Assembly: GCA_947588845.1 (NCBI GenBank) | Contig: CANQAR010000001.1 | Span: forward strand, 1 to 64,000 | Reading direction: 5' to 3' | Source of the DNA: an uncultured Lachnospiraceae bacterium | GTDB lineage: Bacteria; Bacillota; Clostridia; Lachnospirales; Lachnospiraceae | Length of the DNA stretch: 64,000 bases | Shown here: positions 1 through 64,000 of the stretch, in pieces | Layout of the letters: the number at the start of each line of letters is the position of its first letter | How positions within the stretch are numbered: position 1 is the first letter of the stretch | Made by a program: the position numbers and the translations under genes | Notes under the pieces: model-generated | What the model was told of the DNA's origin: nothing | What the model saw: only the letters and a program-made list of their open reading frames with translations | Databases searched by the model: none

Positions 1-42
1 GTAGATGGGAACCATGGATGAATGGGTTATGATGATCTTCAT
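1..42 (-). CDS. GntR-family (YtrA-like) transcriptional regulator, N-terminal fragment
   Basis: Only the first 14 codons lie in the window; the rest is beyond position 1. The peptide starts MKIIITHSSMVPIY, which matches the opening of YtrA-type GntR regulators (these typically begin MKIII...S...PIYEQI, leading into a winged-helix domain). The ATG at 42 has a strong ribosome binding site (GAGGAGG, 6 bases upstream). It is divergent from luxS across a long palindrome that contains its own promoter, so autoregulation is likely. The family assignment rests on a short stretch, and the effector domain cannot be seen. Confidence 0.6.
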   Translation of the reverse strand, partial: MKIIITHSSMVPIY

Positions 43-65
43 AGGTCGCCTCCTCTGTTGCTAAC

Positions 66-94
66 AGTATATAACAGAATATAACAGTTGTCAA
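66..94 (-). promoter_or_regulatory. Sigma-A promoter for the GntR-like gene
   Basis: On the minus strand, TTGACA (89-94) and TATACT (66-71) are separated by 17 bases, close to the sigma-A consensus. Transcription would start near 59, giving a short leader to the ATG at 42. The -35 lies at the centre of the palindrome, so a bound repressor would block it. Confidence 0.75.
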
Positions 95-114
95 CTGTTA
101 TATTCTGTTATATA
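68..114. promoter_or_regulatory. 47-bp perfect palindrome, probable operator of the GntR-like regulator
   Basis: Each arm is 23 bases around a single central T at 91, with no mismatch. The arms contain the direct repeat ATAACAG twice. GntR/YtrA regulators bind inverted repeats as dimers, so this is the natural operator. It covers the -35 elements of both divergent promoters and part of each -10. Confidence 0.8.
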
Positions 115-116
115 TA
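88..116 (+). promoter_or_regulatory. Sigma-A promoter for luxS
   Basis: TTGTCA (88-93) and TATATA (111-116) are separated by 17 bases. The element overlaps the divergent promoter and the palindrome. A start near 123 gives a leader of about 100 bases to luxS, which contains a small imperfect hairpin around 190-213. Confidence 0.65.
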
Positions 117-225
117 AATAAATGAAATCCGGTTGACCGAAGGCGTGAAAAGAGATAAGATAAGAATAAATTTAACAGAACAAGCGCCAGTCTTCTGGTT
201 AAGACCGGTGCGGAAAGGATTCCCT

Positions 226-705
226 ATGAAAAAAATAGCAAGCTTTACCGTTGACCATATTCGTCTTCTTCCGGGACTTTATGTGTCAAGAAAAGACACG
301 GCCGGAAGTGAAATTATCACAACTTTTGATATCCGCGTCACAAGGCCAAACCAGGAACCGGTCATGAACACAGCCGAGGTGCATACGATCGAGCATCTCG
401 GTGCAACTTTTCTGCGAAACCATCCGGTTTACGCGCCAAAGACCATCTATTTCGGACCGATGGGCTGCCGCACGGGCTTTTATCTTGTGCTCGCCGGCGA
501 TTATGAATCGTCGGATATTGTGGGACTTATGAAGGAAATGTTCACGTTTATCCGTGATTTTGAAGGGGAAGTCCCGGGCGCATGCGCCAAAGACTGCGGA
601 AATTATCTCGATATGAATCTTCCGATGGCACATTATTACGCCAGAAAATATCTGACGGAAGTGCTTGAGAACATCTCAGAGGAGCGGCTGGTATATCCTT
701 CCTGA
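226..705 (+). CDS. luxS: S-ribosylhomocysteine lyase (AI-2 synthase) LuxS
   Basis: LuxS cleaves S-ribosylhomocysteine to homocysteine and DPD, the precursor of the AI-2 quorum signal, in the activated methyl cycle. The 159-residue product has the usual family length. It carries the HTIEH metal-binding motif (HxxEH, about residue 54) and the downstream Cys of the GACAKDCGNY region that completes the metal site. The reading frame is open upstream to 133, but the family start MKKIASF at 226 is preceded by GGAAAGGA, so I chose it. It stands alone, driven by a promoter inside the GntR palindrome, and ends in a bidirectional terminator. Repression by the divergent GntR-like protein is inferred. Confidence 0.95.
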   Translation: MKKIASFTVDHIRLLPGLYVSRKDTAGSEIITTFDIRVTRPNQEPVMNTAEVHTIEHLGATFLRNHPVYAPKTIYFGPMGCRTGFYLVLAGDYESSDIVGLMKEMFTFIRDFEGEVPGACAKDCGNYLDMNLPMAHYYARKYLTEVLENISEERLVYPS

Positions 706-862
706 TCCGAGCAATATAGAATTTTGCGCGCGGGCGGATACTTGTAAGACATGCCTGTGCGTCTGCTTGCCTGTGAATGCCGCTGCGAGCCGCCATGGCA
801 GTACTAAATGCATTGTGGGGGATCATACCGATACATAAAACGCAGCAAATCCCGTGTAACCT

Positions 863-908
863 GAAAAAACCTCAGGGAAGGTCTGAGCCCTCTGCCTGAG
901 GTTTTTTT
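863..908. terminator. Bidirectional intrinsic terminator
   Basis: An AACCTCAGG / CCTGAGGTT stem is flanked by six A on one side and seven T on the other. It serves luxS (plus) and the convergent DUF5662 gene (minus). The 157 bases between luxS and this hairpin hold no gene I can support. Confidence 0.85.
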
Positions 909-954
909 GCGGCTTCGGAAAATGTTTTCCATCACGTTTTTGCGTATCTATTTC

Positions 955-1632
955 TCAGATTTTCTTCCCTTTCAGGTAATAATCTTTCACAAAGCGGAAC
1001 AGTTCCTCCTCTCCTCTCTCATCGAGGATCCGAAGCATTCCATGCAGTTCCCGGTATGTCTGCGGATGGAGCATGAACCGTCCTCTCCCGCGCTCAAAAT
1101 ACTGAAGCGGTTCGTGCTGTGTGTAGGAATTTTTATTATAGTTTTTTGACGCGCTGATCCGGTCCATCAGCATTTCCGCCACATATTTCCGGGGCATCTG
1201 AACCCCTTGCAGAGGATATTTTCCGTCCCCCGCATGAAGCGAATAATCCAGCCAGAACTCAAAGTGATGGCGGTTTCTGCCTTTGTGGTGCAGCCAGGCG
1301 TAAGAATAACCCTTATCCTCGCGCTCCCCATTGTTCGGGCTTCGTGTGCCTCCCTGATAGTACATGCAGCCCTGAAGAAATTCCGAAGGAGAATATTTCG
1401 ACAGATCATGGAGCAGTCCCTGTCTGTACAGACCTACTTTGAAGCAGTGGCGCATGACCAGAAGTTTGTGGTCTGTGATTGTCTTAAAGTGGCCTTTGAT
1501 CTTCTCCCAGGTCAGAAGAGACGCAGCTTTTCGCAGAAGCGCAAACTTCTCTCCTGCACGTCTCCAGAACCACAACAGTTCTCGAAGGAACCTTGAATGC
1601 TTTTTCCCTTTCATAACTTGTCTGTTCACCAT
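955..1632 (-). CDS. DUF5662 family protein
   Basis: A protein of up to 225 residues matching the DUF5662 family as I recall it. The conserved block has HDLSKYSPSEF followed by HHKGRNRHH, rich in His and Asp and suggestive of a metal-binding, HD-like site; no activity is known to me. The start is uncertain. The longest frame overlaps the upstream GH13-like gene by 149 bases, and neither ATG (1632 or 1614) has a convincing ribosome binding site. The N-terminal 30 residues are basic and lie outside the conserved block, so a start nearer 1550 at a rare codon is possible. It shares the terminator at 863-908 with luxS. Confidence 0.75.
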   Translation of the reverse strand: MVNRQVMKGKKHSRFLRELLWFWRRAGEKFALLRKAASLLTWEKIKGHFKTITDHKLLVMRHCFKVGLYRQGLLHDLSKYSPSEFLQGCMYYQGGTRSPNNGEREDKGYSYAWLHHKGRNRHHFEFWLDYSLHAGDGKYPLQGVQMPRKYVAEMLMDRISASKNYNKNSYTQHEPLQYFERGRGRFMLHPQTYRELHGMLRILDERGEEELFRFVKDYYLKGKKI

Positions 1633-3589
1633 CCTGAATAAAACTTTCTTTTTCTGATGTATCGATCACCCGGCGCCATCCCATCCCGGGCGGAAGCTGC
1701 GGCAGCGCAAATTCCTGCGGCGTCCAGTGCATGTTATAAGCAATATACAAAAAGCAGTCCTCTCCTGCATATCTCCCGTCGTACATACAGCCGATATGGC
1801 AGTTGACAGGGTCAAATGCCCCAAACCACGCGTTTGAACTGTGAAACGAGAGATCCGGGTAGCCGCAGGAGCGCAAATCGGTGCAGGACGGCTCACAGGA
1901 CATATGCAGAATCGGATGTTTCCGGCGGAACGCCGTCAGCTCCTTTACAAAAGAAATCAGTTCTCTGTTGTTTTCAAAGCGTTTCTGGCTCCAGTCAACC
2001 CAGGTTAGTTCACTGTCATGGCAGTAAGGATTATTATTGCCGTTCTGGGAATTTCCAAACTCGTCGCCCGCGAGCAGCATCGGCGTTCCCTGTGATAAAA
2101 GCATCATGGCAAAGGCATTTTTTCTCTGGCGAAGGCGGAGCTGCAGAATCTCTTTTTTCTTCGTCGGGCCTTCAGCGCCGCAGTTCCAGCTCAGGTTATG
2201 GTCGGAGCCATCTCTTCCCATCTCTCCGTTGTCTTCATTGTGTTTATAGTCGTAAGAAACCAGATCCATCATCGTAAATCCATCATGATGAGTCATATAA
2301 TTGACGACGGCGTGATCTGCCGGGTTCTGCCGGATCCTCCCGGAGAAATTTCCAAGACAGCCGTTATCTCCTTTTAAAAGACGACGGCAGTCATCCCGGA
2401 AGCCGTCATTTGACTCTGCGAGCATTTTCTCTTTCTTGTTGCATCGATGACTGAGCGTATCCTGGCTGAACCAGGTACCGATCAGTTTGCGGTCCGCAAA
2501 CAGCGGCAGACGCGCAAGCTCAGACATTACGCTGTCCCTTGCGATCACGGCAAATCCGTCGATATGGTATTCCTCTGCCCAGAACTTCAGACAGTCTGAG
2601 ATCGTCTCAAAATCCATCTCGTCATTGAAAAAGAATTCCATGATGATCTCAATCTTTTCCCGATGACAGGTACGCACCAGGTCTTTGAATTCGGAGACCG
2701 CCTGTTCCGGGTCGGACGCATAGGAAGCCTTTGGCGCAAAGTAATAACCGCCTGTGTAGCCCCAGAAGTTGACGCGGCAGGCCTCTTTGTTCTGTTCTGA
2801 CGGTTCCGCTTTTTCCGGATACGTCTCTGCATTTCTGCTGATATTTTCAGATGCTTTTGCCGCAGTATTTTCCGCCTGCCCATAGGAAGAAAACGGTGCA
2901 GCCTTGATCTCCGCCATTTTTCCGACATCAGGGTTTCCCGTCTGCAAGGACATGGGAGGTTTCGCCCAGCCGGGTATTTCCTGGGAGACCGGCCGGATCC
3001 GCTCCTCGAACTCGTAGGCCGGCATAAGACGGAGCTGGTTGACGCCGAGCTCTTTCAGATAAGGAATCTTTTCCAGAAGTCCGCGAAATGTCCCCTTATG
3101 CCGGACGCCCGAATTTTTCTGCATCGTATAACCGCGGATATGAAGCTGATACATGACTGTGTCTTCATATGGAAGCGCCGGCAGGACATCCCCTTTCCAG
3201 TCATATTTCTTCTGAAGGATCATTCCGCGGACATCGTGTGGTCCCTCCGCCGCAGTTTTTCCGAAAATTTCACGTCCTCTGATCTGACGCGCATATTTAT
3301 CCGTAATGATCTGATCTCCGGTTCTGAAATTATATTCATATCCGCCTCCTGCGGGCAGTTTTATCTTTATGACAGACGTTCCTCCCAAAATGGCAGGGAC
3401 CGGAAAAGGAATCTCACACACAGGCTGCTTTTCCCCTTTCCGATAAAGAAGCAGGAACGTCTCTTCCTTGTATTTGTGTACAAAACTGATCTCGTTATTC
3501 TCAATGTATACTCCAGGTTTCCTTCCCGTTCCTTCTGATGTACTGTATTTTACCGCATTTAAGTTCAGGTACCTGTCTTTGCTCTGCAA
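1484..3589 (-). CDS. GlgX/isoamylase-like GH13 protein, catalytically degenerate
   Basis: About 701 residues with an N-terminal CBM48-like beta domain (about 25-110) and a GH13 barrel related to glycogen debranching enzymes. Region IV is intact (HHDGFTMMDLVSY). The nucleophile region, normally GFRFD, reads GFAVIARD; the acid/base region, normally IAEPWD, reads IGTWFS; region I, normally DVVxNH, reads MEFFFND. Both catalytic carboxylates appear lost, so hydrolysis is unlikely; a glycan-binding or regulatory role is inferred. A charged insertion (about 225-275) splits the barrel. A TTG at 3589 has GGGAGG five bases upstream; the alternative GTG at 3610 has none. The C-terminal tail overlaps the DUF5662 frame. 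Confidence 0.8.
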   Translation of the reverse strand: MQSKDRYLNLNAVKYSTSEGTGRKPGVYIENNEISFVHKYKEETFLLLYRKGEKQPVCEIPFPVPAILGGTSVIKIKLPAGGGYEYNFRTGDQIITDKYARQIRGREIFGKTAAEGPHDVRGMILQKKYDWKGDVLPALPYEDTVMYQLHIRGYTMQKNSGVRHKGTFRGLLEKIPYLKELGVNQLRLMPAYEFEERIRPVSQEIPGWAKPPMSLQTGNPDVGKMAEIKAAPFSSYGQAENTAAKASENISRNAETYPEKAEPSEQNKEACRVNFWGYTGGYYFAPKASYASDPEQAVSEFKDLVRTCHREKIEIIMEFFFNDEMDFETISDCLKFWAEEYHIDGFAVIARDSVMSELARLPLFADRKLIGTWFSQDTLSHRCNKKEKMLAESNDGFRDDCRRLLKGDNGCLGNFSGRIRQNPADHAVVNYMTHHDGFTMMDLVSYDYKHNEDNGEMGRDGSDHNLSWNCGAEGPTKKKEILQLRLRQRKNAFAMMLLSQGTPMLLAGDEFGNSQNGNNNPYCHDSELTWVDWSQKRFENNRELISFVKELTAFRRKHPILHMSCEPSCTDLRSCGYPDLSFHSSNAWFGAFDPVNCHIGCMYDGRYAGEDCFLYIAYNMHWTPQEFALPQLPPGMGWRRVIDTSEKESFIQDGEQTSYEREKAFKVPSRTVVVLETCRREVCASAKSCVSSDLGEDQRPL

Positions 3590-3749
3590 ATTTTCCTCCC
3601 TTCTGCTCACAGTGTTGCACAGAGCTGTCGTTTCTGTTTTGTCTTATCACAAATCCCTTTTTTGACTTCAGCATCATTTGATCAATGTCCGCATGGTCCA
3701 AAACGAAAATCGTTTTGTCGTTCCCTGTAACTGACAGGATATCGTTCTG

Positions 3750-4502
3750 TCAGCGGATTTCCAGTTCCACCGGACAGTGGTCCGAACCAAAAACTTCTGT
3801 GTGGATCCTGGCATCCACAAGCCGGTCCTTCAGACATTCGGACACACAAAAATAATCGATGCGCCATCCGGCATTCTTCTCTCTTGCTCTGAAGCGGTAG
3901 GACCACCAGCTGTAGATTCCTTCCTGATCCGGGTAAAAATACCGGAATGTGTCAAGGAAGCCATTCTCGGTAAGCCGGGTGAATTTCGCGCGTTCCTCAT
4001 CCGTAAAACCCGCGTTTTTCCTGTTTGTTTTCGGATTTTTCAGATCGATCTCCCGGTGGGCCACATTCAGATCCCCGCAGAAAATAACCGGCTTTTTTTC
4101 CTCCAGATGCTTCAGATAAGCGAAAAAATCATCTTCCCAGACCATTCGGTAGTCAAGTCTTGCCAGACCGTCCTGGGAATTCGGCGTATAGACCGTGACA
4201 AGATAAAAATCAGCATATTCCAGCGTGATGACACGTCCTTCCCGATCGTGCTCATCCATCCCGATGCCGCGGGAAACAGACAAAGGTTCTGTCTTTGTAA
4301 ACACAGCCGTGCCGGAATAACCTTTCTTTTCCGCATAATTCCAGTACTGAAAATATCCGGGCGTCTCAAGCGAAATCTGACCCTCCTGAAGCTTGCTCTC
4401 CTGAATACAGAAAATGTCCGCATCCGCCTGAAGAAAATACTCCATGAATCCTTTCTGTACGCACGCGCGCAGCCCGTTTACATTCCATGAAATCAACCGC
4501 AT
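3750..4502 (-). CDS. exoA: Exodeoxyribonuclease III (AP endonuclease)
   Basis: A 250-residue member of the ExoIII/ExoA family, which incises DNA at abasic sites and trims 3' ends in base excision repair. It begins MRLISWNVNGLRA and has the metal-binding IQESKLQ, the GDLNVAH active-site motif and the C-terminal GSDHCPVELE with the catalytic His. The frame is open far upstream, but ATG 4502 has GGGAGGG and matches the family start exactly. It lies between the GH13-like gene and the divergent DUF1292 gene. A small hairpin (AAAACGA/TCGTTTT near 3700-3718) follows the stop. Confidence 0.95.
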   Translation of the reverse strand: MRLISWNVNGLRACVQKGFMEYFLQADADIFCIQESKLQEGQISLETPGYFQYWNYAEKKGYSGTAVFTKTEPLSVSRGIGMDEHDREGRVITLEYADFYLVTVYTPNSQDGLARLDYRMVWEDDFFAYLKHLEEKKPVIFCGDLNVAHREIDLKNPKTNRKNAGFTDEERAKFTRLTENGFLDTFRYFYPDQEGIYSWWSYRFRAREKNAGWRIDYFCVSECLKDRLVDARIHTEVFGSDHCPVELEIR

Positions 4503-4598
4503 AACACATCCCTCCCTGTATGCGTCCATTATAGCATTAATTTCTGTAATTTCCCACTTTTTTCTTGAAATTTTGTAAAACAACCGAACAAAATCTTC

Positions 4599-4627
4599 TT
4601 GCAAAACACTTATTTTTTTGATAAATT
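4599..4627 (+). promoter_or_regulatory. Sigma-A promoter for the DUF1292 gene
   Basis: TTGCAA (4599-4604) and TAAATT (4622-4627) are separated by 17 bases, in an AT-rich stretch 33 bases before the start codon. Confidence 0.55.
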
Positions 4628-4659
4628 GATACCAGAACATTTTTAGAGAGGAGATACAA

Positions 4660-5013
4660 ATGAGCGATTTAGAAAACTGCAACGGAGACTGCGCAAGCTG
4701 TGGATCTGAGGGCTGCAGCCAGGGTGCGACGATCACTTTGACGCTTGATAACGATGAGACACTGGAGTGTTCAATCCTCACAGTATTCAAAGCAGCTGGA
4801 CATGAATATATAGCGCTTCTCCCGCTGGATGAAAACGGGCAGAATGATGACGGCGAGGTGTTCATTTACCGCTATGCTGTCGAGAATGGCGTTCCTGTCC
4901 TCGACAATATAGAGGATGACGAAGAATATGAGGCAGCCGCCGAAGGTTTTGACGAATGGCTCGATTCGCTCGAATATGACGAGCTCGTGTCAGCTGAGGA
5001 AGAGGGGAAATGA
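4660..5013 (+). CDS. DUF1292 family protein (YrzB-like)
   Basis: A 117-residue, very acidic protein with a clear GAGAGGAG ribosome binding site. The central part (TITLTLDNDETLECSILTVF..., then YIALLPLDENG and EVFIYRY) is the beta-rich DUF1292 domain found in Firmicutes, of unknown function. The first 20 residues carry a Cys cluster (CNGDCASCGSEGC) reminiscent of a metal-binding knuckle, which is not part of the usual domain. The C-terminal 25 residues are an acidic tail. It is a single-gene unit with its own promoter and terminator. Confidence 0.85.
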   Translation: MSDLENCNGDCASCGSEGCSQGATITLTLDNDETLECSILTVFKAAGHEYIALLPLDENGQNDDGEVFIYRYAVENGVPVLDNIEDDEEYEAAAEGFDEWLDSLEYDELVSAEEEGK

Positions 5014-5041
5014 TTTTGCGGCATTTCGCGCCGCGGCCCGG

Positions 5042-5074
5042 GATTTCCGCACGGTCCTGTGCGGAAATCTTTTT
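5042..5074 (+). terminator. Intrinsic terminator of the DUF1292 gene
   Basis: An 11-bp perfect stem, GATTTCCGCAC / GTGCGGAAATC, is followed by five T. The arm and the bases before it (GCATTTCGCGCC) resemble the repeat family C copies near 41.3 and 63.6 kb. Confidence 0.85.
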
Positions 5075-5076
5075 AT

Positions 5077-5101
5077 GTCACAGGAAATTTCGTCCTGTGA
5101 C
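5077..5101. repeat. Palindromic TCACAGGA...TCCTGTGA element, copy 1
   Basis: A 9-bp perfect inverted repeat with a 7-base loop (CGAAATT or its complement). The same 23-base element occurs in the opposite orientation at 18570-18592. It lacks a T-tract on either strand, so it is not a standard terminator, although it lies just past the helicase stop codon. Confidence 0.7.
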
Positions 5102-5126
5102 ACAAAAAGCCTCCGGCGGGTGCGCA

Positions 5127-6953
5127 TTATTCCTGAATAAGCCCGTCCAGAAATTCTGACCGGTCTGCCGCGTTTCCATACCGCTCTCTGACATAAAACA
5201 GATGAAGCTGATCCTTTGCGCGCGTCATCCCCACATAAAACAGCCTTCTCTCTTCTTCGATATCCGCTTCCAGTACTGCTTTTTTATAAGGTATAATCCC
5301 TTCATTGACATCGACAAGAAACACTTCCGTAAACTCCAGTCCTTTGGAGCTGTGCAGGGTCGCAAGCGTCACGGCGTCTTCTGAAGCTTCCTGCTGGCGG
5401 CCTTTTTCTTCCAGCGCTTTTTTGTAATCCTCAATATGCGAGAGCCACTCTTCCACGGAGTTAAAAGGTTTCGCGCCGTCCTGAATTTCATTCAGGATAT
5501 CGATCAGATCTTCCCCTTTCATTCTTCGCTGAGCCGCATATTCTTTCAGAAATTCTTCATATCCAATACCAAACCGGATATAATTGACCGCCGCATAAGG
5601 CCGCATTTTTCGCAGAATCTTAAGATCGGTTTCCAGCCGGTCGATCCGGTCAATCATCCAGTCTTTTCCCTCGTGATACGTTCGGAGCGTCTCAAACGAT
5701 ACGACGGAAGAATCGATACAGTCCCTGGCTATATACCGTTTCGGCCGGTTCATCACCTGAAGGAATTCTTTCCGGTCGGTCTGCACCAGCGCAAGATGGA
5801 GATAGGCAAAGAGATCCCGGGCAATCCAGTGTTCATAGATATTTGGAAGGGCATCGCGCATTGTAAACGGGAGATTGAATTCCAGCAGCCGTTCCGCGAA
5901 AGGTCTTGCCGCCTGGTTGGTCCGAAACAGAATTGCGAAGTCCGAACCGCTTCGCCCCTGCTCAATTCCGTCCCGGATGCATTTCAGCAGGTACAGAATC
6001 TCATGTTCCTGATCCCGGAATTCCTGTATATCGACAGGCGCTCCGTCGGGACGAACGGCATGCAGCTTCTTTTCGAAGCGGTGCGTATTGCTTTCGATGA
6101 CATACAACGCACTGTTCAGAATTGACGGCGTACAGCGGAAGTTGCAGTCGAGCTCGATCACCTCTGCCTGCGGATAGTCTTTTGGAAAATTCAGCATGAT
6201 CTCAGGCTTCGCGCCGCGGAAACGATAGATTGACTGATCATCATCTCCCACGATAAACAGATTGTCTTTCGGAGCCGCCAGCATCCGGACAATCTCATAC
6301 TGCAGTGCATTGATGTCCTGAAATTCATCCACGAGGATGTACCGGAAACGTTTCTGCCATCCGGCCAGAATATCGGGACGTGCCTTCAGAAGTTCATAAC
6401 TGTACGTGAGCATGTCGTCAAAATCAATCAGCCCCTGCTCTCTGTGTACAGTTTCATATTTTCGGAAAATGTCCCGAAAAACTTCCTCGGGACAGGCACT
6501 GGAATAATAGTGATTCAGATCGATCCGCTCGTTTTTTACGGTGCTGATCTCCGCAATCAGGTCAGACAAAAGCTGTTTTTCGTCTTCTGTGGAAATTCTG
6601 TGTTCCCGGATCAGCTCTGTAAGAATCCGGCACTTCTGTTCCTCACGGAGAATATTGGCGGCTGTATAGTGATAGGCATGTTTGAGAATTCCGAAAAAGA
6701 CAGCGTGGAACGTGCCGAAGGTTACACCCCGCGCTTTTGACATACGCGAAAAACGTTCCTTCATCTCGGCAGCGGCCGCTTTTGTGAATGTGATCACCAG
6801 AATATCCTGCGGGTTGATCCCGTACTCATCAATCAGATACCGTGTTCTGTTGGTGATCACCAGAGTTTTTCCCGAACCGGGACCAGCCAGTATCATAGCT
6901 GGTCCCGTTTTGTGGGCGATTGCCCGAAACTGTGCTTCTGTTGTGTTGTTCAT
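5127..6953 (-). CDS. UvrD/PcrA-like ATP-dependent DNA helicase (short form)
   Basis: A 608-residue superfamily 1A helicase. The Walker A AGPGSGKT is near residue 27, motif II reads VDEFQDIN, motif III GDDDQSIYRFRGA, and motifs V/VI read LHSSKGLEF and YVGMTRAKDQL. It is shorter than PcrA (about 730 residues) because it stops soon after motif VI and lacks the C-terminal extension. ATG 6953 overlaps the gltX stop (TGATG), so translation is probably coupled; a longer upstream frame would run into gltX. DNA unwinding in repair is the likely role; the physiological substrate is unknown. Confidence 0.9.
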   Translation of the reverse strand: MNNTTEAQFRAIAHKTGPAMILAGPGSGKTLVITNRTRYLIDEYGINPQDILVITFTKAAAAEMKERFSRMSKARGVTFGTFHAVFFGILKHAYHYTAANILREEQKCRILTELIREHRISTEDEKQLLSDLIAEISTVKNERIDLNHYYSSACPEEVFRDIFRKYETVHREQGLIDFDDMLTYSYELLKARPDILAGWQKRFRYILVDEFQDINALQYEIVRMLAAPKDNLFIVGDDDQSIYRFRGAKPEIMLNFPKDYPQAEVIELDCNFRCTPSILNSALYVIESNTHRFEKKLHAVRPDGAPVDIQEFRDQEHEILYLLKCIRDGIEQGRSGSDFAILFRTNQAARPFAERLLEFNLPFTMRDALPNIYEHWIARDLFAYLHLALVQTDRKEFLQVMNRPKRYIARDCIDSSVVSFETLRTYHEGKDWMIDRIDRLETDLKILRKMRPYAAVNYIRFGIGYEEFLKEYAAQRRMKGEDLIDILNEIQDGAKPFNSVEEWLSHIEDYKKALEEKGRQQEASEDAVTLATLHSSKGLEFTEVFLVDVNEGIIPYKKAVLEADIEEERRLFYVGMTRAKDQLHLFYVRERYGNAADRSEFLDGLIQE

Positions 6954-8410
6954 CAAAGCGCGGCCTCCAGTTTTGCGATCGCGTTCCTGACCCTTGCCAC
7001 GCTCTCCGTTTTGCCGATGACTTCCATGATCTCGGTTGCGCCGGCCGGAGTCATCTGCTTCCCGGATACCGCAATGCGCGCCGGCCACAGAACATAGCCG
7101 TTTTTGTATCCTTTCTCCGCGATATAGCCTTTCAAAAGCTCAAACAGCGCGTCGTTGCTGTAGTCTTCCTGTGCTTCCAGCAGCGGAAGAAGCTCCTTAA
7201 GCACTTCGAGAGAGGTCTGGGGAGTCGTCTTCATCTTTTTGTGCGCATAGATGGATACATCATACTCCGGCACTTCCTCAAAGAAATCCACCAGTTCCGC
7301 AATATCCGGGAATATCTCAATCCTTGTCTTGACCATCGCCGCGATCTTTCTGAAATCAACTTCCTTTTTGATGGTTTCCTTCAGATAAGGAAGCGCTCTC
7401 TCATAGAATTCATTATCATCCATCGCCTTGAGATATTCTCCATTCATCCATTTCAGTTTCTGTATATCAAAAACAGCAGGCGATTTGCTCATATGACGAT
7501 AGTCGAACGCCTCGACAAGCTCTTCCAGAGAAAAGATCTCGCGGTTGTCTTCCGGACACCAGCCAAGCAGCGCCACATAGTTGACGATCGCCTCTGAGAC
7601 AAACCCCTGTTCCAGCAGATCCTCATAGGAAGAATGTCCGGAACGCTTGCTCAGCTTTTTGTGCTCCTCGTTCGTGATCAGCGGACAGTGCACATAGACC
7701 GGAACTTCCCAGCCAAATGCCTCATACAGACGATTATATTTGGGAGCGGAAGAAAGATATTCATTGCCGCGGACCACATGCGTGATCCCCATCAGATGAT
7801 CGTCCACTACATTCGCGAAATTGTAGGTCGGAAATCCGTCCGATTTGATCAGGATCATATCGTCGAGCTCCGCGTTCGGCACTTCAATTTTTCCGTAAAT
7901 CTCATCCACAAAACTGGTCGTGCCTTCCTGCGGGACATTCTGGCGGATGACAAACGGCACGCCGGCCGCAAGCTTCGCTTCGACTTCCTCTTTTGGCAGA
8001 TGCAGACAGTGTTTGTCATAAACGACAATCTCCTTGCCTGCCACTTCCTGCTTCAGGGATTCCAGACGCTCCTTATCACAGAAACAGTAGTAGGCCTCGC
8101 CTTTTTCAATCAGCTTTTTGGCATATTCCATATAAATGCCCGCCTTCTGACGCTCGCTCTGCACGTACGGGCCGCAGCCGCCGTCCTTGTCCGGTCCCTC
8201 GTCATGGATCAGACCGGTCTTTGCCAGCGTGCGGTAAATGATGTCGACGGCTCCCTCAACGAGACGTTCCTGATCCGTATCCTCGATGCGCAGCATGAAA
8301 GTGCCGTTCTCGTGCTTTGCGATCAGATAGGCGTACAGCGCCGTCCTCAGATTCCCTACATGCATCCGCCCTGTCGGGCTGGGCGCAAATCTTGTTTTTA
8401 CCTTGCTCAT
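6953..8410 (-). CDS. gltX: Glutamyl-tRNA synthetase
   Basis: A 485-residue class I aminoacyl-tRNA synthetase that charges tRNA with glutamate. The HIGH-type motif appears as [11 protein letters not shown] near residue 14 and the KMSKS-type motif as KKLSKRSG near residue 250, followed by the alpha-helical anticodon-binding domain. The Cys/His-rich segment [10 protein letters not shown] fits the zinc-containing form. Length and start (GAGAGAGG before the ATG) are normal. It follows an FtsW-type gene and overlaps the next helicase gene by one codon, suggesting a common transcript. The 169 bases before it hold nothing I can identify. Confidence 0.97.
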
Positions 8411-8579
8411 ATTTTCAACCTCTCTCTGTAAAATTTTCTGATATTTTCATGCATATCCGCCGTGTACAGGTCATGCCTGTCACTGGCGTCAGGCCCGCCT
8501 CCGGCAATTCTTCTCACTGCCTGCAAAGACAGAAAATCCCTGCCTCTTTTGCCAAAATCCGCAGATGCCGTCCGTATGG

Positions 8580-9818
8580 TCAGTCCATAAATGTAATCTG
8601 TCGGGATACGCTGAGCGCGAGCGCAATCTCGCTCATCAGAAACAGGATCGATGTACCTCCGTAGCTGATGAACGGCAGCGTAATTCCTGTCGTCGGAATC
8701 AGATTGATGACAACCGCGATATTTAACGTCACCTGCAGCGATATATGTATAAAGACTCCGGAAACGATCAGCGAACCGAGCAGATCCGGCGCGTTCTGGG
8801 CGATAAAAAACAGGCGGTACAGCAGAAACAGAAATAAAAATATCAGAAGAACCGCGCCGAAAATTCCAAGTTCTTCGCATATGATTGAAAAAATCATATC
8901 GTTCTGGGCTTCCGGCAGAGCCCCAAGCTTCTGCGTACTGTTTCCAAGCCCTTTGCCAAGCGCCCCTCCGGAACCGATCGCATAGAGCCCCTGCATAACC
9001 TGATATCCCCCGAGACTCGAATTTTCTTCCGGATTCAGCCACACCTGAATTCTTCGGATACGGAAGCTTTCGCTTCCTCCCGTAGAAATCACATAATATA
9101 ATATTGCAGCTACCACAATGGACAGAACCGCTCCTATGATAATAAACGGCAGAGTCTTTGGATGAACAATAAAAACCAGGATAACGGCAATCCCCGCGAT
9201 GATCAGCGCCGTGCTCAGATTTTCCGTAAAATAATACGTGCAGAATGCCGAAACCGCACCGTATAAAATGACGCGGAAAGGCCCCTTCACACCCCTTATC
9301 TCACGCCCCATATCCACAATCAGCGTAGGCAGAAATAAGATGACAGCCACCTTTGCAAGTTCCGCAGGCTGGAAGGAAATCGGACCGAGATAAATCCAGC
9401 GCCGCGCTCCGTTAATTGTTCTTCCAATGAATTTTGTGGCAACCAGCAGCGCTGTGGAACCGATATACAGAGGCCACGACAGCCTTGACAGAATGTGGTA
9501 ATCAACCTGGGAACCAATCAGGGCAAGAATCAGGGCGCCGCCGCTGATCACTGCCTGCTTGCCGAAATACATCATGTCGTCCCCGTTTTCCCCAAGGCTT
9601 GCCTCGTATGCGCTTGTGCTGTACAGCATGACCAGCCCGAAACAAGTCAGCAGAATGACGATCGCCAGCAGATTATAGTCAAAATAATCTCGTCTTGTGA
9701 CAAAAATAGAACTGAGGATACTTTTTTTCCTGGGAGATCTTTTTACAGAAGTTGCCTTTTTGTGTGCCTGTGTGCTTTTTGCGCGGACAGGACGCAGTTT
9801 ATCCGTACGTGCCGCCAT
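8580..9818 (-). CDS. ftsW: FtsW/RodA/SpoVE-family peptidoglycan glycosyltransferase
   Basis: A SEDS-family integral membrane protein of 412 residues that polymerises lipid II in the septum or spore cortex. A basic cytoplasmic N-terminus (about 45 residues, many Lys/Arg) precedes about ten membrane segments. Signature stretches are NGARRWI, FQPAELAK and the C-terminal LPFISYGGTS. ATG 9818 has GGAGGGG eight bases upstream, better placed than the ATGs at 9824 and 9833; the latter lies in a dispersed repeat. Whether it is FtsW (division) or SpoVE (sporulation) cannot be decided from sequence, and no division genes lie next to it. Confidence 0.9.
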   Translation of the reverse strand: MAARTDKLRPVRAKSTQAHKKATSVKRSPRKKSILSSIFVTRRDYFDYNLLAIVILLTCFGLVMLYSTSAYEASLGENGDDMMYFGKQAVISGGALILALIGSQVDYHILSRLSWPLYIGSTALLVATKFIGRTINGARRWIYLGPISFQPAELAKVAVILFLPTLIVDMGREIRGVKGPFRVILYGAVSAFCTYYFTENLSTALIIAGIAVILVFIVHPKTLPFIIIGAVLSIVVAAILYYVISTGGSESFRIRRIQVWLNPEENSSLGGYQVMQGLYAIGSGGALGKGLGNSTQKLGALPEAQNDMIFSIICEELGIFGAVLLIFLFLFLLYRLFFIAQNAPDLLGSLIVSGVFIHISLQVTLNIAVVINLIPTTGITLPFISYGGTSILFLMSEIALALSVSRQITFMD

Positions 9819-9832
9819 AATCATCCCCTCCA

Positions 9833-9893
9833 TTTATTCCCGCGGGCAATGAGCCGTCACATACCTGCATGTGTCTGGCAAATGCCGCGGGGA
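9833..9893 (+). repeat. Repeat family A, copy A1
   Basis: A 60-base element beginning TTTATTCCCGCGGGCAATGA, with an outer stem CGCGGGCA / TGCCGCG and inner CACAT / ATGTG pairing. Copies also lie at 25117-25180 (minus), 58707-58763 (plus) and, diverged, at 42437-42506 (minus). Here it separates ftsW from the divergent cotJ operon. Confidence 0.8.
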
Positions 9894-10021
9894 GCAAATA
9901 CCCCGGCAGAACACTTTTCCCTCTGCCGTTTTCTGCAGATCTGGTGAAACCTTCAGCGATTACTGACACATCATAACATAATTTCTTTTGTTTTTCCAGT
10001 ACAACCATCATTTTCTTTTTT

Positions 10022-10033
10022 CATACATATAAT
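10022..10033 (+). promoter_or_regulatory. Candidate sporulation promoter (-10) of cotJABC
   Basis: CATACATA followed by TATAAT lies 40 bases before cotJA. CATACA resembles the sigma-E -10 element, and cotJ is sigma-E controlled in Bacillus subtilis. No good sigma-A -35 lies at the right distance, which favours a sporulation sigma factor; the -35 for sigma-E is also not clear. Confidence 0.45.
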
Positions 10034-10072
10034 ATTCTGAAATCAATCATATTTATCAGGAGACTTCCATAT

Positions 10073-10297
10073 ATGCAGGACTCATATCGTTCAGACTGCG
10101 GCTGCCAGAACCAGGCAAACGGCCGCGTCAATGAAATATACGAGCATATGAACATGGCCGATGCTCCCTATGCTATGGCCTATGTCCCGTACCAGCAGTG
10201 GGATCAGATTTATGATCCCTGCAAAGCGCTCCGGGCAGGAACCATCTTCCCGTGCCTTGACAAACCATTCTGCGGAAAAGGAGGTGCCTGCCTGTGA
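10073..10297 (+). CDS. cotJA: Spore coat protein CotJA
   Basis: A 74-residue inner-coat protein. The core YVPYQQWDQIYDPCKAL followed by GTIFPCLDKPF is the CotJA signature. It is first in a cotJA-cotJB-cotJC operon, in which CotJA and CotJC are known to interact and are incorporated into the coat of the developing spore. The ATG follows CAGGAGACTT. Four Cys residues lie in the N- and C-terminal tails, which could allow disulphide cross-linking in the coat (inferred). Confidence 0.92.
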   Translation: MQDSYRSDCGCQNQANGRVNEIYEHMNMADAPYAMAYVPYQQWDQIYDPCKALRAGTIFPCLDKPFCGKGGACL

Positions 10298-10749
10298 ACC
10301 GGAACTGTATGAATCAGAATACGAATCAGAACTGCATGAACCAGAGCATCAGCCAGAATATGTCCAGGAACACAAATCAGGGCATGATGTATCAGCGCAG
10401 CAGTTCCGTCAGCCGTGCGCAAAACGGCTGCTGCGCACAGAATGACAGCTGGAGCATCCCTGCTGACGAAACCATGATTCCGAACAACTGCCGTGCTGAT
10501 CTGATGCGCTTTATCGATGAAGTCAGCTTCGCGGCATACGACATCATGCTCTATCTGGATACCCATCCGGACTGTCAAGAAGCGCTCCAGAGTTTCCGGA
10601 AATACAATGAGCTGCGAAATAAAGCGCTTAAGCTTCATGCAAAATCCTACGGTCCGCTCATGCTCTCATCCGTTGATGAAACAGACTGCTCCGCCTGGGA
10701 ATGGATGATGCAGCCGTGGCCATGGGAACTGGAAGGAGGTGCCTGCTGA
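10294..10749 (+). CDS. cotJB: Spore coat protein CotJB with Asn/Gln/Met-rich N-terminal extension
   Basis: A 151-residue product. The C-terminal 85 residues (RFIDEVSFAAYDIMLYLDTH to PWPWE) are the CotJB domain. The first 50 residues are low complexity, with recurring MNQN and TNQ units rich in Asn, Gln and Met; typical CotJB proteins of about 85-90 residues lack this. Translation probably starts at GTG 10294, which overlaps the cotJA stop and has AAGGAGG nine bases upstream. The extension is in frame and free of stops, and may be a self-assembling tail (inferred). Confidence 0.9.
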   Translation: MNRNCMNQNTNQNCMNQSISQNMSRNTNQGMMYQRSSSVSRAQNGCCAQNDSWSIPADETMIPNNCRADLMRFIDEVSFAAYDIMLYLDTHPDCQEALQSFRKYNELRNKALKLHAKSYGPLMLSSVDETDCSAWEWMMQPWPWELEGGAC

Positions 10750-11369
10750 TGTGGCATTATGAGAAAAGACTTGAATATCCGGTAAAAATCACCACCCCGA
10801 ATCCGCAGCTCGCGCAGTATATAATGAGTCAGTATGGCGGGCCCGACGGAGAGATGGGCGCGTCCATGCGCTATCTCTCACAGAGATACACCGCCCCAAA
10901 CCGCACGGCGGCAGCTGTGCTGACGGACATCGGTACAGAAGAACTCGCTCATCTGGAGATCGTGGCGACTATTGTCCACCAGCTCACAAGAAATCTGACA
11001 CCGGAGGAGATCCAGAAATCCGGTTTTGGCGCGTACTATACCGATCATACAGCCGGGATCTGGCCGCAGTCCGCGGGCGGGTATCCGTTCTCGGCGTCGG
11101 AATTTCAGTCGACAGGCGATCCGGTCACAGATCTGACGGAAAACCTCGCCGCTGAGATGAAGGCCCGCACAACGTACGACAATCTGCTCCGCCTGATCAG
11201 GGATCCGGAGGTGGCAGACCCGCTTCGCTTCCTGCGTGAGCGAGAGGTTGTGCATTTCCAGAGATTCGGAGAAGCGCTCCGGAGTGTGCAGGAAGATCTT
11301 GACGCAAAGAATTTCTTCGCGTTCAATCCGAGTTTTGACGCTCCTGTTTCCTGCAGTTCCTGTGATTAA
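10749..11369 (+). CDS. cotJC: Spore coat protein CotJC (manganese catalase family)
   Basis: A 206-residue ferritin-like four-helix protein of the Mn-catalase family. Metal ligands are visible in GTEELAHLE, in AEMKAR and in REREVVHFQRF. CotJC is a coat component related to non-haem catalases and may remove peroxide during spore formation. ATG 10749 overlaps the cotJB stop (TGATG) and follows GGAAGGAGG, so translation is coupled. The C-terminus ends in SCSSCD. Length and order match the conserved cotJ operon. Confidence 0.95.
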   Translation: MWHYEKRLEYPVKITTPNPQLAQYIMSQYGGPDGEMGASMRYLSQRYTAPNRTAAAVLTDIGTEELAHLEIVATIVHQLTRNLTPEEIQKSGFGAYYTDHTAGIWPQSAGGYPFSASEFQSTGDPVTDLTENLAAEMKARTTYDNLLRLIRDPEVADPLRFLREREVVHFQRFGEALRSVQEDLDAKNFFAFNPSFDAPVSCSSCD

Positions 11370-11388
11370 CACAGTACTAGATGCGCAT

Positions 11389-11417
11389 CGGCGCCGTCAT
11401 TTAATATGACGGCGCCG
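11389..11417. terminator. GC-rich hairpin between cotJC and the convergent GH20 gene
   Basis: A 12-bp perfect stem (CGGCGCCGTCAT and its complement) with a 5-base loop. It lies between two convergent genes, so it probably ends transcription from both sides, although no T-tract follows on either strand. Confidence 0.6.
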
Positions 11418-11459
11418 ACAGTATGTAAAAGGAAAAGAATTGATTCTTCTGTTGTTCTG

Positions 11460-13436
11460 TCAGATTCCAACTACATTTCCGCGTGTGATGATCTGCTCCC
11501 AGAAGTAAGAGCCCTGCTGATCTTCGGTATCCAGAATCTCCCTGGTTTTATACGGAAGGATCTCCTCCTCAAGTTCCAGCAGTCTCTCCTGTCTTCCCTG
11601 AATCAGCCCGTCGAGACGATGAATGGCGGACCTCGCCCGTCTGGCGACACCGACCAGCCGGATATCGACAACCTCATAGCCAAACGGCTTGTATTCATTC
11701 ATCCAGATGTGCTCCCGCTCCTCACCCAGCCTGTCGGCGAGCGCGGCCATCATTTCCAGATTATCCTCAATGCAGGAGAGTTCCTCCATATCCCGGACTG
11801 CGTACGCGCCTCGGATTCTTTCTCCGATCATGGCCTTGATGGACAAAATATCCGCAAGCAGTTCATAATAGGAAAGCAGCGTTCTGTCCTCCATATCGAG
11901 ATCTTCCTGCCAGAACAGTCGTTCATTCAGTTCTTCGGAGAGCTGAATATACTGTTCCTGAAGCTCCTGTTCATCAAACATCTTTTCATAAATCCCCATC
12001 ATACAGTCCTGATAGAGGATTGTCTTGGACGGATTCCCGCTGTGCATGTTATACTTTGCGGCATTGAGCGGATCTTCGACCTGATAATCCTGATAAAACT
12101 GGTTGTCAAACGCATCCAGAAGGAGGTAATTTCTGAATTTCTTTCCAAGGCAATGGCAAAAACGCTCCGAGAGCCAGTCAAAATCCGGACGGTCCCCAAA
12201 TCCATACTCCCCGTACAGAGCAAGAACAGGCAGGCAGGTCTGCAGAGGCGTCTCCGCCCCGTTATCCATCCATGCAGTAAAAAATACATCTTTTACATCG
12301 CTTTCGAGGCAGGCGTCAAGGGCATCGCAGCTTGTCTTTATCGCTTTGCTCACATTGGGTGCAACCCCGTTCCAGGTCCATGCCCCGCCCGCAAAGACAA
12401 GCGGATTCCCCATCTTTTGATGGAGCCTGATATTTTTCAGGTAAAGTTCCTTTCCTTCGCTGTAATAATCCCAGTAGCACAGCGCAACATCCTGCGAGAG
12501 ATTGCTTCTGTCCGCCGGCTGTGCGTCCTCTTCGATTCCGTAATAACTTTCGGAGTGGAAATTCAGCCTCATATACATGTCCGACCAGATCATCGGTTTC
12601 AGGCCGTATTTTTCACATTCGCCGACGAGCCAGCTCAGATGCTTTTTCATCAGTCCGGCGGGATCCTGCCAGCCATGCAGATTCATGTACCTGCCGCGCC
12701 CCAGGTGATCCGCCTCATCCATTCCAAGATGGACAATTCCTCCGGAAAAACATCCCGAAATCGCCTCCAGCAGACTGCTAAGGAGAGCTCTCGGCTTTTC
12801 GTCCTCCAGCAGAAGAATATCGTCGATATCCTTATATTCCCGGAATGCCGGAAGATTCAGTACGGTGCGCAGATGTGCAAGCGTCTGGATACAGGGAACC
12901 AGAGTTACCCCGAACAGAACGGCAAAACGGTCGCAGTCTCTGATCTCTTCTTTGCTGTACCGCCCTCTCAGATATCCCCAGTACGGGTAATCTTCGATCT
13001 CAAGCGTATCTTCCATGTACATATACAGGCGGTTCATTCCAAACTTTGCAAGACGGACGATATATTTTTTGATTGTATCCGTTGTGGGAACACAATTGCG
13101 TGAACAGTCCATCATCATTCCGTTGGATCTGAAATTTACTTTTTCCGTTATCACAAAATCACGTCTCTCTATGTTCTGCAAAAGCAGAGTGACTCCTCTG
13201 AAAAAATGCGCTTTCTGCTGATAGAAAATCTCGCACTGATCTCCTGATTTTGTGACTTTCAGTTCCGCAGCGTCCCACTGTCTCTCAGTCAAATGAAAGC
13301 AGCCGCTTTTTGAAGCGCCGGACGTGACACATTCAAAATTTCTCTTTTCATCCGCGTATCCATCAAGCAAAATCCTCAGCCCTTCAAACAGGCTGTTTCC
13401 ACTTTTTTCCTCAAAATATAAAGTCCGCTTATTCAT
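11460..13436 (-). CDS. Glycoside hydrolase family 20 beta-N-acetylhexosaminidase-like protein
   Basis: A 658-residue protein with a GH20b-like N-terminal domain (about 1-115), then a TIM barrel with the GH20 catalytic Asp-Glu pair in VHLGMDEADHLG (about residue 240), then a long helical C-terminal region (about 480-640). It should release terminal GlcNAc or GalNAc by substrate-assisted catalysis. There is no signal peptide, so it probably acts on imported saccharides. ATG 13436 is 11 bases after AAGGAG; ATG 13445 is too close. It is last in the unit of binding protein, kinase and regulator, which suggests that unit senses an amino-sugar glycan. Confidence 0.82.
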   Translation of the reverse strand: MNKRTLYFEEKSGNSLFEGLRILLDGYADEKRNFECVTSGASKSGCFHLTERQWDAAELKVTKSGDQCEIFYQQKAHFFRGVTLLLQNIERRDFVITEKVNFRSNGMMMDCSRNCVPTTDTIKKYIVRLAKFGMNRLYMYMEDTLEIEDYPYWGYLRGRYSKEEIRDCDRFAVLFGVTLVPCIQTLAHLRTVLNLPAFREYKDIDDILLLEDEKPRALLSSLLEAISGCFSGGIVHLGMDEADHLGRGRYMNLHGWQDPAGLMKKHLSWLVGECEKYGLKPMIWSDMYMRLNFHSESYYGIEEDAQPADRSNLSQDVALCYWDYYSEGKELYLKNIRLHQKMGNPLVFAGGAWTWNGVAPNVSKAIKTSCDALDACLESDVKDVFFTAWMDNGAETPLQTCLPVLALYGEYGFGDRPDFDWLSERFCHCLGKKFRNYLLLDAFDNQFYQDYQVEDPLNAAKYNMHSGNPSKTILYQDCMMGIYEKMFDEQELQEQYIQLSEELNERLFWQEDLDMEDRTLLSYYELLADILSIKAMIGERIRGAYAVRDMEELSCIEDNLEMMAALADRLGEEREHIWMNEYKPFGYEVVDIRLVGVARRARSAIHRLDGLIQGRQERLLELEEEILPYKTREILDTEDQQGSYFWEQIITRGNVVGI

Positions 13437-13531
13437 AATTCTCATTTCTCCTTTTTTATCCGATATCGCCTGTTTCTTCCAGTGATACAGAGCGCCGCAG
13501 CAATATTGTCCGCAAATGGCTGCCGCTCCTT

Positions 13532-15064
13532 TCACGGCTGCTCTCCTGTATGCGCTGCTCTGTATTCCGATGGGTACATGCCCGTGTATTTCTTCAGTAC
13601 CTTTGAAAAATAGCTGGGATCCGCGTAACCGGTCATCTGTGCAATATCCTTTGTCATAAGATCGGGACATTTGACCAGAAGCTCCTTTGCTTTTTCAAGG
13701 CGAATCTCCTGGATATAATGATTCGGTGTAATTCCTTTGTAATTTTGAAACAACTTGCTCAGGTAAGACGGAACCAGACCAAATCTGGCCGCGAGATGTT
13801 TGGTGTTGATCGAATCCTTATAATGTTCACGGATATAAGCGTCCAGCCGCTCCATCAATGCTCTTTTGTCCTGTCCCTGGTCCCCAAAGAGCTCCTCCCG
13901 GCACCAGAGGGCGAATTCTTCAAAAATCTCATCCAGACTGCCGGAACGCACGACAATGTCATTGATGCTGTAGCGGACATTCACCGTATCCATACTGTCG
14001 GATACGTTCTGATATGCATCCAGCAGCATCATAATCCGGTCAAGCGTTATCTCAATCTGGTACTGTGTAACTTCCCCCAAACGCAGCTGTCCTTTGATCT
14101 CCGCAAGCACATTGTCAAATTCCCGGAACTGCCTGCTTTTCGCCATATAAAGAACAGATTCTTCTATATGCTCCGGAAGATGAAACACCTGAGCCGTTTC
14201 CCTGAGCTGCCGGATCTCTCCGGTCCGTCCATAGATCCAGCTTTTGTAGACGTCCTTTCTCAATTTCCGTACCGTCTGCGCAAGCTGGTCAATCTCAGTC
14301 AGAGGTTCTCCTGCCACCGCTCCGACAGGATACCGGATATTTCCGTTTTTCATGACTCTCTGGATCAGCGCTTTTATATCCGGTCTTTCATTCTCAAAGA
14401 GAAATAAAATTTCATTTGGATTTCTTCCATAGAAGGAATAAATTTCTTCTGCTTCATTTTCCTCTGTTCTGGCGGCGTCTTCAAGACAGCAGTCTTTCCA
14501 GATTTCCGGATCTGCAGTCTCATCCCCAAACACATGAATACAAAATGCCTTCATAACCAGATAAACAGGATAAAGTTTTCCAATCACAAGCTTTTCGCCA
14601 GTCTGCATGCGGTCTTCCATCAGTTTTGCGATACCGGTCTCTCCATGCAGCGCACGCTCCATAAATACTTTTTTCTGTTTTTTTCTGCCCTGGTAACGGG
14701 AATCACGCAGCTGTTCAAGCAGCTTTTTCAATTCTGCCCGATCCACCGGCTTTACCAGATAATTCTGCACTCCGTACTGCATCGCTTTCTGCGCGTAGGA
14801 AAAATCCTGATATCCGCTGATCACAACACTGACTGTTTTTTTCATATTCGCATGTATATATTCCAGCACTTTCAGTCCGTCGATTACCGGCATATTAATG
14901 TCTGTAAAAACAACATCCACATAATTGTCTTTCAGATAGTCAAGCGCTTCCCGTCCGGTCTTTGCCATCTTTACGACTTCAAAATCCCCGCAGAGATTCA
15001 TGATCATTCTGCTGATTCCCCTCAGCAGAGGAAGTTCGTCTTCAGCCACCAGAACCCTGATCAT
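13532..15064 (-). CDS. YesN-like response regulator with AraC-type DNA-binding domain
   Basis: A 510-residue regulator. The receiver domain (1-120) has the acidic cluster AEDE, phospho-acceptor Asp in VVFTDINMPVIDG and the Lys in NYLVKPVD. A long middle region (about 130-400) has no motif I recognise. The C-terminal 100 residues are an AraC helix-turn-helix pair (LAARFGLVPSYLSKLFQNY and the ITPNHYIQ block). ATG 15064 follows GGAGG and overlaps the end of the kinase gene by 23 bases. It is the output of the YesM-like kinase and probably activates the neighbouring GH20 gene or its own operon (inferred). Confidence 0.92.
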   Translation of the reverse strand: MIRVLVAEDELPLLRGISRMIMNLCGDFEVVKMAKTGREALDYLKDNYVDVVFTDINMPVIDGLKVLEYIHANMKKTVSVVISGYQDFSYAQKAMQYGVQNYLVKPVDRAELKKLLEQLRDSRYQGRKKQKKVFMERALHGETGIAKLMEDRMQTGEKLVIGKLYPVYLVMKAFCIHVFGDETADPEIWKDCCLEDAARTEENEAEEIYSFYGRNPNEILFLFENERPDIKALIQRVMKNGNIRYPVGAVAGEPLTEIDQLAQTVRKLRKDVYKSWIYGRTGEIRQLRETAQVFHLPEHIEESVLYMAKSRQFREFDNVLAEIKGQLRLGEVTQYQIEITLDRIMMLLDAYQNVSDSMDTVNVRYSINDIVVRSGSLDEIFEEFALWCREELFGDQGQDKRALMERLDAYIREHYKDSINTKHLAARFGLVPSYLSKLFQNYKGITPNHYIQEIRLEKAKELLVKCPDLMTKDIAQMTGYADPSYFSKVLKKYTGMYPSEYRAAHTGEQP

Positions 15065-16874
15065 CCAGCATACCTCCAATCAAAACCACTGCACCCTCCG
15101 CATCATTGTACAGCCGGAAAATAAAGTTGTCTTCGTAACAGAACATCAGACGCATATAAATGTTTGGTATGCCAAGGCCGCCTATTTTGCTGTCCTCGAG
15201 CTTGTCCTTCACCTGACTGAAGGTCAGCCCCTTTTTCATCGTTTCAAATTTTTCCAGATATTCTTCCGAAAAACCAATGCCGTTATCATGGATCTCGACG
15301 ATCCAGTGATCCTCATCCCTCCTGATAATGACTCTGATTTCCCAGACAGGCTCCGAGTTTTTGAACGAATGTTTGAAACAGTTCTCGCAGACAGGCTGAA
15401 TTACATATTTGGGCATTCGGGTTTTCAGCAGATCGTCTTCACAGCTGACACAGTACTCAAACATTTCTTCGTACCGCACCTTCATCAGTTCCATGTAATC
15501 AATGACATAATCCAGTTCTTCCCTGACTGTGCTGTATCCGTTTCCGATTGAAGTGCTGTAGGCCATCATCCGGCGCAGCCTGGTACACATATCCGGAATT
15601 TTGTCATTGCCGTATTCCTGGGCCTCAATCGAGATGATCGCAAGAATGTTGAAAAGAAAATGGGGATTCATCTGTGACTGAAGCGCAAACATCTGTGCCT
15701 TGAGTTCATTTGCCTCAGAAGCATATTCCCGCTCCATTGACTGCTTCATCTGTGAAAGCATTGCGTTAAATACTTCTTTCAGCCGGATAATTTCATTTCC
15801 ATGTCCCGTCCCGTCCAGTTCAAACTGAGGATTTTCCATGGATACTCTGCCGGCCGACCGGACCAGATCCTCAAGAGGCTGCGACAGCCTCCTGATCAGG
15901 ACAATTTCTGTGGCCAGGGCGATTGCGAGTACAAAAAAAATCGCAGACAGCATCAGACGGTTGTAATAAGCAAAAATTGTGACGTCAGAGTCCTTTTCCC
16001 TGACAAAAACAAACTGCCACGGTGCATTCTCAATATTTTTTCTGTAAACGGAATATCCGGACATGTTCACAGGGATGTCCTGTTTTATTTCTTCCTGATA
16101 TTTTCCTGTCAGACCGATGATGTCCTCTTTTTTCTGATCTTCGGTCAGAAGAGGATCCATATAGATAATATCCCCTTCCTCATCGATCATGGTTACATAG
16201 ATATCTTCTCCGACTCCATCCACAATCCGGTCAATCCATCGTACAAACTCCTGTACCTCGACGTAGCCGCAGGCCTGGTCGTTTGTCGTATAATTTTTGA
16301 TCTGCCGGATGACGGAAAAATAAGGATTGTTCGTATGATCCGTATCATTCAGGATATCATCTGACGGATTGATATAATAAACAAAATTTTCATCATTTTC
16401 AAAGTACTGCTGTACCTCTGCAAAGCGCTCGCTGTCAAACCAGTTCCGAATGCCGGAAGACGTCGTAACCTCAGTCGCCGTATAGACAAAATCACGATAA
16501 TCGTTGTACAGGCAGATTCTTGCAAATCCGTCTTTTTTGAAATTATAGGAATTCAGCAGCCGCACCGCCTCGGAGTTTGTGACAGGCTCATTGATAAAAT
16601 AATTGTATTCGGAATCCGAACCGGAGTCGATAAACAGACGGATGATATCCGGATTTGCCGCAATCTGCAGGGCCGTTTTGTCCATCATATAAAAATGATT
16701 ATCAATCTGGCTTGCCACGCTGTCCGACAGGATCCGAAATTCCTCAAGGACATTCTTTTCAATATTGTTTCGGCTCCTCTGATAAAACATACTGCCGATT
16801 GTCAGTACGGCAAACAGAACCACAATATTCTGAGCCAGTATGATTTTTGTCTGGAAACGTAATTTACGGAACAT
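15042..16874 (-). CDS. YesM-like sensor histidine kinase
   Basis: A 610-residue kinase. A transmembrane helix (about 10-30), a large extracellular sensor (about 35-295), a second helix (about 300-325), a HAMP segment, then a His_kinase domain with the phospho-acceptor motif QSQMNPHFLFNIL and an HATPase with NCFKHSF, HDNGIGF and GGLGIPN. This LytS/YesM class commonly senses carbohydrates, often together with a solute-binding protein. It starts 21 bases after the binding-protein stop with GGAGGAAGGAGG, and overlaps the regulator gene, so the three genes are almost certainly cotranscribed. Confidence 0.93.
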   Translation of the reverse strand: MFRKLRFQTKIILAQNIVVLFAVLTIGSMFYQRSRNNIEKNVLEEFRILSDSVASQIDNHFYMMDKTALQIAANPDIIRLFIDSGSDSEYNYFINEPVTNSEAVRLLNSYNFKKDGFARICLYNDYRDFVYTATEVTTSSGIRNWFDSERFAEVQQYFENDENFVYYINPSDDILNDTDHTNNPYFSVIRQIKNYTTNDQACGYVEVQEFVRWIDRIVDGVGEDIYVTMIDEEGDIIYMDPLLTEDQKKEDIIGLTGKYQEEIKQDIPVNMSGYSVYRKNIENAPWQFVFVREKDSDVTIFAYYNRLMLSAIFFVLAIALATEIVLIRRLSQPLEDLVRSAGRVSMENPQFELDGTGHGNEIIRLKEVFNAMLSQMKQSMEREYASEANELKAQMFALQSQMNPHFLFNILAIISIEAQEYGNDKIPDMCTRLRRMMAYSTSIGNGYSTVREELDYVIDYMELMKVRYEEMFEYCVSCEDDLLKTRMPKYVIQPVCENCFKHSFKNSEPVWEIRVIIRRDEDHWIVEIHDNGIGFSEEYLEKFETMKKGLTFSQVKDKLEDSKIGGLGIPNIYMRLMFCYEDNFIFRLYNDAEGAVVLIGGMLDDQGSGG

Positions 16875-16895
16875 CGTCGGCCTCCTTCCTCCAGG

Positions 16896-18188
16896 TCAGC
16901 CGGAATTGCCCTGATCCTTCCTGTACTGTTCAAAATCATTTTGAAATTTTTCGAGAATATCAGCTCCATCCATATTTTCCCGTGTCGGGGCATCTGTGTA
17001 GTAAATGTACAAAGTACTTTCAAAAAGCGCATTCAGATCCATTACATAATAATTCCATTCGGGAATGACTTTGTCTTTCTCTATGTATTTCTCTTTAATC
17101 TCCGCCAGATAAGACGGAATCCTGCCTCCGTCAATCCCTTCAAATGCCGGAAATCCCGGCCGGTCTTTAAAATACAAAGACGCATACGCAGGAGTGGACC
17201 ACAGCCCGAGCACCTTTTTAACAAGCTCCATATTGCGCGTGTTCCTGTACACCACAAAACCTGGCGAGGACATATTTGCTGTCGCTGTATCCGCTCCGCC
17301 GTTCATGGAGAGAACAAACATTCCAATATCCGCTTCCGGATTCTCTTCCAGAACACTTGCGGCAAAAAAATCTCCGTTGAAGTGCATTGCCGCTTCCCCT
17401 TCTGCAACCGCTTTGATCGTATCGTCATACGAGGCAGTTGAAAAGTTCTGATTTACATAACCTTTTTTGTAGAGTTCGAGATACGTATCGATCACTGCCG
17501 CAAGTTCGGGTCTGTCAGTCCATCTGGCCTCGCCGGATTTCAGGCGGTCTGCGTATTCCTGCGCACCTTCCGTACCAAGAACCCTGGCAAAATTGTCTGA
17601 CATCAGAGCCTGTGCCACCCAGCTGTCTCGTGGCATATAGATCGGCGTGATGCCTGCTTCCCGGATTTTCTCACATACCGCGAGCAGTTCCTCCCAGGTT
17701 TGCGGAACGTCTGCCCCGACCTGCGCAAATACTTCCCGGTTGTAAATAAAACCGTGCACTCCGGGTACGCCAAGAAACGGAAATCCATAAATCTTTCCGT
17801 CCTCTCTGCAGGTCACATGCTCAGGAAAAAGCAGACGGCCGACCCACTCTTCCCCGCTCAGATCCGCAAAATTTTTCGCCGGATCCACAATATCGTAGAC
17901 AGCCGGAATGTTGTAGTCAATCAGATCAGGCGCCTCTCCCGCGTTCAGCTTCATGCGAAGCATGTTCAGGAACTCCATATCGGGTATTACCTGCACATCA
18001 ATTGTAATATTTTCTTCGACTTTCAGTTTTTCAATCATGGCCTGAAGTCCATTGTAATACCGCGACTGCTGGATCATGGCAGTGATCGTATCTGAACCGG
18101 AAAATCCGTAAACTGCCATGCCGAATATCAGCAGAAGAAGACACAGGCATAATATAACTGCTAATTTTTTAACTGACATCTTTTTCAT
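16896..18188 (-). CDS. Extracellular solute-binding protein (family 1), probably a sensor subunit
   Basis: A 430-residue sugar-type ABC solute-binding protein: an N-terminal hydrophobic helix (about 8-28), then the two-lobed fold with ITIDVQVIPD, LNAGEAPDLIDY and AEGEAAMHFNGDFF. It lacks a lipobox Cys at the end of the hydrophobic stretch, so it is probably tethered by the helix itself. No permease or ATPase genes lie nearby; the next genes are the kinase and regulator. A role in presenting ligand to the kinase, rather than in transport, is therefore inferred. The ribosome binding site is weak. A sigma-A promoter lies 50 bases upstream. Confidence 0.88.
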   Translation of the reverse strand: MKKMSVKKLAVILCLCLLLLIFGMAVYGFSGSDTITAMIQQSRYYNGLQAMIEKLKVEENITIDVQVIPDMEFLNMLRMKLNAGEAPDLIDYNIPAVYDIVDPAKNFADLSGEEWVGRLLFPEHVTCREDGKIYGFPFLGVPGVHGFIYNREVFAQVGADVPQTWEELLAVCEKIREAGITPIYMPRDSWVAQALMSDNFARVLGTEGAQEYADRLKSGEARWTDRPELAAVIDTYLELYKKGYVNQNFSTASYDDTIKAVAEGEAAMHFNGDFFAASVLEENPEADIGMFVLSMNGGADTATANMSSPGFVVYRNTRNMELVKKVLGLWSTPAYASLYFKDRPGFPAFEGIDGGRIPSYLAEIKEKYIEKDKVIPEWNYYVMDLNALFESTLYIYYTDAPTRENMDGADILEKFQNDFEQYRKDQGNSG

Positions 18189-18237
18189 GGTGTTATTACT
18201 ATACCAATGTGCACAAAGAAATATTTCTTATGCAAAC

Positions 18238-18266
18238 ATTATAAAAGATAAAATATTATTAGTAAA
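18238..18266 (-). promoter_or_regulatory. Sigma-A promoter of the binding protein-kinase-regulator operon
   Basis: On the minus strand TTTACT (18261-18266) and TATAAT (18238-18243) are separated by 17 bases. It lies downstream of the terminator at 18311-18337, so it can drive the operon independently of the upstream transcript. Confidence 0.6.
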
Positions 18267-18304
18267 TGTATAAAACTAAAATAACAGATGGAATAATTAG
18301 AAAA

Positions 18305-18458
18305 ATAACAAAAAGCCTGACTGATTGACGCCAGGCTCTCACATCGTCCATAGGAATGTCATGTGTACTGCTTGCTCTGCCATGACGGAAATCTTATTGA
18401 ACCAGTTACCTACATTCTTTTATTATTTTTTCAGTTCCATCTGTATTGCTTATTTTGT
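18305..18458 (-). ncRNA. Candidate small RNA or attenuated leader, about 150 nt
   Basis: A near-consensus promoter (18466-18494) and an intrinsic terminator (stem AGCCTGG / CAGGCT at 18314-18337, then five T, G, TTA, five T) bracket about 150 bases with no convincing reading frame; only a five-codon MELKK frame is present. Internal pairing includes GTCATG / CATGAC. It does not match a riboswitch class I recognise. It may be a free small RNA, or a premature-termination leader of the solute-binding-protein operon whose start codon lies 120 bases further on. Confidence 0.5.
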
Positions 18459-18465
18459 TAATTCA

Positions 18466-18494
18466 ATAATATAATACAGTACCGTAAATGTCAA
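18466..18494 (-). promoter_or_regulatory. Strong sigma-A promoter of the candidate small RNA
   Basis: On the minus strand TTGACA (18489-18494) and TATTAT (18466-18471) are separated by 17 bases. Confidence 0.7.
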
Positions 18495-18569
18495 TTATTT
18501 TTTATAATATGAACAACTTATTAATGCCTCATTTTTTTCTGAAATATTAAAAATATTCGCATTTTTATA

Positions 18570-18592
18570 TCACAGGACGAAATTTCCTGTGA
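18570..18592. repeat. Palindromic TCACAGGA...TCCTGTGA element, copy 2
   Basis: Same 23-base element as at 5077-5101, in the opposite orientation, directly abutting repeat B1. Confidence 0.7.
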
Positions 18593-18680
18593 ATCGAACA
18601 GGAGGTGCTTTTCCCTCCTGTTCGCCCGCGCGGCCCGCTTGCTGCGTCAGCAGCTGATTTCCATATGCGGGCCTGCGCAT
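18593..18680 (+). repeat. Repeat family B, copy B1
   Basis: A GAACAGGAGG / CCTCCTGTTC stem, then the shared block GCGGCCCGC, GCTGCG(T/C)CAGCAGCTGATTTCC and GCGGGCCTGCGCAT. Other copies lie at 47876-47964, 48608-48680, 48681-48769 and, diverged, 55217-55293. Confidence 0.8.
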
Positions 18681-18734
18681 AAAAAATCCCTGTGAGAAAG
18701 GATTTTTATTCCAGTGATTCCTTCTCACAGGGAT
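18681..18734 (-). terminator. Intrinsic terminator of nrdG
   Basis: A long stem (ATCCCTGTGAGAA with GGA, and its complement) is followed on the minus strand by a six-T tract, 17 bases after the nrdG stop. Confidence 0.9.
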
Positions 18735-18751
18735 GGACAGCCGCCTGCCGG

Positions 18752-19243
18752 TTATTTACAGTGCAGTCTGATTTCTCCGTCTTCCAGTGTTTTTTTCACG
18801 TCAATGACTCTCTGATTAGAGCTTCCGCGCCAGTAAAGCTGTGTATCGCGCAGTTCTTTCACATACTCTCCGTCTACAAGAATATCCAGATAACCGACGA
18901 TCTCATGATCTCTGATCTGCTCCCATGTAGAACCCGTATAGAGCCAGATTGTCTTGTCAGGAAATTTTTCACAAATCTCCTTTGCCAGTTCCAGTATCTC
19001 CGGTTCATTTGTCTGGTACAATGGATCTCCTCCGCTGAATGTGATTCCTGAGATATAAGACTTTCCAAGCGCTTCAAACAACTCTTCTTTTGTATCTTCT
19101 GTAAAGGGAAGTCCTCCGTTTGGATCCCATGTGACAGGATTCTGACATTCCTGACAATAATGGCTGCAGCCGGCCACCCAGAGCACCACCCGAAGCCCGT
19201 CGCCATTAAGCATGTCGTCTTTTGTTATGTTGTGAAATCGCAT
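18752..19243 (-). CDS. nrdG: Anaerobic ribonucleoside-triphosphate reductase activating protein
   Basis: A 163-residue radical-SAM activase that installs the glycyl radical on NrdD during anaerobic dNTP synthesis. The short radical-SAM cysteine motif is GCSHYCQECQN (Cx3Cx2C), followed by TFSGGDPLYQ, the SAM-binding GGDP element, and LYTGSTWEQI. Length is typical. The ribosome binding site is CAGGAGG. nrdD, the usual immediate neighbour, is absent: the upstream gene is queA and nrdG has its own promoter and terminator. Confidence 0.95.
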   Translation of the reverse strand: MRFHNITKDDMLNGDGLRVVLWVAGCSHYCQECQNPVTWDPNGGLPFTEDTKEELFEALGKSYISGITFSGGDPLYQTNEPEILELAKEICEKFPDKTIWLYTGSTWEQIRDHEIVGYLDILVDGEYVKELRDTQLYWRGSSNQRVIDVKKTLEDGEIRLHCK

Positions 19244-19317
19244 AGATCAGCCTCCTGCGTATTCTGTGTACAGTTTTGTCATCCTTCCCGGGATTCCCGG
19301 GCAGACGCATGTATCTG

Positions 19318-19346
19318 ATACTATCACGTCGGCAAAAAAGCGTCAA
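19318..19346 (-). promoter_or_regulatory. Sigma-A promoter of nrdG
   Basis: On the minus strand TTGACG (19341-19346) and TAGTAT (19318-19323) are separated by 17 bases. The leader holds a small CCCGGGA / TCCCGGG hairpin near 19288-19302. Just upstream, at 19357-19383, two imperfect copies of GCGTTTAYAAAAG run into the end of queA. Confidence 0.65.
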
Positions 19347-19377
19347 GCGAAAATGCATCGCGTTTACAAAAGTGCGT

Positions 19378-20403
19378 TTATAAAAGAAGCATCGCGTCAC
19401 CGAATGAGAAAAACCGGTATTTTTCCTTCACCGCTTCCTCGTAGGCGGCAAGCACGTGCTCTTTTCCCGCCAGGGCCGACACAAGCATCAGCAGCGTGGA
19501 CTCCGGAAGATGGAAATTTGTGATCAGCCCGTCCAGCACTTTAAACCGGTATCCCGGATAGATAAAAATATCGGTCCAGCCGCTGCATGGCTTTAACAGG
19601 CCGTTTTCATCGGCGGCCGATTCGATTGTCCTGCAGCTTGTCGTGCCGACGCAGATCACTCTGCCTCCCCTGGCTTTCGTCTCGTTGATTGTCTGTGAGG
19701 CGTTTTCATCGATCCTGTAAAACTCTGTGTGCATGTGATGCTGTGTGACATCCTCCACCTTGACCGGACGAAACGTTCCAAGTCCGACATGCAGCGTCAC
19801 TTCCGCGATGCGGACTCCCTTTTCCCTGACAGCTTCGAGAAGCTGAGGAGTAAAATGAAGGCCTGCCGTCGGCGCCGCCGCGGATCCGTCATATTTTGCG
19901 TATACAGTCTGATAACGGGTTTTATCTTTCAGTTCATGTGTGATGTATGGAGGGAGAGGCATCTGTCCGAGCCGGTCAAGAATCTCCTCAAAGATGCCAT
20001 CATAACAGAAACGGATCAGCCGGTTTCCTTCCTCGACAATTTCAATGACCTCTCCGATCAGCATTCCATCCCCAAAAATGATCCGCGTGCCGGGGCGCGC
20101 TTTTTTGCCTGGCCGGACCAGAGTCTCCCAGACATTGTTCTCCCTGCGTTTTAAAAGGAGAACTTCAATGGACGCCCCCGTGCCTTCCCTTGTTCCGTAC
20201 AACCGGGCGGGGATCACCTTTGTATTGTTCAGCACAAGGCAGTCGCCTTCGCGCAGATATGCGAGAATATCAGTGAAATGACGGTGCGTGATGGAGCCGT
20301 CTTCTTTCCCGAGCACAAGAAGCCGGGAGGCGGAGCGGTCCTCGAGCGGATCCTGTGCGATCAGTTCCTGGGGCAGTTCAAAATAAAAATCAGATGTTTT
20401 CAT
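19378..20403 (-). CDS. queA: S-adenosylmethionine:tRNA ribosyltransferase-isomerase
   Basis: QueA transfers the ribosyl part of SAM to 7-aminomethyl-7-deazaguanine in tRNA, making epoxyqueuosine. The 341-residue product begins [20 protein letters not shown] and carries the family blocks [43 protein letters not shown] and [15 protein letters not shown]. The length and start (CGGAGG upstream) are normal. It follows a histidine phosphatase gene by 54 bases; no tgt or other queuosine gene is adjacent. Confidence 0.96.
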
Positions 20404-20457
20404 TTGTCAATCCTCCGGTTTGCAGTGATTCAGCTGGAACATTTCTTTTGTAATAAG

Positions 20458-21069
20458 TTAGTAATAAATTACGTCCTTTTCTTTAATGACCCATTTGCCA
20501 TCTGCAAGATCAATAATGGAAACGGCACAGTTTTTCGGCACGCCGGTTCCCCAGAATTCCTTTCGCGGGCATCCGGTAATATTGGCAAGCAGCGCGCGGG
20601 ACGCAGCTCCGTGTGTTGAAATCAGGATGATTTGATTCAGAAGATCTTCTCTTGTCTTCAATTCGTCAAGGAAATTTCCCGTCCGTTTAATCAGACTGTC
20701 CAGGCTTTCTCCTCCGGCGGGCGGGCTGTACTTTTCGGGCGCGTCAAAGAAATAATGGAAATCGGGATTGTCGATTTCATGCGCCTCCGGAAGAATACAG
20801 TGTCCTTCCAGTCCGCCGAAGCTGATCTCCCGGATCCGTTCTTCTTTTATAAGCGGCACATCCCTCCCGCCCAGAATAATCTCAGCCGTCTCAGCGGCCC
20901 TTTGCAGCGGACTGGTAAATGCCAGATGAAACGGCACATCACACAGAGCCTGCGCAGTTATCCGGGCAAATTTTCTGCCGTTTTCATTCAGCTGCGTATC
21001 CGTCTGTCCCTGGAGACGCCGTTTTGTATTCCACACAGTCTCGCCATGTCTTATTATGTACAATTTCAT
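20458..21069 (-). CDS. Histidine phosphatase (phosphoglycerate mutase-like) family protein
   Basis: A 203-residue member of the RHG superfamily. The phospho-accepting RHGE motif is at residues 8-11 (YIIRHGETVWN), the second catalytic block is SPLQRAAETA, the acidic residue lies in EISFGGLEG, and the distal His is in ISTHGAASRAL. Substrate is unknown; related enzymes include alpha-ribazole phosphatase (CobC) and broad phosphosugar phosphatases, but no cobalamin genes are nearby. The ribosome binding site is GAGGGAG. Confidence 0.9.
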   Translation of the reverse strand: MKLYIIRHGETVWNTKRRLQGQTDTQLNENGRKFARITAQALCDVPFHLAFTSPLQRAAETAEIILGGRDVPLIKEERIREISFGGLEGHCILPEAHEIDNPDFHYFFDAPEKYSPPAGGESLDSLIKRTGNFLDELKTREDLLNQIILISTHGAASRALLANITGCPRKEFWGTGVPKNCAVSIIDLADGKWVIKEKDVIYY

Positions 21070-21095
21070 ACTTCTCCCTCACTTTGTCTTCGCGC

Positions 21096-21126
21096 AAAAG
21101 GGTGTGCAGGCAGTTTCCGCACACCC
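21096..21126 (-). terminator. Intrinsic terminator of pheST
   Basis: A GGGTGTG / CACACCC stem followed on the minus strand by TTTTG, 80 bases after the pheT stop and just before the histidine phosphatase gene. Confidence 0.75.
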
Positions 21127-21205
21127 ATAACCGATTTTTCTGTCCCTGATTTCCAGAGCTGCCGGACTTTTCCGGTGAATACCTGTTGTCCGCAGATAAC
21201 TGTCG

Positions 21206-23626
21206 TCAGGATCTTATTTCAATCCCAAGCGATTTCAGTCCGTTCCAGATTTTCTTCATTGCCGCTGTGATATCCGACTCTTCAAGCGTTCTGTCCTTTG
21301 CGCGGAATACGATCGAGTATGCAACGGATTTGAATCCTTCCTTGATCTGACTTCCTTCATAAAGGTCAAACAGACGGCACTCTTCAAGAATCTTTCCGCC
21401 GCGCTGCAGGATCATCGCCTCAATCTGTCCGGCCAGAATCTCCCTGGGAACAACCATGCTGATGTCGCGCGTCACTGCCGGATAACGGGCAATTCCCGCA
21501 TACTTGCGGTCGAACGAAGCCAGTTTTGTGACCTGCGGCATATCAAGAACTGCCACATACGCCTTCTCACCGATGCCGTAAGTATCTGCCACAAGCGGAT
21601 GCACCTCGCCGAGATAGCCAAGTTTCTCGCTTCCGTACAGAATATCGGCCTGACGGCCCGGATGCAGCCACGGTTTTTTGTCCGCCGGATCGTATGTTTT
21701 GCGTCCGGTGATCCCGAGTTTGTCAAGAAATTCCTCCACAACACCTTTCATGGTGAAGAAATCACCTTCCCCGTACATACCCAGCGTAAACTGCATGCGT
21801 TCTTCGGGAAGTTCCGTAAGCGGCAGAGCTTTCGGAAGATAAATGTTTCCAAGCTCATACAGACGGACATTCTTGTTCCGGTGGTTATAATTAAACGCCA
21901 GGGATGACAGCATACCGTTCATGGAAGTCGTACGCATAATGCTGAAGTCTTCCCCGAGCGGATTCGAAATCTGAACCGTCCGGCGCAGCGGCGAGTCTTC
22001 CGGAATCAGAAGTTTGTCAAACACCTTCGGGCTCTCGAACGAGTACATCATGCCCTGTGAGAAACCGCAGTATTCAGCGATATCCTCTGCTGTCTCACGC
22101 ACGCGCATTTCAAACGGCAGTTTGCCCGCGGTTGCCTCACCGCTCGGAAGCGTCGTCGGAATATTGTCGTATCCGTAGAATCGGGCAACCTCCTCCGCAA
22201 GGTCCGCCGTGCGGAACAGATCCTGGCGGAATGTCGGCGCGATCACCTCGCGCGCTTCCTCATCATAAATCAGGTCAACACTCCTGAAGTAGGAAATCAT
22301 GTCTTCCTCAGAGATGTCCGTTCCAAGAAGCGCATTGATCTTCTCCGGCTCAAACGGAATTCTGACCGGTTCTTTTTTCTTTGTATAGACATCGACCATA
22401 CCGCCGACAACCTCGCCCGCTCCAAGCTCCTCAACGAGCTGGCAGGCACGGTCAATCGCTTCCTGTGCGTTGTTCGGGTCAAGTCCTTTTTCAAATTTTG
22501 CGGAAGCCTCGGTGCGCAGACCGATCCGCTTCGCGGAAAGGCGGATGTTCGTGCCGTCAAAGCAGGCCGCCTCGAACAGCATTGTGTGCACGTCGTCCGT
22601 GATCATGGAATTTTCGCCGCCCATGATGCCGCCGATGCCGACAGATTTCTCGCCGTCACAGATCATGACCACATCCTTGTCCATCGTGCGCTCCTGGCCA
22701 TCGAGCGTTGTAAACTTCTCGCCGTCCGCTGCGCGGCGGACAATGATTTCATGGCCTGCGATCGTATCATAGTCGTATGCGTGCATTGGCTGCCCATACT
22801 CTTCCATGATATAGTTTGTGATATCAACGATGTTATTGATCGGACGGATACCGGCCGCCGCAAGTCTTCTCTGCATCCATTTCGGAGACGGAGCAATCTT
22901 TATATTTTTCACGATTCTTGCGCAGTAACGCGGGCAGAGATCCGGGTCTTTGACCGTCACTTTCACATAGTCATGTGCATCCTCATCATTTCCGGTTTTT
23001 GTCACAACAGGCGGATGAAATTCTTTGTGGAATGTCGCTGCCGCTTCTCTTGCGATGCCGATTACGGAGAAACAGTCGACGCGGTTTGAAGTAACTTCAA
23101 ATTCAAACGTCACATCGTTCAGTCCGAGCGCGGCAACCGCGTCCGCGCCGACCTCGGCGTCTTCCGGGAAAATGTAGATGCCGTACTCCGGGGCTTCCGG
23201 ATACATGTCGCGTGAGGATCCCAGCTCTTCGATGGAACACATCATACCGTTTGACTCAATTCCTCTGAGTTTCCCTTTTTTAATTACAATGCCGCCCTCA
23301 ATCATCTTGCCGTCGTGATGACCCGCCACTTTTCCTCCGTCAAGCACAACCGGGATTTTGTCTCCCACCTTGACGTTCGGGGCGCCGGTCACGATCTGCA
23401 CGCTCTTTCCGTTTCCGATATTTACCTGGCAGACGATCAGCTTGTCCGCGTCGGGATGCTGTTCAATCTGGTCAATCTGTCCGATCACAATATTGTCGAG
23501 ATCACGGTCCGCCGCAAGATATCCCTCCACCTTTGTTCCGGAGAGCGTCATGGCGTCCGTGAATTCCTGCGCCGTCACATCCAGATCCGGCACGTATGCT
23601 TTCATCCATGATAATGTTGTATTCAT
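21206..23626 (-). CDS. pheT: Phenylalanyl-tRNA synthetase beta subunit
   Basis: An 806-residue PheT of full bacterial length. In order: EMAP/tRNA-binding OB domain (about 40-150, IGQIDQIEQHPDADKL), B3/4 editing domain (about 215-390), B5 domain with HAYDYDTIAG, a catalytic-like core, and the C-terminal FDX-ACB anticodon-binding domain (about 710-806). With PheS it forms the alpha2beta2 enzyme that charges tRNA-Phe. It starts 14 bases after pheS with AAGGAGGG, and both are controlled by the T-box leader upstream. Confidence 0.97.
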   Translation of the reverse strand: MNTTLSWMKAYVPDLDVTAQEFTDAMTLSGTKVEGYLAADRDLDNIVIGQIDQIEQHPDADKLIVCQVNIGNGKSVQIVTGAPNVKVGDKIPVVLDGGKVAGHHDGKMIEGGIVIKKGKLRGIESNGMMCSIEELGSSRDMYPEAPEYGIYIFPEDAEVGADAVAALGLNDVTFEFEVTSNRVDCFSVIGIAREAAATFHKEFHPPVVTKTGNDEDAHDYVKVTVKDPDLCPRYCARIVKNIKIAPSPKWMQRRLAAAGIRPINNIVDITNYIMEEYGQPMHAYDYDTIAGHEIIVRRAADGEKFTTLDGQERTMDKDVVMICDGEKSVGIGGIMGGENSMITDDVHTMLFEAACFDGTNIRLSAKRIGLRTEASAKFEKGLDPNNAQEAIDRACQLVEELGAGEVVGGMVDVYTKKKEPVRIPFEPEKINALLGTDISEEDMISYFRSVDLIYDEEAREVIAPTFRQDLFRTADLAEEVARFYGYDNIPTTLPSGEATAGKLPFEMRVRETAEDIAEYCGFSQGMMYSFESPKVFDKLLIPEDSPLRRTVQISNPLGEDFSIMRTTSMNGMLSSLAFNYNHRNKNVRLYELGNIYLPKALPLTELPEERMQFTLGMYGEGDFFTMKGVVEEFLDKLGITGRKTYDPADKKPWLHPGRQADILYGSEKLGYLGEVHPLVADTYGIGEKAYVAVLDMPQVTKLASFDRKYAGIARYPAVTRDISMVVPREILAGQIEAMILQRGGKILEECRLFDLYEGSQIKEGFKSVAYSIVFRAKDRTLEESDITAAMKKIWNGLKSLGIEIRS

Positions 23627-23640
23627 TCTCTTTTCCCTCC

Positions 23641-24660
23641 TTAGAACTGTTTCAGGAACCGCGCGTCGTTCTCGTACAGCAGTCTCATATCATCAATCTC
23701 ATATTTCAGCAGAGCAATACGTTCAAGGCCGACGCCGAACGCAAAGCCCGTGTACTTCTCCGGATCGATCCCGCACATTTCAAATACATGCGGATGCACC
23801 ATGCCGCATCCAAGAATCTCAATCCAGCCTTCTCCCTTACAGAACCGGCAGCCTTTGCCGCCGCACTTGAAGCAGGAGACATCCATCTCCGCACTCGGCT
23901 CTGTGAACGGAAAATGATGCGGACGGAATTTTGTCTTTGTATTTTCACCGAACAATTCTTTTGCGAATACTTCCAGCGTACCTTTCAGATCCGCAAAGGT
24001 AATGTTCTTGTCCACAACCAGTCCCTCGATCTGATGGAAGGACGGGGAATGCGTCGCGTCCACCTCATCCGAGCGGAACACACGGCCCGGAGCGATCACG
24101 CGGATCGGGAGTTTTCCCTTCTCCATAATACGGGCCTGTACCGGAGAAGTCTGCGTGCGCAGCACGATCTCCTTATTGATGTAGAACGTATCCTGCTCAT
24201 CTTTTGCAGGATGATTCGCCGGAATGTTCAGTTTTTCAAAATTGTAAAGATCGTACTCTACCTCCGGTCCTTCGACCACCTCGTATCCCATGCCGATAAA
24301 GATACGCTCCACTTCCTCGCGCGCAATCGTATTCGGATGTCTGTGTCCGACGTGATTCTTCCTGGCCGGAAGCGTCACATCGATAACTTCCGTCTTAAGC
24401 TGAAGCTCAAGAGCCTGTTTCTCAAGTTTTTTCTTTGTGTCCTCGATCGCTTCCTCAATCTGCGCTCTCGCCTCATTGACAAGCTGGCCGAATGCCGGAC
24501 GGTCTTCCGGGGCAATTTCCTTCATGCTCTTTAACAGAGCTGTCAGCTTGCCTTTCTTTCCAAGGAAGCTGACTCTGACTTCGTTCAGCCGGTCGAGCAT
24601 TCCGGCATCCTGAATCTGGGAGAGGGCTTCCTCCCTGATTGCCTGTAATTTCTGCTTCAT
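23641..24660 (-). CDS. pheS: Phenylalanyl-tRNA synthetase alpha subunit
   Basis: A 339-residue class II catalytic subunit. An N-terminal coiled coil (about 1-85) precedes the class II core with motif 2 (PGRVFRSDEVDATHSPSFHQ) and motif 3 (GFAFGVGLERIALLKY). The Cys-rich GGKGCRFCKGEGW segment, a knuckle found in many bacterial PheS, is present. ATG 24660 has AAAGGAG at the right distance; upstream in-frame ATGs lie in the leader. The gene is preceded by a 675-base leader holding a T-box. Confidence 0.97.
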   Translation of the reverse strand: MKQKLQAIREEALSQIQDAGMLDRLNEVRVSFLGKKGKLTALLKSMKEIAPEDRPAFGQLVNEARAQIEEAIEDTKKKLEKQALELQLKTEVIDVTLPARKNHVGHRHPNTIAREEVERIFIGMGYEVVEGPEVEYDLYNFEKLNIPANHPAKDEQDTFYINKEIVLRTQTSPVQARIMEKGKLPIRVIAPGRVFRSDEVDATHSPSFHQIEGLVVDKNITFADLKGTLEVFAKELFGENTKTKFRPHHFPFTEPSAEMDVSCFKCGGKGCRFCKGEGWIEILGCGMVHPHVFEMCGIDPEKYTGFAFGVGLERIALLKYEIDDMRLLYENDARFLKQF

Positions 24661-24921
24661 AATGTCATTCTCCTTTCTGTGCTGCATGGAGACCGGGCTT
24701 TTATAGTAACTCTCATGCCCGCGCTGCGGGCACCTCCATAAATGAAAGTCCACGGACTGTTCCGTGCTTGCGCACTCTCACAGTCCTGCATGTATTCGCA
24801 AATCGCGCTGCTCACGTTCGTTCGCATCGCTGTTTTGCTCATACCTGCTTGTGTCTCTTATACAGAGCCAGTCTGGCAAGCAAGCTTGCCGCCTGCTCTG
24901 TATAGAGACGGACTTTCACAG
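24661..24921 (-). other. Spacer between the T-box terminator and pheS
   Basis: These 261 bases lie after the regulated terminator and before the pheS ribosome binding site. They hold the long hairpin at 24853-24909 and several short palindromes (for example AAAGTCCACGGACT near 24745, GCCCGCGCTGCGGGC near 24717). A 61-codon frame ending at 24657 exists but has no good ribosome binding site and I do not support it as a gene. Confidence 0.6.
24853..24909. repeat. 57-base nested hairpin in the pheS leader
   Basis: Outer arms GTCTCT / AGAGAC and TACAGAGC / GCTCTGTA enclose a second perfect stem GGCAAGC / GCTTGCC. It has no T-tract. It resembles a miniature mobile element remnant or a processing hairpin; I see no second copy in this window. 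Confidence 0.6.
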
Positions 24922-25335
24922 TAAAAAACGCTCCGCCCCTAACTAAATAGGGACGAAGCATAAAGATCCGCGGTACCACCCTGGTTCCTGCCTTGCAGCG
25001 GGCACTCATTATGCGTAACGTGCATAAACGTTATTTCCTACTGCGAAAGCAAAACTGCTCCGGTTCAGAAATCAAATACCCATCAAACTTGCAGCACTGC
25101 TCAAGCTGGGGATATTCGACTCTCGCGGCATCTGCCAGACACATACAGCCATGTGACGGCTCATTGCCCGCGGGAATAAAGCTTCGGTGTGAATTTCACG
25201 TACTGCCTGAACCTGAGCATGCTTTCAGCCGATGACATCCTCTCTCTGTCGGAAGACAAGTCCGCTACTGTGCACCATCTGCGCCTTTGTCTCTGATAAT
25301 CTTTTCATAACGGATTCGCCGGGTTTCCGGCGCTG
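24922..25335 (-). promoter_or_regulatory. T-box leader (Phe) controlling pheST, with a repeat A insertion
   Basis: The T-box sequence AGGGTGGTACCGCGG ends near 24965 and is followed by a terminator (stem TCGTCCCTA / TAGGGGCGGA, then six T, about 24922-24958). In Stem I, GGTG (minus, 25273-25276) pairs with CACC (25186-25189), enclosing an AGTA box and the codon TTC followed by A. TTC (25191-25193) is the Phe specifier, matching the regulated genes. Uncharged tRNA-Phe would stabilise the antiterminator. Repeat A copy A2 sits immediately after the specifier stem, between Stem I and the rest of the leader. Confidence 0.93.
25117..25180 (-). repeat. Repeat family A, copy A2, inside the pheST T-box leader
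   Basis: Begins TTTATTCCCGCGGGCAATGA on the minus strand and is nearly identical to A1 for 60 bases. It starts right after the CACCGAAGC arm of Stem I. Confidence 0.85.
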
Positions 25336-25341
25336 ATACCT

Positions 25342-25369
25342 ATTCTAACACAGGATATTTTTCTGTCAA
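25342..25369 (-). promoter_or_regulatory. Sigma-A promoter of the pheST leader
   Basis: On the minus strand TTGACA (25364-25369) and TAGAAT (25342-25347) with 16 bases between, plus an extended TG before the -10. Confidence 0.8.
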
Positions 25370-25429
25370 GCATAAATTTTTCCATTGTTATTCTTTTCTC
25401 TGCAAAGGCTGCTGGTCCGTTCGTTTCCC

Positions 25430-28273
25430 TCAGCATTCCAGTTTTGTCTGCAGGAAACGTTCTTCCTCCTCTGTCAGCATGTCGCCCCTTATCATCCTGG
25501 AAGCCACATCCGCGGGTTTTTCCCAGCCTGCCATGTTCGCCGGAGGATAATACAGATCGATATTTCTCACAGCTTCCAGCGCCGCGTCGAGAACGCGCCC
25601 ATCCATTTTATTTACCGGATTTCTCTGGTCACAGATGCAGCCCAGCGCCAGAACGCAGAAAATTAATTCTTCATTGCTTAACTTGCCTCCATAAATAACC
25701 TCGCAGATCTGCTTTACGATTTCGGCCTCGGCCCTGGCAGGAAGCACGCGGAAACCTCCGTCTTTACGCAGTGCCACGCCGACTGCCTGGACGCTGAACT
25801 GAAGATTGCTTCCATAGCCCCGGTTCACATTTTTGATATCCTTTTTGAACTCATCCAGAATCCATGGGATCTGCGTTCTCGTTTTTGCGTGCGTATACAG
25901 ACAGGCCTGAAGATATCTGGGCATATCATGCAGCATGGTCAGTCTGTCAAGCTGTTCTGTATCCGCGCATACGCTCATCGTATAGACCGCCTGAATATTC
26001 GCGAATACCCTGAGGCCGCCGCTCATGGACAGGCCCTGAAGCTCCGCACCGATCTGGCTGATGCAGTGTCTTGCCAGACTTCTTTTTTCCGCGGCGCTCC
26101 AGGATGAGGCTATCTTTCTTGATACGGCAAAAAGGCTCTGCCTTGCCTCTTCTGAAGATACGCCGGATAATGTATCCAGGATTACCTCCGCAAAATCTTC
26201 TTTATTTCCGGCATTGCAGATACTGTTTACGCAGGTGGCGATACGTTTGGCAATCGTACTCCTCTCTGATTTGTTTCTGGTCTTTTGATAATTATTAATA
26301 AGCTGCAGCATATTGTTGACTTCCGCTTTAGGCTGAAGTATGCTGCCGCTTGGCGCTATAAATTTTGTTCTGACTCTTGTCCTTTCTGAATTATCAATCG
26401 CAATATCAACATACCCTTCTTCTATTTTTTCTTTTCCGGCTTCATCCCTGCTCGTCCATGCTTTCATATTTATGACTTTGCTGCTTCCCATATGAACTAT
26501 AAATGCGACATAGGCCCCGTTGCTGTATTTCTTCATAAAAGATATGTTTCCGCTGGCGATGTTTCGATAAGTACCGTCGAGATTCCGGCTCTTAATGGGA
26601 ATCGCGATCATATACTGCCCCGGCTCAATTCTGAATCCGGTCATAACAGAAGAATTGTACGGAAGCTCAGCCCCTGTCGGTATAATTTTATGCACGGCCC
26701 CGTTTTTTACGCCGAGGTACAAACTGTCATTCAGGATATTGCTCCCCCATTGGATTGCCATGGGAATTTCGCGTTCCGGTTTTGCCCGGACGGCGGCTTC
26801 TCTTTCAGGAACGTCTTCCGGACGGCGGTCCCTTTCGGGTTTGTCTCCGGATTCTTCCATATCGCCGAGCATTCTCATATCATCCTGCATTTCTTCATAC
26901 TTATGCAGATAATAATGATATACCGCAGCTCCGCGCGCGACTGACTGATCCGGATCCAGGGCCACCACCGGTTCAAAACCAAAAAATTCCTTCAGCCGGT
27001 CTGTAACCATATAAAATTTTGACATTCCGCCGTTTACAATCACGGCATCCACAATCACGTCCTCCGTATCTAATTTGGCGGAAGCCTTCTGGAGCACGTC
27101 CAGAATCGGGTAGATGATATTTCGGGTATTGCTGATCTCCGTGATTCTTTTGTAATCATCATACACGATTTCCCGGGCCATAAATACCGACAGGATTTCC
27201 TCGATCTCTTCTTTTGAAAAAATATCGTCATAGGAATAACCGATTCCTCCCATATTTCCTCCGGTGGGAATCTCAATCTCATCGTCGTCGTCATCCCAGC
27301 CGGAACTGTAATCTTCCCCGCAGCGCTCATTCAGATCCAGCTTTAAATGCTCCGCGTATACCATAAGCTGAGGCATGATGACATTCTTTTTCTTTCGCAG
27401 CTCAATCACGACATCCGGATACTTTGCGTACTGCTTCAGATATCTTTCATACATGGCCTCCGCAATTTTCCCGTCAAAGTCATCCCCGCCAAGAAGCGTA
27501 TACCGGTTGGTTGCGATCTCGTCCACCTTCAGAACATCTGCGTTGTCATTCCTTCTTTTTATCTCATGCATGGTGATATCCAGAGTCCCGCCTCCCAGAT
27601 CAAATACCAGCACTCTCTTCGGGGAACTCAGGTCGAGAATACGGCCCGATATTTCTCCGTTGTGAATCTGATTGATCAGATCATAGATAACTGCATTGGG
27701 TTCAGACAGCAGAACGGGCCGTTCGCTTCCGTCCGAATTTCTGACCCGGATACCGGCAAGCTCCGCCGCGTCACGGGTTGCCTTGCACATTGCCGAGTCA
27801 AAATTTGCGGGAACCGTGATGACCGCGTCTGTAATTTCACATCGATATACTCTGGAAGCTTCCCTGAGCATATGCCGCAGAGTCCTCGCTGATATCTGTG
27901 CGGGCGTCTTGTCCGGAATATCCGGGGACAGCCCCTCCGCAAGAGGCTTTCCCATCTGGCTCTTGATCGATTTTGCAACGAGATACGGCCGCAGCGGATA
28001 CTGGATTTTCGCGAAATCCCCGACCAGAGGCTCGTAATTTTTTTCCTGCCTGTAATATACGCAGGACGGCAGGGTCGGCTTTTTCATCATCGTCAGCTTT
28101 GCCTCGCCGGAGACCGCGTTATAGATGTCCACGCCCCTGGAAATCTCCACGACCTTGCTTACAATGTCTCCGTTTGGTTTTTCATTGATCGTCGCCAGAA
28201 CGGAGTTCGTGGTTCCGAGATCAATCCCCACACAAAGATCATTATGCTGTTCGTCACCTGAAATTTTTTGCAT
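25430..28273 (-). CDS. Large divergent Hsp70 (DnaK-like) chaperone
   Basis: A 947-residue Hsp70. The ATPase domain has phosphate-1 GIDLGTTNSV (about residue 16), phosphate-2 VFDLGGGTLDITM, and adenosine motif VNGGMSKFYMV followed by DPDQSVARGAAV. It is enlarged by an acidic insertion (DDDDDEIEIP...) and ends near residue 470. A charged linker leads to a beta region (about 520-650) resembling the substrate-binding domain; the canonical DVLLLDV linker and DnaK lid are absent. The last 300 residues are helical and solenoid-like. ATG 28273 overlaps the GrpE-like stop (TGATG) and follows AAAGGAGG, so translation is coupled. It is too divergent to be housekeeping DnaK; client unknown. Confidence 0.88.
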   Translation of the reverse strand: MQKISGDEQHNDLCVGIDLGTTNSVLATINEKPNGDIVSKVVEISRGVDIYNAVSGEAKLTMMKKPTLPSCVYYRQEKNYEPLVGDFAKIQYPLRPYLVAKSIKSQMGKPLAEGLSPDIPDKTPAQISARTLRHMLREASRVYRCEITDAVITVPANFDSAMCKATRDAAELAGIRVRNSDGSERPVLLSEPNAVIYDLINQIHNGEISGRILDLSSPKRVLVFDLGGGTLDITMHEIKRRNDNADVLKVDEIATNRYTLLGGDDFDGKIAEAMYERYLKQYAKYPDVVIELRKKKNVIMPQLMVYAEHLKLDLNERCGEDYSSGWDDDDDEIEIPTGGNMGGIGYSYDDIFSKEEIEEILSVFMAREIVYDDYKRITEISNTRNIIYPILDVLQKASAKLDTEDVIVDAVIVNGGMSKFYMVTDRLKEFFGFEPVVALDPDQSVARGAAVYHYYLHKYEEMQDDMRMLGDMEESGDKPERDRRPEDVPEREAAVRAKPEREIPMAIQWGSNILNDSLYLGVKNGAVHKIIPTGAELPYNSSVMTGFRIEPGQYMIAIPIKSRNLDGTYRNIASGNISFMKKYSNGAYVAFIVHMGSSKVINMKAWTSRDEAGKEKIEEGYVDIAIDNSERTRVRTKFIAPSGSILQPKAEVNNMLQLINNYQKTRNKSERSTIAKRIATCVNSICNAGNKEDFAEVILDTLSGVSSEEARQSLFAVSRKIASSWSAAEKRSLARHCISQIGAELQGLSMSGGLRVFANIQAVYTMSVCADTEQLDRLTMLHDMPRYLQACLYTHAKTRTQIPWILDEFKKDIKNVNRGYGSNLQFSVQAVGVALRKDGGFRVLPARAEAEIVKQICEVIYGGKLSNEELIFCVLALGCICDQRNPVNKMDGRVLDAALEAVRNIDLYYPPANMAGWEKPADVASRMIRGDMLTEEEERFLQTKLEC

Positions 28274-29361
28274 CAATATTCCTCCTTTACTTTAGGTCTT
28301 GATATCTGCAGCTCCTTGTCCTTGTAGATCCAGCCCGGAGAAATTACTTTCACCTTTTTCTTTTCGTCCTCTGAAGCAAAGGGAGTTCCCTCATAATTGC
28401 AGAATTCGACATCAGATGCCGTTACTACCTTGATCGAATCTATTTTCATAATGGGATCAATATGACTGTCACGGACAAACTGGATCAGTTTTCTGACCAT
28501 GACCAGAAGCCCGTTGATCTCTATAGGAAGCTCATAATTATTTTTCCTGAGCATGTCAATGCCCTTTCTCAGTACCAGAAGCTCATCAAGGATACATCCA
28601 TATTTTTCTGAATTAAGCCTGGCAAAAAAGTCTGCCAGCTCCTTTACTTTATTCGCCTCGAGCTGTTCCTCGAACTCGTCCTGCAGATCCTGGAGCAGCG
28701 TGTTGGTTCTCTCCAGGTTGTTTTCAAGCTGTTCGATTCTTTTTACAGCCTGTTCATAGGAGATTTTGTTTTCCGGTTTGCCTGCGGGCTGAGCCTTTTT
28801 GTCTTTGTACTGCGGGAAGCCGTAAGCCTCACTGACGGCGTCGGACATATCAAAAAAGAAATATTTTGCGAGTATGTTCCCCAGCAGATGCAGATTTTCG
28901 GTATCGTCAAACAGGTCGATTTCAGGATATCGCTCATAGATCATGATTGCCGCGAGCCTCTCCTGGGACTTATGCCATTTTCCGCTCTTCGTCGCGGCCG
29001 TCTTTCTTATTTTTTCGAATTTGTCATACGATTCCCTTCTGCCCGCAATCGCGCCCGCAAAGCAGTCCGCCACCTTCTCCGCCCACTGGAACAATTCCTT
29101 TCGCTCGCCCGGATTTGCCATCCTCTGGTTGCGGAAAACCCGAATCACATCATCCGCGTTCAGGTCATATCCATACTTCCAGTTCATCTCTACGGCGCAC
29201 TTTGTAGGGCCCAGATCATACTCATGACATATGAAAGCAAAAATCCGGTTTTCCATCACAAATTCCTCTTTGACCTGCCCGCCGCGTTTTACGTTCCTGA
29301 GCATGGATTCGTGGATATTCTGGATAATTTCTCTGATTTTTTCATTGTTAATGTTTATCAT
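28273..29361 (-). CDS. Probable GrpE-like nucleotide exchange factor with a novel N-terminal domain
   Basis: A 362-residue protein not in a family I can name with certainty. Residues 1-190 are helical and unrecognised. Residues 201-240 form a coiled coil (QAVKRIEQLENNLERTN...), 241-300 a helical segment, and 301-362 a beta-rich tail. The tail's PGWIYKDKELQISRPKVK resembles the beta-wing end of GrpE (GYKLxDRVIRPAxVxV). Long helix, helical bundle, then wing is the GrpE order, and the partner Hsp70 gene is translationally coupled, so nucleotide exchange is inferred. The ribosome binding site is weak (GGGGAAAG). Confidence 0.6.
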   Translation of the reverse strand: MININNEKIREIIQNIHESMLRNVKRGGQVKEEFVMENRIFAFICHEYDLGPTKCAVEMNWKYGYDLNADDVIRVFRNQRMANPGERKELFQWAEKVADCFAGAIAGRRESYDKFEKIRKTAATKSGKWHKSQERLAAIMIYERYPEIDLFDDTENLHLLGNILAKYFFFDMSDAVSEAYGFPQYKDKKAQPAGKPENKISYEQAVKRIEQLENNLERTNTLLQDLQDEFEEQLEANKVKELADFFARLNSEKYGCILDELLVLRKGIDMLRKNNYELPIEINGLLVMVRKLIQFVRDSHIDPIMKIDSIKVVTASDVEFCNYEGTPFASEDEKKKVKVISPGWIYKDKELQISRPKVKEEY

Positions 29362-29385
29362 TCTGCTTTCCCCGCTTTTATTCTG

Positions 29386-30537
29386 TTATAATTTATAAAT
29401 TTCCTTTTCTTCTGCAAAAATAAACTGTGTCCTGCAGTCTCCGTCGGCCATCATTTCCTGCTCGATCGTCCTGTCAAAAACGGAATATTCCTTCCCGCAG
29501 TGTACCAGAACCGCCTGCCGCGGATTCACCGCTTTCAGGAATTTTTTCATATCGGAAAAATCTTCATGCAGTGAAAAATTCACCAGTATGTCCCTGTACA
29601 TTCCCGAAAATCTTTTCCCTGGGTCTGAAGTCACCAGAATATGAAGCTTTTCGGGAATACTGTTTTCGGCCACCTTATTGTACGGATTCATGATCGGAAC
29701 CGACAGCTGCTCCATTTTCCTGACTACTTTCATCAGCGATTCATCTATGTAGACCGGAATCCCATCATAATTCTGTTTATTCAAGGCTTTCAAAAATTCA
29801 ATTCCTTTGCTTAATTGTGGAACGTAACAGGCAATTGACCGATTTGTTTTTTTCGCGGTTTTCAGTACATAATTCACTGTTTTAAATAAAGAACTGGTTT
29901 TTCTGACATAATCCGGATGTTTCGCGTGCAGACCGCACAGAATCACCGTATCGATTTTCAGATTGTCCGGCACCTTGCATCCGCCGGTCAGCAGGGTAGG
30001 CTCCAGAGAGTAATCCCCCGTGTACAGTATTTTTCGCTTCCCTGTGTCAAACAGTATCATCATGGCGCCTGGAATATGGCCGGCCGGAAGAAACGTCGCT
30101 TTGTATGCTCCAAAATCGATCGTCTGCATATAGCTGACACCGGCTATACGTTCCAGCAAATTTCCTACTGCCAGGCGCGATTCCTCATTCCCGGAAGTTC
30201 CGTCAAAATAGATTCTGTCGTACAGCTGATACTCTGTCAGCATTCTTGTAATTTCCGTCATGTAAACAGCTGCATGCCTTGCGCTTCCCATCAGTTTAGT
30301 CAGATACCCCACATGATCCATATGCGCATGGGAAATATAAATCTGACCGATCTGATTCATAGACTGAACAAAAGGACTGGTAAGCAGGGAATGAAAATCC
30401 GGCCCAAATTCCAGACCGTTTTTTTTGCCGGTTCCGGCATCCAGTATCATGTTCCTGTTTTCAATACGCAGAAAATAGCAGCTTGCGCCTACTCTCTGCC
30501 CGCCGCCAAGCGGCATGAAATAAATGTCCGATATCAT
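29386..30537 (-). CDS. Metallo-beta-lactamase fold protein of the beta-CASP type
   Basis: A 383-residue protein. Metal motifs are HAHMDH (70-75), His154 in PAGHIPGA, Asp175 in YTGDYS and His346 in LVHCG. The beta-CASP motif B appears as NFSLHEDFSD (His324), as in CPSF-73 and RNase J-like nucleases, so an RNA or DNA phosphodiesterase is the best guess. Motif A, usually an acidic residue in an (E)STYG.R.H stretch, reads ILCGLHAKHPDY and seems to lack the carboxylate. ATG 30537 has GGAGGGA. It heads the MBL, GrpE-like and Hsp70 set, 34 bases after the yihY-like gene and 24 before the GrpE-like gene. Confidence 0.85.
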   Translation of the reverse strand: MISDIYFMPLGGGQRVGASCYFLRIENRNMILDAGTGKKNGLEFGPDFHSLLTSPFVQSMNQIGQIYISHAHMDHVGYLTKLMGSARHAAVYMTEITRMLTEYQLYDRIYFDGTSGNEESRLAVGNLLERIAGVSYMQTIDFGAYKATFLPAGHIPGAMMILFDTGKRKILYTGDYSLEPTLLTGGCKVPDNLKIDTVILCGLHAKHPDYVRKTSSLFKTVNYVLKTAKKTNRSIACYVPQLSKGIEFLKALNKQNYDGIPVYIDESLMKVVRKMEQLSVPIMNPYNKVAENSIPEKLHILVTSDPGKRFSGMYRDILVNFSLHEDFSDMKKFLKAVNPRQAVLVHCGKEYSVFDRTIEQEMMADGDCRTQFIFAEEKEIYKL

Positions 30538-30571
30538 TATCCCTCCATATTAATATAATGAGTGAAAAATT

Positions 30572-31402
30572 TTAAGCCATAAACGTTTCCGGGTGCGCGA
30601 TATACTGATTGATTTCCGCGCCTGTAAAAAACAGGTACATACAGAAATACAGCCACAGCATGACTACGATCAGCGTCGTAAGCCCGCCGTACACTGCAGT
30701 CATATTGCCTGCATATTCCAGATAAATGGAAAATACATACGAAAAAACGGCCCATGATATGGCGGTAAAGACTGCCCCCGGCAGCTGACTGAGAAAATGC
30801 TCCCGTTTGCCCGGAAGAAACACATAAAGAAGCTCGAATAAAAGCGTAAGTATCGCAAGTGACAGGATCATCTGCAGGGCAAGCGTCCCTTTCGCGTGCC
30901 TGTCAATCAGCGGCACGATACTGCGCAGGTATTCCTGAATCCTGTACCCGAAAACAAGGATGCCAATGGAGATGATCATGACGACCAGCATAATGGCCGT
31001 ATAAAAAACAGCCCAGATACGCACGACAAAGAAATTTCTGGTCTCTTCCAGCTGGTTTACAGAATTCAGTCCGTCGGTCATTCCGACGACCGCTTTGCTT
31101 GAAGTCCAGATGGATGCGGCGGCGGTCCATGACAAAAGCGCATAGGAATGATTAAACAGGCTTCCCACCAGTTCACGGATTGTCTCTGAAATTTCAAAAG
31201 GCGTCACTGTCTCAATTACCTCCAGCACGAGCTCCTGCGTCAGAGGAGTAAACTGAACCACCGTCAGCAGAAGCATCAGAAATGGAAGGAAGCTCAGTAT
31301 CATAAAAAAAGAAGTTGCCGCGGCATGGGCGCGTACATCGTCCCTGCCCATTTTTAAGGTAAAATTCTGTACCCACTGTGCAATTTTTGCGATCGTATCC
31401 AT
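30572..31402 (-). CDS. YihY/BrkB family inner-membrane protein
   Basis: A 276-residue integral membrane protein with six predicted hydrophobic segments. The family blocks AAATSFFMILSFLPFLMLLL near the start and YGGLTTLIVVMLWLYF near the end are present. YihY/BrkB proteins were once called RNase BN, which is wrong; their real function is unsettled. The ATG follows AAGGATTAAGG. It lies 10 bases after the SpoIID-like gene and 34 before the beta-CASP gene, so it is probably in the same transcript. Confidence 0.9.
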   Translation of the reverse strand: MDTIAKIAQWVQNFTLKMGRDDVRAHAAATSFFMILSFLPFLMLLLTVVQFTPLTQELVLEVIETVTPFEISETIRELVGSLFNHSYALLSWTAAASIWTSSKAVVGMTDGLNSVNQLEETRNFFVVRIWAVFYTAIMLVVMIISIGILVFGYRIQEYLRSIVPLIDRHAKGTLALQMILSLAILTLLFELLYVFLPGKREHFLSQLPGAVFTAISWAVFSYVFSIYLEYAGNMTAVYGGLTTLIVVMLWLYFCMYLFFTGAEINQYIAHPETFMA

Positions 31403-31412
31403 ACCTTAATCC

Positions 31413-32897
31413 TTAATAATAATATTTCAGAATTTCTTCATAACCGGCGCCTTCCCGGGCCATGGCCGCCGCGCCATTCTGACTCATACCGACTCCATGG
31501 CCGTAACCGCCTCCACAGATAAAAATGGTGTCCGAACTGTCCGGAACATCCTCGCTAGTCTGCGCTCCGCTTTTTTCTTCCTCGCTCGCGGCCGTCTGCG
31601 GCTCACCGGAAGATTCCAGTTTTTTCTCATTTTTCCGGATATAGAAATAAGCGCTAGGCAGAAGCTGCAGATTTTCTGCTGTGGAACCGTCCATCAGCTG
31701 AATCCCGGTCCGGGCACAACTGAGCACACAGCGAATCTGATATTCTCCATTCACCACGATTTCTTCTTCTCCGTCCGAAAAGGAAAGGCTCTGCACCTGA
31801 CCTTCAGGAGTTCTCTCCTGTACTTTCACATACGAAAGTCTTTCCCATCTGCAGCCGTAAAGTTCTCTCAGTTCATTCAGAATCTGTTCCTTCGGCAGCT
31901 CAACGGACCAGCGTACCCACGGAGACCCGTACTCGGCCCCTTTTTCCGGCGGAATATCCAGAAACTTTCGGAAATTTTTTTCTCTGGCAAGATCGGTTCT
32001 TCCTTTCGTCAGGCAAGACGTAGAGTAATAGTATACGTCGCTGCAGTCCATGACCAGACCTTCCGTCATACTGACGGCCTGCGCAGACAACTCATCCCCC
32101 GGATAATTATTATATACCTGATACGAAACGCTGTCATCCAGATCTGCCGTTTTTTTCTTTTCTTCTGACTGATTCATGCAGTTAACCGCATAGGTTCTCG
32201 CGCACACAGCCTGTGCGCACAGAGCCTGCATGGGATAGGAACTTGGCATTTCACTGCTTACGACACTTTGCAGATACGTTTCCAGGTCGACTTCATTTAT
32301 CACCAGCAGTCCTTCCTCCGTCCCGTAAACCTCAATTTTTCCTTCATAAGAAGGATTTTTCTGGCCCCGGATCAGTTCTGGCAGAATCAGCGGCTGTTCT
32401 TTGTCTGCCGTTTCAAGGGAAACCATCTGGTCCGCGGCAAGACAGACTGCCTCCAAGCTGTTTTCATCTGTCTCATCCGTCATTTTTTCCGCATGAAAAA
32501 TATGAAAAATTTCTCCCGACGGAATTATCTGACGTTTTTTTCCACTGCTGACGATTATCCCGGATTTTGCCGTCACCGTCAGCGTTTCATGATACTCTGT
32601 CCGATACTCATCTCCGAGAATCTGTACGCGGATGGTCTTGCCCGGATCCAGTTTTTTCAGAAAAATGTCTGTTGTTTCTTCTTTTTCCTTCTTGTCAGAT
32701 GTCTTTGCAGGAGCTGTTTCCCGCTTTTTGCCGTCTCCTTCATCCTCCGGCTCTGCCATGTTCACAGATGCTTCTTTTCCATATTCTGCATAGCGATGAA
32801 GCAGGATAAATGACATTGCCGTCATTCCGATAAAAAGTAAAATCAGGGATATAAACAGCAGGATCTTCCGGACTCTCTTTCTGTTCTTTTCTCTCAC
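31413..32897 (-). CDS. SpoIID/LytB-domain protein
   Basis: A 494-residue protein with an N-terminal membrane anchor (about 11-33), a charged linker, and a SpoIID domain recognised by VVSSEMPSSYPMQALCAQAVCARTYA (about 210-235) and by the C-terminal GGGYGHGVGMSQNGA. SpoIID is a lytic transglycosylase acting on denuded glycan strands during engulfment. This copy is longer than SpoIID (about 340 residues), has an acidic low-complexity insertion before the final motif, and lies outside the usual spoIID context. It therefore may be a paralogue for vegetative wall remodelling, which would fit its wall-recycling neighbours. The start is GTG with a weak ribosome binding site. Confidence 0.88.
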   Translation of the reverse strand: MREKNRKRVRKILLFISLILLFIGMTAMSFILLHRYAEYGKEASVNMAEPEDEGDGKKRETAPAKTSDKKEKEETTDIFLKKLDPGKTIRVQILGDEYRTEYHETLTVTAKSGIIVSSGKKRQIIPSGEIFHIFHAEKMTDETDENSLEAVCLAADQMVSLETADKEQPLILPELIRGQKNPSYEGKIEVYGTEEGLLVINEVDLETYLQSVVSSEMPSSYPMQALCAQAVCARTYAVNCMNQSEEKKKTADLDDSVSYQVYNNYPGDELSAQAVSMTEGLVMDCSDVYYYSTSCLTKGRTDLAREKNFRKFLDIPPEKGAEYGSPWVRWSVELPKEQILNELRELYGCRWERLSYVKVQERTPEGQVQSLSFSDGEEEIVVNGEYQIRCVLSCARTGIQLMDGSTAENLQLLPSAYFYIRKNEKKLESSGEPQTAASEEEKSGAQTSEDVPDSSDTIFICGGGYGHGVGMSQNGAAAMAREGAGYEEILKYYY

Positions 32898-33011
32898 AAT
32901 TTACCTGGTCCTTTCCGGTCACCTGACAGGATCGTATCAACCAGACTCCCATTGTTCTCTATCATTATATTAAACAGACCCGGATATGAGTACCGTGAGA
33001 AAAACATCAGT

Positions 33012-34841
33012 TCAGATCAGATGATAGATCTCGCAGGAAACGTCCGCCATCAGACGTTCAAATTCCGGGACGTTTGTCCCGCTTCCCAGAAAACAGAGAA
33101 TAAACGGTTCTTTCCCGTTTATAATTGCCACATCATGAGTGATGCCCGCATCCTCGCCCGTCTTGTGCGCAATGACAGGAGCCGGATTCAGTGTATGAAG
33201 CCGAAACGGAATCTTTCCATTCAGCCTCTGATGCGTCAGAATCTGATACATTTCGGCGGAAGCTTCCGGGCTGACCAGCTGTCCCCTGTAAATCCGCTCC
33301 AGCAAATCCGCCGCGTCCTTTGCCGTCACATAATTCTCGATTCCTCTGGCTGCACGGAAAGAATCAAACATTTTTCTCCGGAAAACCGTTTTGTTCATTC
33401 CAAGTTTTTCTCGGATAAAGAAATCCAGATATTCGCCGCCCAGAAGATCGAACAGAAGATTGGCCGCGGTATTATCGCTCACAATGACCATCAGCTCAAT
33501 TAAATCTCTGACAGAAACCTCTCTTTCTCCGGAAAGGTAGGTAAGTACGCCGCAGGACGGGACGCAGTCCGTCCGCCTGACAAATCGTTTGTCTTCTTTG
33601 CGGATCCGGCCGTCAGAGATGGCCTGAAATGCAGCCGCCATCAGAAACAGTTTAATAATGCTTGCAGCCATCTGCGGTTCATCTCCGCGGTAACTGTACT
33701 GCTCCCCTGATAAGAGATTCCTGTACACAAAGCTGATCGTTCCGGGAAGCACTTCCAGTCTGTCCTTCAGATGACAGAGATATGATTCCAGTCTATGTCT
33801 GTCCTGGCAGGCAATCGTATTCTGAAAAATACTTCCATATCCGGTTATTTTACCCGCAAGGTCTTCTCTGTAATCAGCATCTTCCGGATTCAGGCTGTTG
33901 ATCGTGACGCAGGGCGTCGCGGCAAACGCGGTTGAATGAATATAGCGGCCCTCTCCCAGATACATCGCGACATGTCCCGGGAAAAAGATCAGATCGCCCT
34001 TTTTCAGATTGTCCGCTGAAATTCTTTGCACCGCATAATCGTCAGGAGTCCCGGCATCGCGGTAGATCAGCACACCGTTTTCCATATAACACATAAATAC
34101 CAGACCTGAACAGTCCAGTCCCTGTGAAGACTTCCCTCCCCAGCGGTACTGTGTTCCGAGATAGGACTTCGCGCTCTGTACAAGTCCCTCCCGAAACGCT
34201 TCCTCCTGTGCATCCGGTATCTTTCTGAATTTCTGAAAATAATTTTCCCGCTCCGCCTCATCCGCAAGCAGATAGGCGTCGTCATCCCGGCGTTCTCTCA
34301 GATAAACCGCATGCACATACCCCTCTTTTCCGGCTGCCGTCCTGACCCGTTTCCACCCATCTTCCTTTTTTCTGTTTGCATTTTCTTCCGCATCTCTCTG
34401 GTTTCCCTGTTCCTCTTCTCGGCCTTCTCCGCTGCTGCACTGCCTTTCTTCCCCATGGTCCTCCGGAATATTTTCCCTGTCATCCAGAAGCTCCACAAAC
34501 GCATTCTTTTCCAGCAGTTCCAGGGGGAGCCCCTGTACCCTGGGTTCTGATAAAAGATCGGCTTCCTTCACTTTGACTGCCCAAAACTTTCTCCTGTCCT
34601 GACGACGGAGCAGTTCCTCCCGGCTGATCACACGCACACAGCTTTCGGGAATATAACCGCTGTAGCCGTAATGCGTTTCCGCTTTGACCCATCCGTCCGC
34701 AGCCGACTCCGGAAAAATACGGACTGCCCATCCGGAAAAAATTTCATCCGTAATTTCGCTGCTGTTCTGATCTTTATTTTCCCCCGGCGCTTCGCGTAGA
34801 TAACAGTGCCGGGAAGTTATAACTGCCAGCTGTCTGAGCAT
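33012..34841 (-). CDS. YkfC-like SH3-NlpC/P60 murein peptidase fused to a serine beta-lactamase-like domain
   Basis: A 609-residue fusion. Residues about 10-75 and 85-185 are two SH3b-like domains, the second split by a charged insertion (120-162). Residues about 215-340 are NlpC/P60, with catalytic Cys244 (GLDCSGLVF), His290 (PGHVAMYLG) and His302. Residues about 350-609 are a class A beta-lactamase-like domain with SIIK (394-397), SDN (455-457) and KTG (560-562). YkfC cleaves gamma-D-Glu-diaminoacid bonds in murein peptides. The extra domain could be a DD- or LD-peptidase (inferred). No signal peptide is visible. ATG 34841 has GGGAGG nine bases upstream. The epimerase lies next door. Confidence 0.88.
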   Translation of the reverse strand: MLRQLAVITSRHCYLREAPGENKDQNSSEITDEIFSGWAVRIFPESAADGWVKAETHYGYSGYIPESCVRVISREELLRRQDRRKFWAVKVKEADLLSEPRVQGLPLELLEKNAFVELLDDRENIPEDHGEERQCSSGEGREEEQGNQRDAEENANRKKEDGWKRVRTAAGKEGYVHAVYLRERRDDDAYLLADEAERENYFQKFRKIPDAQEEAFREGLVQSAKSYLGTQYRWGGKSSQGLDCSGLVFMCYMENGVLIYRDAGTPDDYAVQRISADNLKKGDLIFFPGHVAMYLGEGRYIHSTAFAATPCVTINSLNPEDADYREDLAGKITGYGSIFQNTIACQDRHRLESYLCHLKDRLEVLPGTISFVYRNLLSGEQYSYRGDEPQMAASIIKLFLMAAAFQAISDGRIRKEDKRFVRRTDCVPSCGVLTYLSGEREVSVRDLIELMVIVSDNTAANLLFDLLGGEYLDFFIREKLGMNKTVFRRKMFDSFRAARGIENYVTAKDAADLLERIYRGQLVSPEASAEMYQILTHQRLNGKIPFRLHTLNPAPVIAHKTGEDAGITHDVAIINGKEPFILCFLGSGTNVPEFERLMADVSCEIYHLI

Positions 34842-34953
34842 ATTTTTCATCCTCCCTGTGAGATGAGCAGACAAAACTGCTCCTTTTCTGAAACAAAACG
34901 GACAACTTCTGCGTCAGTTCCTTCTTCCACCCGCTCTTGAGGAACATGAAACA

Positions 34954-36063
34954 TCAGGAAATTTCTTCAAATGTTACCGGCACATTCACAATTCCGATTC
35001 CGCTTTCTTCGGACAGCAGAATTTCCGGTCCCTGATAAACGGGGCCTCCCTGATAGGGATCAATACTGCACAGCGACGGACCGTCCAGGTCGGCCATCGT
35101 GACACAGCTGCGTGCCGCCGCCAGATGCGCGCCCGCGCTGACCGCCACTTTGCTCTCAAGCATACAGCCGATCATGCATCGGACATCCTGTTTCTGTGCA
35201 AGATCACAGATTTTCTGCGCATTGTGAATGCCGCCTGTCTTCATCAGCTTGATATTGATCAGATCCGCCGCTCTCTCTTCAATAATGCGCTCCGCATCTT
35301 CGACAGAGAATACCGCCTCATCCGCAAGAATCGGCGTATTTACCTGTTCCGTGACATACTTCAGTCCTTTGAAATCGTGGCCGGACACAGGCTGTTCCAC
35401 AAGCTCAATCCCCAGATTTTCATCTTCCATCGCCCGGATTGTACGCACAGCTTCCTCTTTTGTCCATCCCTGATTGGCGTCCACGCGGATCACGATTTCG
35501 GGGCCGACCGCCCTGCGGATTTCGCGGATCCGCTCCACATCCCTGCTCCCGCCTTTTCCGACTTTTACCTTGAGAATGCGAAATCCCTGTCCGACTGCGC
35601 GAAGACTGTCGCGCACCATCTCTTCGGTATCATTGACACTGATCGTCAGATCGGTTTCCAGACGTGTCCTGGCCTGGCCCGGATCTTTCTCTGCAAGCAG
35701 CCGAAACAGCGGCATACCCTTTCGCTTTGCGTACAGATCGTAGAGCGCGATATCAACGGCAGCTTTTGCGGAAGTATTTTTTGCGATACACGTCTCCATC
35801 TTCTCCATGACCGCATCCAGCTCGTCCAGATCCATCCCGCGAATGGAGGGGGCAATATAACCGCGGATCGCCGCTTCAATCGACTCTTTTGTATCACCCG
35901 TAATCACGGCCGTCGGCGGCGCCTCGCCATAACCGACAGTTCCATCCTCCGTCTCAATCTTCACGATCAGGTCATTCACACTGTTCACCGTCCGAAGCGC
36001 TGTCTTGAACGGGGTTACAAGAGGTATATTAATATACCCCAGAGAAATCTTTTCTATTTTCAT
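34954..36063 (-). CDS. ykfB: L-Ala-D/L-Glu (dipeptide) epimerase
   Basis: A 369-residue enolase-superfamily enzyme of the muconate lactonising subgroup. The catalytic Lys pair is in RILKVKVG, metal ligands in RVDANQGW, VEQPV and LADEAVF, and the opposite Lys in NIKLMKTGG. The DLDGPS near the end is typical of L-Ala-D/L-Glu epimerases, which convert L-Ala-D-Glu from murein into usable L-Ala-L-Glu. ATG 36063 follows GGGAGG. Its neighbours, a peptide ABC transporter and a YkfC-like hydrolase, support murein peptide recycling. A terminator-like hairpin lies just upstream. Confidence 0.93.
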   Translation of the reverse strand: MKIEKISLGYINIPLVTPFKTALRTVNSVNDLIVKIETEDGTVGYGEAPPTAVITGDTKESIEAAIRGYIAPSIRGMDLDELDAVMEKMETCIAKNTSAKAAVDIALYDLYAKRKGMPLFRLLAEKDPGQARTRLETDLTISVNDTEEMVRDSLRAVGQGFRILKVKVGKGGSRDVERIREIRRAVGPEIVIRVDANQGWTKEEAVRTIRAMEDENLGIELVEQPVSGHDFKGLKYVTEQVNTPILADEAVFSVEDAERIIEERAADLINIKLMKTGGIHNAQKICDLAQKQDVRCMIGCMLESKVAVSAGAHLAAARSCVTMADLDGPSLCSIDPYQGGPVYQGPEILLSEESGIGIVNVPVTFEEIS

Positions 36064-36083
36064 ACGTCCTCCCAATATACTGC

Positions 36084-36118
36084 AAAAAGGCGGCAAATAT
36101 CAGAACTACCGCCTTTTT
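36084..36118. terminator. Terminator-like hairpin between oppA and the epimerase gene
   Basis: AAAAAGGCGG / CCGCCTTTTT gives a stem with a T-tract on both strands. It is 21 bases before the epimerase start, so it may end most oppA transcripts and lower expression of the downstream enzymes. Confidence 0.75.
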
Positions 36119-36278
36119 CACCCGTGCCCCGCCGTCAGGGCATCCCCATGAAAGAAAACCCACAGAAAAGCCGCGCCAGATCAGGAATCCTTCGGGAAGG
36201 ATCTTTCAGGAGCGGTCACCAAAGGTGTTCCTGACTGCCGCGGTATCTCATTTTGCTAATTTTCCATGTGTTTCCGTT

Positions 36279-37859
36279 TTATTTCTGTGTCAGATAGGTG
36301 AATACAAACATACTGCAGTTGTAAACCAGTCCGTCATACATGTCATCGTGGAACAGATATTTGTTCATCGAGTGAAGGAGTACGGATACCGGAAGATCCT
36401 TCGCGAGGACCGCCTCACACTCTTTGTAGTGTTCCCACTGCTCTGCCTGATCGGAGGTGGAGATCGCCGCGTTGTAGGCTGTCGTAAATTCCTCGCTTTC
36501 CCAGAACGCGTCGGAATTGAGCATGGAACTGTACATGTTGGAGAGATCCTCATAGTCCATGAACCATCCGAAGTAGGAAACATCATAATTTCCTTCATCT
36601 CTGTCGGTGAAGAAGTTCTCGGACGTCTCAACTGTCGCGTCAATTCCAAGCACGTTCTTCCAGTCGCTTGCAACCATCTCGGCAACTTCCTTGCGGCTTG
36701 CATTGTTGACGATGTATTTCAGAACCGGGAAGCCCTGTCCGTCCGGATAACCTGCGTCGGCAAGAAGCTGCTTCGCCTCCTCGCAGTTGCCCTCGTAGTT
36801 ATCTATATCGAGCCACGGATCTGCGTACTCTGTGAAGTCTACGCCTTCCTCATTTGTATAGCCGCTGCTCGCGTATGTGATGCCCGGCTCGTCGTTCATG
36901 GCACGGATATCCATGATACGCTGACGGTCGATCGCAAGAGCAAGAGCCTTGCGGACATTGACATCCTGAAGAGCCTCTGCGCCCGTGCCGCCCTTTTCCG
37001 GATCCTGATTCAGGTTGAACATGATACAGTAGTTGTTGTTGCCCGGCACGTAATGAAGGCCATTGCCGTCCATACGTTCAACTTCCTCATCCGGGATCAG
37101 ATCAGAATAAACATACTCGCCGTTCTCAAAACTTGCAAGAGCGGAACGCTCTTCCGTGACGAGATACCAGTTGATCTTCTCAACCTGGATGTTCGCGGCG
37201 TCATAGTAATCATCGCGAAGCTCCATTGTCATCACGGACTGATGCTGCCAGTCAGTCAGCTCATACGGTCCGTTGTAGACTGCCTTGTCCGGATCCGTCG
37301 CATAGGTCTCTCCATCGCCATAGAAATCTTCCCGGATCGGGTAAGTCGGCGGGAACGCAAGCACGGACGGAAGGAACGCCGTCGGGGAAGCCAGATGGAT
37401 CACGACGGTCTTGTCATCCGGAGCCTCGTACGGGTTGTCCGGGTTTGTCAGATCGGACAGAAGCGCCTCATAGCTCTGAGCCGCCTCTTTCAGGGCGTTG
37501 AATCCGAAAATGAAATCCTGCGCCGTGACAGGCTGGCCGTCGGACCATGTGATGTCATCCCTCAGCGTGAAAGTCCAGTCAAGACCGTCCTCGCTTGTCT
37601 CCACGGAGGCAGCCTGACCGAGTACCACCTCACCGTTGGCATCCAGCTTGTACAGACCTTCGAACAGATGACGGCACGCGGAAAGACCGTTGAGCGCGCC
37701 GCACTCGGAAGTATCGAGCACCATGCTGTCCTCGCCGCCGCCGGTAACGGAGATCTCAAATTTTCCTCCCTCTTCCGCAAAAACACCCATAACCGGAAGA
37801 GAAGACACAATCATGGCAAGCGCCAGAACTGCGGCAACCAGTTTGTTACGTTTTTTCAT
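36279..37859 (-). CDS. oppA: Oligopeptide ABC transporter substrate-binding protein
   Basis: A 526-residue family 5 peptide-binding protein. The signal peptide (about 1-28) ends in GVFAEEG with no lipobox Cys, unusual for a Gram-positive binding protein, so attachment is unclear. The family signature near residue 85 (AASVETSEDGLDWTFTLRDD) and the C-terminal fold are present. It captures peptides, here probably murein tripeptides, for the OppBCDF channel. ATG 37859 follows AAGGAGG; the frame is open further upstream but starts outside the leader. It is separated from oppC by 344 bases containing strong hairpins, which may raise or isolate its expression. Confidence 0.93.
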   Translation of the reverse strand: MKKRNKLVAAVLALAMIVSSLPVMGVFAEEGGKFEISVTGGGEDSMVLDTSECGALNGLSACRHLFEGLYKLDANGEVVLGQAASVETSEDGLDWTFTLRDDITWSDGQPVTAQDFIFGFNALKEAAQSYEALLSDLTNPDNPYEAPDDKTVVIHLASPTAFLPSVLAFPPTYPIREDFYGDGETYATDPDKAVYNGPYELTDWQHQSVMTMELRDDYYDAANIQVEKINWYLVTEERSALASFENGEYVYSDLIPDEEVERMDGNGLHYVPGNNNYCIMFNLNQDPEKGGTGAEALQDVNVRKALALAIDRQRIMDIRAMNDEPGITYASSGYTNEEGVDFTEYADPWLDIDNYEGNCEEAKQLLADAGYPDGQGFPVLKYIVNNASRKEVAEMVASDWKNVLGIDATVETSENFFTDRDEGNYDVSYFGWFMDYEDLSNMYSSMLNSDAFWESEEFTTAYNAAISTSDQAEQWEHYKECEAVLAKDLPVSVLLHSMNKYLFHDDMYDGLVYNCSMFVFTYLTQK

Positions 37860-38203
37860 AGTAAACCTCCTTAAAAAATTTATATGATGCCAGGGTTGAA
37901 AGGTCATGCGTTCCATGTTCACATGGAAAAGCATGACACTGAGACCCCAAAAACACCGAAAAGGAGCCATTTTTCATGGAAAAATGTGCGGATTTGAGGT
38001 GTTTCAGGGTGCTGAACGTCCAGTGGACGTTCGCTCAGCACCGACCGGAGTGAAACGGAGATTTCGTGAGCACGAAGTGCGGAGAAATCCGTGGCATCAT
38101 GGGGACAAAATTCCTTTTGACCCCAGCATCTTTATATACACTCCAGCACGCGGTTCAAAGCATTGTCCCTCCCGCGCGCCGGAGAGATATACACGGTCAT
38201 ACG
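37860..38203. other. Hairpin-rich spacer between oppC and oppA
   Basis: These 344 bases hold no gene. Two strong nested hairpins are visible: 37903-37937 (GTCATGC / GCATGAC enclosing TTCCATG / CATGGAA) and 38008-38042 (GGTGCTGA / TCAGCACC enclosing AACGTCC / GGACGTT), plus GGGG...CCCC pairing near 38100-38126. There is no T-tract, so RNA stabilisation or processing seems more likely than termination. Confidence 0.7.
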
Positions 38204-39205
38204 TTATTTTTTCATTTTCGGATCAAGCGCGTCGCGCAGTCCGTCTCCGAACAGGTTGAACGACAGAATGATCAGACTGATCAAAATCGCGGGAAATACG
38301 ACACGGTAAGGGTTGGAATTGATCCCGTTGAGCGCCTCGGAAGTCAGAGAACCAAGGCTCGCCATCGGCGCGGCCACACCGATTCCTATGTAGCTTAGAA
38401 ACGCTTCCGTGAAGATCGCCGACGGAATCTGCAGCATAACGGTCGCGATCAGCTGCCCGATGCAGTTCGGAAGAAGGTGTTCGCGGATCATCCTGCCTCT
38501 CGAACAGCCGAGCGCATTCGCCGCTGTCACATATTCCAGGTTTTTCAGCTGCAGGATCTGCCCGCGCACGATACGCGCCATGCCGACCCAGTACAGACAG
38601 CCGTACACGAGAAAGATCGCGATCAGGCCGGAACCGATCCGGCGCAGCCCGTAGAATGCGGGCACCGTATTGATCAGCGTGTCCAGCGGTTCACTGATGA
38701 TCATCTTGATCACGACGATCAGCAGAATCTCCGGGATGGAATAGACGATATCCACGAGACGCATCATCGCGATATCGACCTTGCCGCCGATCAGGCCGGA
38801 GATGGAACCGTAAATACTGCCCACGATCATAACGATCACCGCGGACACGATGCCGACCAGCATGGAAATCCTTGTGCCGATCATACAGCGCACAAGCAGA
38901 TCACGGCCGATGCGGTCCGTCCCGAACGGATGCTTCAGGCAGGGCCACATTCCCTCGTCGCCCCGGACCTGCTGGTCATAGGTATACGGCGAGAGCATCG
39001 GGCCAATGAAGGCAAAGAACATCAGAACCACGATGATCACCAGGGCAAACATCGCAATCTTATTGGCCTTCAGCCGCTGCCAGCTTGCCTTCCAGTACCC
39101 CACTTCCTCTGTATTCAGCGACTCTTCCCCGAAAAAGTCACTGCCGAGCGGCGTAAAATCATCCGGTGAGATCTTATTCTGCATAGATAATGCACTTATT
39201 TTCAT
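38204..39205 (-). CDS. oppC: Oligopeptide ABC transporter permease OppC
   Basis: A 333-residue permease with an N-terminal cytoplasmic segment, an OppC_N helix (about 50-72) and five more membrane spans. The EAA-type cytoplasmic loop AANALGCSRGRMIREHLLPN contacts the ATPases. The start is chosen at ATG 39205, eight bases after AAGGA; ATGs at 39211 and 39214 are closer to the oppB stop. It pairs with OppB to form the membrane channel. Confidence 0.93.
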   Translation of the reverse strand: MKISALSMQNKISPDDFTPLGSDFFGEESLNTEEVGYWKASWQRLKANKIAMFALVIIVVLMFFAFIGPMLSPYTYDQQVRGDEGMWPCLKHPFGTDRIGRDLLVRCMIGTRISMLVGIVSAVIVMIVGSIYGSISGLIGGKVDIAMMRLVDIVYSIPEILLIVVIKMIISEPLDTLINTVPAFYGLRRIGSGLIAIFLVYGCLYWVGMARIVRGQILQLKNLEYVTAANALGCSRGRMIREHLLPNCIGQLIATVMLQIPSAIFTEAFLSYIGIGVAAPMASLGSLTSEALNGINSNPYRVVFPAILISLIILSFNLFGDGLRDALDPKMKK

Positions 39206-39216
39206 AACCATCATCC

Positions 39217-40137
39217 TTATTCAAAACTAATTCTGGGATCCACAATCTTGTACAGGATGTCGCAGACCAGATTCATGATCACGATCAGGGTCGAATAGAA
39301 GATTGTGATTCCCATGATCATCGTGTAATCCCTGCCGCTGATGGAACTTACGAAATATCTGCCGAGCCCGGGGACGCTGAACACGCTCTCCGCGACAAAA
39401 CCGCCGGTCAGAATCGAAGCCGTCAGCGGTCCAAGATATGTGATAACGGGAATCAGGGAGTTTTTGAGCGCATGAACGAACACCACGACGAACTCGGACA
39501 TCCCCTTTGCTCTCTCGGTCCTCAAGTAGTCCTGGTTCATGACCTCCAGGATGCTCGCGCGCGTAAGCCTCGTCAGGTAGCAGGTCGGATACGTCGCGAG
39601 CGTGAGCATCGGCATGATCCATCCGCCCGGTTTGTTGTAGTTGAGCGGCAGGATGTTCAATGAAACCGCAAGAACGATCATCAGAATCGCTGCCACGACA
39701 TAGCTGGGCATGGATATTCCGATGGATGAGAAGATCCTCACCAGACCATCGGGCAGTCTGTCTTTCGTCAGACCGGCAATACATCCCAGCGTAATCCCGG
39801 CGATCACCGCGAGAATCAGCGCGCGGATGCCAAGCTTCATGGAAACGGAAAACGATTCAAAGATAATCGTCCGCACCTCGCGGCCTTTCTGAAGCACATA
39901 GCTCGTGCCCATATCACCTTTCACAAGATTTTTCAGATATTTCTCATACTGTATGTAGATCGGCTGGTCAAGGCCATATTTTTCAATCAGCTTCTGACGC
40001 GATTCCTCAGTCGCCTTTTCCGACATGAACGGATCTCCCGGCATCAGGTTCATCAGGAAAAAGGTGATCGTGACAATCGCGAAAATACTGACAATGGCCA
40101 GAAGTATTCGTTTGACAATATATCTTGAAAGCTGCAT
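39217..40137 (-). CDS. oppB: Oligopeptide ABC transporter permease OppB
   Basis: A 306-residue permease with about six spans. It begins MQLSRYIVKRILLAIVSIFAIVTI, has the OppB periplasmic block MPGDPF, and the EAA loop MNQDYLRTERAKGMSEF. The gene is 12 bases after oppF and 11 before oppC, so the three are cotranscribed. Confidence 0.95.
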   Translation of the reverse strand: MQLSRYIVKRILLAIVSIFAIVTITFFLMNLMPGDPFMSEKATEESRQKLIEKYGLDQPIYIQYEKYLKNLVKGDMGTSYVLQKGREVRTIIFESFSVSMKLGIRALILAVIAGITLGCIAGLTKDRLPDGLVRIFSSIGISMPSYVVAAILMIVLAVSLNILPLNYNKPGGWIMPMLTLATYPTCYLTRLTRASILEVMNQDYLRTERAKGMSEFVVVFVHALKNSLIPVITYLGPLTASILTGGFVAESVFSVPGLGRYFVSSISGRDYTMIMGITIFYSTLIVIMNLVCDILYKIVDPRISFE

Positions 40138-40148
40138 ACTGACCTCCT

Positions 40149-41147
40149 TTACAAATTATGACAGGCCGCATAATGTCCGTCCCTGATTTCCCGGAGCGGC
40201 GGCACTCTGCCGGCGCAGCCAGGAACTGCTTTTGGACAGCGTGTGCGGAACGGGCAGCCTGACGGAGGTGCAAGCGGACTTGGGATCTCCCCTTCCAGAC
40301 GAATCCGTTTTCTCGCGGCGCTCACGTCCGGATTTGCGATCGGAATCGCCGACAGCAACATCTGCGTGTAGGGATGGAGCGGATTGGAATACAATTCGGC
40401 GCTGTCCGTCAGCTCCACCATATGTCCCAGATACATGACGCCGATTCTCGTGCTGATATGCTTCACGATCGCGAGATCGTGGGCAATAAACAGGTAAGTA
40501 AGCTTCTGCGTCTCCTGCAGTTCTTCCAGCATGTTGATGATCTGCGCCTGAATCGACACATCCAGCGCTGAAACAGGCTCATCGCAGACGATAAATCCGG
40601 GTTTGACCGCAAGCGCCCGCGCGATGCCGATTCTCTGGCGCTGCCCTCCCGAAAACTCATGCGGAAAGCGATTGTAAAATTCCGTATTCAGTCCGACAAG
40701 ACGCATCAGTTCCAGAATCCTGTCCCGGCGTTCCGCCTTGTCGGAATAAAGCTTCTGGATATCCATCGCCTCACCGATGATATCGCCCACCGTCTTTCTC
40801 GGATCAAGCGAGGCATAGGGATCCTGGAACACGATCTGCATTTTTTTTCTGTATTCCTTCATATCCTTGCCGAGAATCGACTGGCCCTCATAGAGGATAT
40901 CGCCGGCCGTTGGCTCTTCAAGACGCAGAATCGTCCTGCCAAGCGTCGTCTTTCCGCAGCCGCTCTCGCCCACAATGCCGAGCGTCTCTCCGCGCCGTAT
41001 AAAAAAACTGACATCGTCCACCGCTTTCAGATCCGTCTTTTTTACAAACCCGGTGCGCACCTGAAAATATTTTTTCAGATTTCTGACCTCCAGCAGAACT
41101 TCGCTCTTTTCGGCTGTCTGCTGATCCTGTACTACTGTATTAGCCAT
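40149..41147 (-). CDS. oppF: Oligopeptide ABC transporter ATP-binding protein OppF
   Basis: A 332-residue ABC ATPase. Walker A is [12 protein letters not shown], the signature is [17 protein letters not shown], and Walker B is [12 protein letters not shown]. The C-terminal oligo_HPY extension (about 265-332) ends in a Cys-containing segment [14 protein letters not shown], often an Fe-S or zinc site in this family. It begins with GAAGGGA upstream of ATG 41147. A 236-base gap containing repeat C1 separates it from oppD. Confidence 0.94.
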
Positions 41148-41295
41148 ACGGTAATCCCTTCATTCCTTATTCATTCACGATTTTCCTGGCGGAACCATGC
41201 GGATCAATGTCCGCTTCCGCCTGTTTTCCGGCCGACCCCGGTCCATGAGCGGAAATATTCTTCTGCTTTCCGAACAGATTTCCTATGGAATTTTC

Positions 41296-41376
41296 GCAGC
41301 ATTTCGCGCCTCAGACCTCAGGATTTCCATGCAATATGCCCGGAAATCACCTCGAATTCAGCAGAGGTGTGAACTG
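41296..41376 (+). repeat. Repeat family C, copy C1
   Basis: Runs from ATTTCGCGCCTCAGAC through GGAAATCACCTCGAA to GAGGTGTGAACTG. It matches 63594-63670 on the other strand over nearly its whole length; partial copies lie at 60646-60683 and 5016-5069. It fills most of the oppD-oppF gap. Confidence 0.8.
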
Positions 41377-41383
41377 CAGCGAT

Positions 41384-42394
41384 TCAGACACTTCCTTCTG
41401 CAAGCGCGTCTCTGACCAGCTTCCAGCACGCCGCGCAGTGTGTATCATCAATCTCAATCTGCGGAGGCTCTTCCCGCACACAGATGCTCATCGCATATTC
41501 ACATCGCGGCGCAAACGCACAGCCCGGTTTCAGGCAGCTCATATCAGGAGGATTTCCACGAATTGGCCGAAGCTTCTCATTGACATCACTGTCGATATCA
41601 GGCACTGAGGCAAGGAGTCCTTCCGTGTACGGATGACGCCGCTCATAAAAAATCTGGCGGCTTCGGCCTTCCTCCACAATCCTGCCCGCGTACATGACAA
41701 TGATTTTGTCGCAGATGTCGGATACAACGCCGAGATCATGCGTGATAAATATAATCGCCATGCCAAGTTTTTCTTTTAATTCCTTCAGGAGATCAATGAT
41801 CTGCGCCTGAATCGTCACATCCAGCGCCGTCGTCGGCTCATCCGCGATCAAAAGTTCCGGATCGCAGGAAAGTGCCATTGCAATCATGACACGCTGGCGC
41901 ATACCGCCGGAAAACTCATACGGATACTGCTTTATACGGCGCTCCGGCTGATTGATCCCCACCATCTCAAGCAGTTCGACCATACGCTTCTCTCTCTGCT
42001 TTTTATCAAGCTTTGTGTGCTTCTTCAGCGCTTCGTTCAGCTGATAGCCGACCGTAAAAAGCGGATCAAGCGATGTCATCGGATCCTGAAAAATCATCGC
42101 GATTCTGTTCCCGCGGAGATCCATAAGCTCCTGCTTCGACATCTTCAGGATATCCTTTCCCTTAAACAGGATCTCTCCGCTCTTTACCTTTCCGCTTGCC
42201 GGAGTCAGAAGGAGAATCCCGTGACTTGAAACGGATTTGCCGCTTCCGGATTCCCCTACAATGCCTAGCACCTCTCCGCGGTTCAGCGTATAGCTGACAT
42301 TCCGGACCGCCTGCACTTCACCGCTTTTGTTAAAAAAAGAAATCGACAGATCCTTTATCTCCAGAAGAATCTCTCCACTGTTCTTATTTTCCAT
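41384..42394 (-). CDS. oppD: Oligopeptide ABC transporter ATP-binding protein OppD
   Basis: A 336-residue ABC ATPase, with Walker [13 protein letters not shown], signature [17 protein letters not shown] and Walker [12 protein letters not shown], then the oligo_HPY extension with [17 protein letters not shown] 42394 follows GAGGAC; the frame is open upstream into a repeat-like sequence. It is the first gene of the peptide transporter operon on the minus strand, just after the leuD terminator. Confidence 0.94.
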
Positions 42395-42436
42395 ACAGTC
42401 CTCACTTTGCCTTCGCGTAAACGAGCTGAAACATGC

Positions 42437-42506
42437 CGCGCGTATCCCGGCTGTCAGCACGATATCTGTCAGACACATGCACGCATGTGACGACTCACTG
42501 TTCGCG
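42437..42506 (-). repeat. Repeat family A, diverged copy A4
   Basis: Minus-strand GCGAACAGTGAGTCGTCACAT and ATGTGTCTGACAGAT parallel A1 and A2 with several substitutions. Confidence 0.6.
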
Positions 42507-42507
42507 T

Positions 42508-42551
42508 AAAAAAATGGCGCAGATCACCTTTTCACCCAGGCGCCTGCGCCA
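42508..42551 (-). terminator. Intrinsic terminator of the ilvN-ilvC-leuCD operon
   Basis: A TGGCGCAG / CTGCGCCA stem followed on the minus strand by seven T, just before the A4 repeat. Confidence 0.85.
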
Positions 42552-42658
42552 AACATGCTTTTGCTCTCTGTTGTGAATAATTATAAGCCTGTACTTGCCG
42601 CTTTGTCAAGCACGGTTTGTATTTTACTAATATTATTTATATTTCAGCAATGCAGATA

Positions 42659-43153
42659 TTATTTGTATCTTGTTGAATTCACATAATTCACAAGACCTTC
42701 CGCCGCAATAATTTTCTGCATGAATTCCGGGAATGCCTGTCCTTTAAATTCCGTTCCTTTTGTGCGGTTGTAGATCATGCCGCTGTCAAAGTCAACTTCC
42801 ACCTGATCGCCGTTCTCAATTCCGCGGGAAGCCTCCGGACATTCAATGATCGGAAGTCCGATGTTGATCGCGTTCCGGTAAAAAATTCTCGCGAACGTCT
42901 CCGCGATCACGCAGCTCACACCGGCCGCCTTGATCGCGATCGGCGCGTGCTCGCGCGAAGAGCCGCATCCAAAATTCTTGTCCGCGACGATGATGTCGCC
43001 TTTTTTCACTTTGTGGATAAATTCTTTGTCGATATCCTCCATGCAGTGCTGAGCCAGCTCCGCCGGATCCGAGGAATTCAGATAGCGTGCCGGAATGATC
43101 ACGTCGGTGTCCACATTGCTGCCATATTTAAAAACTGTTCCATTCGCTTTCAT
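42659..43153 (-). CDS. leuD: 3-isopropylmalate dehydratase small subunit
   Basis: A 164-residue LeuD swivelling domain. With LeuC it isomerises 2-isopropylmalate to 3-isopropylmalate in leucine synthesis. Recognised by [26 protein letters not shown] and [15 protein letters not shown]. It is the short archaeal/clostridial type. ATG 43153 follows AGGAGGG and begins 13 bases after leuC. Confidence 0.95.
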
Positions 43154-43166
43154 ATGCCGCACCCTC

Positions 43167-44435
43167 CTATAATCCAAGCTCATCCGGAGCTGAAATCTTT
43201 CCTGTCACAGCGCTCGCGGCAGCCACTGCCGGGCTCGCCAGATATACTTCGGAGCCGACATGCCCCATACGTCCGACAAAATTACGGTTGGTCGTCGATA
43301 CGCAGCGCTCTTTGTCCGCGAGAATTCCCATGTAGCCGCCGAGACACGGTCCGCAGGTCGGCGTGCTTACAACTGCGCCGGCCTCTATGAACGTTCTCAG
43401 AAGTCCTTCGTCCATTGCCTGCAGATAGACAGCCTGTGTGGCCGGAATCACGATGCAGCGGAGTCCTTTTTTCACTTTGCGGCCTTTGAGGATCTCCGCC
43501 GCGGTGCGCAGATCACTGATGCGGCCGTTCGTGCAGGAACCGATAACCACCTGATCGATCACGACGTCCTCTTTGATCTCGTCAACTGTCTTTGTGTTTT
43601 CCGGGAGATGTGGGAACGCGACTGTCGGCTTCAGCGCAGCGAGGTCGATCGTGTATTCCTCATCGTATATAGCGTCCGCGTCTGCCTCATAAACTTTATA
43701 TTCTCTTGTTGAGTGTTCTTTCATGTAGGCAGCAGCTTTCTCATCCACCGGGAAGATTCCGTTCTTCGCGCCGGCTTCGATCGCCATGTTCGCGATTGTG
43801 AAGCGGTCGTCCATGGAAAGATTCGCCACGCCGTCCCCGACGAACTCCAGGGATTTGTAGAGTGCGCCGTCCACGCCGATCGTTCCGATCAGGTGAAGGA
43901 TCACGTCCTTGCCGCTCACCCACTTCGAGGGCTTGCCTGTCAGCGTGATCTTAAGTGCGGACGGAACCTTGAACCAGGCTTTTCCTGTAGCCATGCCGGC
44001 CGCCATGTCTGTACTTCCGACGCCGGTCGAAAATGCGCCGAGCGCGCCGTAGGTACAGGTGTGGGAATCCGCGCCGATGATCACATCGCCCGCGACCGCA
44101 AGGCCTTTCTCCGGAACAAGCGCATGCTCGATTCCCATCTCTCCTACATCAAAATAATTTGTGATCTCATGCCTGCAGGCAAACTCACGCACACATTTGC
44201 AGTGTTCTGCCGATTTAATATCCTTGTTCGGAATAAAGTGGTCCATGACAAGAGCAATCTTATCCTTGTCGAACACTTTATCCTCTTTAAATTTATCCAT
44301 CTCATGGATGGCAACCGGGGAAGTGATATCATTCCCCAGAACCAGATCCAGATCAGCCTCAATCAGCTGTCCCGCCTCCACAGACGCAAGACCTGCCGCG
44401 GCCGCCAGGATTTTCTGTGTCATTGTCATTCCCAT
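43167..44435 (-). CDS. leuC: 3-isopropylmalate dehydratase large subunit
   Basis: A 422-residue aconitase-family protein. The [4Fe-4S] ligands are visible in SCTNGRISD and in PTCGPCLGG; the substrate-binding [13 protein letters not shown] is present. It belongs to the shorter HacA/LeuC2 type that pairs with the 164-residue small subunit. ATG 44435 follows AGGAGG. It lies 94 bases after ilvC in one operon. Confidence 0.95.
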
Positions 44436-44529
44436 TTTCGTTCCTCCTGAATTATTTTGCATTTTATGCACACAGGGCTGCCGCAGTCACTACTGCGGCA
44501 GCCCCGATAACCCGTAATACGAGAACAGA

Positions 44530-45555
<1,026 letters not shown>

Positions 45556-45638
45556 TCATCCTCATTTCTTTTTATTATAAAAGGTACCGGCACAGCATTG
45601 TACCGTCCTTTTATATCATCATCAAACAGTTTTTAATA

Positions 45639-46136
45639 TTACAGATAACGTATGTCATCCGACCCTCTTGAAAGTCCCGTGATGCCGGTGCGCGCCAGCT
45701 CCAGAATCTCGTGTCCCTCGAGCAGCTGGATAAACGCGTCGATCTTGGACTGCTGTCCGGTAAGTTCAATAATCAGGGAATCGCTTCCCACGTCGATAAT
45801 GTTTCCGCGGAACACATTTGCGATCGTGATGATCGACTGGCGTTCCTGTGCGTCCACGCGCACCTTTACAAGCACCAGCTCACGGCTGACGCTGTTGTCC
45901 CCTTCCAGAATCTTGATGTCCACGACATCGATCAGCTTAGCAAGCTGTTTTGTGATCTGATCCAGAATCAGCTCATCTCCCGATACGACGACCGTCATTC
46001 TTGAATATCTCGGGTCGGCGGTTTCACCGACAGTCAGACTGTCAATGTTGTATCCGCGGCGGCTGAACAGTCCTGCAACACGGCTCAGGACACCGGAAGT
46101 ATTGTCTACCAGCAATGATAATACCCGTTTTTTCAT
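45639..46136 (-). CDS. ilvN: Acetolactate synthase regulatory (small) subunit
   Basis: A 165-residue protein with an N-terminal ACT domain (LSLLVDNTSGVLSRVAGLFSRRGYNIDSL) and the ALS_ss_C domain. It confers valine feedback on acetolactate synthase. The catalytic subunit gene ilvB, the usual partner, is not adjacent or in the window. ATG 46136 is 10 bases after AGGGG; ATGs at 46142 and 46145 are alternatives. A strong promoter lies directly upstream and the transcript continues into ilvC, leuC and leuD. Confidence 0.94.
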   Translation of the reverse strand: MKKRVLSLLVDNTSGVLSRVAGLFSRRGYNIDSLTVGETADPRYSRMTVVVSGDELILDQITKQLAKLIDVVDIKILEGDNSVSRELVLVKVRVDAQERQSIITIANVFRGNIIDVGSDSLIIELTGQQSKIDAFIQLLEGHEILELARTGITGLSRGSDDIRYL

Positions 46137-46224
46137 ATGCATCATACCCCTGCTCTGTTTTCGCGTCTTTTCAGACGAAAGCGTTCCTTATCCGCTTTCT
46201 TAATAATTATACTGATTTCATGCC

Positions 46225-46253
46225 ATTCTACCAAGTAACAGTTTTTTTGTCAA
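46225..46253 (-). promoter_or_regulatory. Sigma-A promoter of ilvN-ilvC-leuCD
   Basis: On the minus strand TTGACA (46248-46253) and TAGAAT (46225-46230) are separated by 17 bases. The 80-base leader contains two small hairpins (GAAAGCG / CGCTTTC and CGTCT / AGACG) but no T-box motif or leader peptide rich in Leu/Val/Ile that I can see. Confidence 0.8.
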
Positions 46254-46260
46254 TATACCG

Positions 46261-47766
46261 TTATTCAAAATAATCGGCAATCGTCGATGCCACGGCATTT
46301 GCCATTGCATTTTTGTGACTGTTATAGAAAGTCATATCGTCTTTATCATCAATAAACGCACTCTCAAGCAATCCATAAGAAACACCCAGCTTCTGGCACA
46401 GATTCATGTTCATCAGATCACTGCGCGCAATCACTCCCGCTCCGTACTGCTTAAATCCTGTTGCGACGACCGCTCTGACGATGGACGCGTCCAGAGAATA
46501 CTCCTTTTTCGAGGCGCTGACCAGTATGCTGACGCCTTTATAAACTCCGTCTCCGGTAAAATCCCGGGCCGCGGCGTCAAAATGGATCTCAAGCACATAA
46601 TCATAAGCAGAAAAATTTGGAGAAGGTCCGGATTTTTTCCCGGCGTTCACCTGATAACAGTCATAATTCTGATCATACATCACCACCTGGGTTTTCTGGC
46701 ATTTTGTTTTCAGTTTATTATAAATCAAAGTTGAAAACTCACGGGTATAGTCGCACTCCGTATACTGGACACCCCCCATGGTGGAAGTCGCGCCCGGGTC
46801 GCCCTGTCCATGCCCCGCGATGATCAGAACGGAAGCATTTACATCGGCAGCCCCGTTCTCATCGATCTGAATCCCGTCGATTGTCGTACTTTTCGCCATA
46901 GCGCCATTTTCTTCAAAATAGTATCTTTTGCCATCGATCTTATTCCAGCCGGTCAGAAACGCTCCATTTTTGTAATAACAGGTGACGTCTCCGATCTTGA
47001 CCCAGCCGTCGGCCTTCACGGTGCGCTTTCCCTTTTCGTCAACAACCCATCCATCCGGCGTCACGCAGTCTGTCAGGCGCTTCCCTTCGGCGTCCACATA
47101 AAATTTGTCGCCGACCCACCGGTTCGTTTTAAGTTTCCCCGCGTTTGTAAAGGAATAATAGTATCCTCCGATCTTTTTCCAGCCGCTTTTATAGAGACAC
47201 CCGAAATCTCCCGCTTTTTTTGTCGTCCGGCCGTAATATCTGGCTCCTTCGTAATCAATCCACCCCGTTCTGGCAACGCCGTTTGAATTGAGTATATAGG
47301 TATTTTTCCCTATGGTTTTCATTCCGGTACAGAGACGCCCGAGAACCCCTGCCATCCCGGATTCTTCAAAATACCGAAATTTTCCGCTGCTTTTTTTATT
47401 CCAGCCGGTCACCATTGTCCCGTCGGACCGAAAATAAAAACGGCTGCCTCTGATCGTCGTAAGACCGGTTGCCATGCTCCCCACAGGCTCGGCTTCCTGA
47501 TCCGTCCTCATAAAATAATACCAGCTGTTCGCAATCTTCATCCATCCGGTAACCAGCTTCCCTTTTTTATCATAATAAAACCGATACCCTCCCTGCTGAT
47601 ACCATCCGGATTCTCCCTCCTGGGGAACCGTCACTTGTCCGGACTGCGCCGGTTCGGTCTGAGTCTGCTCACTTTCCGGTTCGGATGCGAAAACCGGGGC
47701 GGACCGGCCAGTCAGCAAAAACAGCAGCAAAATGACACATACCCCACAGCGTAACATTTTTGTCAT
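46261..47766 (-). CDS. Secreted N-acetylmuramoyl-L-alanine amidase with cell-wall-binding repeats
   Basis: A 501-residue precursor. A signal peptide (about 1-28) ends near VFASEPE. A Glu/Gln linker is followed by about ten choline-binding-type repeats (about 52-305), each with a GW, YY/YF core such as VTGWMKIANSWYYF. The C-terminal amidase_3 domain (about 313-501) has IIAGHGQGDPGA, the zinc-ligand LEIHFDAA and a catalytic Glu in GLLESAF. It should cleave the MurNAc-L-Ala bond of peptidoglycan outside the cell. ATG 47766 follows GGGGAGA. It has its own promoter, but only seven bases separate its stop from the next promoter, so it has no dedicated terminator. Confidence 0.92.
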   Translation of the reverse strand: MTKMLRCGVCVILLLFLLTGRSAPVFASEPESEQTQTEPAQSGQVTVPQEGESGWYQQGGYRFYYDKKGKLVTGWMKIANSWYYFMRTDQEAEPVGSMATGLTTIRGSRFYFRSDGTMVTGWNKKSSGKFRYFEESGMAGVLGRLCTGMKTIGKNTYILNSNGVARTGWIDYEGARYYGRTTKKAGDFGCLYKSGWKKIGGYYYSFTNAGKLKTNRWVGDKFYVDAEGKRLTDCVTPDGWVVDEKGKRTVKADGWVKIGDVTCYYKNGAFLTGWNKIDGKRYYFEENGAMAKSTTIDGIQIDENGAADVNASVLIIAGHGQGDPGATSTMGGVQYTECDYTREFSTLIYNKLKTKCQKTQVVMYDQNYDCYQVNAGKKSGPSPNFSAYDYVLEIHFDAAARDFTGDGVYKGVSILVSASKKEYSLDASIVRAVVATGFKQYGAGVIARSDLMNMNLCQKLGVSYGLLESAFIDDKDDMTFYNSHKNAMANAVASTIADYFE

Positions 47767-47810
47767 AAAGAATCTCCCCGTTTCTTTTGAATTATTAAAT
47801 TTATTTTAAT

Positions 47811-47839
47811 ATTTTATCATAGAAATATTACAATTTCAA
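47811..47839 (-). promoter_or_regulatory. Sigma-A promoter of the amidase gene
   Basis: On the minus strand TTGAAA (47834-47839) and TAAAAT (47811-47816) are separated by 17 bases. Confidence 0.75.
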
Positions 47840-47875
47840 GACAAAAAAACAGGCTTTCTCAGCTGTCGGTGCGCT

Positions 47876-47964
47876 GATCGAGCAGGAGGCATTTTTCCTC
47901 CTGCTCGCCGTGCGGCCCGCATGCTGCGCCAGCAGCTGATTTCCACATGCAGGCCTGCACGTGG
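47876..47964 (+). repeat. Repeat family B, copy B2
   Basis: GAGCAGGAGG / CCTCCTGCTC stem, then GTGCGGCCCGC, GCTGCGCCAGCAGCTGATTT and the GCAGGCCTGC block. Confidence 0.85.
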
Positions 47965-47966
47965 AA

Positions 47967-47993
47967 AAGGCTGCGGGGGAATCCCGCAGCCTG
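47967..47993 (-). terminator. Intrinsic terminator of the CBS-domain gene
   Basis: AGGCTGCGGG / CCCGCAGCCT stem followed by TTTTCC on the minus strand, five bases after the stop codon. Confidence 0.85.
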
Positions 47994-47998
47994 ACCGG

Positions 47999-48424
47999 TT
48001 ACTGCCTCTGCTCCTGGCACATCTCTTTATATTTTCCGTAACAATATCCGATAATGCTTTTTCGTGTCACAATACCAATGAAAATCCCATTATCGTCCAC
48101 GACAGGAACAAAATTCTGATTCATCGACGTCATCACAAGATCTTCAATCCTGCAGTTTATGTTGACCGGCTGGTTGTCACGTTTGCGCTGCATCTGCCTC
48201 ACGGTGATATTCTCAATTTCGTGCAGATCCACGATCTCTCTGCGCTTCAGCTCCCACAGGATATCTCCTTCTGTCAGCGTTCCGAAATAATGTCCGTCTC
48301 TGCTGATCACAGGAACGGCGCTGTACTTGTGATACTCCATCTTTTCAATTGCCTGCCGCATGGTATAATCGTCATAAAGATATGCCACTTCACTTTTCGG
48401 CGCCAGATAAAACAAAATATTCAT
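47999..48424 (-). CDS. CBS-domain pair protein
   Basis: A 141-residue protein consisting of two CBS motifs (about 20-65 with YSAVPVISRDGHYFGTLTEGDI, and 85-130 with NFVPVVDDNGIFIGIVTRKSI). Stand-alone CBS pairs bind adenosyl nucleotides and act as energy or c-di-AMP sensors; the B. subtilis relative is CbpB/YkuL (similarity judged by eye). ATG 48424 follows AAAGGAAA; the frame is open further upstream without a good start. It stands alone between two repeat-containing spacers. Confidence 0.88.
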   Translation of the reverse strand: MNILFYLAPKSEVAYLYDDYTMRQAIEKMEYHKYSAVPVISRDGHYFGTLTEGDILWELKRREIVDLHEIENITVRQMQRKRDNQPVNINCRIEDLVMTSMNQNFVPVVDDNGIFIGIVTRKSIIGYCYGKYKEMCQEQRQ

Positions 48425-48607
48425 GCTTTTTCCTTTCCCTGTACTCTCCCACAGATAATGCCCGCGATCTGTTCTCATCTTATCATGTATCTGCAGGTAT
48501 TAAATTCGTTATTATTTTACCATACTTTGGGCGCCTTTTCAACGAAATATACAATATTTTACGTTTTCTTAAGTTTTTTTTATCCTTTTTTCACATTCTT
48601 CCTTACA

Positions 48608-48680
48608 CGATCAAGTAGGACACGCCTTTTCCCTCCTGCCCGCATGCTGCGCCAGCAGCAAGTTTCCCTGCCTGGGCCTG
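48608..48680 (+). repeat. Repeat family B, truncated copy B3
   Basis: Lacks the full first hairpin but keeps CCTCCTGCCCGC, GCTGCGCCAGCAGCAAGTTTCC and GGGCCTGTG; directly followed by B4 in the same orientation. Confidence 0.8.
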
Positions 48681-48769
48681 TGATCGAGCAGGAGGCGGCT
48701 TTTCCTCCTGCTCGCCGTGCGGCCCGGGTGCTGCGCCAGCAGCAAGTTTCCCTTCCCGGGCCTGTGCAT
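48681..48769 (+). repeat. Repeat family B, copy B4
   Basis: Full copy: GATCGAGCAGGAGG, CCTCCTGCTCGCCGTGCGG, GCTGCGCCAGCAGCAAGTTT and CGGGCCTGTGCAT. Confidence 0.85.
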
Positions 48770-48776
48770 AATCAAA

Positions 48777-48814
48777 GATCCCCTGCATGGAATTTCTTCC
48801 ACACAGGGGATTTT
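48777..48814 (-). terminator. Terminator of the Stn-like operon
   Basis: GATCCCCTGCATGGAA pairs with TTCCACACAGGGGATT; on the minus strand it is followed by a short CTTTG tract, 43 bases after the oxidoreductase stop. Confidence 0.7.
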
Positions 48815-48856
48815 CTCAGATGGATTTATATCGCTTTACGTTTTTCTTTTCTGTAT

Positions 48857-51800
48857 TTAAACGGATTTCGGCAGCCTTCCATCAATCATGTTCATGAGCT
48901 GGTCTGTGCATTTCAGAGGCGCGATCAGAGCCGCGTCAGCCACCGCCGCAAGCTTTGCTCCCTTGCAGGCAAGCACGCCGCCGGATATCTCGCCCGCTTT
49001 CGCGCAGCGGTATGCCGGAAGCTTCACGTTCATTTCATCGGAGATGTCCTTCTCATCATCGAACGGCATTTCCACTTCATAAACGTGAGCCAGTTCTGCG
49101 GCAACTTCCCAGTTGGTAAATGCCACATCTTCCTCAATCGCCTGGTTAACCACCTGCACTCTGCGCTCGGTGTTGGTGTATGTGCCGCTGGTGGAAGCAA
49201 ATCCTGTACCCGGAATCACCACATCCGCGGCTTTGGCCGCTGCTGTCATATGGGTATCGCAGACCATCAGGAATTCAAGATCCTTCAGACAGGCCGGATC
49301 CGGATCCTCTCCAAATACCAGAAGCGCTTTCACGCCTTCCAGAGCTTCTGCGCCCGCGGTCACGCCGAGATCGATCAGACCCTGGCTGTTGTTCTTCGCC
49401 TTCAGCTCCAGGATACCGTCGCGGGCTTTTCCGATATGGCCGGAGACAACCGCGATATCAGCAAGCAGTGCAGCGGCTTCCACAGAAACCACATTCTGCT
49501 GGAACACGATCATGGCTTTCTTCGCGTCCGCATAGAGCTGTGCGACTGCCTTCACCTCATCGCAGACTGCCGCTCCATCTACAGATGCCTTAAATTCATC
49601 GTATCCTGCCATGCCTGCGCCCTTGCCCATATCGAGCAGCGCCTTGGCAACGCCTTTTAAGAAGCCCAGGTCATTGCCTGTGGAGATGGTCTTGTATACA
49701 AAGCTCATATGATCCTGCTCGTATCCTTCCGGATTTACCAGAATCACTTTCGCGCCGTTCGCCGCGGCCTGTTTCAGTTTCAGGCGGATGACCTGATTCT
49801 CTTTCGCGATGAATCCCGCGCACAGAATCACTTCCGCGGAGAGCAGTTCATCGATGGTGTTCGGAGAAGCGTTGACACCCAGCACTTTCTCCAGACCGTT
49901 CTCTCTGTTATTGAAGCAGAGCGTCTTCGCGCCGATCGCGTCAGCCAGCTTCTTCATTACATAAGCTTCTTCATTCGTATATCTGTCGGAAATGGAAACT
50001 GCGACAGCATCCTTGCCGTACTTCGCTGCAAGCGATTCCGCCTTCTTGGCTGTCAGAACAAATGCTTCGTGGTAATCCACCTCGGTCAGTTCACCGTTCT
50101 TCTTCGCCATCGGGGCAAGAATCTTTCCTTTCGTCACGGAGCAGTCAAAACCGAATTTGCCGCGTCCGCAGAGAAGTCCCTTGTTCACAGCGCCTGCCTT
50201 GTCCGGGAGCGCCTTCACAAGCATGTCGCCGTAGGTCTCCAGATGGATGGAGCATCCAACGGAGCAGTAAGAGCAGATGGTATCCGTAGAGTCGGTATCC
50301 AGCGGCACGGATTTCTCCAGCGGCAGTCTTTCCTGCAGAGCTCCGGTCGGGCATACGCTCACGCACTGGCCGCAGGAAATACAGCCCGTCTCGGCAAGCG
50401 GCTGCTCCAGAGCAGGCTTCACAACGGTGTCAAAGCCGCGGTGCACAAGGCCCAGCGCTCCAACTCCCATCACCTCGTCGCAGGCGCGCACGCAGAGACC
50501 GCAGAGAATACACTTGTTGGGGTCGCGGAGAATAAACGGATGCTCGTCATTGTACTCTACTTCGTTGATATCCCCTGCAAAGCGGTCCGGCTTCACGTCG
50601 TACATATTCGCGTAGGAAATCAGCTTGCACTCGAAGTAATCCTTGCAGCCGCACTCCAGGCAGCGGTGTGCTTCCTCCACAGCCTGCTTCTCGTCATATC
50701 CGAATACAACCTCTGTAAAGTTGTCCTTTCTCTCCTCGGCATTCAGCTGTCCCATCTTCGGACGGCACATTCTTTCTCTGTCTTCGAAAGTCTTTTCCGT
50801 TACATCTTTCTTTGTCACATAATAGTTCGGCTCGTAGGCAATTGTCTCGCCGCGCAGGTAAGCGTCGACTACCTGGCAGCCCTTCTTGGCATCCGCAATG
50901 GATTCCACCGCGATGGAAATCTTGTCATTGCCGCAGTCGCCGCCCGCGAATACGCCGGGGATCGCTGTCATAAAGGTCTTCTTATCGTAAATGATACCGC
51001 CCTTTCTGGTGAGCTCCACGCCCTTGATTCCGGCAGCGTTCACCTTCTGGCCAATCGCCAGGATCACGGTATCCACATCAATTGTCTCGGTCTTGCCTTC
51101 TACCGGAACCGGCGCGCGGCGCCCGGAAGCATCCGGCTCACCAAGCTCCATCACCTGCAGAATCATCTTCCGGCAGTGTCCGTTCTCGTCGGAGATGATC
51201 TCCAGCGGATTCGTCAGGTTCAGGAAGATCACGCCTTCCTCCTCCGCCTCTTCGATCTCGAGCATATCCGCCGGCATCTCGTCCTTGGTTCTTCTGTAGA
51301 TGTTGTAGACTTTGTCCGCGCCCAGACGCACTGCGGTACGGCAGGCGTCCATGGCGGTGTTGCCGCCGCCCACGATGGCTACGTTCTTCCCAAGGTCGAT
51401 CGGCTCATTGCGCACAACCTTGCGCAGGAAATCGATACCGCCGATCACGCCGTCCGCGTCCTCGCCCTTGCAGCGGACGCCGGTGGAAACCCATGCTCCG
51501 ATACCGATACACACCGCGTCGAAATCTCTGCGGATGGCGTCAAACGAAATATCCTCGCCGATTTTGGCGTTGGTCACCATGGTGACGCCCATACGCTCGA
51601 TCAGAGCGATCTCCTCATCCAGCACTTCCTTGGGCAGACGGTACTCCGGAATACCATAGCGGAGCATGCCGCCCAGCTTCGGCATCGCCTCGTAGATCGT
51701 CACATCGTGACCCATCTGGCGCAGGAAATAAGCCATGGACAGACCATAGGGGCCGCCGCCGATCACCGCTACGGTCTTGCCCGTATCCGGTGCAATCTCC

Positions 51801-52357
51801 GGCATAAACGGATCATCGCCAAATTCGTCGGTATCTGCGGCAAATCTCTTGAGGTTTGCAATCGCAACAGGCTCCTCCACCAGGCCTCTGCGGCACGCGG
51901 TCTCGCAGGGATGCGGACAGACACGTCCGATTGCGCCCGGAAGCGGAATATTCTTGCGGATCAGTTCGATCGCTGCCTCAAACTCGCCGTTCGCGATCAG
52001 GCCCACATAGCCCTGGCAGTCAGTACCGGCCGGACATGCCAGCATACACGGCGGCCGGCAGTCGCCCTTGTGGTTGGAAAGCAGTAGCTCCAGGTTAGTC
52101 TTTCTGGATTCAATCACGCGTTCCGTGTTGGTATGTATGATCATATTGGGTGAGATCTCGGTAGCGCAGGCCTTCCAGAGCTTGGGATTGCCCTCCATCT
52201 CTACCATGCAAAGACCACAGGCCCCGTATATCTCCGTTCTCTCATCGTAGCAGAGCGTAGGAATAAAAATATTATTCTCTCTGCAGACTTCAAGAATGGT
52301 TTGTCCCGGAAGTCCGTAGACTTCTTTTCCATCGATATTTAATCTGAATTTATTCAC
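48857..52357 (-). CDS. Multidomain NfnB/GltD-like flavin oxidoreductase with degenerate formate-dehydrogenase-like domain (Stn-type transhydrogenase large subunit)
   Basis: A 1,166-residue fusion. In order: 2Fe-2S ferredoxin (about 5-80, CYDERTEIYGACGLC); a Cys-rich GltD-type Fe-S region (about 100-160); FAD/NAD(P) oxidoreductase (about 190-530, VIGGGPYGLS and VGGGNTAMDAC); two 4Fe-4S ferredoxin motifs (about 620-690, CILCGLCVRAC and CISCGQCVSVC); and a molybdopterin-oxidoreductase-like tail (about 710-1130, CSYCSVGC). No Sec or catalytic Cys lies where formate dehydrogenases have R-(C/U)-H, and the usual C-terminal cofactor domain is absent, so formate oxidation is unlikely. With the NuoE/NuoF-like partners this matches the Stn transhydrogenases. 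GTG 52357 follows AGGAGG. Confidence 0.85.
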   Translation of the reverse strand: MNKFRLNIDGKEVYGLPGQTILEVCRENNIFIPTLCYDERTEIYGACGLCMVEMEGNPKLWKACATEISPNMIIHTNTERVIESRKTNLELLLSNHKGDCRPPCMLACPAGTDCQGYVGLIANGEFEAAIELIRKNIPLPGAIGRVCPHPCETACRRGLVEEPVAIANLKRFAADTDEFGDDPFMPEIAPDTGKTVAVIGGGPYGLSMAYFLRQMGHDVTIYEAMPKLGGMLRYGIPEYRLPKEVLDEEIALIERMGVTMVTNAKIGEDISFDAIRRDFDAVCIGIGAWVSTGVRCKGEDADGVIGGIDFLRKVVRNEPIDLGKNVAIVGGGNTAMDACRTAVRLGADKVYNIYRRTKDEMPADMLEIEEAEEEGVIFLNLTNPLEIISDENGHCRKMILQVMELGEPDASGRRAPVPVEGKTETIDVDTVILAIGQKVNAAGIKGVELTRKGGIIYDKKTFMTAIPGVFAGGDCGNDKISIAVESIADAKKGCQVVDAYLRGETIAYEPNYYVTKKDVTEKTFEDRERMCRPKMGQLNAEERKDNFTEVVFGYDEKQAVEEAHRCLECGCKDYFECKLISYANMYDVKPDRFAGDINEVEYNDEHPFILRDPNKCILCGLCVRACDEVMGVGALGLVHRGFDTVVKPALEQPLAETGCISCGQCVSVCPTGALQERLPLEKSVPLDTDSTDTICSYCSVGCSIHLETYGDMLVKALPDKAGAVNKGLLCGRGKFGFDCSVTKGKILAPMAKKNGELTEVDYHEAFVLTAKKAESLAAKYGKDAVAVSISDRYTNEEAYVMKKLADAIGAKTLCFNNRENGLEKVLGVNASPNTIDELLSAEVILCAGFIAKENQVIRLKLKQAAANGAKVILVNPEGYEQDHMSFVYKTISTGNDLGFLKGVAKALLDMGKGAGMAGYDEFKASVDGAAVCDEVKAVAQLYADAKKAMIVFQQNVVSVEAAALLADIAVVSGHIGKARDGILELKAKNNSQGLIDLGVTAGAEALEGVKALLVFGEDPDPACLKDLEFLMVCDTHMTAAAKAADVVIPGTGFASTSGTYTNTERRVQVVNQAIEEDVAFTNWEVAAELAHVYEVEMPFDDEKDISDEMNVKLPAYRCAKAGEISGGVLACKGAKLAAVADAALIAPLKCTDQLMNMIDGRLPKSV

Positions 52358-52372
52358 AGTCTGCACCTCCTG

Positions 52373-54127
52373 TCAAACTCTCTTCACTGCGCCAAAGTTA
52401 CAGTTTTCCTCACATTTGCCGCACTTAATGCATATTGCCGGATCAATCTTGTGCTGCTTCTTCTTTTCGCCGGTGATCGCATTCACCGGGCAGTTGCGCG
52501 CACATTTCGTGCAGCCCCTGCAGTCTTCTGTGATCTCATAGTGAATGAGCGCTTTACAGGATTTGGCCGTACAGGTATGATGATAAATATGATCCTCATA
52601 TTCGTTGCGGAAATAACGGATCGTGGTCAGCACCGGGTTCGGAGCCGTCTGGCCGAGACCGCACATTGCGCCGTCCTTGATCTTCTTTGCCAGTTCTTCG
52701 AGAAGTTCGATATCGCCGTCGCGGCCCTCGCCTTTGGTGATCCTCTCCAGAATCTCCAGCATTCTCTTGGTGCCGATACGGCAGTAGTTGCATTTGCCGC
52801 AGGATTCCTTTCTGGTGAAGTCCAGGAAGAAACGGGCCATGTCCACCATACAGGTATCCTCGTCCATGACGATCATACCTCCGGATCCGACGATCGCGCC
52901 GGTCTTGTTGATATCTTCATAGGTGACCGGTGTATCGATCAGAGCAGCCGGGATACAGCCGCCGGACGGTCCGCCCATCTGGACAGCCTTGAACTTCTTG
53001 TCGTTCTTGATGCCGCCGCCGATGTCGTAGATAACTTCCCGGAGCGTCATGCCCATAGGAACTTCCACCAGGCCGCCCTTCTTGATCTTGCCCGCAAGCG
53101 CGAATACCTTGGAACCCTTGGACTGCGTCGCGCCTCTGTCCGCAAAAGCCTGGCCGCCGTTATTGATGATCCAGGCGACATTGGCGTACGTCTCCACGTT
53201 ATTGATATTGGTAGGCAGCTTCCAGTAACCCTTTGCCGCCGGGAAAGGAGGTTTCAGACGCGGCATGCCGCGCTCGCCTTCCAGAGAAGCGATCAGCGCC
53301 GTCTCCTCGCCGCAGACAAAAGCGCCCGCGCCGGCCTTGATGCGGATATCAAAGCTGAAGTTCGTGCCGAAAAGGTTCTTGCCCAGGAAGCCCTTTTCTC
53401 TGGCCTGTGCCATGGCGATTTCCAGACGCGCAATCGCGAGAGGATACTCTGCACGGCAGTAGATAATTCCTTCTGTAGCGCCCGCGGCATAGCCGCCGAT
53501 GATCATGCCTTCCAGCAGGGAGTGCGGATCGCCCTCCAGCACGGAACGGTCCATGAACGCGCCGGGATCGCCCTCGTCCGCGTTGCAGACCATATATTTC
53601 TGCGCGCCCTTGTTGGACTTGATGGCGTTCCATTTGAACCAGGTCGGGAAGCCCGCGCCGCCTCGTCCGCGAAGTCCGGAAATCTTGATCTCCTCGATGA
53701 CATCGTCCGGGGTCATGGTGGTGATAACTTTCTTCGCTGCCTCATATCCGCCGATTGCCAGATACTCTTCAATCTTTTCCGGATTGATCTTCCCGCAGTT
53801 GCGGAGCACGATTCTCTGCTGCTGGGATAAGAATGCCTTGTCCTCCTCCGGGATCAGATATTTCTCCACCGGCTTGCCGCCGATCAGATGCTCGTCCACA
53901 ATCTCGGCCACCTTGTCCGGGGTACACTTTACATATCTTGCTTCCAGCACGCCTTCATCATTGTAGACATCTACAATGGGCTCAAGATAGCAGGTACCGA
54001 TACAGCCTGTCTTGTCAATCATCACGTTGGACAGATTTTTCTCTGCCACGATTTTCTTAAATTCATTAGAGGTCTTCCTTGCTCCGGTAGCAATACCACA
54101 GCTTCCCTGCCCTACAACAACTTTCAT
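52373..54127 (-). CDS. NuoF/HydB-like NADH- and FMN-binding Fe-S subunit
   Basis: A 584-residue flavoprotein subunit. An N-terminal thioredoxin-like 2Fe-2S domain (about 1-85, CGIATGA and CIGTC), then the NuoF core with the NADH/FMN motifs GLRGRGGAGFPTWFKW and CNADEGDPGAF, the 4Fe-4S motif SCGKCNYCRIGT, and two C-terminal 4Fe-4S ferredoxin motifs (CRGCTKCARNCP and CIKCGKCEENC). This is the layout of HydB/HndC-type subunits in electron-bifurcating complexes, where the flavin is the bifurcation site. ATG 54127 overlaps the preceding stop (ATGA) with AGGAGG upstream. Confidence 0.94.
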   Translation of the reverse strand: MKVVVGQGSCGIATGARKTSNEFKKIVAEKNLSNVMIDKTGCIGTCYLEPIVDVYNDEGVLEARYVKCTPDKVAEIVDEHLIGGKPVEKYLIPEEDKAFLSQQQRIVLRNCGKINPEKIEEYLAIGGYEAAKKVITTMTPDDVIEEIKISGLRGRGGAGFPTWFKWNAIKSNKGAQKYMVCNADEGDPGAFMDRSVLEGDPHSLLEGMIIGGYAAGATEGIIYCRAEYPLAIARLEIAMAQAREKGFLGKNLFGTNFSFDIRIKAGAGAFVCGEETALIASLEGERGMPRLKPPFPAAKGYWKLPTNINNVETYANVAWIINNGGQAFADRGATQSKGSKVFALAGKIKKGGLVEVPMGMTLREVIYDIGGGIKNDKKFKAVQMGGPSGGCIPAALIDTPVTYEDINKTGAIVGSGGMIVMDEDTCMVDMARFFLDFTRKESCGKCNYCRIGTKRMLEILERITKGEGRDGDIELLEELAKKIKDGAMCGLGQTAPNPVLTTIRYFRNEYEDHIYHHTCTAKSCKALIHYEITEDCRGCTKCARNCPVNAITGEKKKQHKIDPAICIKCGKCEENCNFGAVKRV

Positions 54128-54651
54128 TTCTCCACCTCCTGTGCATTCTGCGATCTGTAATCGTCAAGAATCTTCGTCACGGAAGATTTCGTCAGGTTCC
54201 CGAATGTTTCCTCGCCGTCCGCGCTCTTCACCATCATCACAGGGGCCAGGGAACAGCAGCCAAGACAGGCTACATTGTTCAGCGTAAACAGACCGTCCGG
54301 AGTCGTCTCACCGTCTTTGATGCCAAGATGCTCACAGACAGCCTCTTCGATCATGTCAGAACCGTTTACGTGACAGGCAGTTCCTTTACAGAGCATGATC
54401 AGGTACTTGCCAACGGGCTGGAGACGAAACTGCGCATAAAAAGTCGCCACGCCATAAATCTTGGCTGGCATGATTCCAGTTCTCTCTGCTATGTAATTGA
54501 TCGCGTTCAGGGAAAGATAACCGTAAATGTCCTGCGTCTGCTGTAGGATCGTAATCAGACTTCCCGGCACTTTTGCGTATTTTTCCAGAACAGGCGCCAA
54601 CTCAGCAAAGTCTGCATTCCGATCACTCTGGCATTTACACGAATTGCACAT
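54124..54651 (-). CDS. NuoE/HydC-like 2Fe-2S subunit
   Basis: A 175-residue thioredoxin-like subunit with the four 2Fe-2S ligands in CKGTACHVNGSD and VACLGCCSLAP, after the helical NuoE N-terminal region (VPGSLITILQQTQDIYGYL). It relays electrons between the NuoF-like flavin subunit and the rest of the complex. An extra N-terminal Cys cluster (CNSCKCQ) is present. It is first in the operon, with AAGGAGG and a strong promoter upstream. Confidence 0.94.
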   Translation of the reverse strand: MCNSCKCQSDRNADFAELAPVLEKYAKVPGSLITILQQTQDIYGYLSLNAINYIAERTGIMPAKIYGVATFYAQFRLQPVGKYLIMLCKGTACHVNGSDMIEEAVCEHLGIKDGETTPDGLFTLNNVACLGCCSLAPVMMVKSADGEETFGNLTKSSVTKILDDYRSQNAQEVEK

Positions 54652-54706
54652 ATGATTGTTCCTCCTTCATAAACTTTTTAGCAAACAAACCAATTCATTC
54701 TTTTGT

Positions 54707-54734
54707 ATTATAACACAAAAGGAGAAATAATCAA
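54707..54734 (-). promoter_or_regulatory. Strong sigma-A promoter of the Stn-like operon
   Basis: On the minus strand TTGATT (54729-54734) and TATAAT (54707-54712) with 16 bases between and an extended TG before the -10. Confidence 0.75.
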
Positions 54735-54911
54735 ATATAAAAATGGATTTTTCAGTGTAAAAATTGTGAAATTTGTGAAAATCTGGTTAAAAAAGGATAG
54801 CGGTGCATTACATTTTTATTCTTTTTCTTTATTTTTGTCGGTCATGTCTGTTCCGGAACCCGCCAGAAGGCGTCCCCCTCCCCTGCGGATTCGTCTCCGG
54901 ATTACTCCGGA

Positions 54912-55097
54912 TTATTCCAGATCTCTGTAACGCAGTATCTCAACCGCCAGTTCCGTCTCCGTCTTTTTTTCTCTGTCTCTCTCTTCAAGAAACAGGCGAA
55001 GCTCCGCCTCTGTCAGAAACCATGCGTGGCGCGAACGCCGGATCCTGTCCTCATCCAGTTCTGTATAGCACAATAAATACCGTTTATCCAATTCCAT
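54912..55097 (-). CDS. Small conserved-looking hypothetical protein, 61 residues
   Basis: No family recognised. ATG 55097 has an excellent AAGGAGG at the right distance. The product starts MELDKRYLLCYTELDEDRIR, contains AWFLTEAELRLFLEERD, and is rich in Glu, Arg and Leu, predicted largely helical. The frame opens further upstream but without a better start. It lies alone between the Stn-like operon and ftsK, with no clear promoter. Coding status rests on the ribosome binding site and amphipathic composition. Confidence 0.5.
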   Translation of the reverse strand: MELDKRYLLCYTELDEDRIRRSRHAWFLTEAELRLFLEERDREKKTETELAVEILRYRDLE

Positions 55098-55216
55098 ACG
55101 TGTCCTCCTTCTGCAACGCACCGCCCTTCCGCATACAGAAGAGCTGTCACTCACACCTCTGCTGTTCCGCAAGGATTTTCATGTCCTGCAGAAGGATAAT
55201 GCCTTCCCTGGCGAAG

Positions 55217-55293
55217 GAGGATTCCTGCGTACCGAAAAGTGCTGCCGCCCGCAAAACAGACAGCAGCTGATTTTCATGCCTGGGCCTGCGCAT
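55217..55293 (+). repeat. Repeat family B, diverged copy B5
   Basis: Keeps the core CAGCAGCTGATTTTCATGCC and GGGCCTGCGCAT; the first hairpin is degraded. It lies directly before the ftsK terminator. Confidence 0.6.
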
Positions 55294-55298
55294 ACGAC

Positions 55299-55328
55299 AA
55301 AAACCCCCGCGTCAGAAAAGCGCGGGGG
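55299..55328 (-). terminator. Intrinsic terminator of ftsK/spoIIIE
   Basis: CCCCCGCG / CGCGGGGG stem followed by five T on the minus strand. Confidence 0.9.
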
Positions 55329-55362
55329 ATATGAAAAACCGGCGGCATCTGCCAGGAAAAGA

Positions 55363-58300
55363 TCAGCCTCCGCTTTCCATCCTGTTCTCAAACTGTTCCT
55401 GCGACATCAGAACTTTGCGCGGTTTTGTCCCTTCCTCAGGTCCCACAACTCCCGCCTCCGTAAGCTGATCCATAATGCGCGCGGCACGGTTAAAGCCGAT
55501 TTTAAAAACTCTCTGAAGCATTCCGATGGAAGCTTTGTCTTTCTCTATGATAAATCTTCCTGCTTCCGCAAACAGTGCGTCGACATCCTCAGATCCCCGC
55601 GAAGATGATGCCTGCTGGATCTTTGCAATCTGCGCCTCCATCTCGGCACTGTAATTCTGCGTCATGTTTTTATTCTTCAGGAAATCCACGACATCCGACA
55701 CCTCCTCATCGGAGACAAAAGCGCCCTGCAGACGCGCCGGCTTCTGATATCCCTGCGGGTAAAACAGCATATCACCCTTGCCAAGCAGCTTTTCCGCCCC
55801 GGACATATCGAGAATTGTTCTGGAATCAATGCTCGAGGAAACGGAGAAAGCGATGCGGGACGGCATGTTTGCCTTGATCAGTCCGGTAATGACATTTACA
55901 GACGGCCGCTGCGTCGCAATGACAAGATGGATCCCGGCCGCGCGGGCAAGCTGTGCCAGACGGCAGATAGAATCCTCGACTTCCCCGGGCGCCACCATCA
56001 TGAGATCTGCAAGCTCATCGACAATGATGATGATCTGTGGAAGTTTCTGCGGTTTATTTTCGTCCTCGATATCTTTAACCGCTTCTATTTTCTGATTGTA
56101 TCCTTTCAGATCACGGACACCCATTTCCGCAAACTTGTTGTATCGGTCCGTCATTTCCGCGACTCCCCAGTTCAGAGCCCCTGCCGCCTTTTTCGGATCT
56201 GTGACCACCGGGATAAACAGATGCGGAATTCCGTTGTAGACGCTCAGCTCAACAACTTTCGGATCGATCATGATCAGTTTTACCTCATCCGGCTTCGCTT
56301 TATAAAGAATGCTCATGATCAGCGTATTGATGCAGACAGATTTTCCTGATCCGGTAGCGCCCGCAATCAGCAGATGCGGCATTTTCGCGATATCCGAGAC
56401 AACTGTCCTGCCGGCGATATCCTTGCCTGTCGCGAACGCCATTTTTGACGGATGATTCCGGAACTCTTCCGACTCAAACAAATCCCGCAGCATTACTGCG
56501 CTGTTTTCCGCGTTCGGAACCTCAATGCCGACAGCCGCCTTCCCCGGAATCGGGGCCTCAATGCGGATATCCGCCGCCGCGAGATTCAATTTGATATCAT
56601 CTGCAAGACTGACGATACGGCTGACTTTGACTCCCTGCTCCGGCTGCAACTCGTATCGCGTTACAGTCGGACCACAGCTGGCGTTTATTACGGTTACATT
56701 GACGCCGAAACTTTTCAGCGTCTGCTGCAGCTTGGCGGCCGTCTTTTTGATCTCCTGTTCCTGACCGCTTCCTTTTTGTGTTTTCCCTTTTTTGAGCAGA
56801 TCGATCGGCGGAAATACATACTCCGGCTTTACGGCTTCCGCAGCCTTTTCAATTTCAGCTTCTACAGTGGCAATCCCTTCCTGAATCTCAGCCTCGGAAG
56901 ATCTTGGATTCTTTTTCGGCGGGCCCGCCGGAGAAGCCGCGGCTTTTCTGCGGTCAGGCATTTTATCGGCATCATTTTCCGTCCTCTCTGATCCGACCTG
57001 CTGTATTTCTCCGGTTTCGGTCTCCGCGCCTTCCTCCGAATCCTCTTTCATCTCATCTTCTTCCCCGTATGACATCATCCGGAACTGCTCCGGATATGCT
57101 TCCGCCTGGTCTTTTTCTTCGCGGTCATTTTCTTCCGGATCTTCCTCCAGGTATTCCTCTGGATCGATCTCGTCGGCAGTGATCTCACGGACGGCATCCT
57201 CCGGCGGAGTTTCAAACCCGCGGAATCCTTCTTCCGGCTCATCATGCGGTTCCTCAGGCACTTTCTCATCCGCTTCAGAAACATTCTCATCCGGCCAGGC
57301 GTCCGGAAGCTCCGGTCCGGTCCACTGCGGAACTTCTCTGAAAGACTCCCTGTCCTCCACAATTTCCTCCGTTTCAAGCTCGATATACTCCGTCTCTTTA
57401 TTCGGTACAGGGAAGGAAGATACACGCGCTCTCTTTTTCAAAGTCCCGGGAACAGACTCCCGCACACCGGTATCCTGCAGCGGATTTCCTCCCAGCTTTG
57501 TGTTCATGGTTACCCCCGTAACCTTATGTTCCAGGCGGCTTGTTCCCGGGCGGGATGAAACGAATACCGGAACGTCAATCTGAGTTCTGCCGCTTGCGGA
57601 ACTGCTCCATCCCTCCTGCGTATGGCTGTAGGGAGAATTTTTTTCCGGATTTCTTCCTCCGCGCTTTTTTCTTTTCCCCAGTAAAGGCTGTACATGGGAA
57701 CTTTCTTTTCCCGTGTGATCCGCCTTTACATCGGTCTGCCGGTTTTTTGCAGAAAACGGCGTATATTTTTCTGTATCCTGCAGATGTACGTTCTGCTCGT
57801 TTTTTGTCCTGCTCCTTCTCTCTTCTTCCGCCCTCTGCCGGCGGAGCTGCTCAAGTTCTCTTTCCTCGGCTTCTTCCCGCTCCTGCAGTCTGAGTTCTCT
57901 CTTTTCTCTGGATATTCTGGCACTGCGGTACATCCGTTCCCCCTGATGTTTCATGCCCGCGAGCAGAGATTTCTGTGTGAGCAGCACCAGGCTGATGATC
58001 ACCAGAATGCCAAGGATCACACCCGCCCCGATCGCGCCGAAAGCCGGACAGATCAGACTGCACAGTATTCCGCCGACTGCGCCGCCGCCTGCTTTCAGCG
58101 CCGCGCTGTCTGCGTAAAGTTTTTCAATCCGGACATCCGGCTGATAGCCGTTTACCAGAAGTTCCATGATGCTGCAGATGCACAGATACAGCATCAGTCC
58201 TGACAGAAATTTGATCGCCGCGGCATGGCTCCCCCTGTTTGAGATTAAAAAAGCAGCCGCCAGAAAAGCCAGAGCCGGCAGGATATAGGCAGGAAACCCA

Positions 58301-58647
58301 AACAACCCGAAACTTATATCGCTGATCACAGTTCCGATATATCCGCCGATTCCAAAGTAACTGATAAATGAAAAAACGCAGAACGCAAGAATCAGCCATA
58401 CGCCTGCTTCTTTCATAAGCTGAGGATTCCCCATTCCTCCTTTTCTGTGCACGTTATGAACTGCGGCAGGTCTTTCCGCGCTTTTGGCCGGCGCTGTCTT
58501 TCCCCTTCCCTGACTGCGCGTCCGGGTCTGAGTCTGAGTCTGACCCTGACCTTGTCTCTGACCCTGCGCCGATGTCCCGGCCGGAGCCGTACGCTTTGTT
58601 TTCGTACCCGTATTTGATTTGTTCCTGTTCTCTGTTTTTGCCGCCAA
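55363..58647 (-). CDS. ftsK: DNA translocase FtsK/SpoIIIE
   Basis: A 1,094-residue translocase. A basic, Gln/Thr/Arg-repeat N-terminus (about 20-55) precedes four membrane spans (about 80-225), a long acidic, poorly conserved linker (about 245-600), and the RecA-like motor with Walker [13 protein letters not shown] and Walker [13 protein letters not shown]. The C-terminal gamma winged helix (about 1020-1090, [21 protein letters not shown]) reads DNA orientation sequences. It pumps chromosomes through the division or sporulation septum. The start codon is TTG at 58647, seven bases after GGGGAGG. The linker is longer than in SpoIIIE (about 790 residues). Confidence 0.95.
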
Positions 58648-58706
58648 AAATTTTCCTCCCCTTTTTTACGCACAAAGAGTGCTGTAGGACCAGCACTCTC
58701 GTTTCT

Positions 58707-58763
58707 TTATTCCCGCGGGCAGTGAGCCGTCACATGTCTGTATGTGCCCGGCAGATGCCGCGT
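58707..58763 (+). repeat. Repeat family A, copy A3
   Basis: Begins TTTATTCCCGCGGGCAGTGA and follows A1 closely; it lies in the 119-base ftsK-uppP gap and touches the uppP stop. Confidence 0.8.
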
Positions 58764-58766
58764 CTG

Positions 58767-59642
58767 TTAAATCAGAAAATGACACACCACCGCGACAGCT
58801 CCAACAACAAAGCAGTAGCATGCGAAATAGACAAATTTCTTATGTTTCACCACCAGCAGCATTGCTTTGATGCAGACATATCCGACAACCGCGGCAAAAA
58901 CCATACCGATCGCGTAAATGCCGATCTGGGCTGCGGCAACCGGTTCCGCAATGACATCCTTGATCTCAAGAACCGCCGCTCCAAGTATTGCCGGAATCGA
59001 AAGGATGAAGGAATACTTCACCGCAAACTTCCGCTCCAGTCCGCAGATCAGGCAGACCGCGATTGTGGTTCCGGAGCGGGACAGTCCCGGCAGCGTGGCC
59101 AGTCCCTGAGCCGTGCCAATGATCAGCCCCTGTCCGCAGGAAACATTGCGCGGCATCTTTTTTCCCTCCGGGACCGTGTCTGCAATCAGCAGCAGTACGC
59201 CCGTGATCAAAAGACAGATGCCCGGGATCAGAAGCGTATTCCCTGCCTGCTCCACCAGATCTTTTCCGAGAATTCCAATCACGCCGGTCGGAATCGTGGA
59301 TACCAGAATCAGTACAACGAATTTGCGGTAATTATTGTGGACAATTCTTTTGTAGCGAATCGATGTCTTATGTATCCTGTTCAGCGCGAACGTATGAATA
59401 TTGGAAAAGATATCTGCGCACATCTTCAGCGTTTCCGTGATCATCCTGCCGATGTCCCGGTAGTAAACCACAAACACAGCCACCAGTGTTCCCACATGAA
59501 GCATGATGTCAAACAACATCCCGCCATCCGTCTCAACATGAAAAACATTCTGAAGAATCGCCAGATGCCCGGAACTGCTCACGGGAAGAAATTCTGTGAT
59601 TCCCTGTACGATACCCAGCAGTATCGACTGTAAAACTGACAT
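58767..59642 (-). CDS. uppP: Undecaprenyl-diphosphatase UppP (BacA)
   Basis: A 291-residue integral membrane phosphatase that regenerates undecaprenyl phosphate for wall synthesis and confers some bacitracin tolerance. The family motifs GITEFLPVSSSGHL (about residue 14) and LPGLSRSGTTI are intact, with about eight membrane spans. The ATG follows GGAGGC. The gene has its own promoter, which overlaps the tepA stop codon, and a leader of about 130 bases with a strong hairpin. Confidence 0.96.
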   Translation of the reverse strand: MSVLQSILLGIVQGITEFLPVSSSGHLAILQNVFHVETDGGMLFDIMLHVGTLVAVFVVYYRDIGRMITETLKMCADIFSNIHTFALNRIHKTSIRYKRIVHNNYRKFVVLILVSTIPTGVIGILGKDLVEQAGNTLLIPGICLLITGVLLLIADTVPEGKKMPRNVSCGQGLIIGTAQGLATLPGLSRSGTTIAVCLICGLERKFAVKYSFILSIPAILGAAVLEIKDVIAEPVAAAQIGIYAIGMVFAAVVGYVCIKAMLLVVKHKKFVYFACYCFVVGAVAVVCHFLI

Positions 59643-59779
59643 GTTCTGTTGCCTCCATAAAAAAATAAATTTATTCCCGCGGACATCCGTTCTGTGCCGG
59701 CCGGAATGAAGTCAAAGACCTCGCGGCGACGAGCGAAACCCACGCAGTGTGTGTTTCGGTTCGTTCCGCATTTGAACTG

Positions 59780-59808
59780 ATTATACCAAACTATCGGCAA
59801 ACCTACAA
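59780..59808 (-). promoter_or_regulatory. Sigma-A promoter of uppP
   Basis: On the minus strand TTGTAG (59803-59808) and TATAAT (59780-59785), 17 bases apart with an extended TG. The leader folds into a hairpin (CGAAAC / GTTTCG core, about 59728-59767) and carries a fragment of repeat A (TTTATTCCCGCGG, minus-strand complement near 59670). Confidence 0.7.
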
Positions 59809-60513
59809 GCAGTTTTTTCCAGCCTTCTTTTTCTGAATCAGTTCCCTGAGCTTCGACAGCGCGCCGCTGATTCCCCCGACTTCGTCAATCAGCCCTTCCT
59901 TTACGGCATCTTCTCCGACAAGAATCGTCCCCAGATCTTTCGTCAGCATCCCGGTATCAAGCATCAGTTCCTCGAGGCGCTCTCTGTCCGCGCGGGAATG
60001 GTCTGAAATAAACCCGAGAATCCGGTCCTGCATCTGGCGGAAGTAATCATAGGTCTGCGGCGCGCCGATGACCGTGCCGTTCATCCGGACCGGATGGATG
60101 ACCATGGTTCCCGTCTTCACAATAAAGGAATAATCCGTGGAAACAGCGATCGGAACCCCGATCGAGTGGCTTCCTCCAAGCACAAGAGAGACCGTTGGTT
60201 TGCTGACGGAGGCGATCATCTCCGCAATCGCAAGCCCCGCCTCAACGTCACCGCCCACCGTATTCAGAAGAATCAAAAGGCCGTCAATTTCCGGACTGTC
60301 CTCAATCGCTGCCAGTTTCGGAAGAACATGCTCATATTTGGTCGTCTTGGAGTTTCCGGGAAGACATTCATGTCCCTCGATTTCTCCAATAACGGAAAGC
60401 AGGTGAATTCTGCGGTTCAGCACAACATCCCCGGTTTCTCTGATCGCCTCCCGCTGATCTTTTTCCTGATCCTCCGTATCCGTGTCCGGCGTCTTATTTT
60501 CTGTCTGATCCAT
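59803..60513 (-). CDS. tepA: ClpP-family serine peptidase TepA
   Basis: A 236-residue ClpP-fold protein of the TepA (translocation-enhancing, YmfB) group, conserved in spore formers. The nucleophile region is [16 protein letters not shown], the catalytic His lies in [10 protein letters not shown] and the Asp in the [13 protein letters not shown] helix region. The first 45 residues are an acidic tail. It is likely cytoplasmic and may degrade small acid-soluble proteins or aid secretion; the real substrate is uncertain. ATG 60513 follows GAAAGGAG. The longer upstream frame runs through the terminator of the preceding gene and is not used. Confidence 0.9.
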
Positions 60514-60573
60514 ATATACGCGCTCCTTTCGGGTAAGATTCATCATTCTGTAATCAGTATGCCCCGAACACGC

Positions 60574-60613
60574 AAAAAAATACAGGAAATCCGTCACCTC
60601 GGATTCCCTGTAT
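60574..60613 (-). terminator. Intrinsic terminator of the CFI-box gene
   Basis: ATACAGGGAATCCG pairs with CGGATTTCCTGTAT; seven T follow on the minus strand. Confidence 0.9.
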
Positions 60614-60645
60614 GCAAAAGCAGACGTATGCACGGAAATGCCACG

Positions 60646-60683
60646 AAAGCGGCGTTTCGCGCCTCAGACCCCGGAATTTCTCA
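60646..60683 (+). repeat. Repeat family C, partial copy C2
   Basis: ATGCCACGAAAGCGGCGTTTCGCGCCTCAGACCCCGG shares GTTTCGCGCCTCAGACC(C/T)C with C1 and C3. Its right part encodes the last residues and stop codon of the CFI-box protein. Confidence 0.65.
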
Positions 60684-61443
60684 AAAAGTATTTTTTCTCA
60701 AGATCAGCCACCATATCCTCGTAAAGCCTGCAGCAGTTCTCCGATTCCCCGTCTTCAATCATCCGGATACAGGGTTTCAGATAATTCTGCCAGATATCCT
60801 GATAAACTTTCTCCGGACAGCCGCTTTGATCAATATGTTTTACAATGGAAGGCGCCACATCATAATATTTGCGGATCAGCGTCTCACCGTCAGGAAGCGA
60901 AGAAAGATAAGTATCTCTGTAATCCCTCAGCAGATTCAGCTCGTAACAGTCATCCGGTCTGCCAAGCACCTCGCAGACGGCAGTCGTAATATAACAGTAT
61001 TTTTTGTGAAATCCCTGCTCGATATATGTAAACTCCGCTGCCTGCAGATTCGTCTTTGGAAATCTTGCTTTCCAGGCATCAACCGCCTTGTCCGCAAGAA
61101 GCTTTGAGGACTGCCCTTTATATTCAAGGATCATGGGAAGCACATAAACCGCCATTGCAAGGTTCAGATCCATGAGAACCCGATCCTTCGCTCCGCGTCT
61201 TTTGCATGCTTCCATGCGGGCGCTCGCGCTGTCGGCCAGAGCTTCCGCCATGTTGGTCAGGTACTGATCCTTGTCGATCACCATCAGGTATCCCTGCTCA
61301 AGCGCCTCAAGGACAGGCTGATTTTCAAGATAGATCCTCTGAAACGCATCTTTATAGCGGGCCTTTCTGAAATCCCCGAGCGCTCCGTCGGCACACTCGA
61401 GCAGCTTCGGCATCCCCTCAATAGCTGTCAGATAATAGTTCAT
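60664..61443 (-). CDS. CFI-box domain-containing hypothetical protein
   Basis: A 259-residue, mainly helical, soluble protein. Around residues 150-205, CYITTAVCEVLG, ELNLLRDYRDTYL and YYDVAPSIV match the CFI-box motif (CFIATAAYG..., LRxFRDxYL, YYxxSPxIA) seen at the C-terminus of many uncharacterised proteins. Here the motif is internal. No function is known. It precedes the yebC product by three bases in the operon order CNNM, yebC, CFI-box. The final residues (NSGV) are encoded by repeat C2. Confidence 0.7.
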   Translation of the reverse strand: MNYYLTAIEGMPKLLECADGALGDFRKARYKDAFQRIYLENQPVLEALEQGYLMVIDKDQYLTNMAEALADSASARMEACKRRGAKDRVLMDLNLAMAVYVLPMILEYKGQSSKLLADKAVDAWKARFPKTNLQAAEFTYIEQGFHKKYCYITTAVCEVLGRPDDCYELNLLRDYRDTYLSSLPDGETLIRKYYDVAPSIVKHIDQSGCPEKVYQDIWQNYLKPCIRMIEDGESENCCRLYEDMVADLEKKYFLRNSGV

Positions 61444-61446
61444 ATC

Positions 61447-62175
61447 CTATTCCTCCAGATTCGTGTGCACCGCCTGTACATCATCGTCCTCGTCAAGCAG
61501 ATCCAGCGTGCGGTTCAGCTGTTTTAAAGCCGTCTCATCTGTCAGAGCCACATAGTTCTGCGGAATCATTGTGACTTCGGCAGACGCCATCGGAATCCCC
61601 TGATCCTCCAGTGTCTGACGCACTGCGCTGAATTCGTTCGGATCCGTCAGGATCTCATAGCTGTCTTCATCCTCTGAAAAATCCTCCGCACCCGCGTCAA
61701 GTGCAATCATCATGAGCTCGTCCGCATCCGTCTCATACTCTTCCTTGTCTATGATAATCTGGCCTTTCTGGTCAAACATATAAGAAACGCAGCCTTGTGT
61801 TCCGATATTTCCGCTGCCTTTTGTGAACGCGTTCCTGACATTGGAAGCGGTCCTGTTTTTATTCTCAGTCAGCGCTTCCACAATGATTGCGATCCCTCCG
61901 GGGCCGTAGCCTTCATAGGTGACGTGTTCGTAATTGACGGAACCAAGCTCTCCGGAAGCCTTCTTGATCCCGCGCTCGATCGTATCGTTCGGCATATTGT
62001 TCGCCTTGGCTTTCGCAATGACATCCCGAAGACGGCTGTTGTTGGCGGGATCGGCCCCTCCCTCCTTGACAGCAACGGCAATTTCGCGGCCTATGATCGT
62101 AAAAATCTTGCCCTTTGCCGCGTCATTCTTCTCCTTTTTGTGTTTGATATTCGCAAACTTTGAATGTCCTGACAT
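61447..62175 (-). CDS. YebC/PmpR family regulatory or ribosome-associated protein
   Basis: A 242-residue YebC. It begins [23 protein letters not shown] and carries [34 protein letters not shown] and DALLxDDxVAVHTN-type end ([13 protein letters not shown]). YebC proteins were described as transcription factors and more recently as helping translation through proline stretches. Length and start are typical. It lies six bases after the CNNM gene and three before the CFI-box gene. Confidence 0.96.
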
Positions 62176-62181
62176 AGTCGG

Positions 62182-63480
62182 TTACTCCTTTTCTTCTTTT
62201 TCTTTGTTCTCCTTCTCTTCCTCTGACCTTCTGATCTGTACCTTGCTGACCGTATTGTTTTCCACCTTTATAATCCGGAACAGATAGCCGTACTCATGGA
62301 TTTCCGGCTGTTCATCCTCTGAGGGGATTCTGTTCAGGCGTGAGATCAGGAACCCGTTCAGCGTGTCAAAATTCTCTTCAAATGAGATGCCAAGCACTTC
62401 CTCCGCCTCCGAAAGAGGCGTCATTCCATCCATCAGGTAGCTTCCTTCCGCTCCCTGTCGGATAAAATTCTCATCCGGATCATATTCATCCTGAATATTT
62501 CCGACAATCTCCTCCAAGATGTCTTCCATCGTCACCAGCCCCGCTGTCTGTCCATACTCGTCGAGCACAATTACAAGCTGCAGTTTCTCCGCCTGCATGT
62601 TTTTGAACAAAAGATCAATGTCCCGCGTCCGGGGCACAAATCTGCATATCCGGAGAAGTTCGGGAATATCCTTCACCAGCCAGTCATCGTAGCGCTCCAT
62701 CGTATGAAACTTCATGGCGTCCCTGAAATGAAGAATACCAAGAATATTGTCAATGCTGTCTTCATATACCGGGAAACGGGAAACCGACTGCTCCACCATA
62801 AAGGAAATCGCGTCGCGAAGATTCACGGTACCGCTGATCGCAATGATGTTTTTCCTGTGTATCATGATATCTTCCGCCTGCTTGTCGTCAAGCTCGAAAA
62901 TATTCCGGATCATTTTGGCTTCTCTCTCATCAAGCACACCCTGCTCATGCCCCTCGTTGACCATGGATATAATTTCATCCTCCGTGACCTCTGTCTCAAG
63001 ATTCGACGGATCAACGCCGAACAGACGGACAATGCAGTTCGTGAGTGCAGTAAGAACGTATGTAAACGGCAGCGCGGCATGGATCAGAAAGCCCGCAATC
63101 CCGTACAGCTTCAGAAATTTCTTTTCCGGATTTTTCCTTCCAAGCACAGACGGAACGGAATTCACGACAAGATAACACAGTACCAGAAGCACGGAACACA
63201 CAGCCCACAGCGGATAATACCGCGCAAAATACAGGACGGCAAATCCCATGCAGATGCCGGTCAGCGACCGGAACAGCCACAGCGCATGAGTCAGATCCGC
63301 GGGGTTGTCCTTCAGAGCCCGCAGACGTTCCTCCTCCTTTCCTGAATCGCGCAGAGCTTCCTCAAACTCAGCATCCCCGCAGTTCCGAAGCGCCGAATTT
63401 GCGGCCGCCAGAATGCAGTCCAGAATCAGCAGCAGACATAATATGACGGTCCCCACCAGAGGACTACTGTCATAATCCAT
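62182..63480 (-). CDS. CNNM/CorC-type membrane protein (hemolysin C-related, CBS pair)
   Basis: A 432-residue protein. DUF21 (CNNM) membrane domain (about 1-165), an acidic linker with EDEIISMVNEGHEQGVLDEREA, a CBS pair (about 205-325, including VMIHRKNII-type MIHRKNI and VLDEYGQTAGLVTMEDILEEIVG), and the CorC_HlyC transporter-associated domain (about 345-415). The tail is highly charged (repeated Glu/Lys). Members export magnesium or other divalent cations. The start ATG 63480 lies after AAGGATG. It is the first gene of the yebC operon. Confidence 0.93.
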   Translation of the reverse strand: MDYDSSPLVGTVILCLLLILDCILAAANSALRNCGDAEFEEALRDSGKEEERLRALKDNPADLTHALWLFRSLTGICMGFAVLYFARYYPLWAVCSVLLVLCYLVVNSVPSVLGRKNPEKKFLKLYGIAGFLIHAALPFTYVLTALTNCIVRLFGVDPSNLETEVTEDEIISMVNEGHEQGVLDEREAKMIRNIFELDDKQAEDIMIHRKNIIAISGTVNLRDAISFMVEQSVSRFPVYEDSIDNILGILHFRDAMKFHTMERYDDWLVKDIPELLRICRFVPRTRDIDLLFKNMQAEKLQLVIVLDEYGQTAGLVTMEDILEEIVGNIQDEYDPDENFIRQGAEGSYLMDGMTPLSEAEEVLGISFEENFDTLNGFLISRLNRIPSEDEQPEIHEYGYLFRIIKVENNTVSKVQIRRSEEEKENKEKEEKE

Positions 63481-63593
63481 AAAATTCTCAGCATCCTTTC
63501 TTTCTCTTAAAAGTCAATCTACAGCTTCTCTAGAATATATCATTTTCCTTATCATTCGTCAAGTTCCGTCTCTGCGCACTGCAGGATTTGTTA

Positions 63594-63670
63594 CAGTTCA
63601 CACCTCCACCGAGTTCGAGGTGATTTCCGCATGTTTTGTGTGGAAATCCCGGGGTCTGAGGCACGAAATC
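63594..63670 (-). repeat. Repeat family C, copy C3
   Basis: The minus strand matches C1 from TTTCG(T/C)GCCTCAGACC through GGAAATCACCTCGAA to GAGGTGTGAACTG. It lies between the mazF stop and the CNNM gene promoter region. Confidence 0.8.
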
Positions 63671-63704
63671 AGGATTTCAAACCCAGGGCAGGGAACCGGC
63701 CGCC

Positions 63705-64000
63705 CTATGTAATCAGTTCCAGGCTGACCTGAAGCGCCCTGTCCACCCGCTCAAGCATCTCTACGTCAAGATGACAGACCCTGTCCTTAAGTCTCTTTTT
63801 ATCAATTGTGCGCAGCTGCTCCAGAAGAATTACAGAATCCTTGACGATCTGGTATCTGCCGGATTCTATCGCGACATGGGTGGGCAGCTTCGCCTTGTTC
63901 ATTCTTGATGTGATCGCCGCGCAGATTACAGTCGGGCTGTGCCTGTTTCCCACATCATTCTGTATAATCAGTACCGGACGAATCCCTCCCTGCTCGGATC
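63705..64000 (-). CDS. mazF: MazF/PemK family endoribonuclease toxin (5' end outside the window)
   Basis: The last 98 codons are present, running off the right edge at 64000. The visible sequence opens [15 protein letters not shown], the beta-hairpin of MazF/NdoA, and continues with [20 protein letters not shown], which holds conserved catalytic-site residues (Ser/Thr and Arg near SRM). About 18 N-terminal residues are missing. Chromosomal MazF cleaves mRNA at short sequences under stress; its antitoxin gene would be upstream, beyond the window. Confidence 0.93.

What the first reader, a model, noticed from the sequence alone, without database searches (positions are those of the whole stretch)
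25430..30537. Three-gene set: beta-CASP nuclease-like MBL, GrpE-like factor, giant divergent Hsp70
Seen: tightly packed genes (24-base gap, then a TGATG overlap) encoding a metallo-beta-lactamase with beta-CASP motifs, a protein whose tail resembles the GrpE beta-wing, and a 947-residue Hsp70 with an acidic insertion, no canonical linker and a 300-residue helical C-terminus. Known: dedicated Hsp70/NEF pairs normally serve a specific client. Inference: this is a self-contained chaperone module tied to a nucleic-acid hydrolase, possibly for RNA quality control, stress response or defence. I do not recognise it as a described system.
Basis: partly seen in the sequence, partly recalled or inferred. 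Interest (0 to 1): 0.82.

Follow-up and report, generated by a model that had tools for sequence, protein, structure and literature searches.

The report
Hsp70 machine paired with nuclease-like enzyme
Three neighbouring genes in gut bacteria make an unusual chaperone, a matching exchange factor and an enzyme that looks like an RNA-cutting nuclease; they keep together in the same order across relatives, which suggests an undescribed machine in which a chaperone controls a nuclease.

Summary
On the minus strand lie a beta-CASP-type metallo-beta-lactamase (MBL, 383 aa), a 362-aa protein and a 947-aa Hsp70. The middle protein is GrpE-like: the six best rows of a structural second look at its model are all GrpE, over about residues 194-362; Pfam GrpE matches 5 of 48 relatives. 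The Hsp70 keeps its ATPase residues and has an acidic stretch, a family-specific linker and a HEAT/ARM-like C-terminal solenoid. The set is a unit: MBL lies within 1.5 kb upstream in 62 of 62 and Hsp70 within 0.7 kb downstream in 70 of 70 relatives with room to tell; all three genes share the same 8 of 299 family genomes. Two sister lineages fuse MBL to the GrpE-like protein. It is patchy, under purifying selection, and was not found in phage, plasmid or viral collections. My searches found no paper describing it. Best reading: a dedicated Hsp70/exchange-factor machine that gates an MBL hydrolase, probably on RNA. Substrate and gating are inferred. Defence is possible but not supported.

The parts
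29386..30537 (-). MBL-fold hydrolase of beta-CASP descent, 383 aa; D33, H70, H72, D74, H75, H154, D175, H324 and H346 invariant in 39 of 39; motif-A acid replaced (C201); stretch from motif 4 to motif B 149 residues against 217 in CPSF73
28273..29361 (-). GrpE-like adaptor, 362 aa (whole gene)
28822..29361 (-). N-terminal all-helical domain of the adaptor (residues 1-180), fold not identified; helices 32-44, 52-63 and 69-78 have HTH-like spacing (inference)
28276..28782 (-). GrpE-like domain of the adaptor (about residues 194-362): long helix, two bundle helices, beta-wing
25430..28273 (-). Divergent Hsp70, 947 aa (whole gene)
26894..28273 (-). Hsp70 nucleotide-binding domain, about residues 1-460; D18, K104, E191 and T230 (aligned with DnaK catalytic residues, whose roles are recalled) invariant in 42 of 42
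27263..27319 (-). Acidic stretch, residues about 319-337, with a net insert of about 9 residues against the genome's own DnaK, in the part of the NBD that forms lobe IIB (subdomain name recalled)
26399..26740 (-). Divergent linker (N)ILNDSLYLG from residue 512, then a predicted beta-sandwich aligned with the DnaK substrate-binding beta domain (fold not confirmed by search)
25436..26332 (-). C-terminal HEAT/ARM-like alpha-solenoid, residues about 648-946
30572..31402 (-). Upstream neighbour BrkB-type membrane protein (34-base gap to the MBL); boundary of the slot, not part of the module
23641..24753 (-). Downstream neighbour, PheS ORF; other boundary of the slot, not part of the module

Best explanation
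The three genes encode one machine. The Hsp70 cycles ATP and, in place of the usual lid, carries a HEAT/ARM-like solenoid that probably docks a fixed partner or client. The middle protein is its dedicated nucleotide exchange factor: its GrpE-like half resets the Hsp70, and its N-terminal helical half holds the MBL (the two are one polypeptide in two sister lineages). The MBL is a zinc hydrolase descended from beta-CASP RNases. I propose that the Hsp70 cycle places or releases the MBL on a ribonucleoprotein or nascent-chain substrate, so that hydrolysis (most likely of RNA) happens only on chaperone-recognised targets. Shown by computation: gene unit, GrpE-like and solenoid models, intact ATPase and zinc residues, the fusion. 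Inferred: physical complex, gating, RNA as substrate.
For: Unit: 62 of 62 and 70 of 70; same 8 of 299 genomes for all three genes. MBL-adaptor fusion in L096 and L097, 51% identical and sisters at 96* in the Hsp70 tree. GrpE-like fold. ATPase residues 42 of 42; zinc ligands and the histidines aligned with beta-CASP motifs B and C 39 of 39. The best PDB sequence matches of the MBL are CPSF73 and Integrator subunit 11, then archaeal CPSF and RNase TTHA0252; the best NCBIfam ones are aCPSF1 and Cas14, far below those families' cut-offs. Solenoid. The genome has its own DnaK and GrpE, so this pair is additional. Purifying selection on all three. In one relative (L028) the next gene upstream is an Hsp70 carrying a PIN domain.
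Confidence: 0.45

Rival explanations
1. Anti-phage defence system: the Hsp70/adaptor pair senses a phage-induced misfolded protein or RNP and unleashes the MBL nuclease.
For: Patchy distribution (8 of 299 family genomes; 2 of 391 in the class draw, the window's own genome among them); absent from the matching chromosomal slot in the one same-genus genome drawn; a few loci lie near restriction or CRISPR genes (L041 type II methyltransferase, L049 type I specificity subunit, L051 Cas6); Hsp70-HEAT proteins occur in predicted RNA-targeting CoCoNuT systems (PMC11090510, passages read).
Against: The window's flanks are housekeeping or metabolic genes, as are many flanks in other loci (by eye, whose output was cut, and in the 25 commonest Pfam families). 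No PADLOC family below E 0.001 for any of the three proteins (best: MBL 0.0022). No copy found on phage or plasmid records with the window's adaptor as query, nor in IMG/VR with its alignment. dN/dS 0.04-0.13. No background control for defence neighbours was run.
Confidence: 0.22
2. The MBL is simply the dedicated client: Hsp70 and adaptor fold or metallate it, as HscA/HscB serve IscU (recalled), and the MBL works on its own afterwards.
For: Strict co-occurrence; dedicated Hsp70 systems with single clients are known (recalled).
Against: A 947-aa chaperone with a solenoid is costly for one soluble MBL. Canonical beta-CASP MBLs found in the same search have no such partners in the 13-17 kb fetched around them: 3 of 3 genomes, of which 2 have an intact gene.
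Confidence: 0.18
3. The MBL no longer acts on nucleic acid but on a small molecule or protein modification, with the chaperone pair sensing stress.
For: Motif-A acid absent in 39 of 39 and shortened cap; weaker matches include non-nucleases such as the AidB lactonase family, 5.6e-06.
Against: Histidines aligned with motifs B and C kept in 39 of 39; every match better than 1e-07 is to a beta-CASP nuclease-type family.
Confidence: 0.13
4. Unrelated genes that happen to be adjacent.
For: None found.
Against: 62 of 62, 70 of 70, the same 8 of 299 genomes, and a fusion.
Confidence: 0.01

Closest known systems
CoCoNuT type III systems (CnuD / CnuCD), PMC11090510
   Same: Hsp70 NBD/SBD followed by HEAT-like helices, with predicted RNA targeting (passages)
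   Different: CoCoNuTs are built on McrB/McrC homologues with HEPN or other nucleases. Their CnuD is said to have degenerate Walker A-like motifs and to hydrolyse ATP poorly at best; here the Hsp70 catalytic residues are intact. No GrpE-like or beta-CASP partner appears in the passages read. No McrB or McrC among the window's flanking proteins that I scanned.
GAP1-N2 GTPase conflict systems with HSP70 and GrpE, PMC7159879
   Same: Hsp70 plus GrpE encoded together with other genes (passages)
   Different: Those have GTPase/GAP1-N2 and FNIII-DnaJ or TPR proteins; the word 'lactamase' does not occur in that text.
DnaK/GrpE
   Same: ATPase residues; GrpE-like exchange-factor fold
   Different: Extra N-terminal domain on the exchange factor, acidic stretch and charged insert, other linker, solenoid instead of the lid, MBL partner, no J protein in the set.
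CPSF73 / Integrator 11 / RNase TTHA0252 / Cas14 beta-CASP nucleases
   Same: MBL motifs and the histidines of beta-CASP motifs B and C
   Different: Motif-A acid absent, shorter cap, constant chaperone partners.

Membership tests
GrpE exchange factor (domain) | Long helix, helical bundle and beta-wing of GrpE | tested here: met
GrpE exchange factor (domain) | Sequence match to Pfam GrpE | tested here: inconclusive
   5 of 48 relatives match PF01025, best 6.8e-07; the window protein does not at 0.01; an unrelated helical family, DUF2096_N, matches 11 of 48, best 7.9e-04. No GrpE chain in the PDB profile search.
GrpE exchange factor (domain) | Speeds ADP release from a partner Hsp70 | not testable with these tools
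   biochemical
Hsp70 | NBD with catalytic Asp, Lys, Glu and Thr | tested here: met
   PF00012 E 8.8e-37; D18, K104, E191, T230 in 42 of 42
Hsp70 | Canonical hydrophobic interdomain linker | tested here: not met
   ILN[D/E]SLYLG stands at or next to the aligned place
Hsp70 | Substrate-binding beta domain fold | tested here: inconclusive
   beta-sandwich predicted at the right place, but solenoids filled the structure list, the profile found no Hsp70 chain and the Foldseek job was never accepted
Beta-CASP nuclease | MBL motifs 1-4 | tested here: met
   invariant in 39 of 39
Beta-CASP nuclease | Motif A acidic residue | tested here: not met
   C in 35, N in 4 of 39, aligned with CPSF73 E204
Beta-CASP nuclease | Motifs B and C histidines | tested here: met
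   H324 and H346 in 39 of 39, aligned with CPSF73 H396 and H418. That second stretch alone is weak (i-Evalue 4); Pfam RMMBL matches there at 6.4e-04, just under its cut-off.
Beta-CASP nuclease | Nuclease activity | not testable with these tools
   biochemical
CoCoNuT | McrB-like GTPase and McrC homologue in the operon | tested here: not met
   For the window: nine flanking proteins and BrkB, none is McrB or McrC. The flank scans of other loci list only the 25 commonest families, so those loci are not excluded.
Known anti-phage defence protein | Match to a PADLOC model | tested here: not met
   no match below E 0.001 for any of the three; best MBL to PDC-M48B 0.0022

The most novel reading that the evidence does not exclude
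An undescribed chaperone-gated nuclease: the Hsp70 ATP cycle, reset by a GrpE-domain adaptor that also carries the enzyme and a helix-turn-helix-like domain, directly switches a beta-CASP-derived MBL on RNA or RNP targets. This would be a regulatory principle that I do not know of for any Hsp70.
Probability: 0.3. Interest if true: 0.88.

Novelty: new variant of a known kind. Interest (0 to 1): 0.72.

Why it matters
Hsp70 systems are generalists in the textbook. A dedicated Hsp70/exchange-factor pair locked to a nuclease-type hydrolase, kept together in Bacillota and in genome bins labelled Spirochaetota and Synergistota, would be a direct link between protein quality control and nucleic-acid turnover or immunity. 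The exchange factor being joined to the enzyme in some lineages makes the coupling testable with three purified proteins.

Tried and rejected
Chance adjacency: rejected. Further beta-CASP MBL relatives in the family (G051, G262, G024) turned out to be canonical enzymes with the motif-A acid and no triad; the one in G024 is broken by stops. G022's weak match is a fragment with stops and no module. HrcA/CIRCE heat-shock control: no site in the window with up to 3 mismatches. Mobile carriage: no match on phage or plasmid records with the window's adaptor as the only query (so the second subfamily was not tested there) and none in IMG/VR with alignment A6 (64 stretches matched a pattern, none confirmed); no tRNA gene in the window. 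Foldseek alone does not recognise the GrpE-like part; the second look does. The PDB profile searches with the adaptor and with the Hsp70 C-terminal part found no GrpE and no Hsp70 chain. Defence island: PADLOC matches at E 1e-10 among 160 of 213 flank ORFs from 30 of 71 loci were scattered (54 and 98 families, only 25 of each shown), and I ran no background control, so the test is inconclusive. Prevalence inside Selenomonadaceae could not be measured.
Full report
Observation. A BrkB-type gene lies 34 bases upstream of the MBL, and phenylalanyl-tRNA synthetase genes follow downstream.

MBL. Sequence searches place it with beta-CASP nucleases: aCPSF1 6e-25 and Cas14 2e-18 in NCBIfam (far below those families' own cut-offs), CPSF73 2.6e-21 in the PDB. 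In 39 aligned relatives every zinc-site residue and the two histidines aligned with motifs B and C are invariant, but the residue aligned with the motif-A glutamate of CPSF73 is Cys in 35 and Asn in 4. The stretch that carries motifs B and C is weak on its own (i-Evalue 4); Pfam RMMBL matches there at 6.4e-04, just under its cut-off. From motif 4 to motif B there are 149 residues, against 217 in CPSF73 (from the alignment). Motif names and roles are recalled. In the 299 family genomes the three next-best MBLs (G051, G262, G024) are canonical, carry the motif-A acid and have no triad beside them.

A conserved unit. A scan of genome contigs returned 71 loci, from Lachnospiraceae, Ruminococcus, Selenomonadales and others, and from bins labelled Synergistaceae, Spirochaetaceae/Treponema and Riflebacteria (bin labels may be wrong). 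Anchored on the GrpE-like match, 62 of 62 loci with at least 1.3 kb upstream have the MBL ending within 1.5 kb upstream on the same strand, and 70 of 70 with at least 1 kb downstream have the Hsp70 starting within 0.7 kb. The profiles used were built from relatives in the same set, some of these loci belong to the genomes, and near relatives are not independent. In most loci the genes abut or nearly so; in L079 some 870 bases separate MBL and adaptor ORFs, and L057 has an extra partial adaptor ORF between them. In 299 family genomes the GrpE-like protein (9 matches, one a fragment), the Hsp70 (8 at my cut-off of E 1e-150) and the MBL (11 at my cut-off of E 1e-40, three of them canonical) share exactly the same 8 genomes. 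Two subfamilies, 20-24% identical in the middle protein and 32-33% in Hsp70, keep the order. In L096 and L097 the MBL and GrpE-like protein are one ORF (778 and 794 aa); the two fusions are 51% identical and sisters in the Hsp70 tree, so I read them as one old fusion, not an assembly error.

Setting. The one same-genus genome drawn lacks the set; it has BrkB and PheS in the same place with an unrelated 429-aa protein with Ig-like domains between them. So the set looks like a discrete, exchangeable block, on one comparison. Other flanks differ by lineage; among Selenomonadales loci a shared neighbour cluster recurs in 21 loci (TatC by my recall, not scanned), as expected for descent in place. 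No match on the phage, plasmid and IMG/VR records (window adaptor or its alignment as query). dN/dS of the three genes between the window and two relatives is 0.04-0.13, with dS 0.67-1.55, so partly saturated; BrkB gives 0.11 against one of them.

Function. The fusion and linkage argue that MBL and GrpE-like protein act together; the GrpE-like fold beside a divergent Hsp70 in a genome with its own DnaK and GrpE argues for a dedicated pair. RNA as substrate is inferred from MBL ancestry and, weakly, from L028, where an Hsp70 with a PIN domain lies next upstream. Defence remains possible.

Literature. Searches of the PMC library found no description. 'beta-CASP' and 'GrpE' together occur in no paper held (other spellings would be missed). 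The nearest, PMC11090510 and PMC7159879, I saw as passages only; the rest as search listings. Most subscription papers and all bioRxiv preprints are outside this library, so 'not in print' is not established.

Noticed in passing
L028:446-2776 (+): A 776-aa Hsp70 with a PIN_4 domain (Pfam 1.5e-15, residues 213-336) ahead of the main Hsp70 match (residues 344-745), next upstream of the triad; the locus also holds two more Hsp70s (8753-10240, 13660-15059) and a 264-aa protein whose tail looks GrpE-like to me by eye. No plasmid record covers 80% of this protein.
   Followed up: partly
L106 (G152:C23:332234-333523): In a same-genus genome without the triad, a 429-aa protein with Big_2 Ig-like domains fills the slot between BrkB and PheS.
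   Followed up: yes
window 24744-24917 (-): Rfam Clostridiales-1 RNA (101.8 bits) just upstream of PheS; an AGGGTGGTACCGCGG stretch nearby looks like a T-box core to me, though no T-box match reached Rfam's gathering score.
   Followed up: no
L041:5969-7581 (+): A type II DNA methyltransferase gene (PADLOC 4.6e-65) and a small gene after it lie downstream of the triad in this locus.
   Followed up: partly
L051:6916-7662 (+): A Cas6-type CRISPR endoribonuclease (PADLOC 2.6e-39) lies upstream of the triad; what looks by eye like a vWA-domain protein lies downstream at 17205-17921.
   Followed up: partly
L057:1179-2054 and L083:9989-10714: Second or shortened GrpE-like ORFs in two Selenomonadales loci, perhaps duplication or frameshift.
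   Followed up: no
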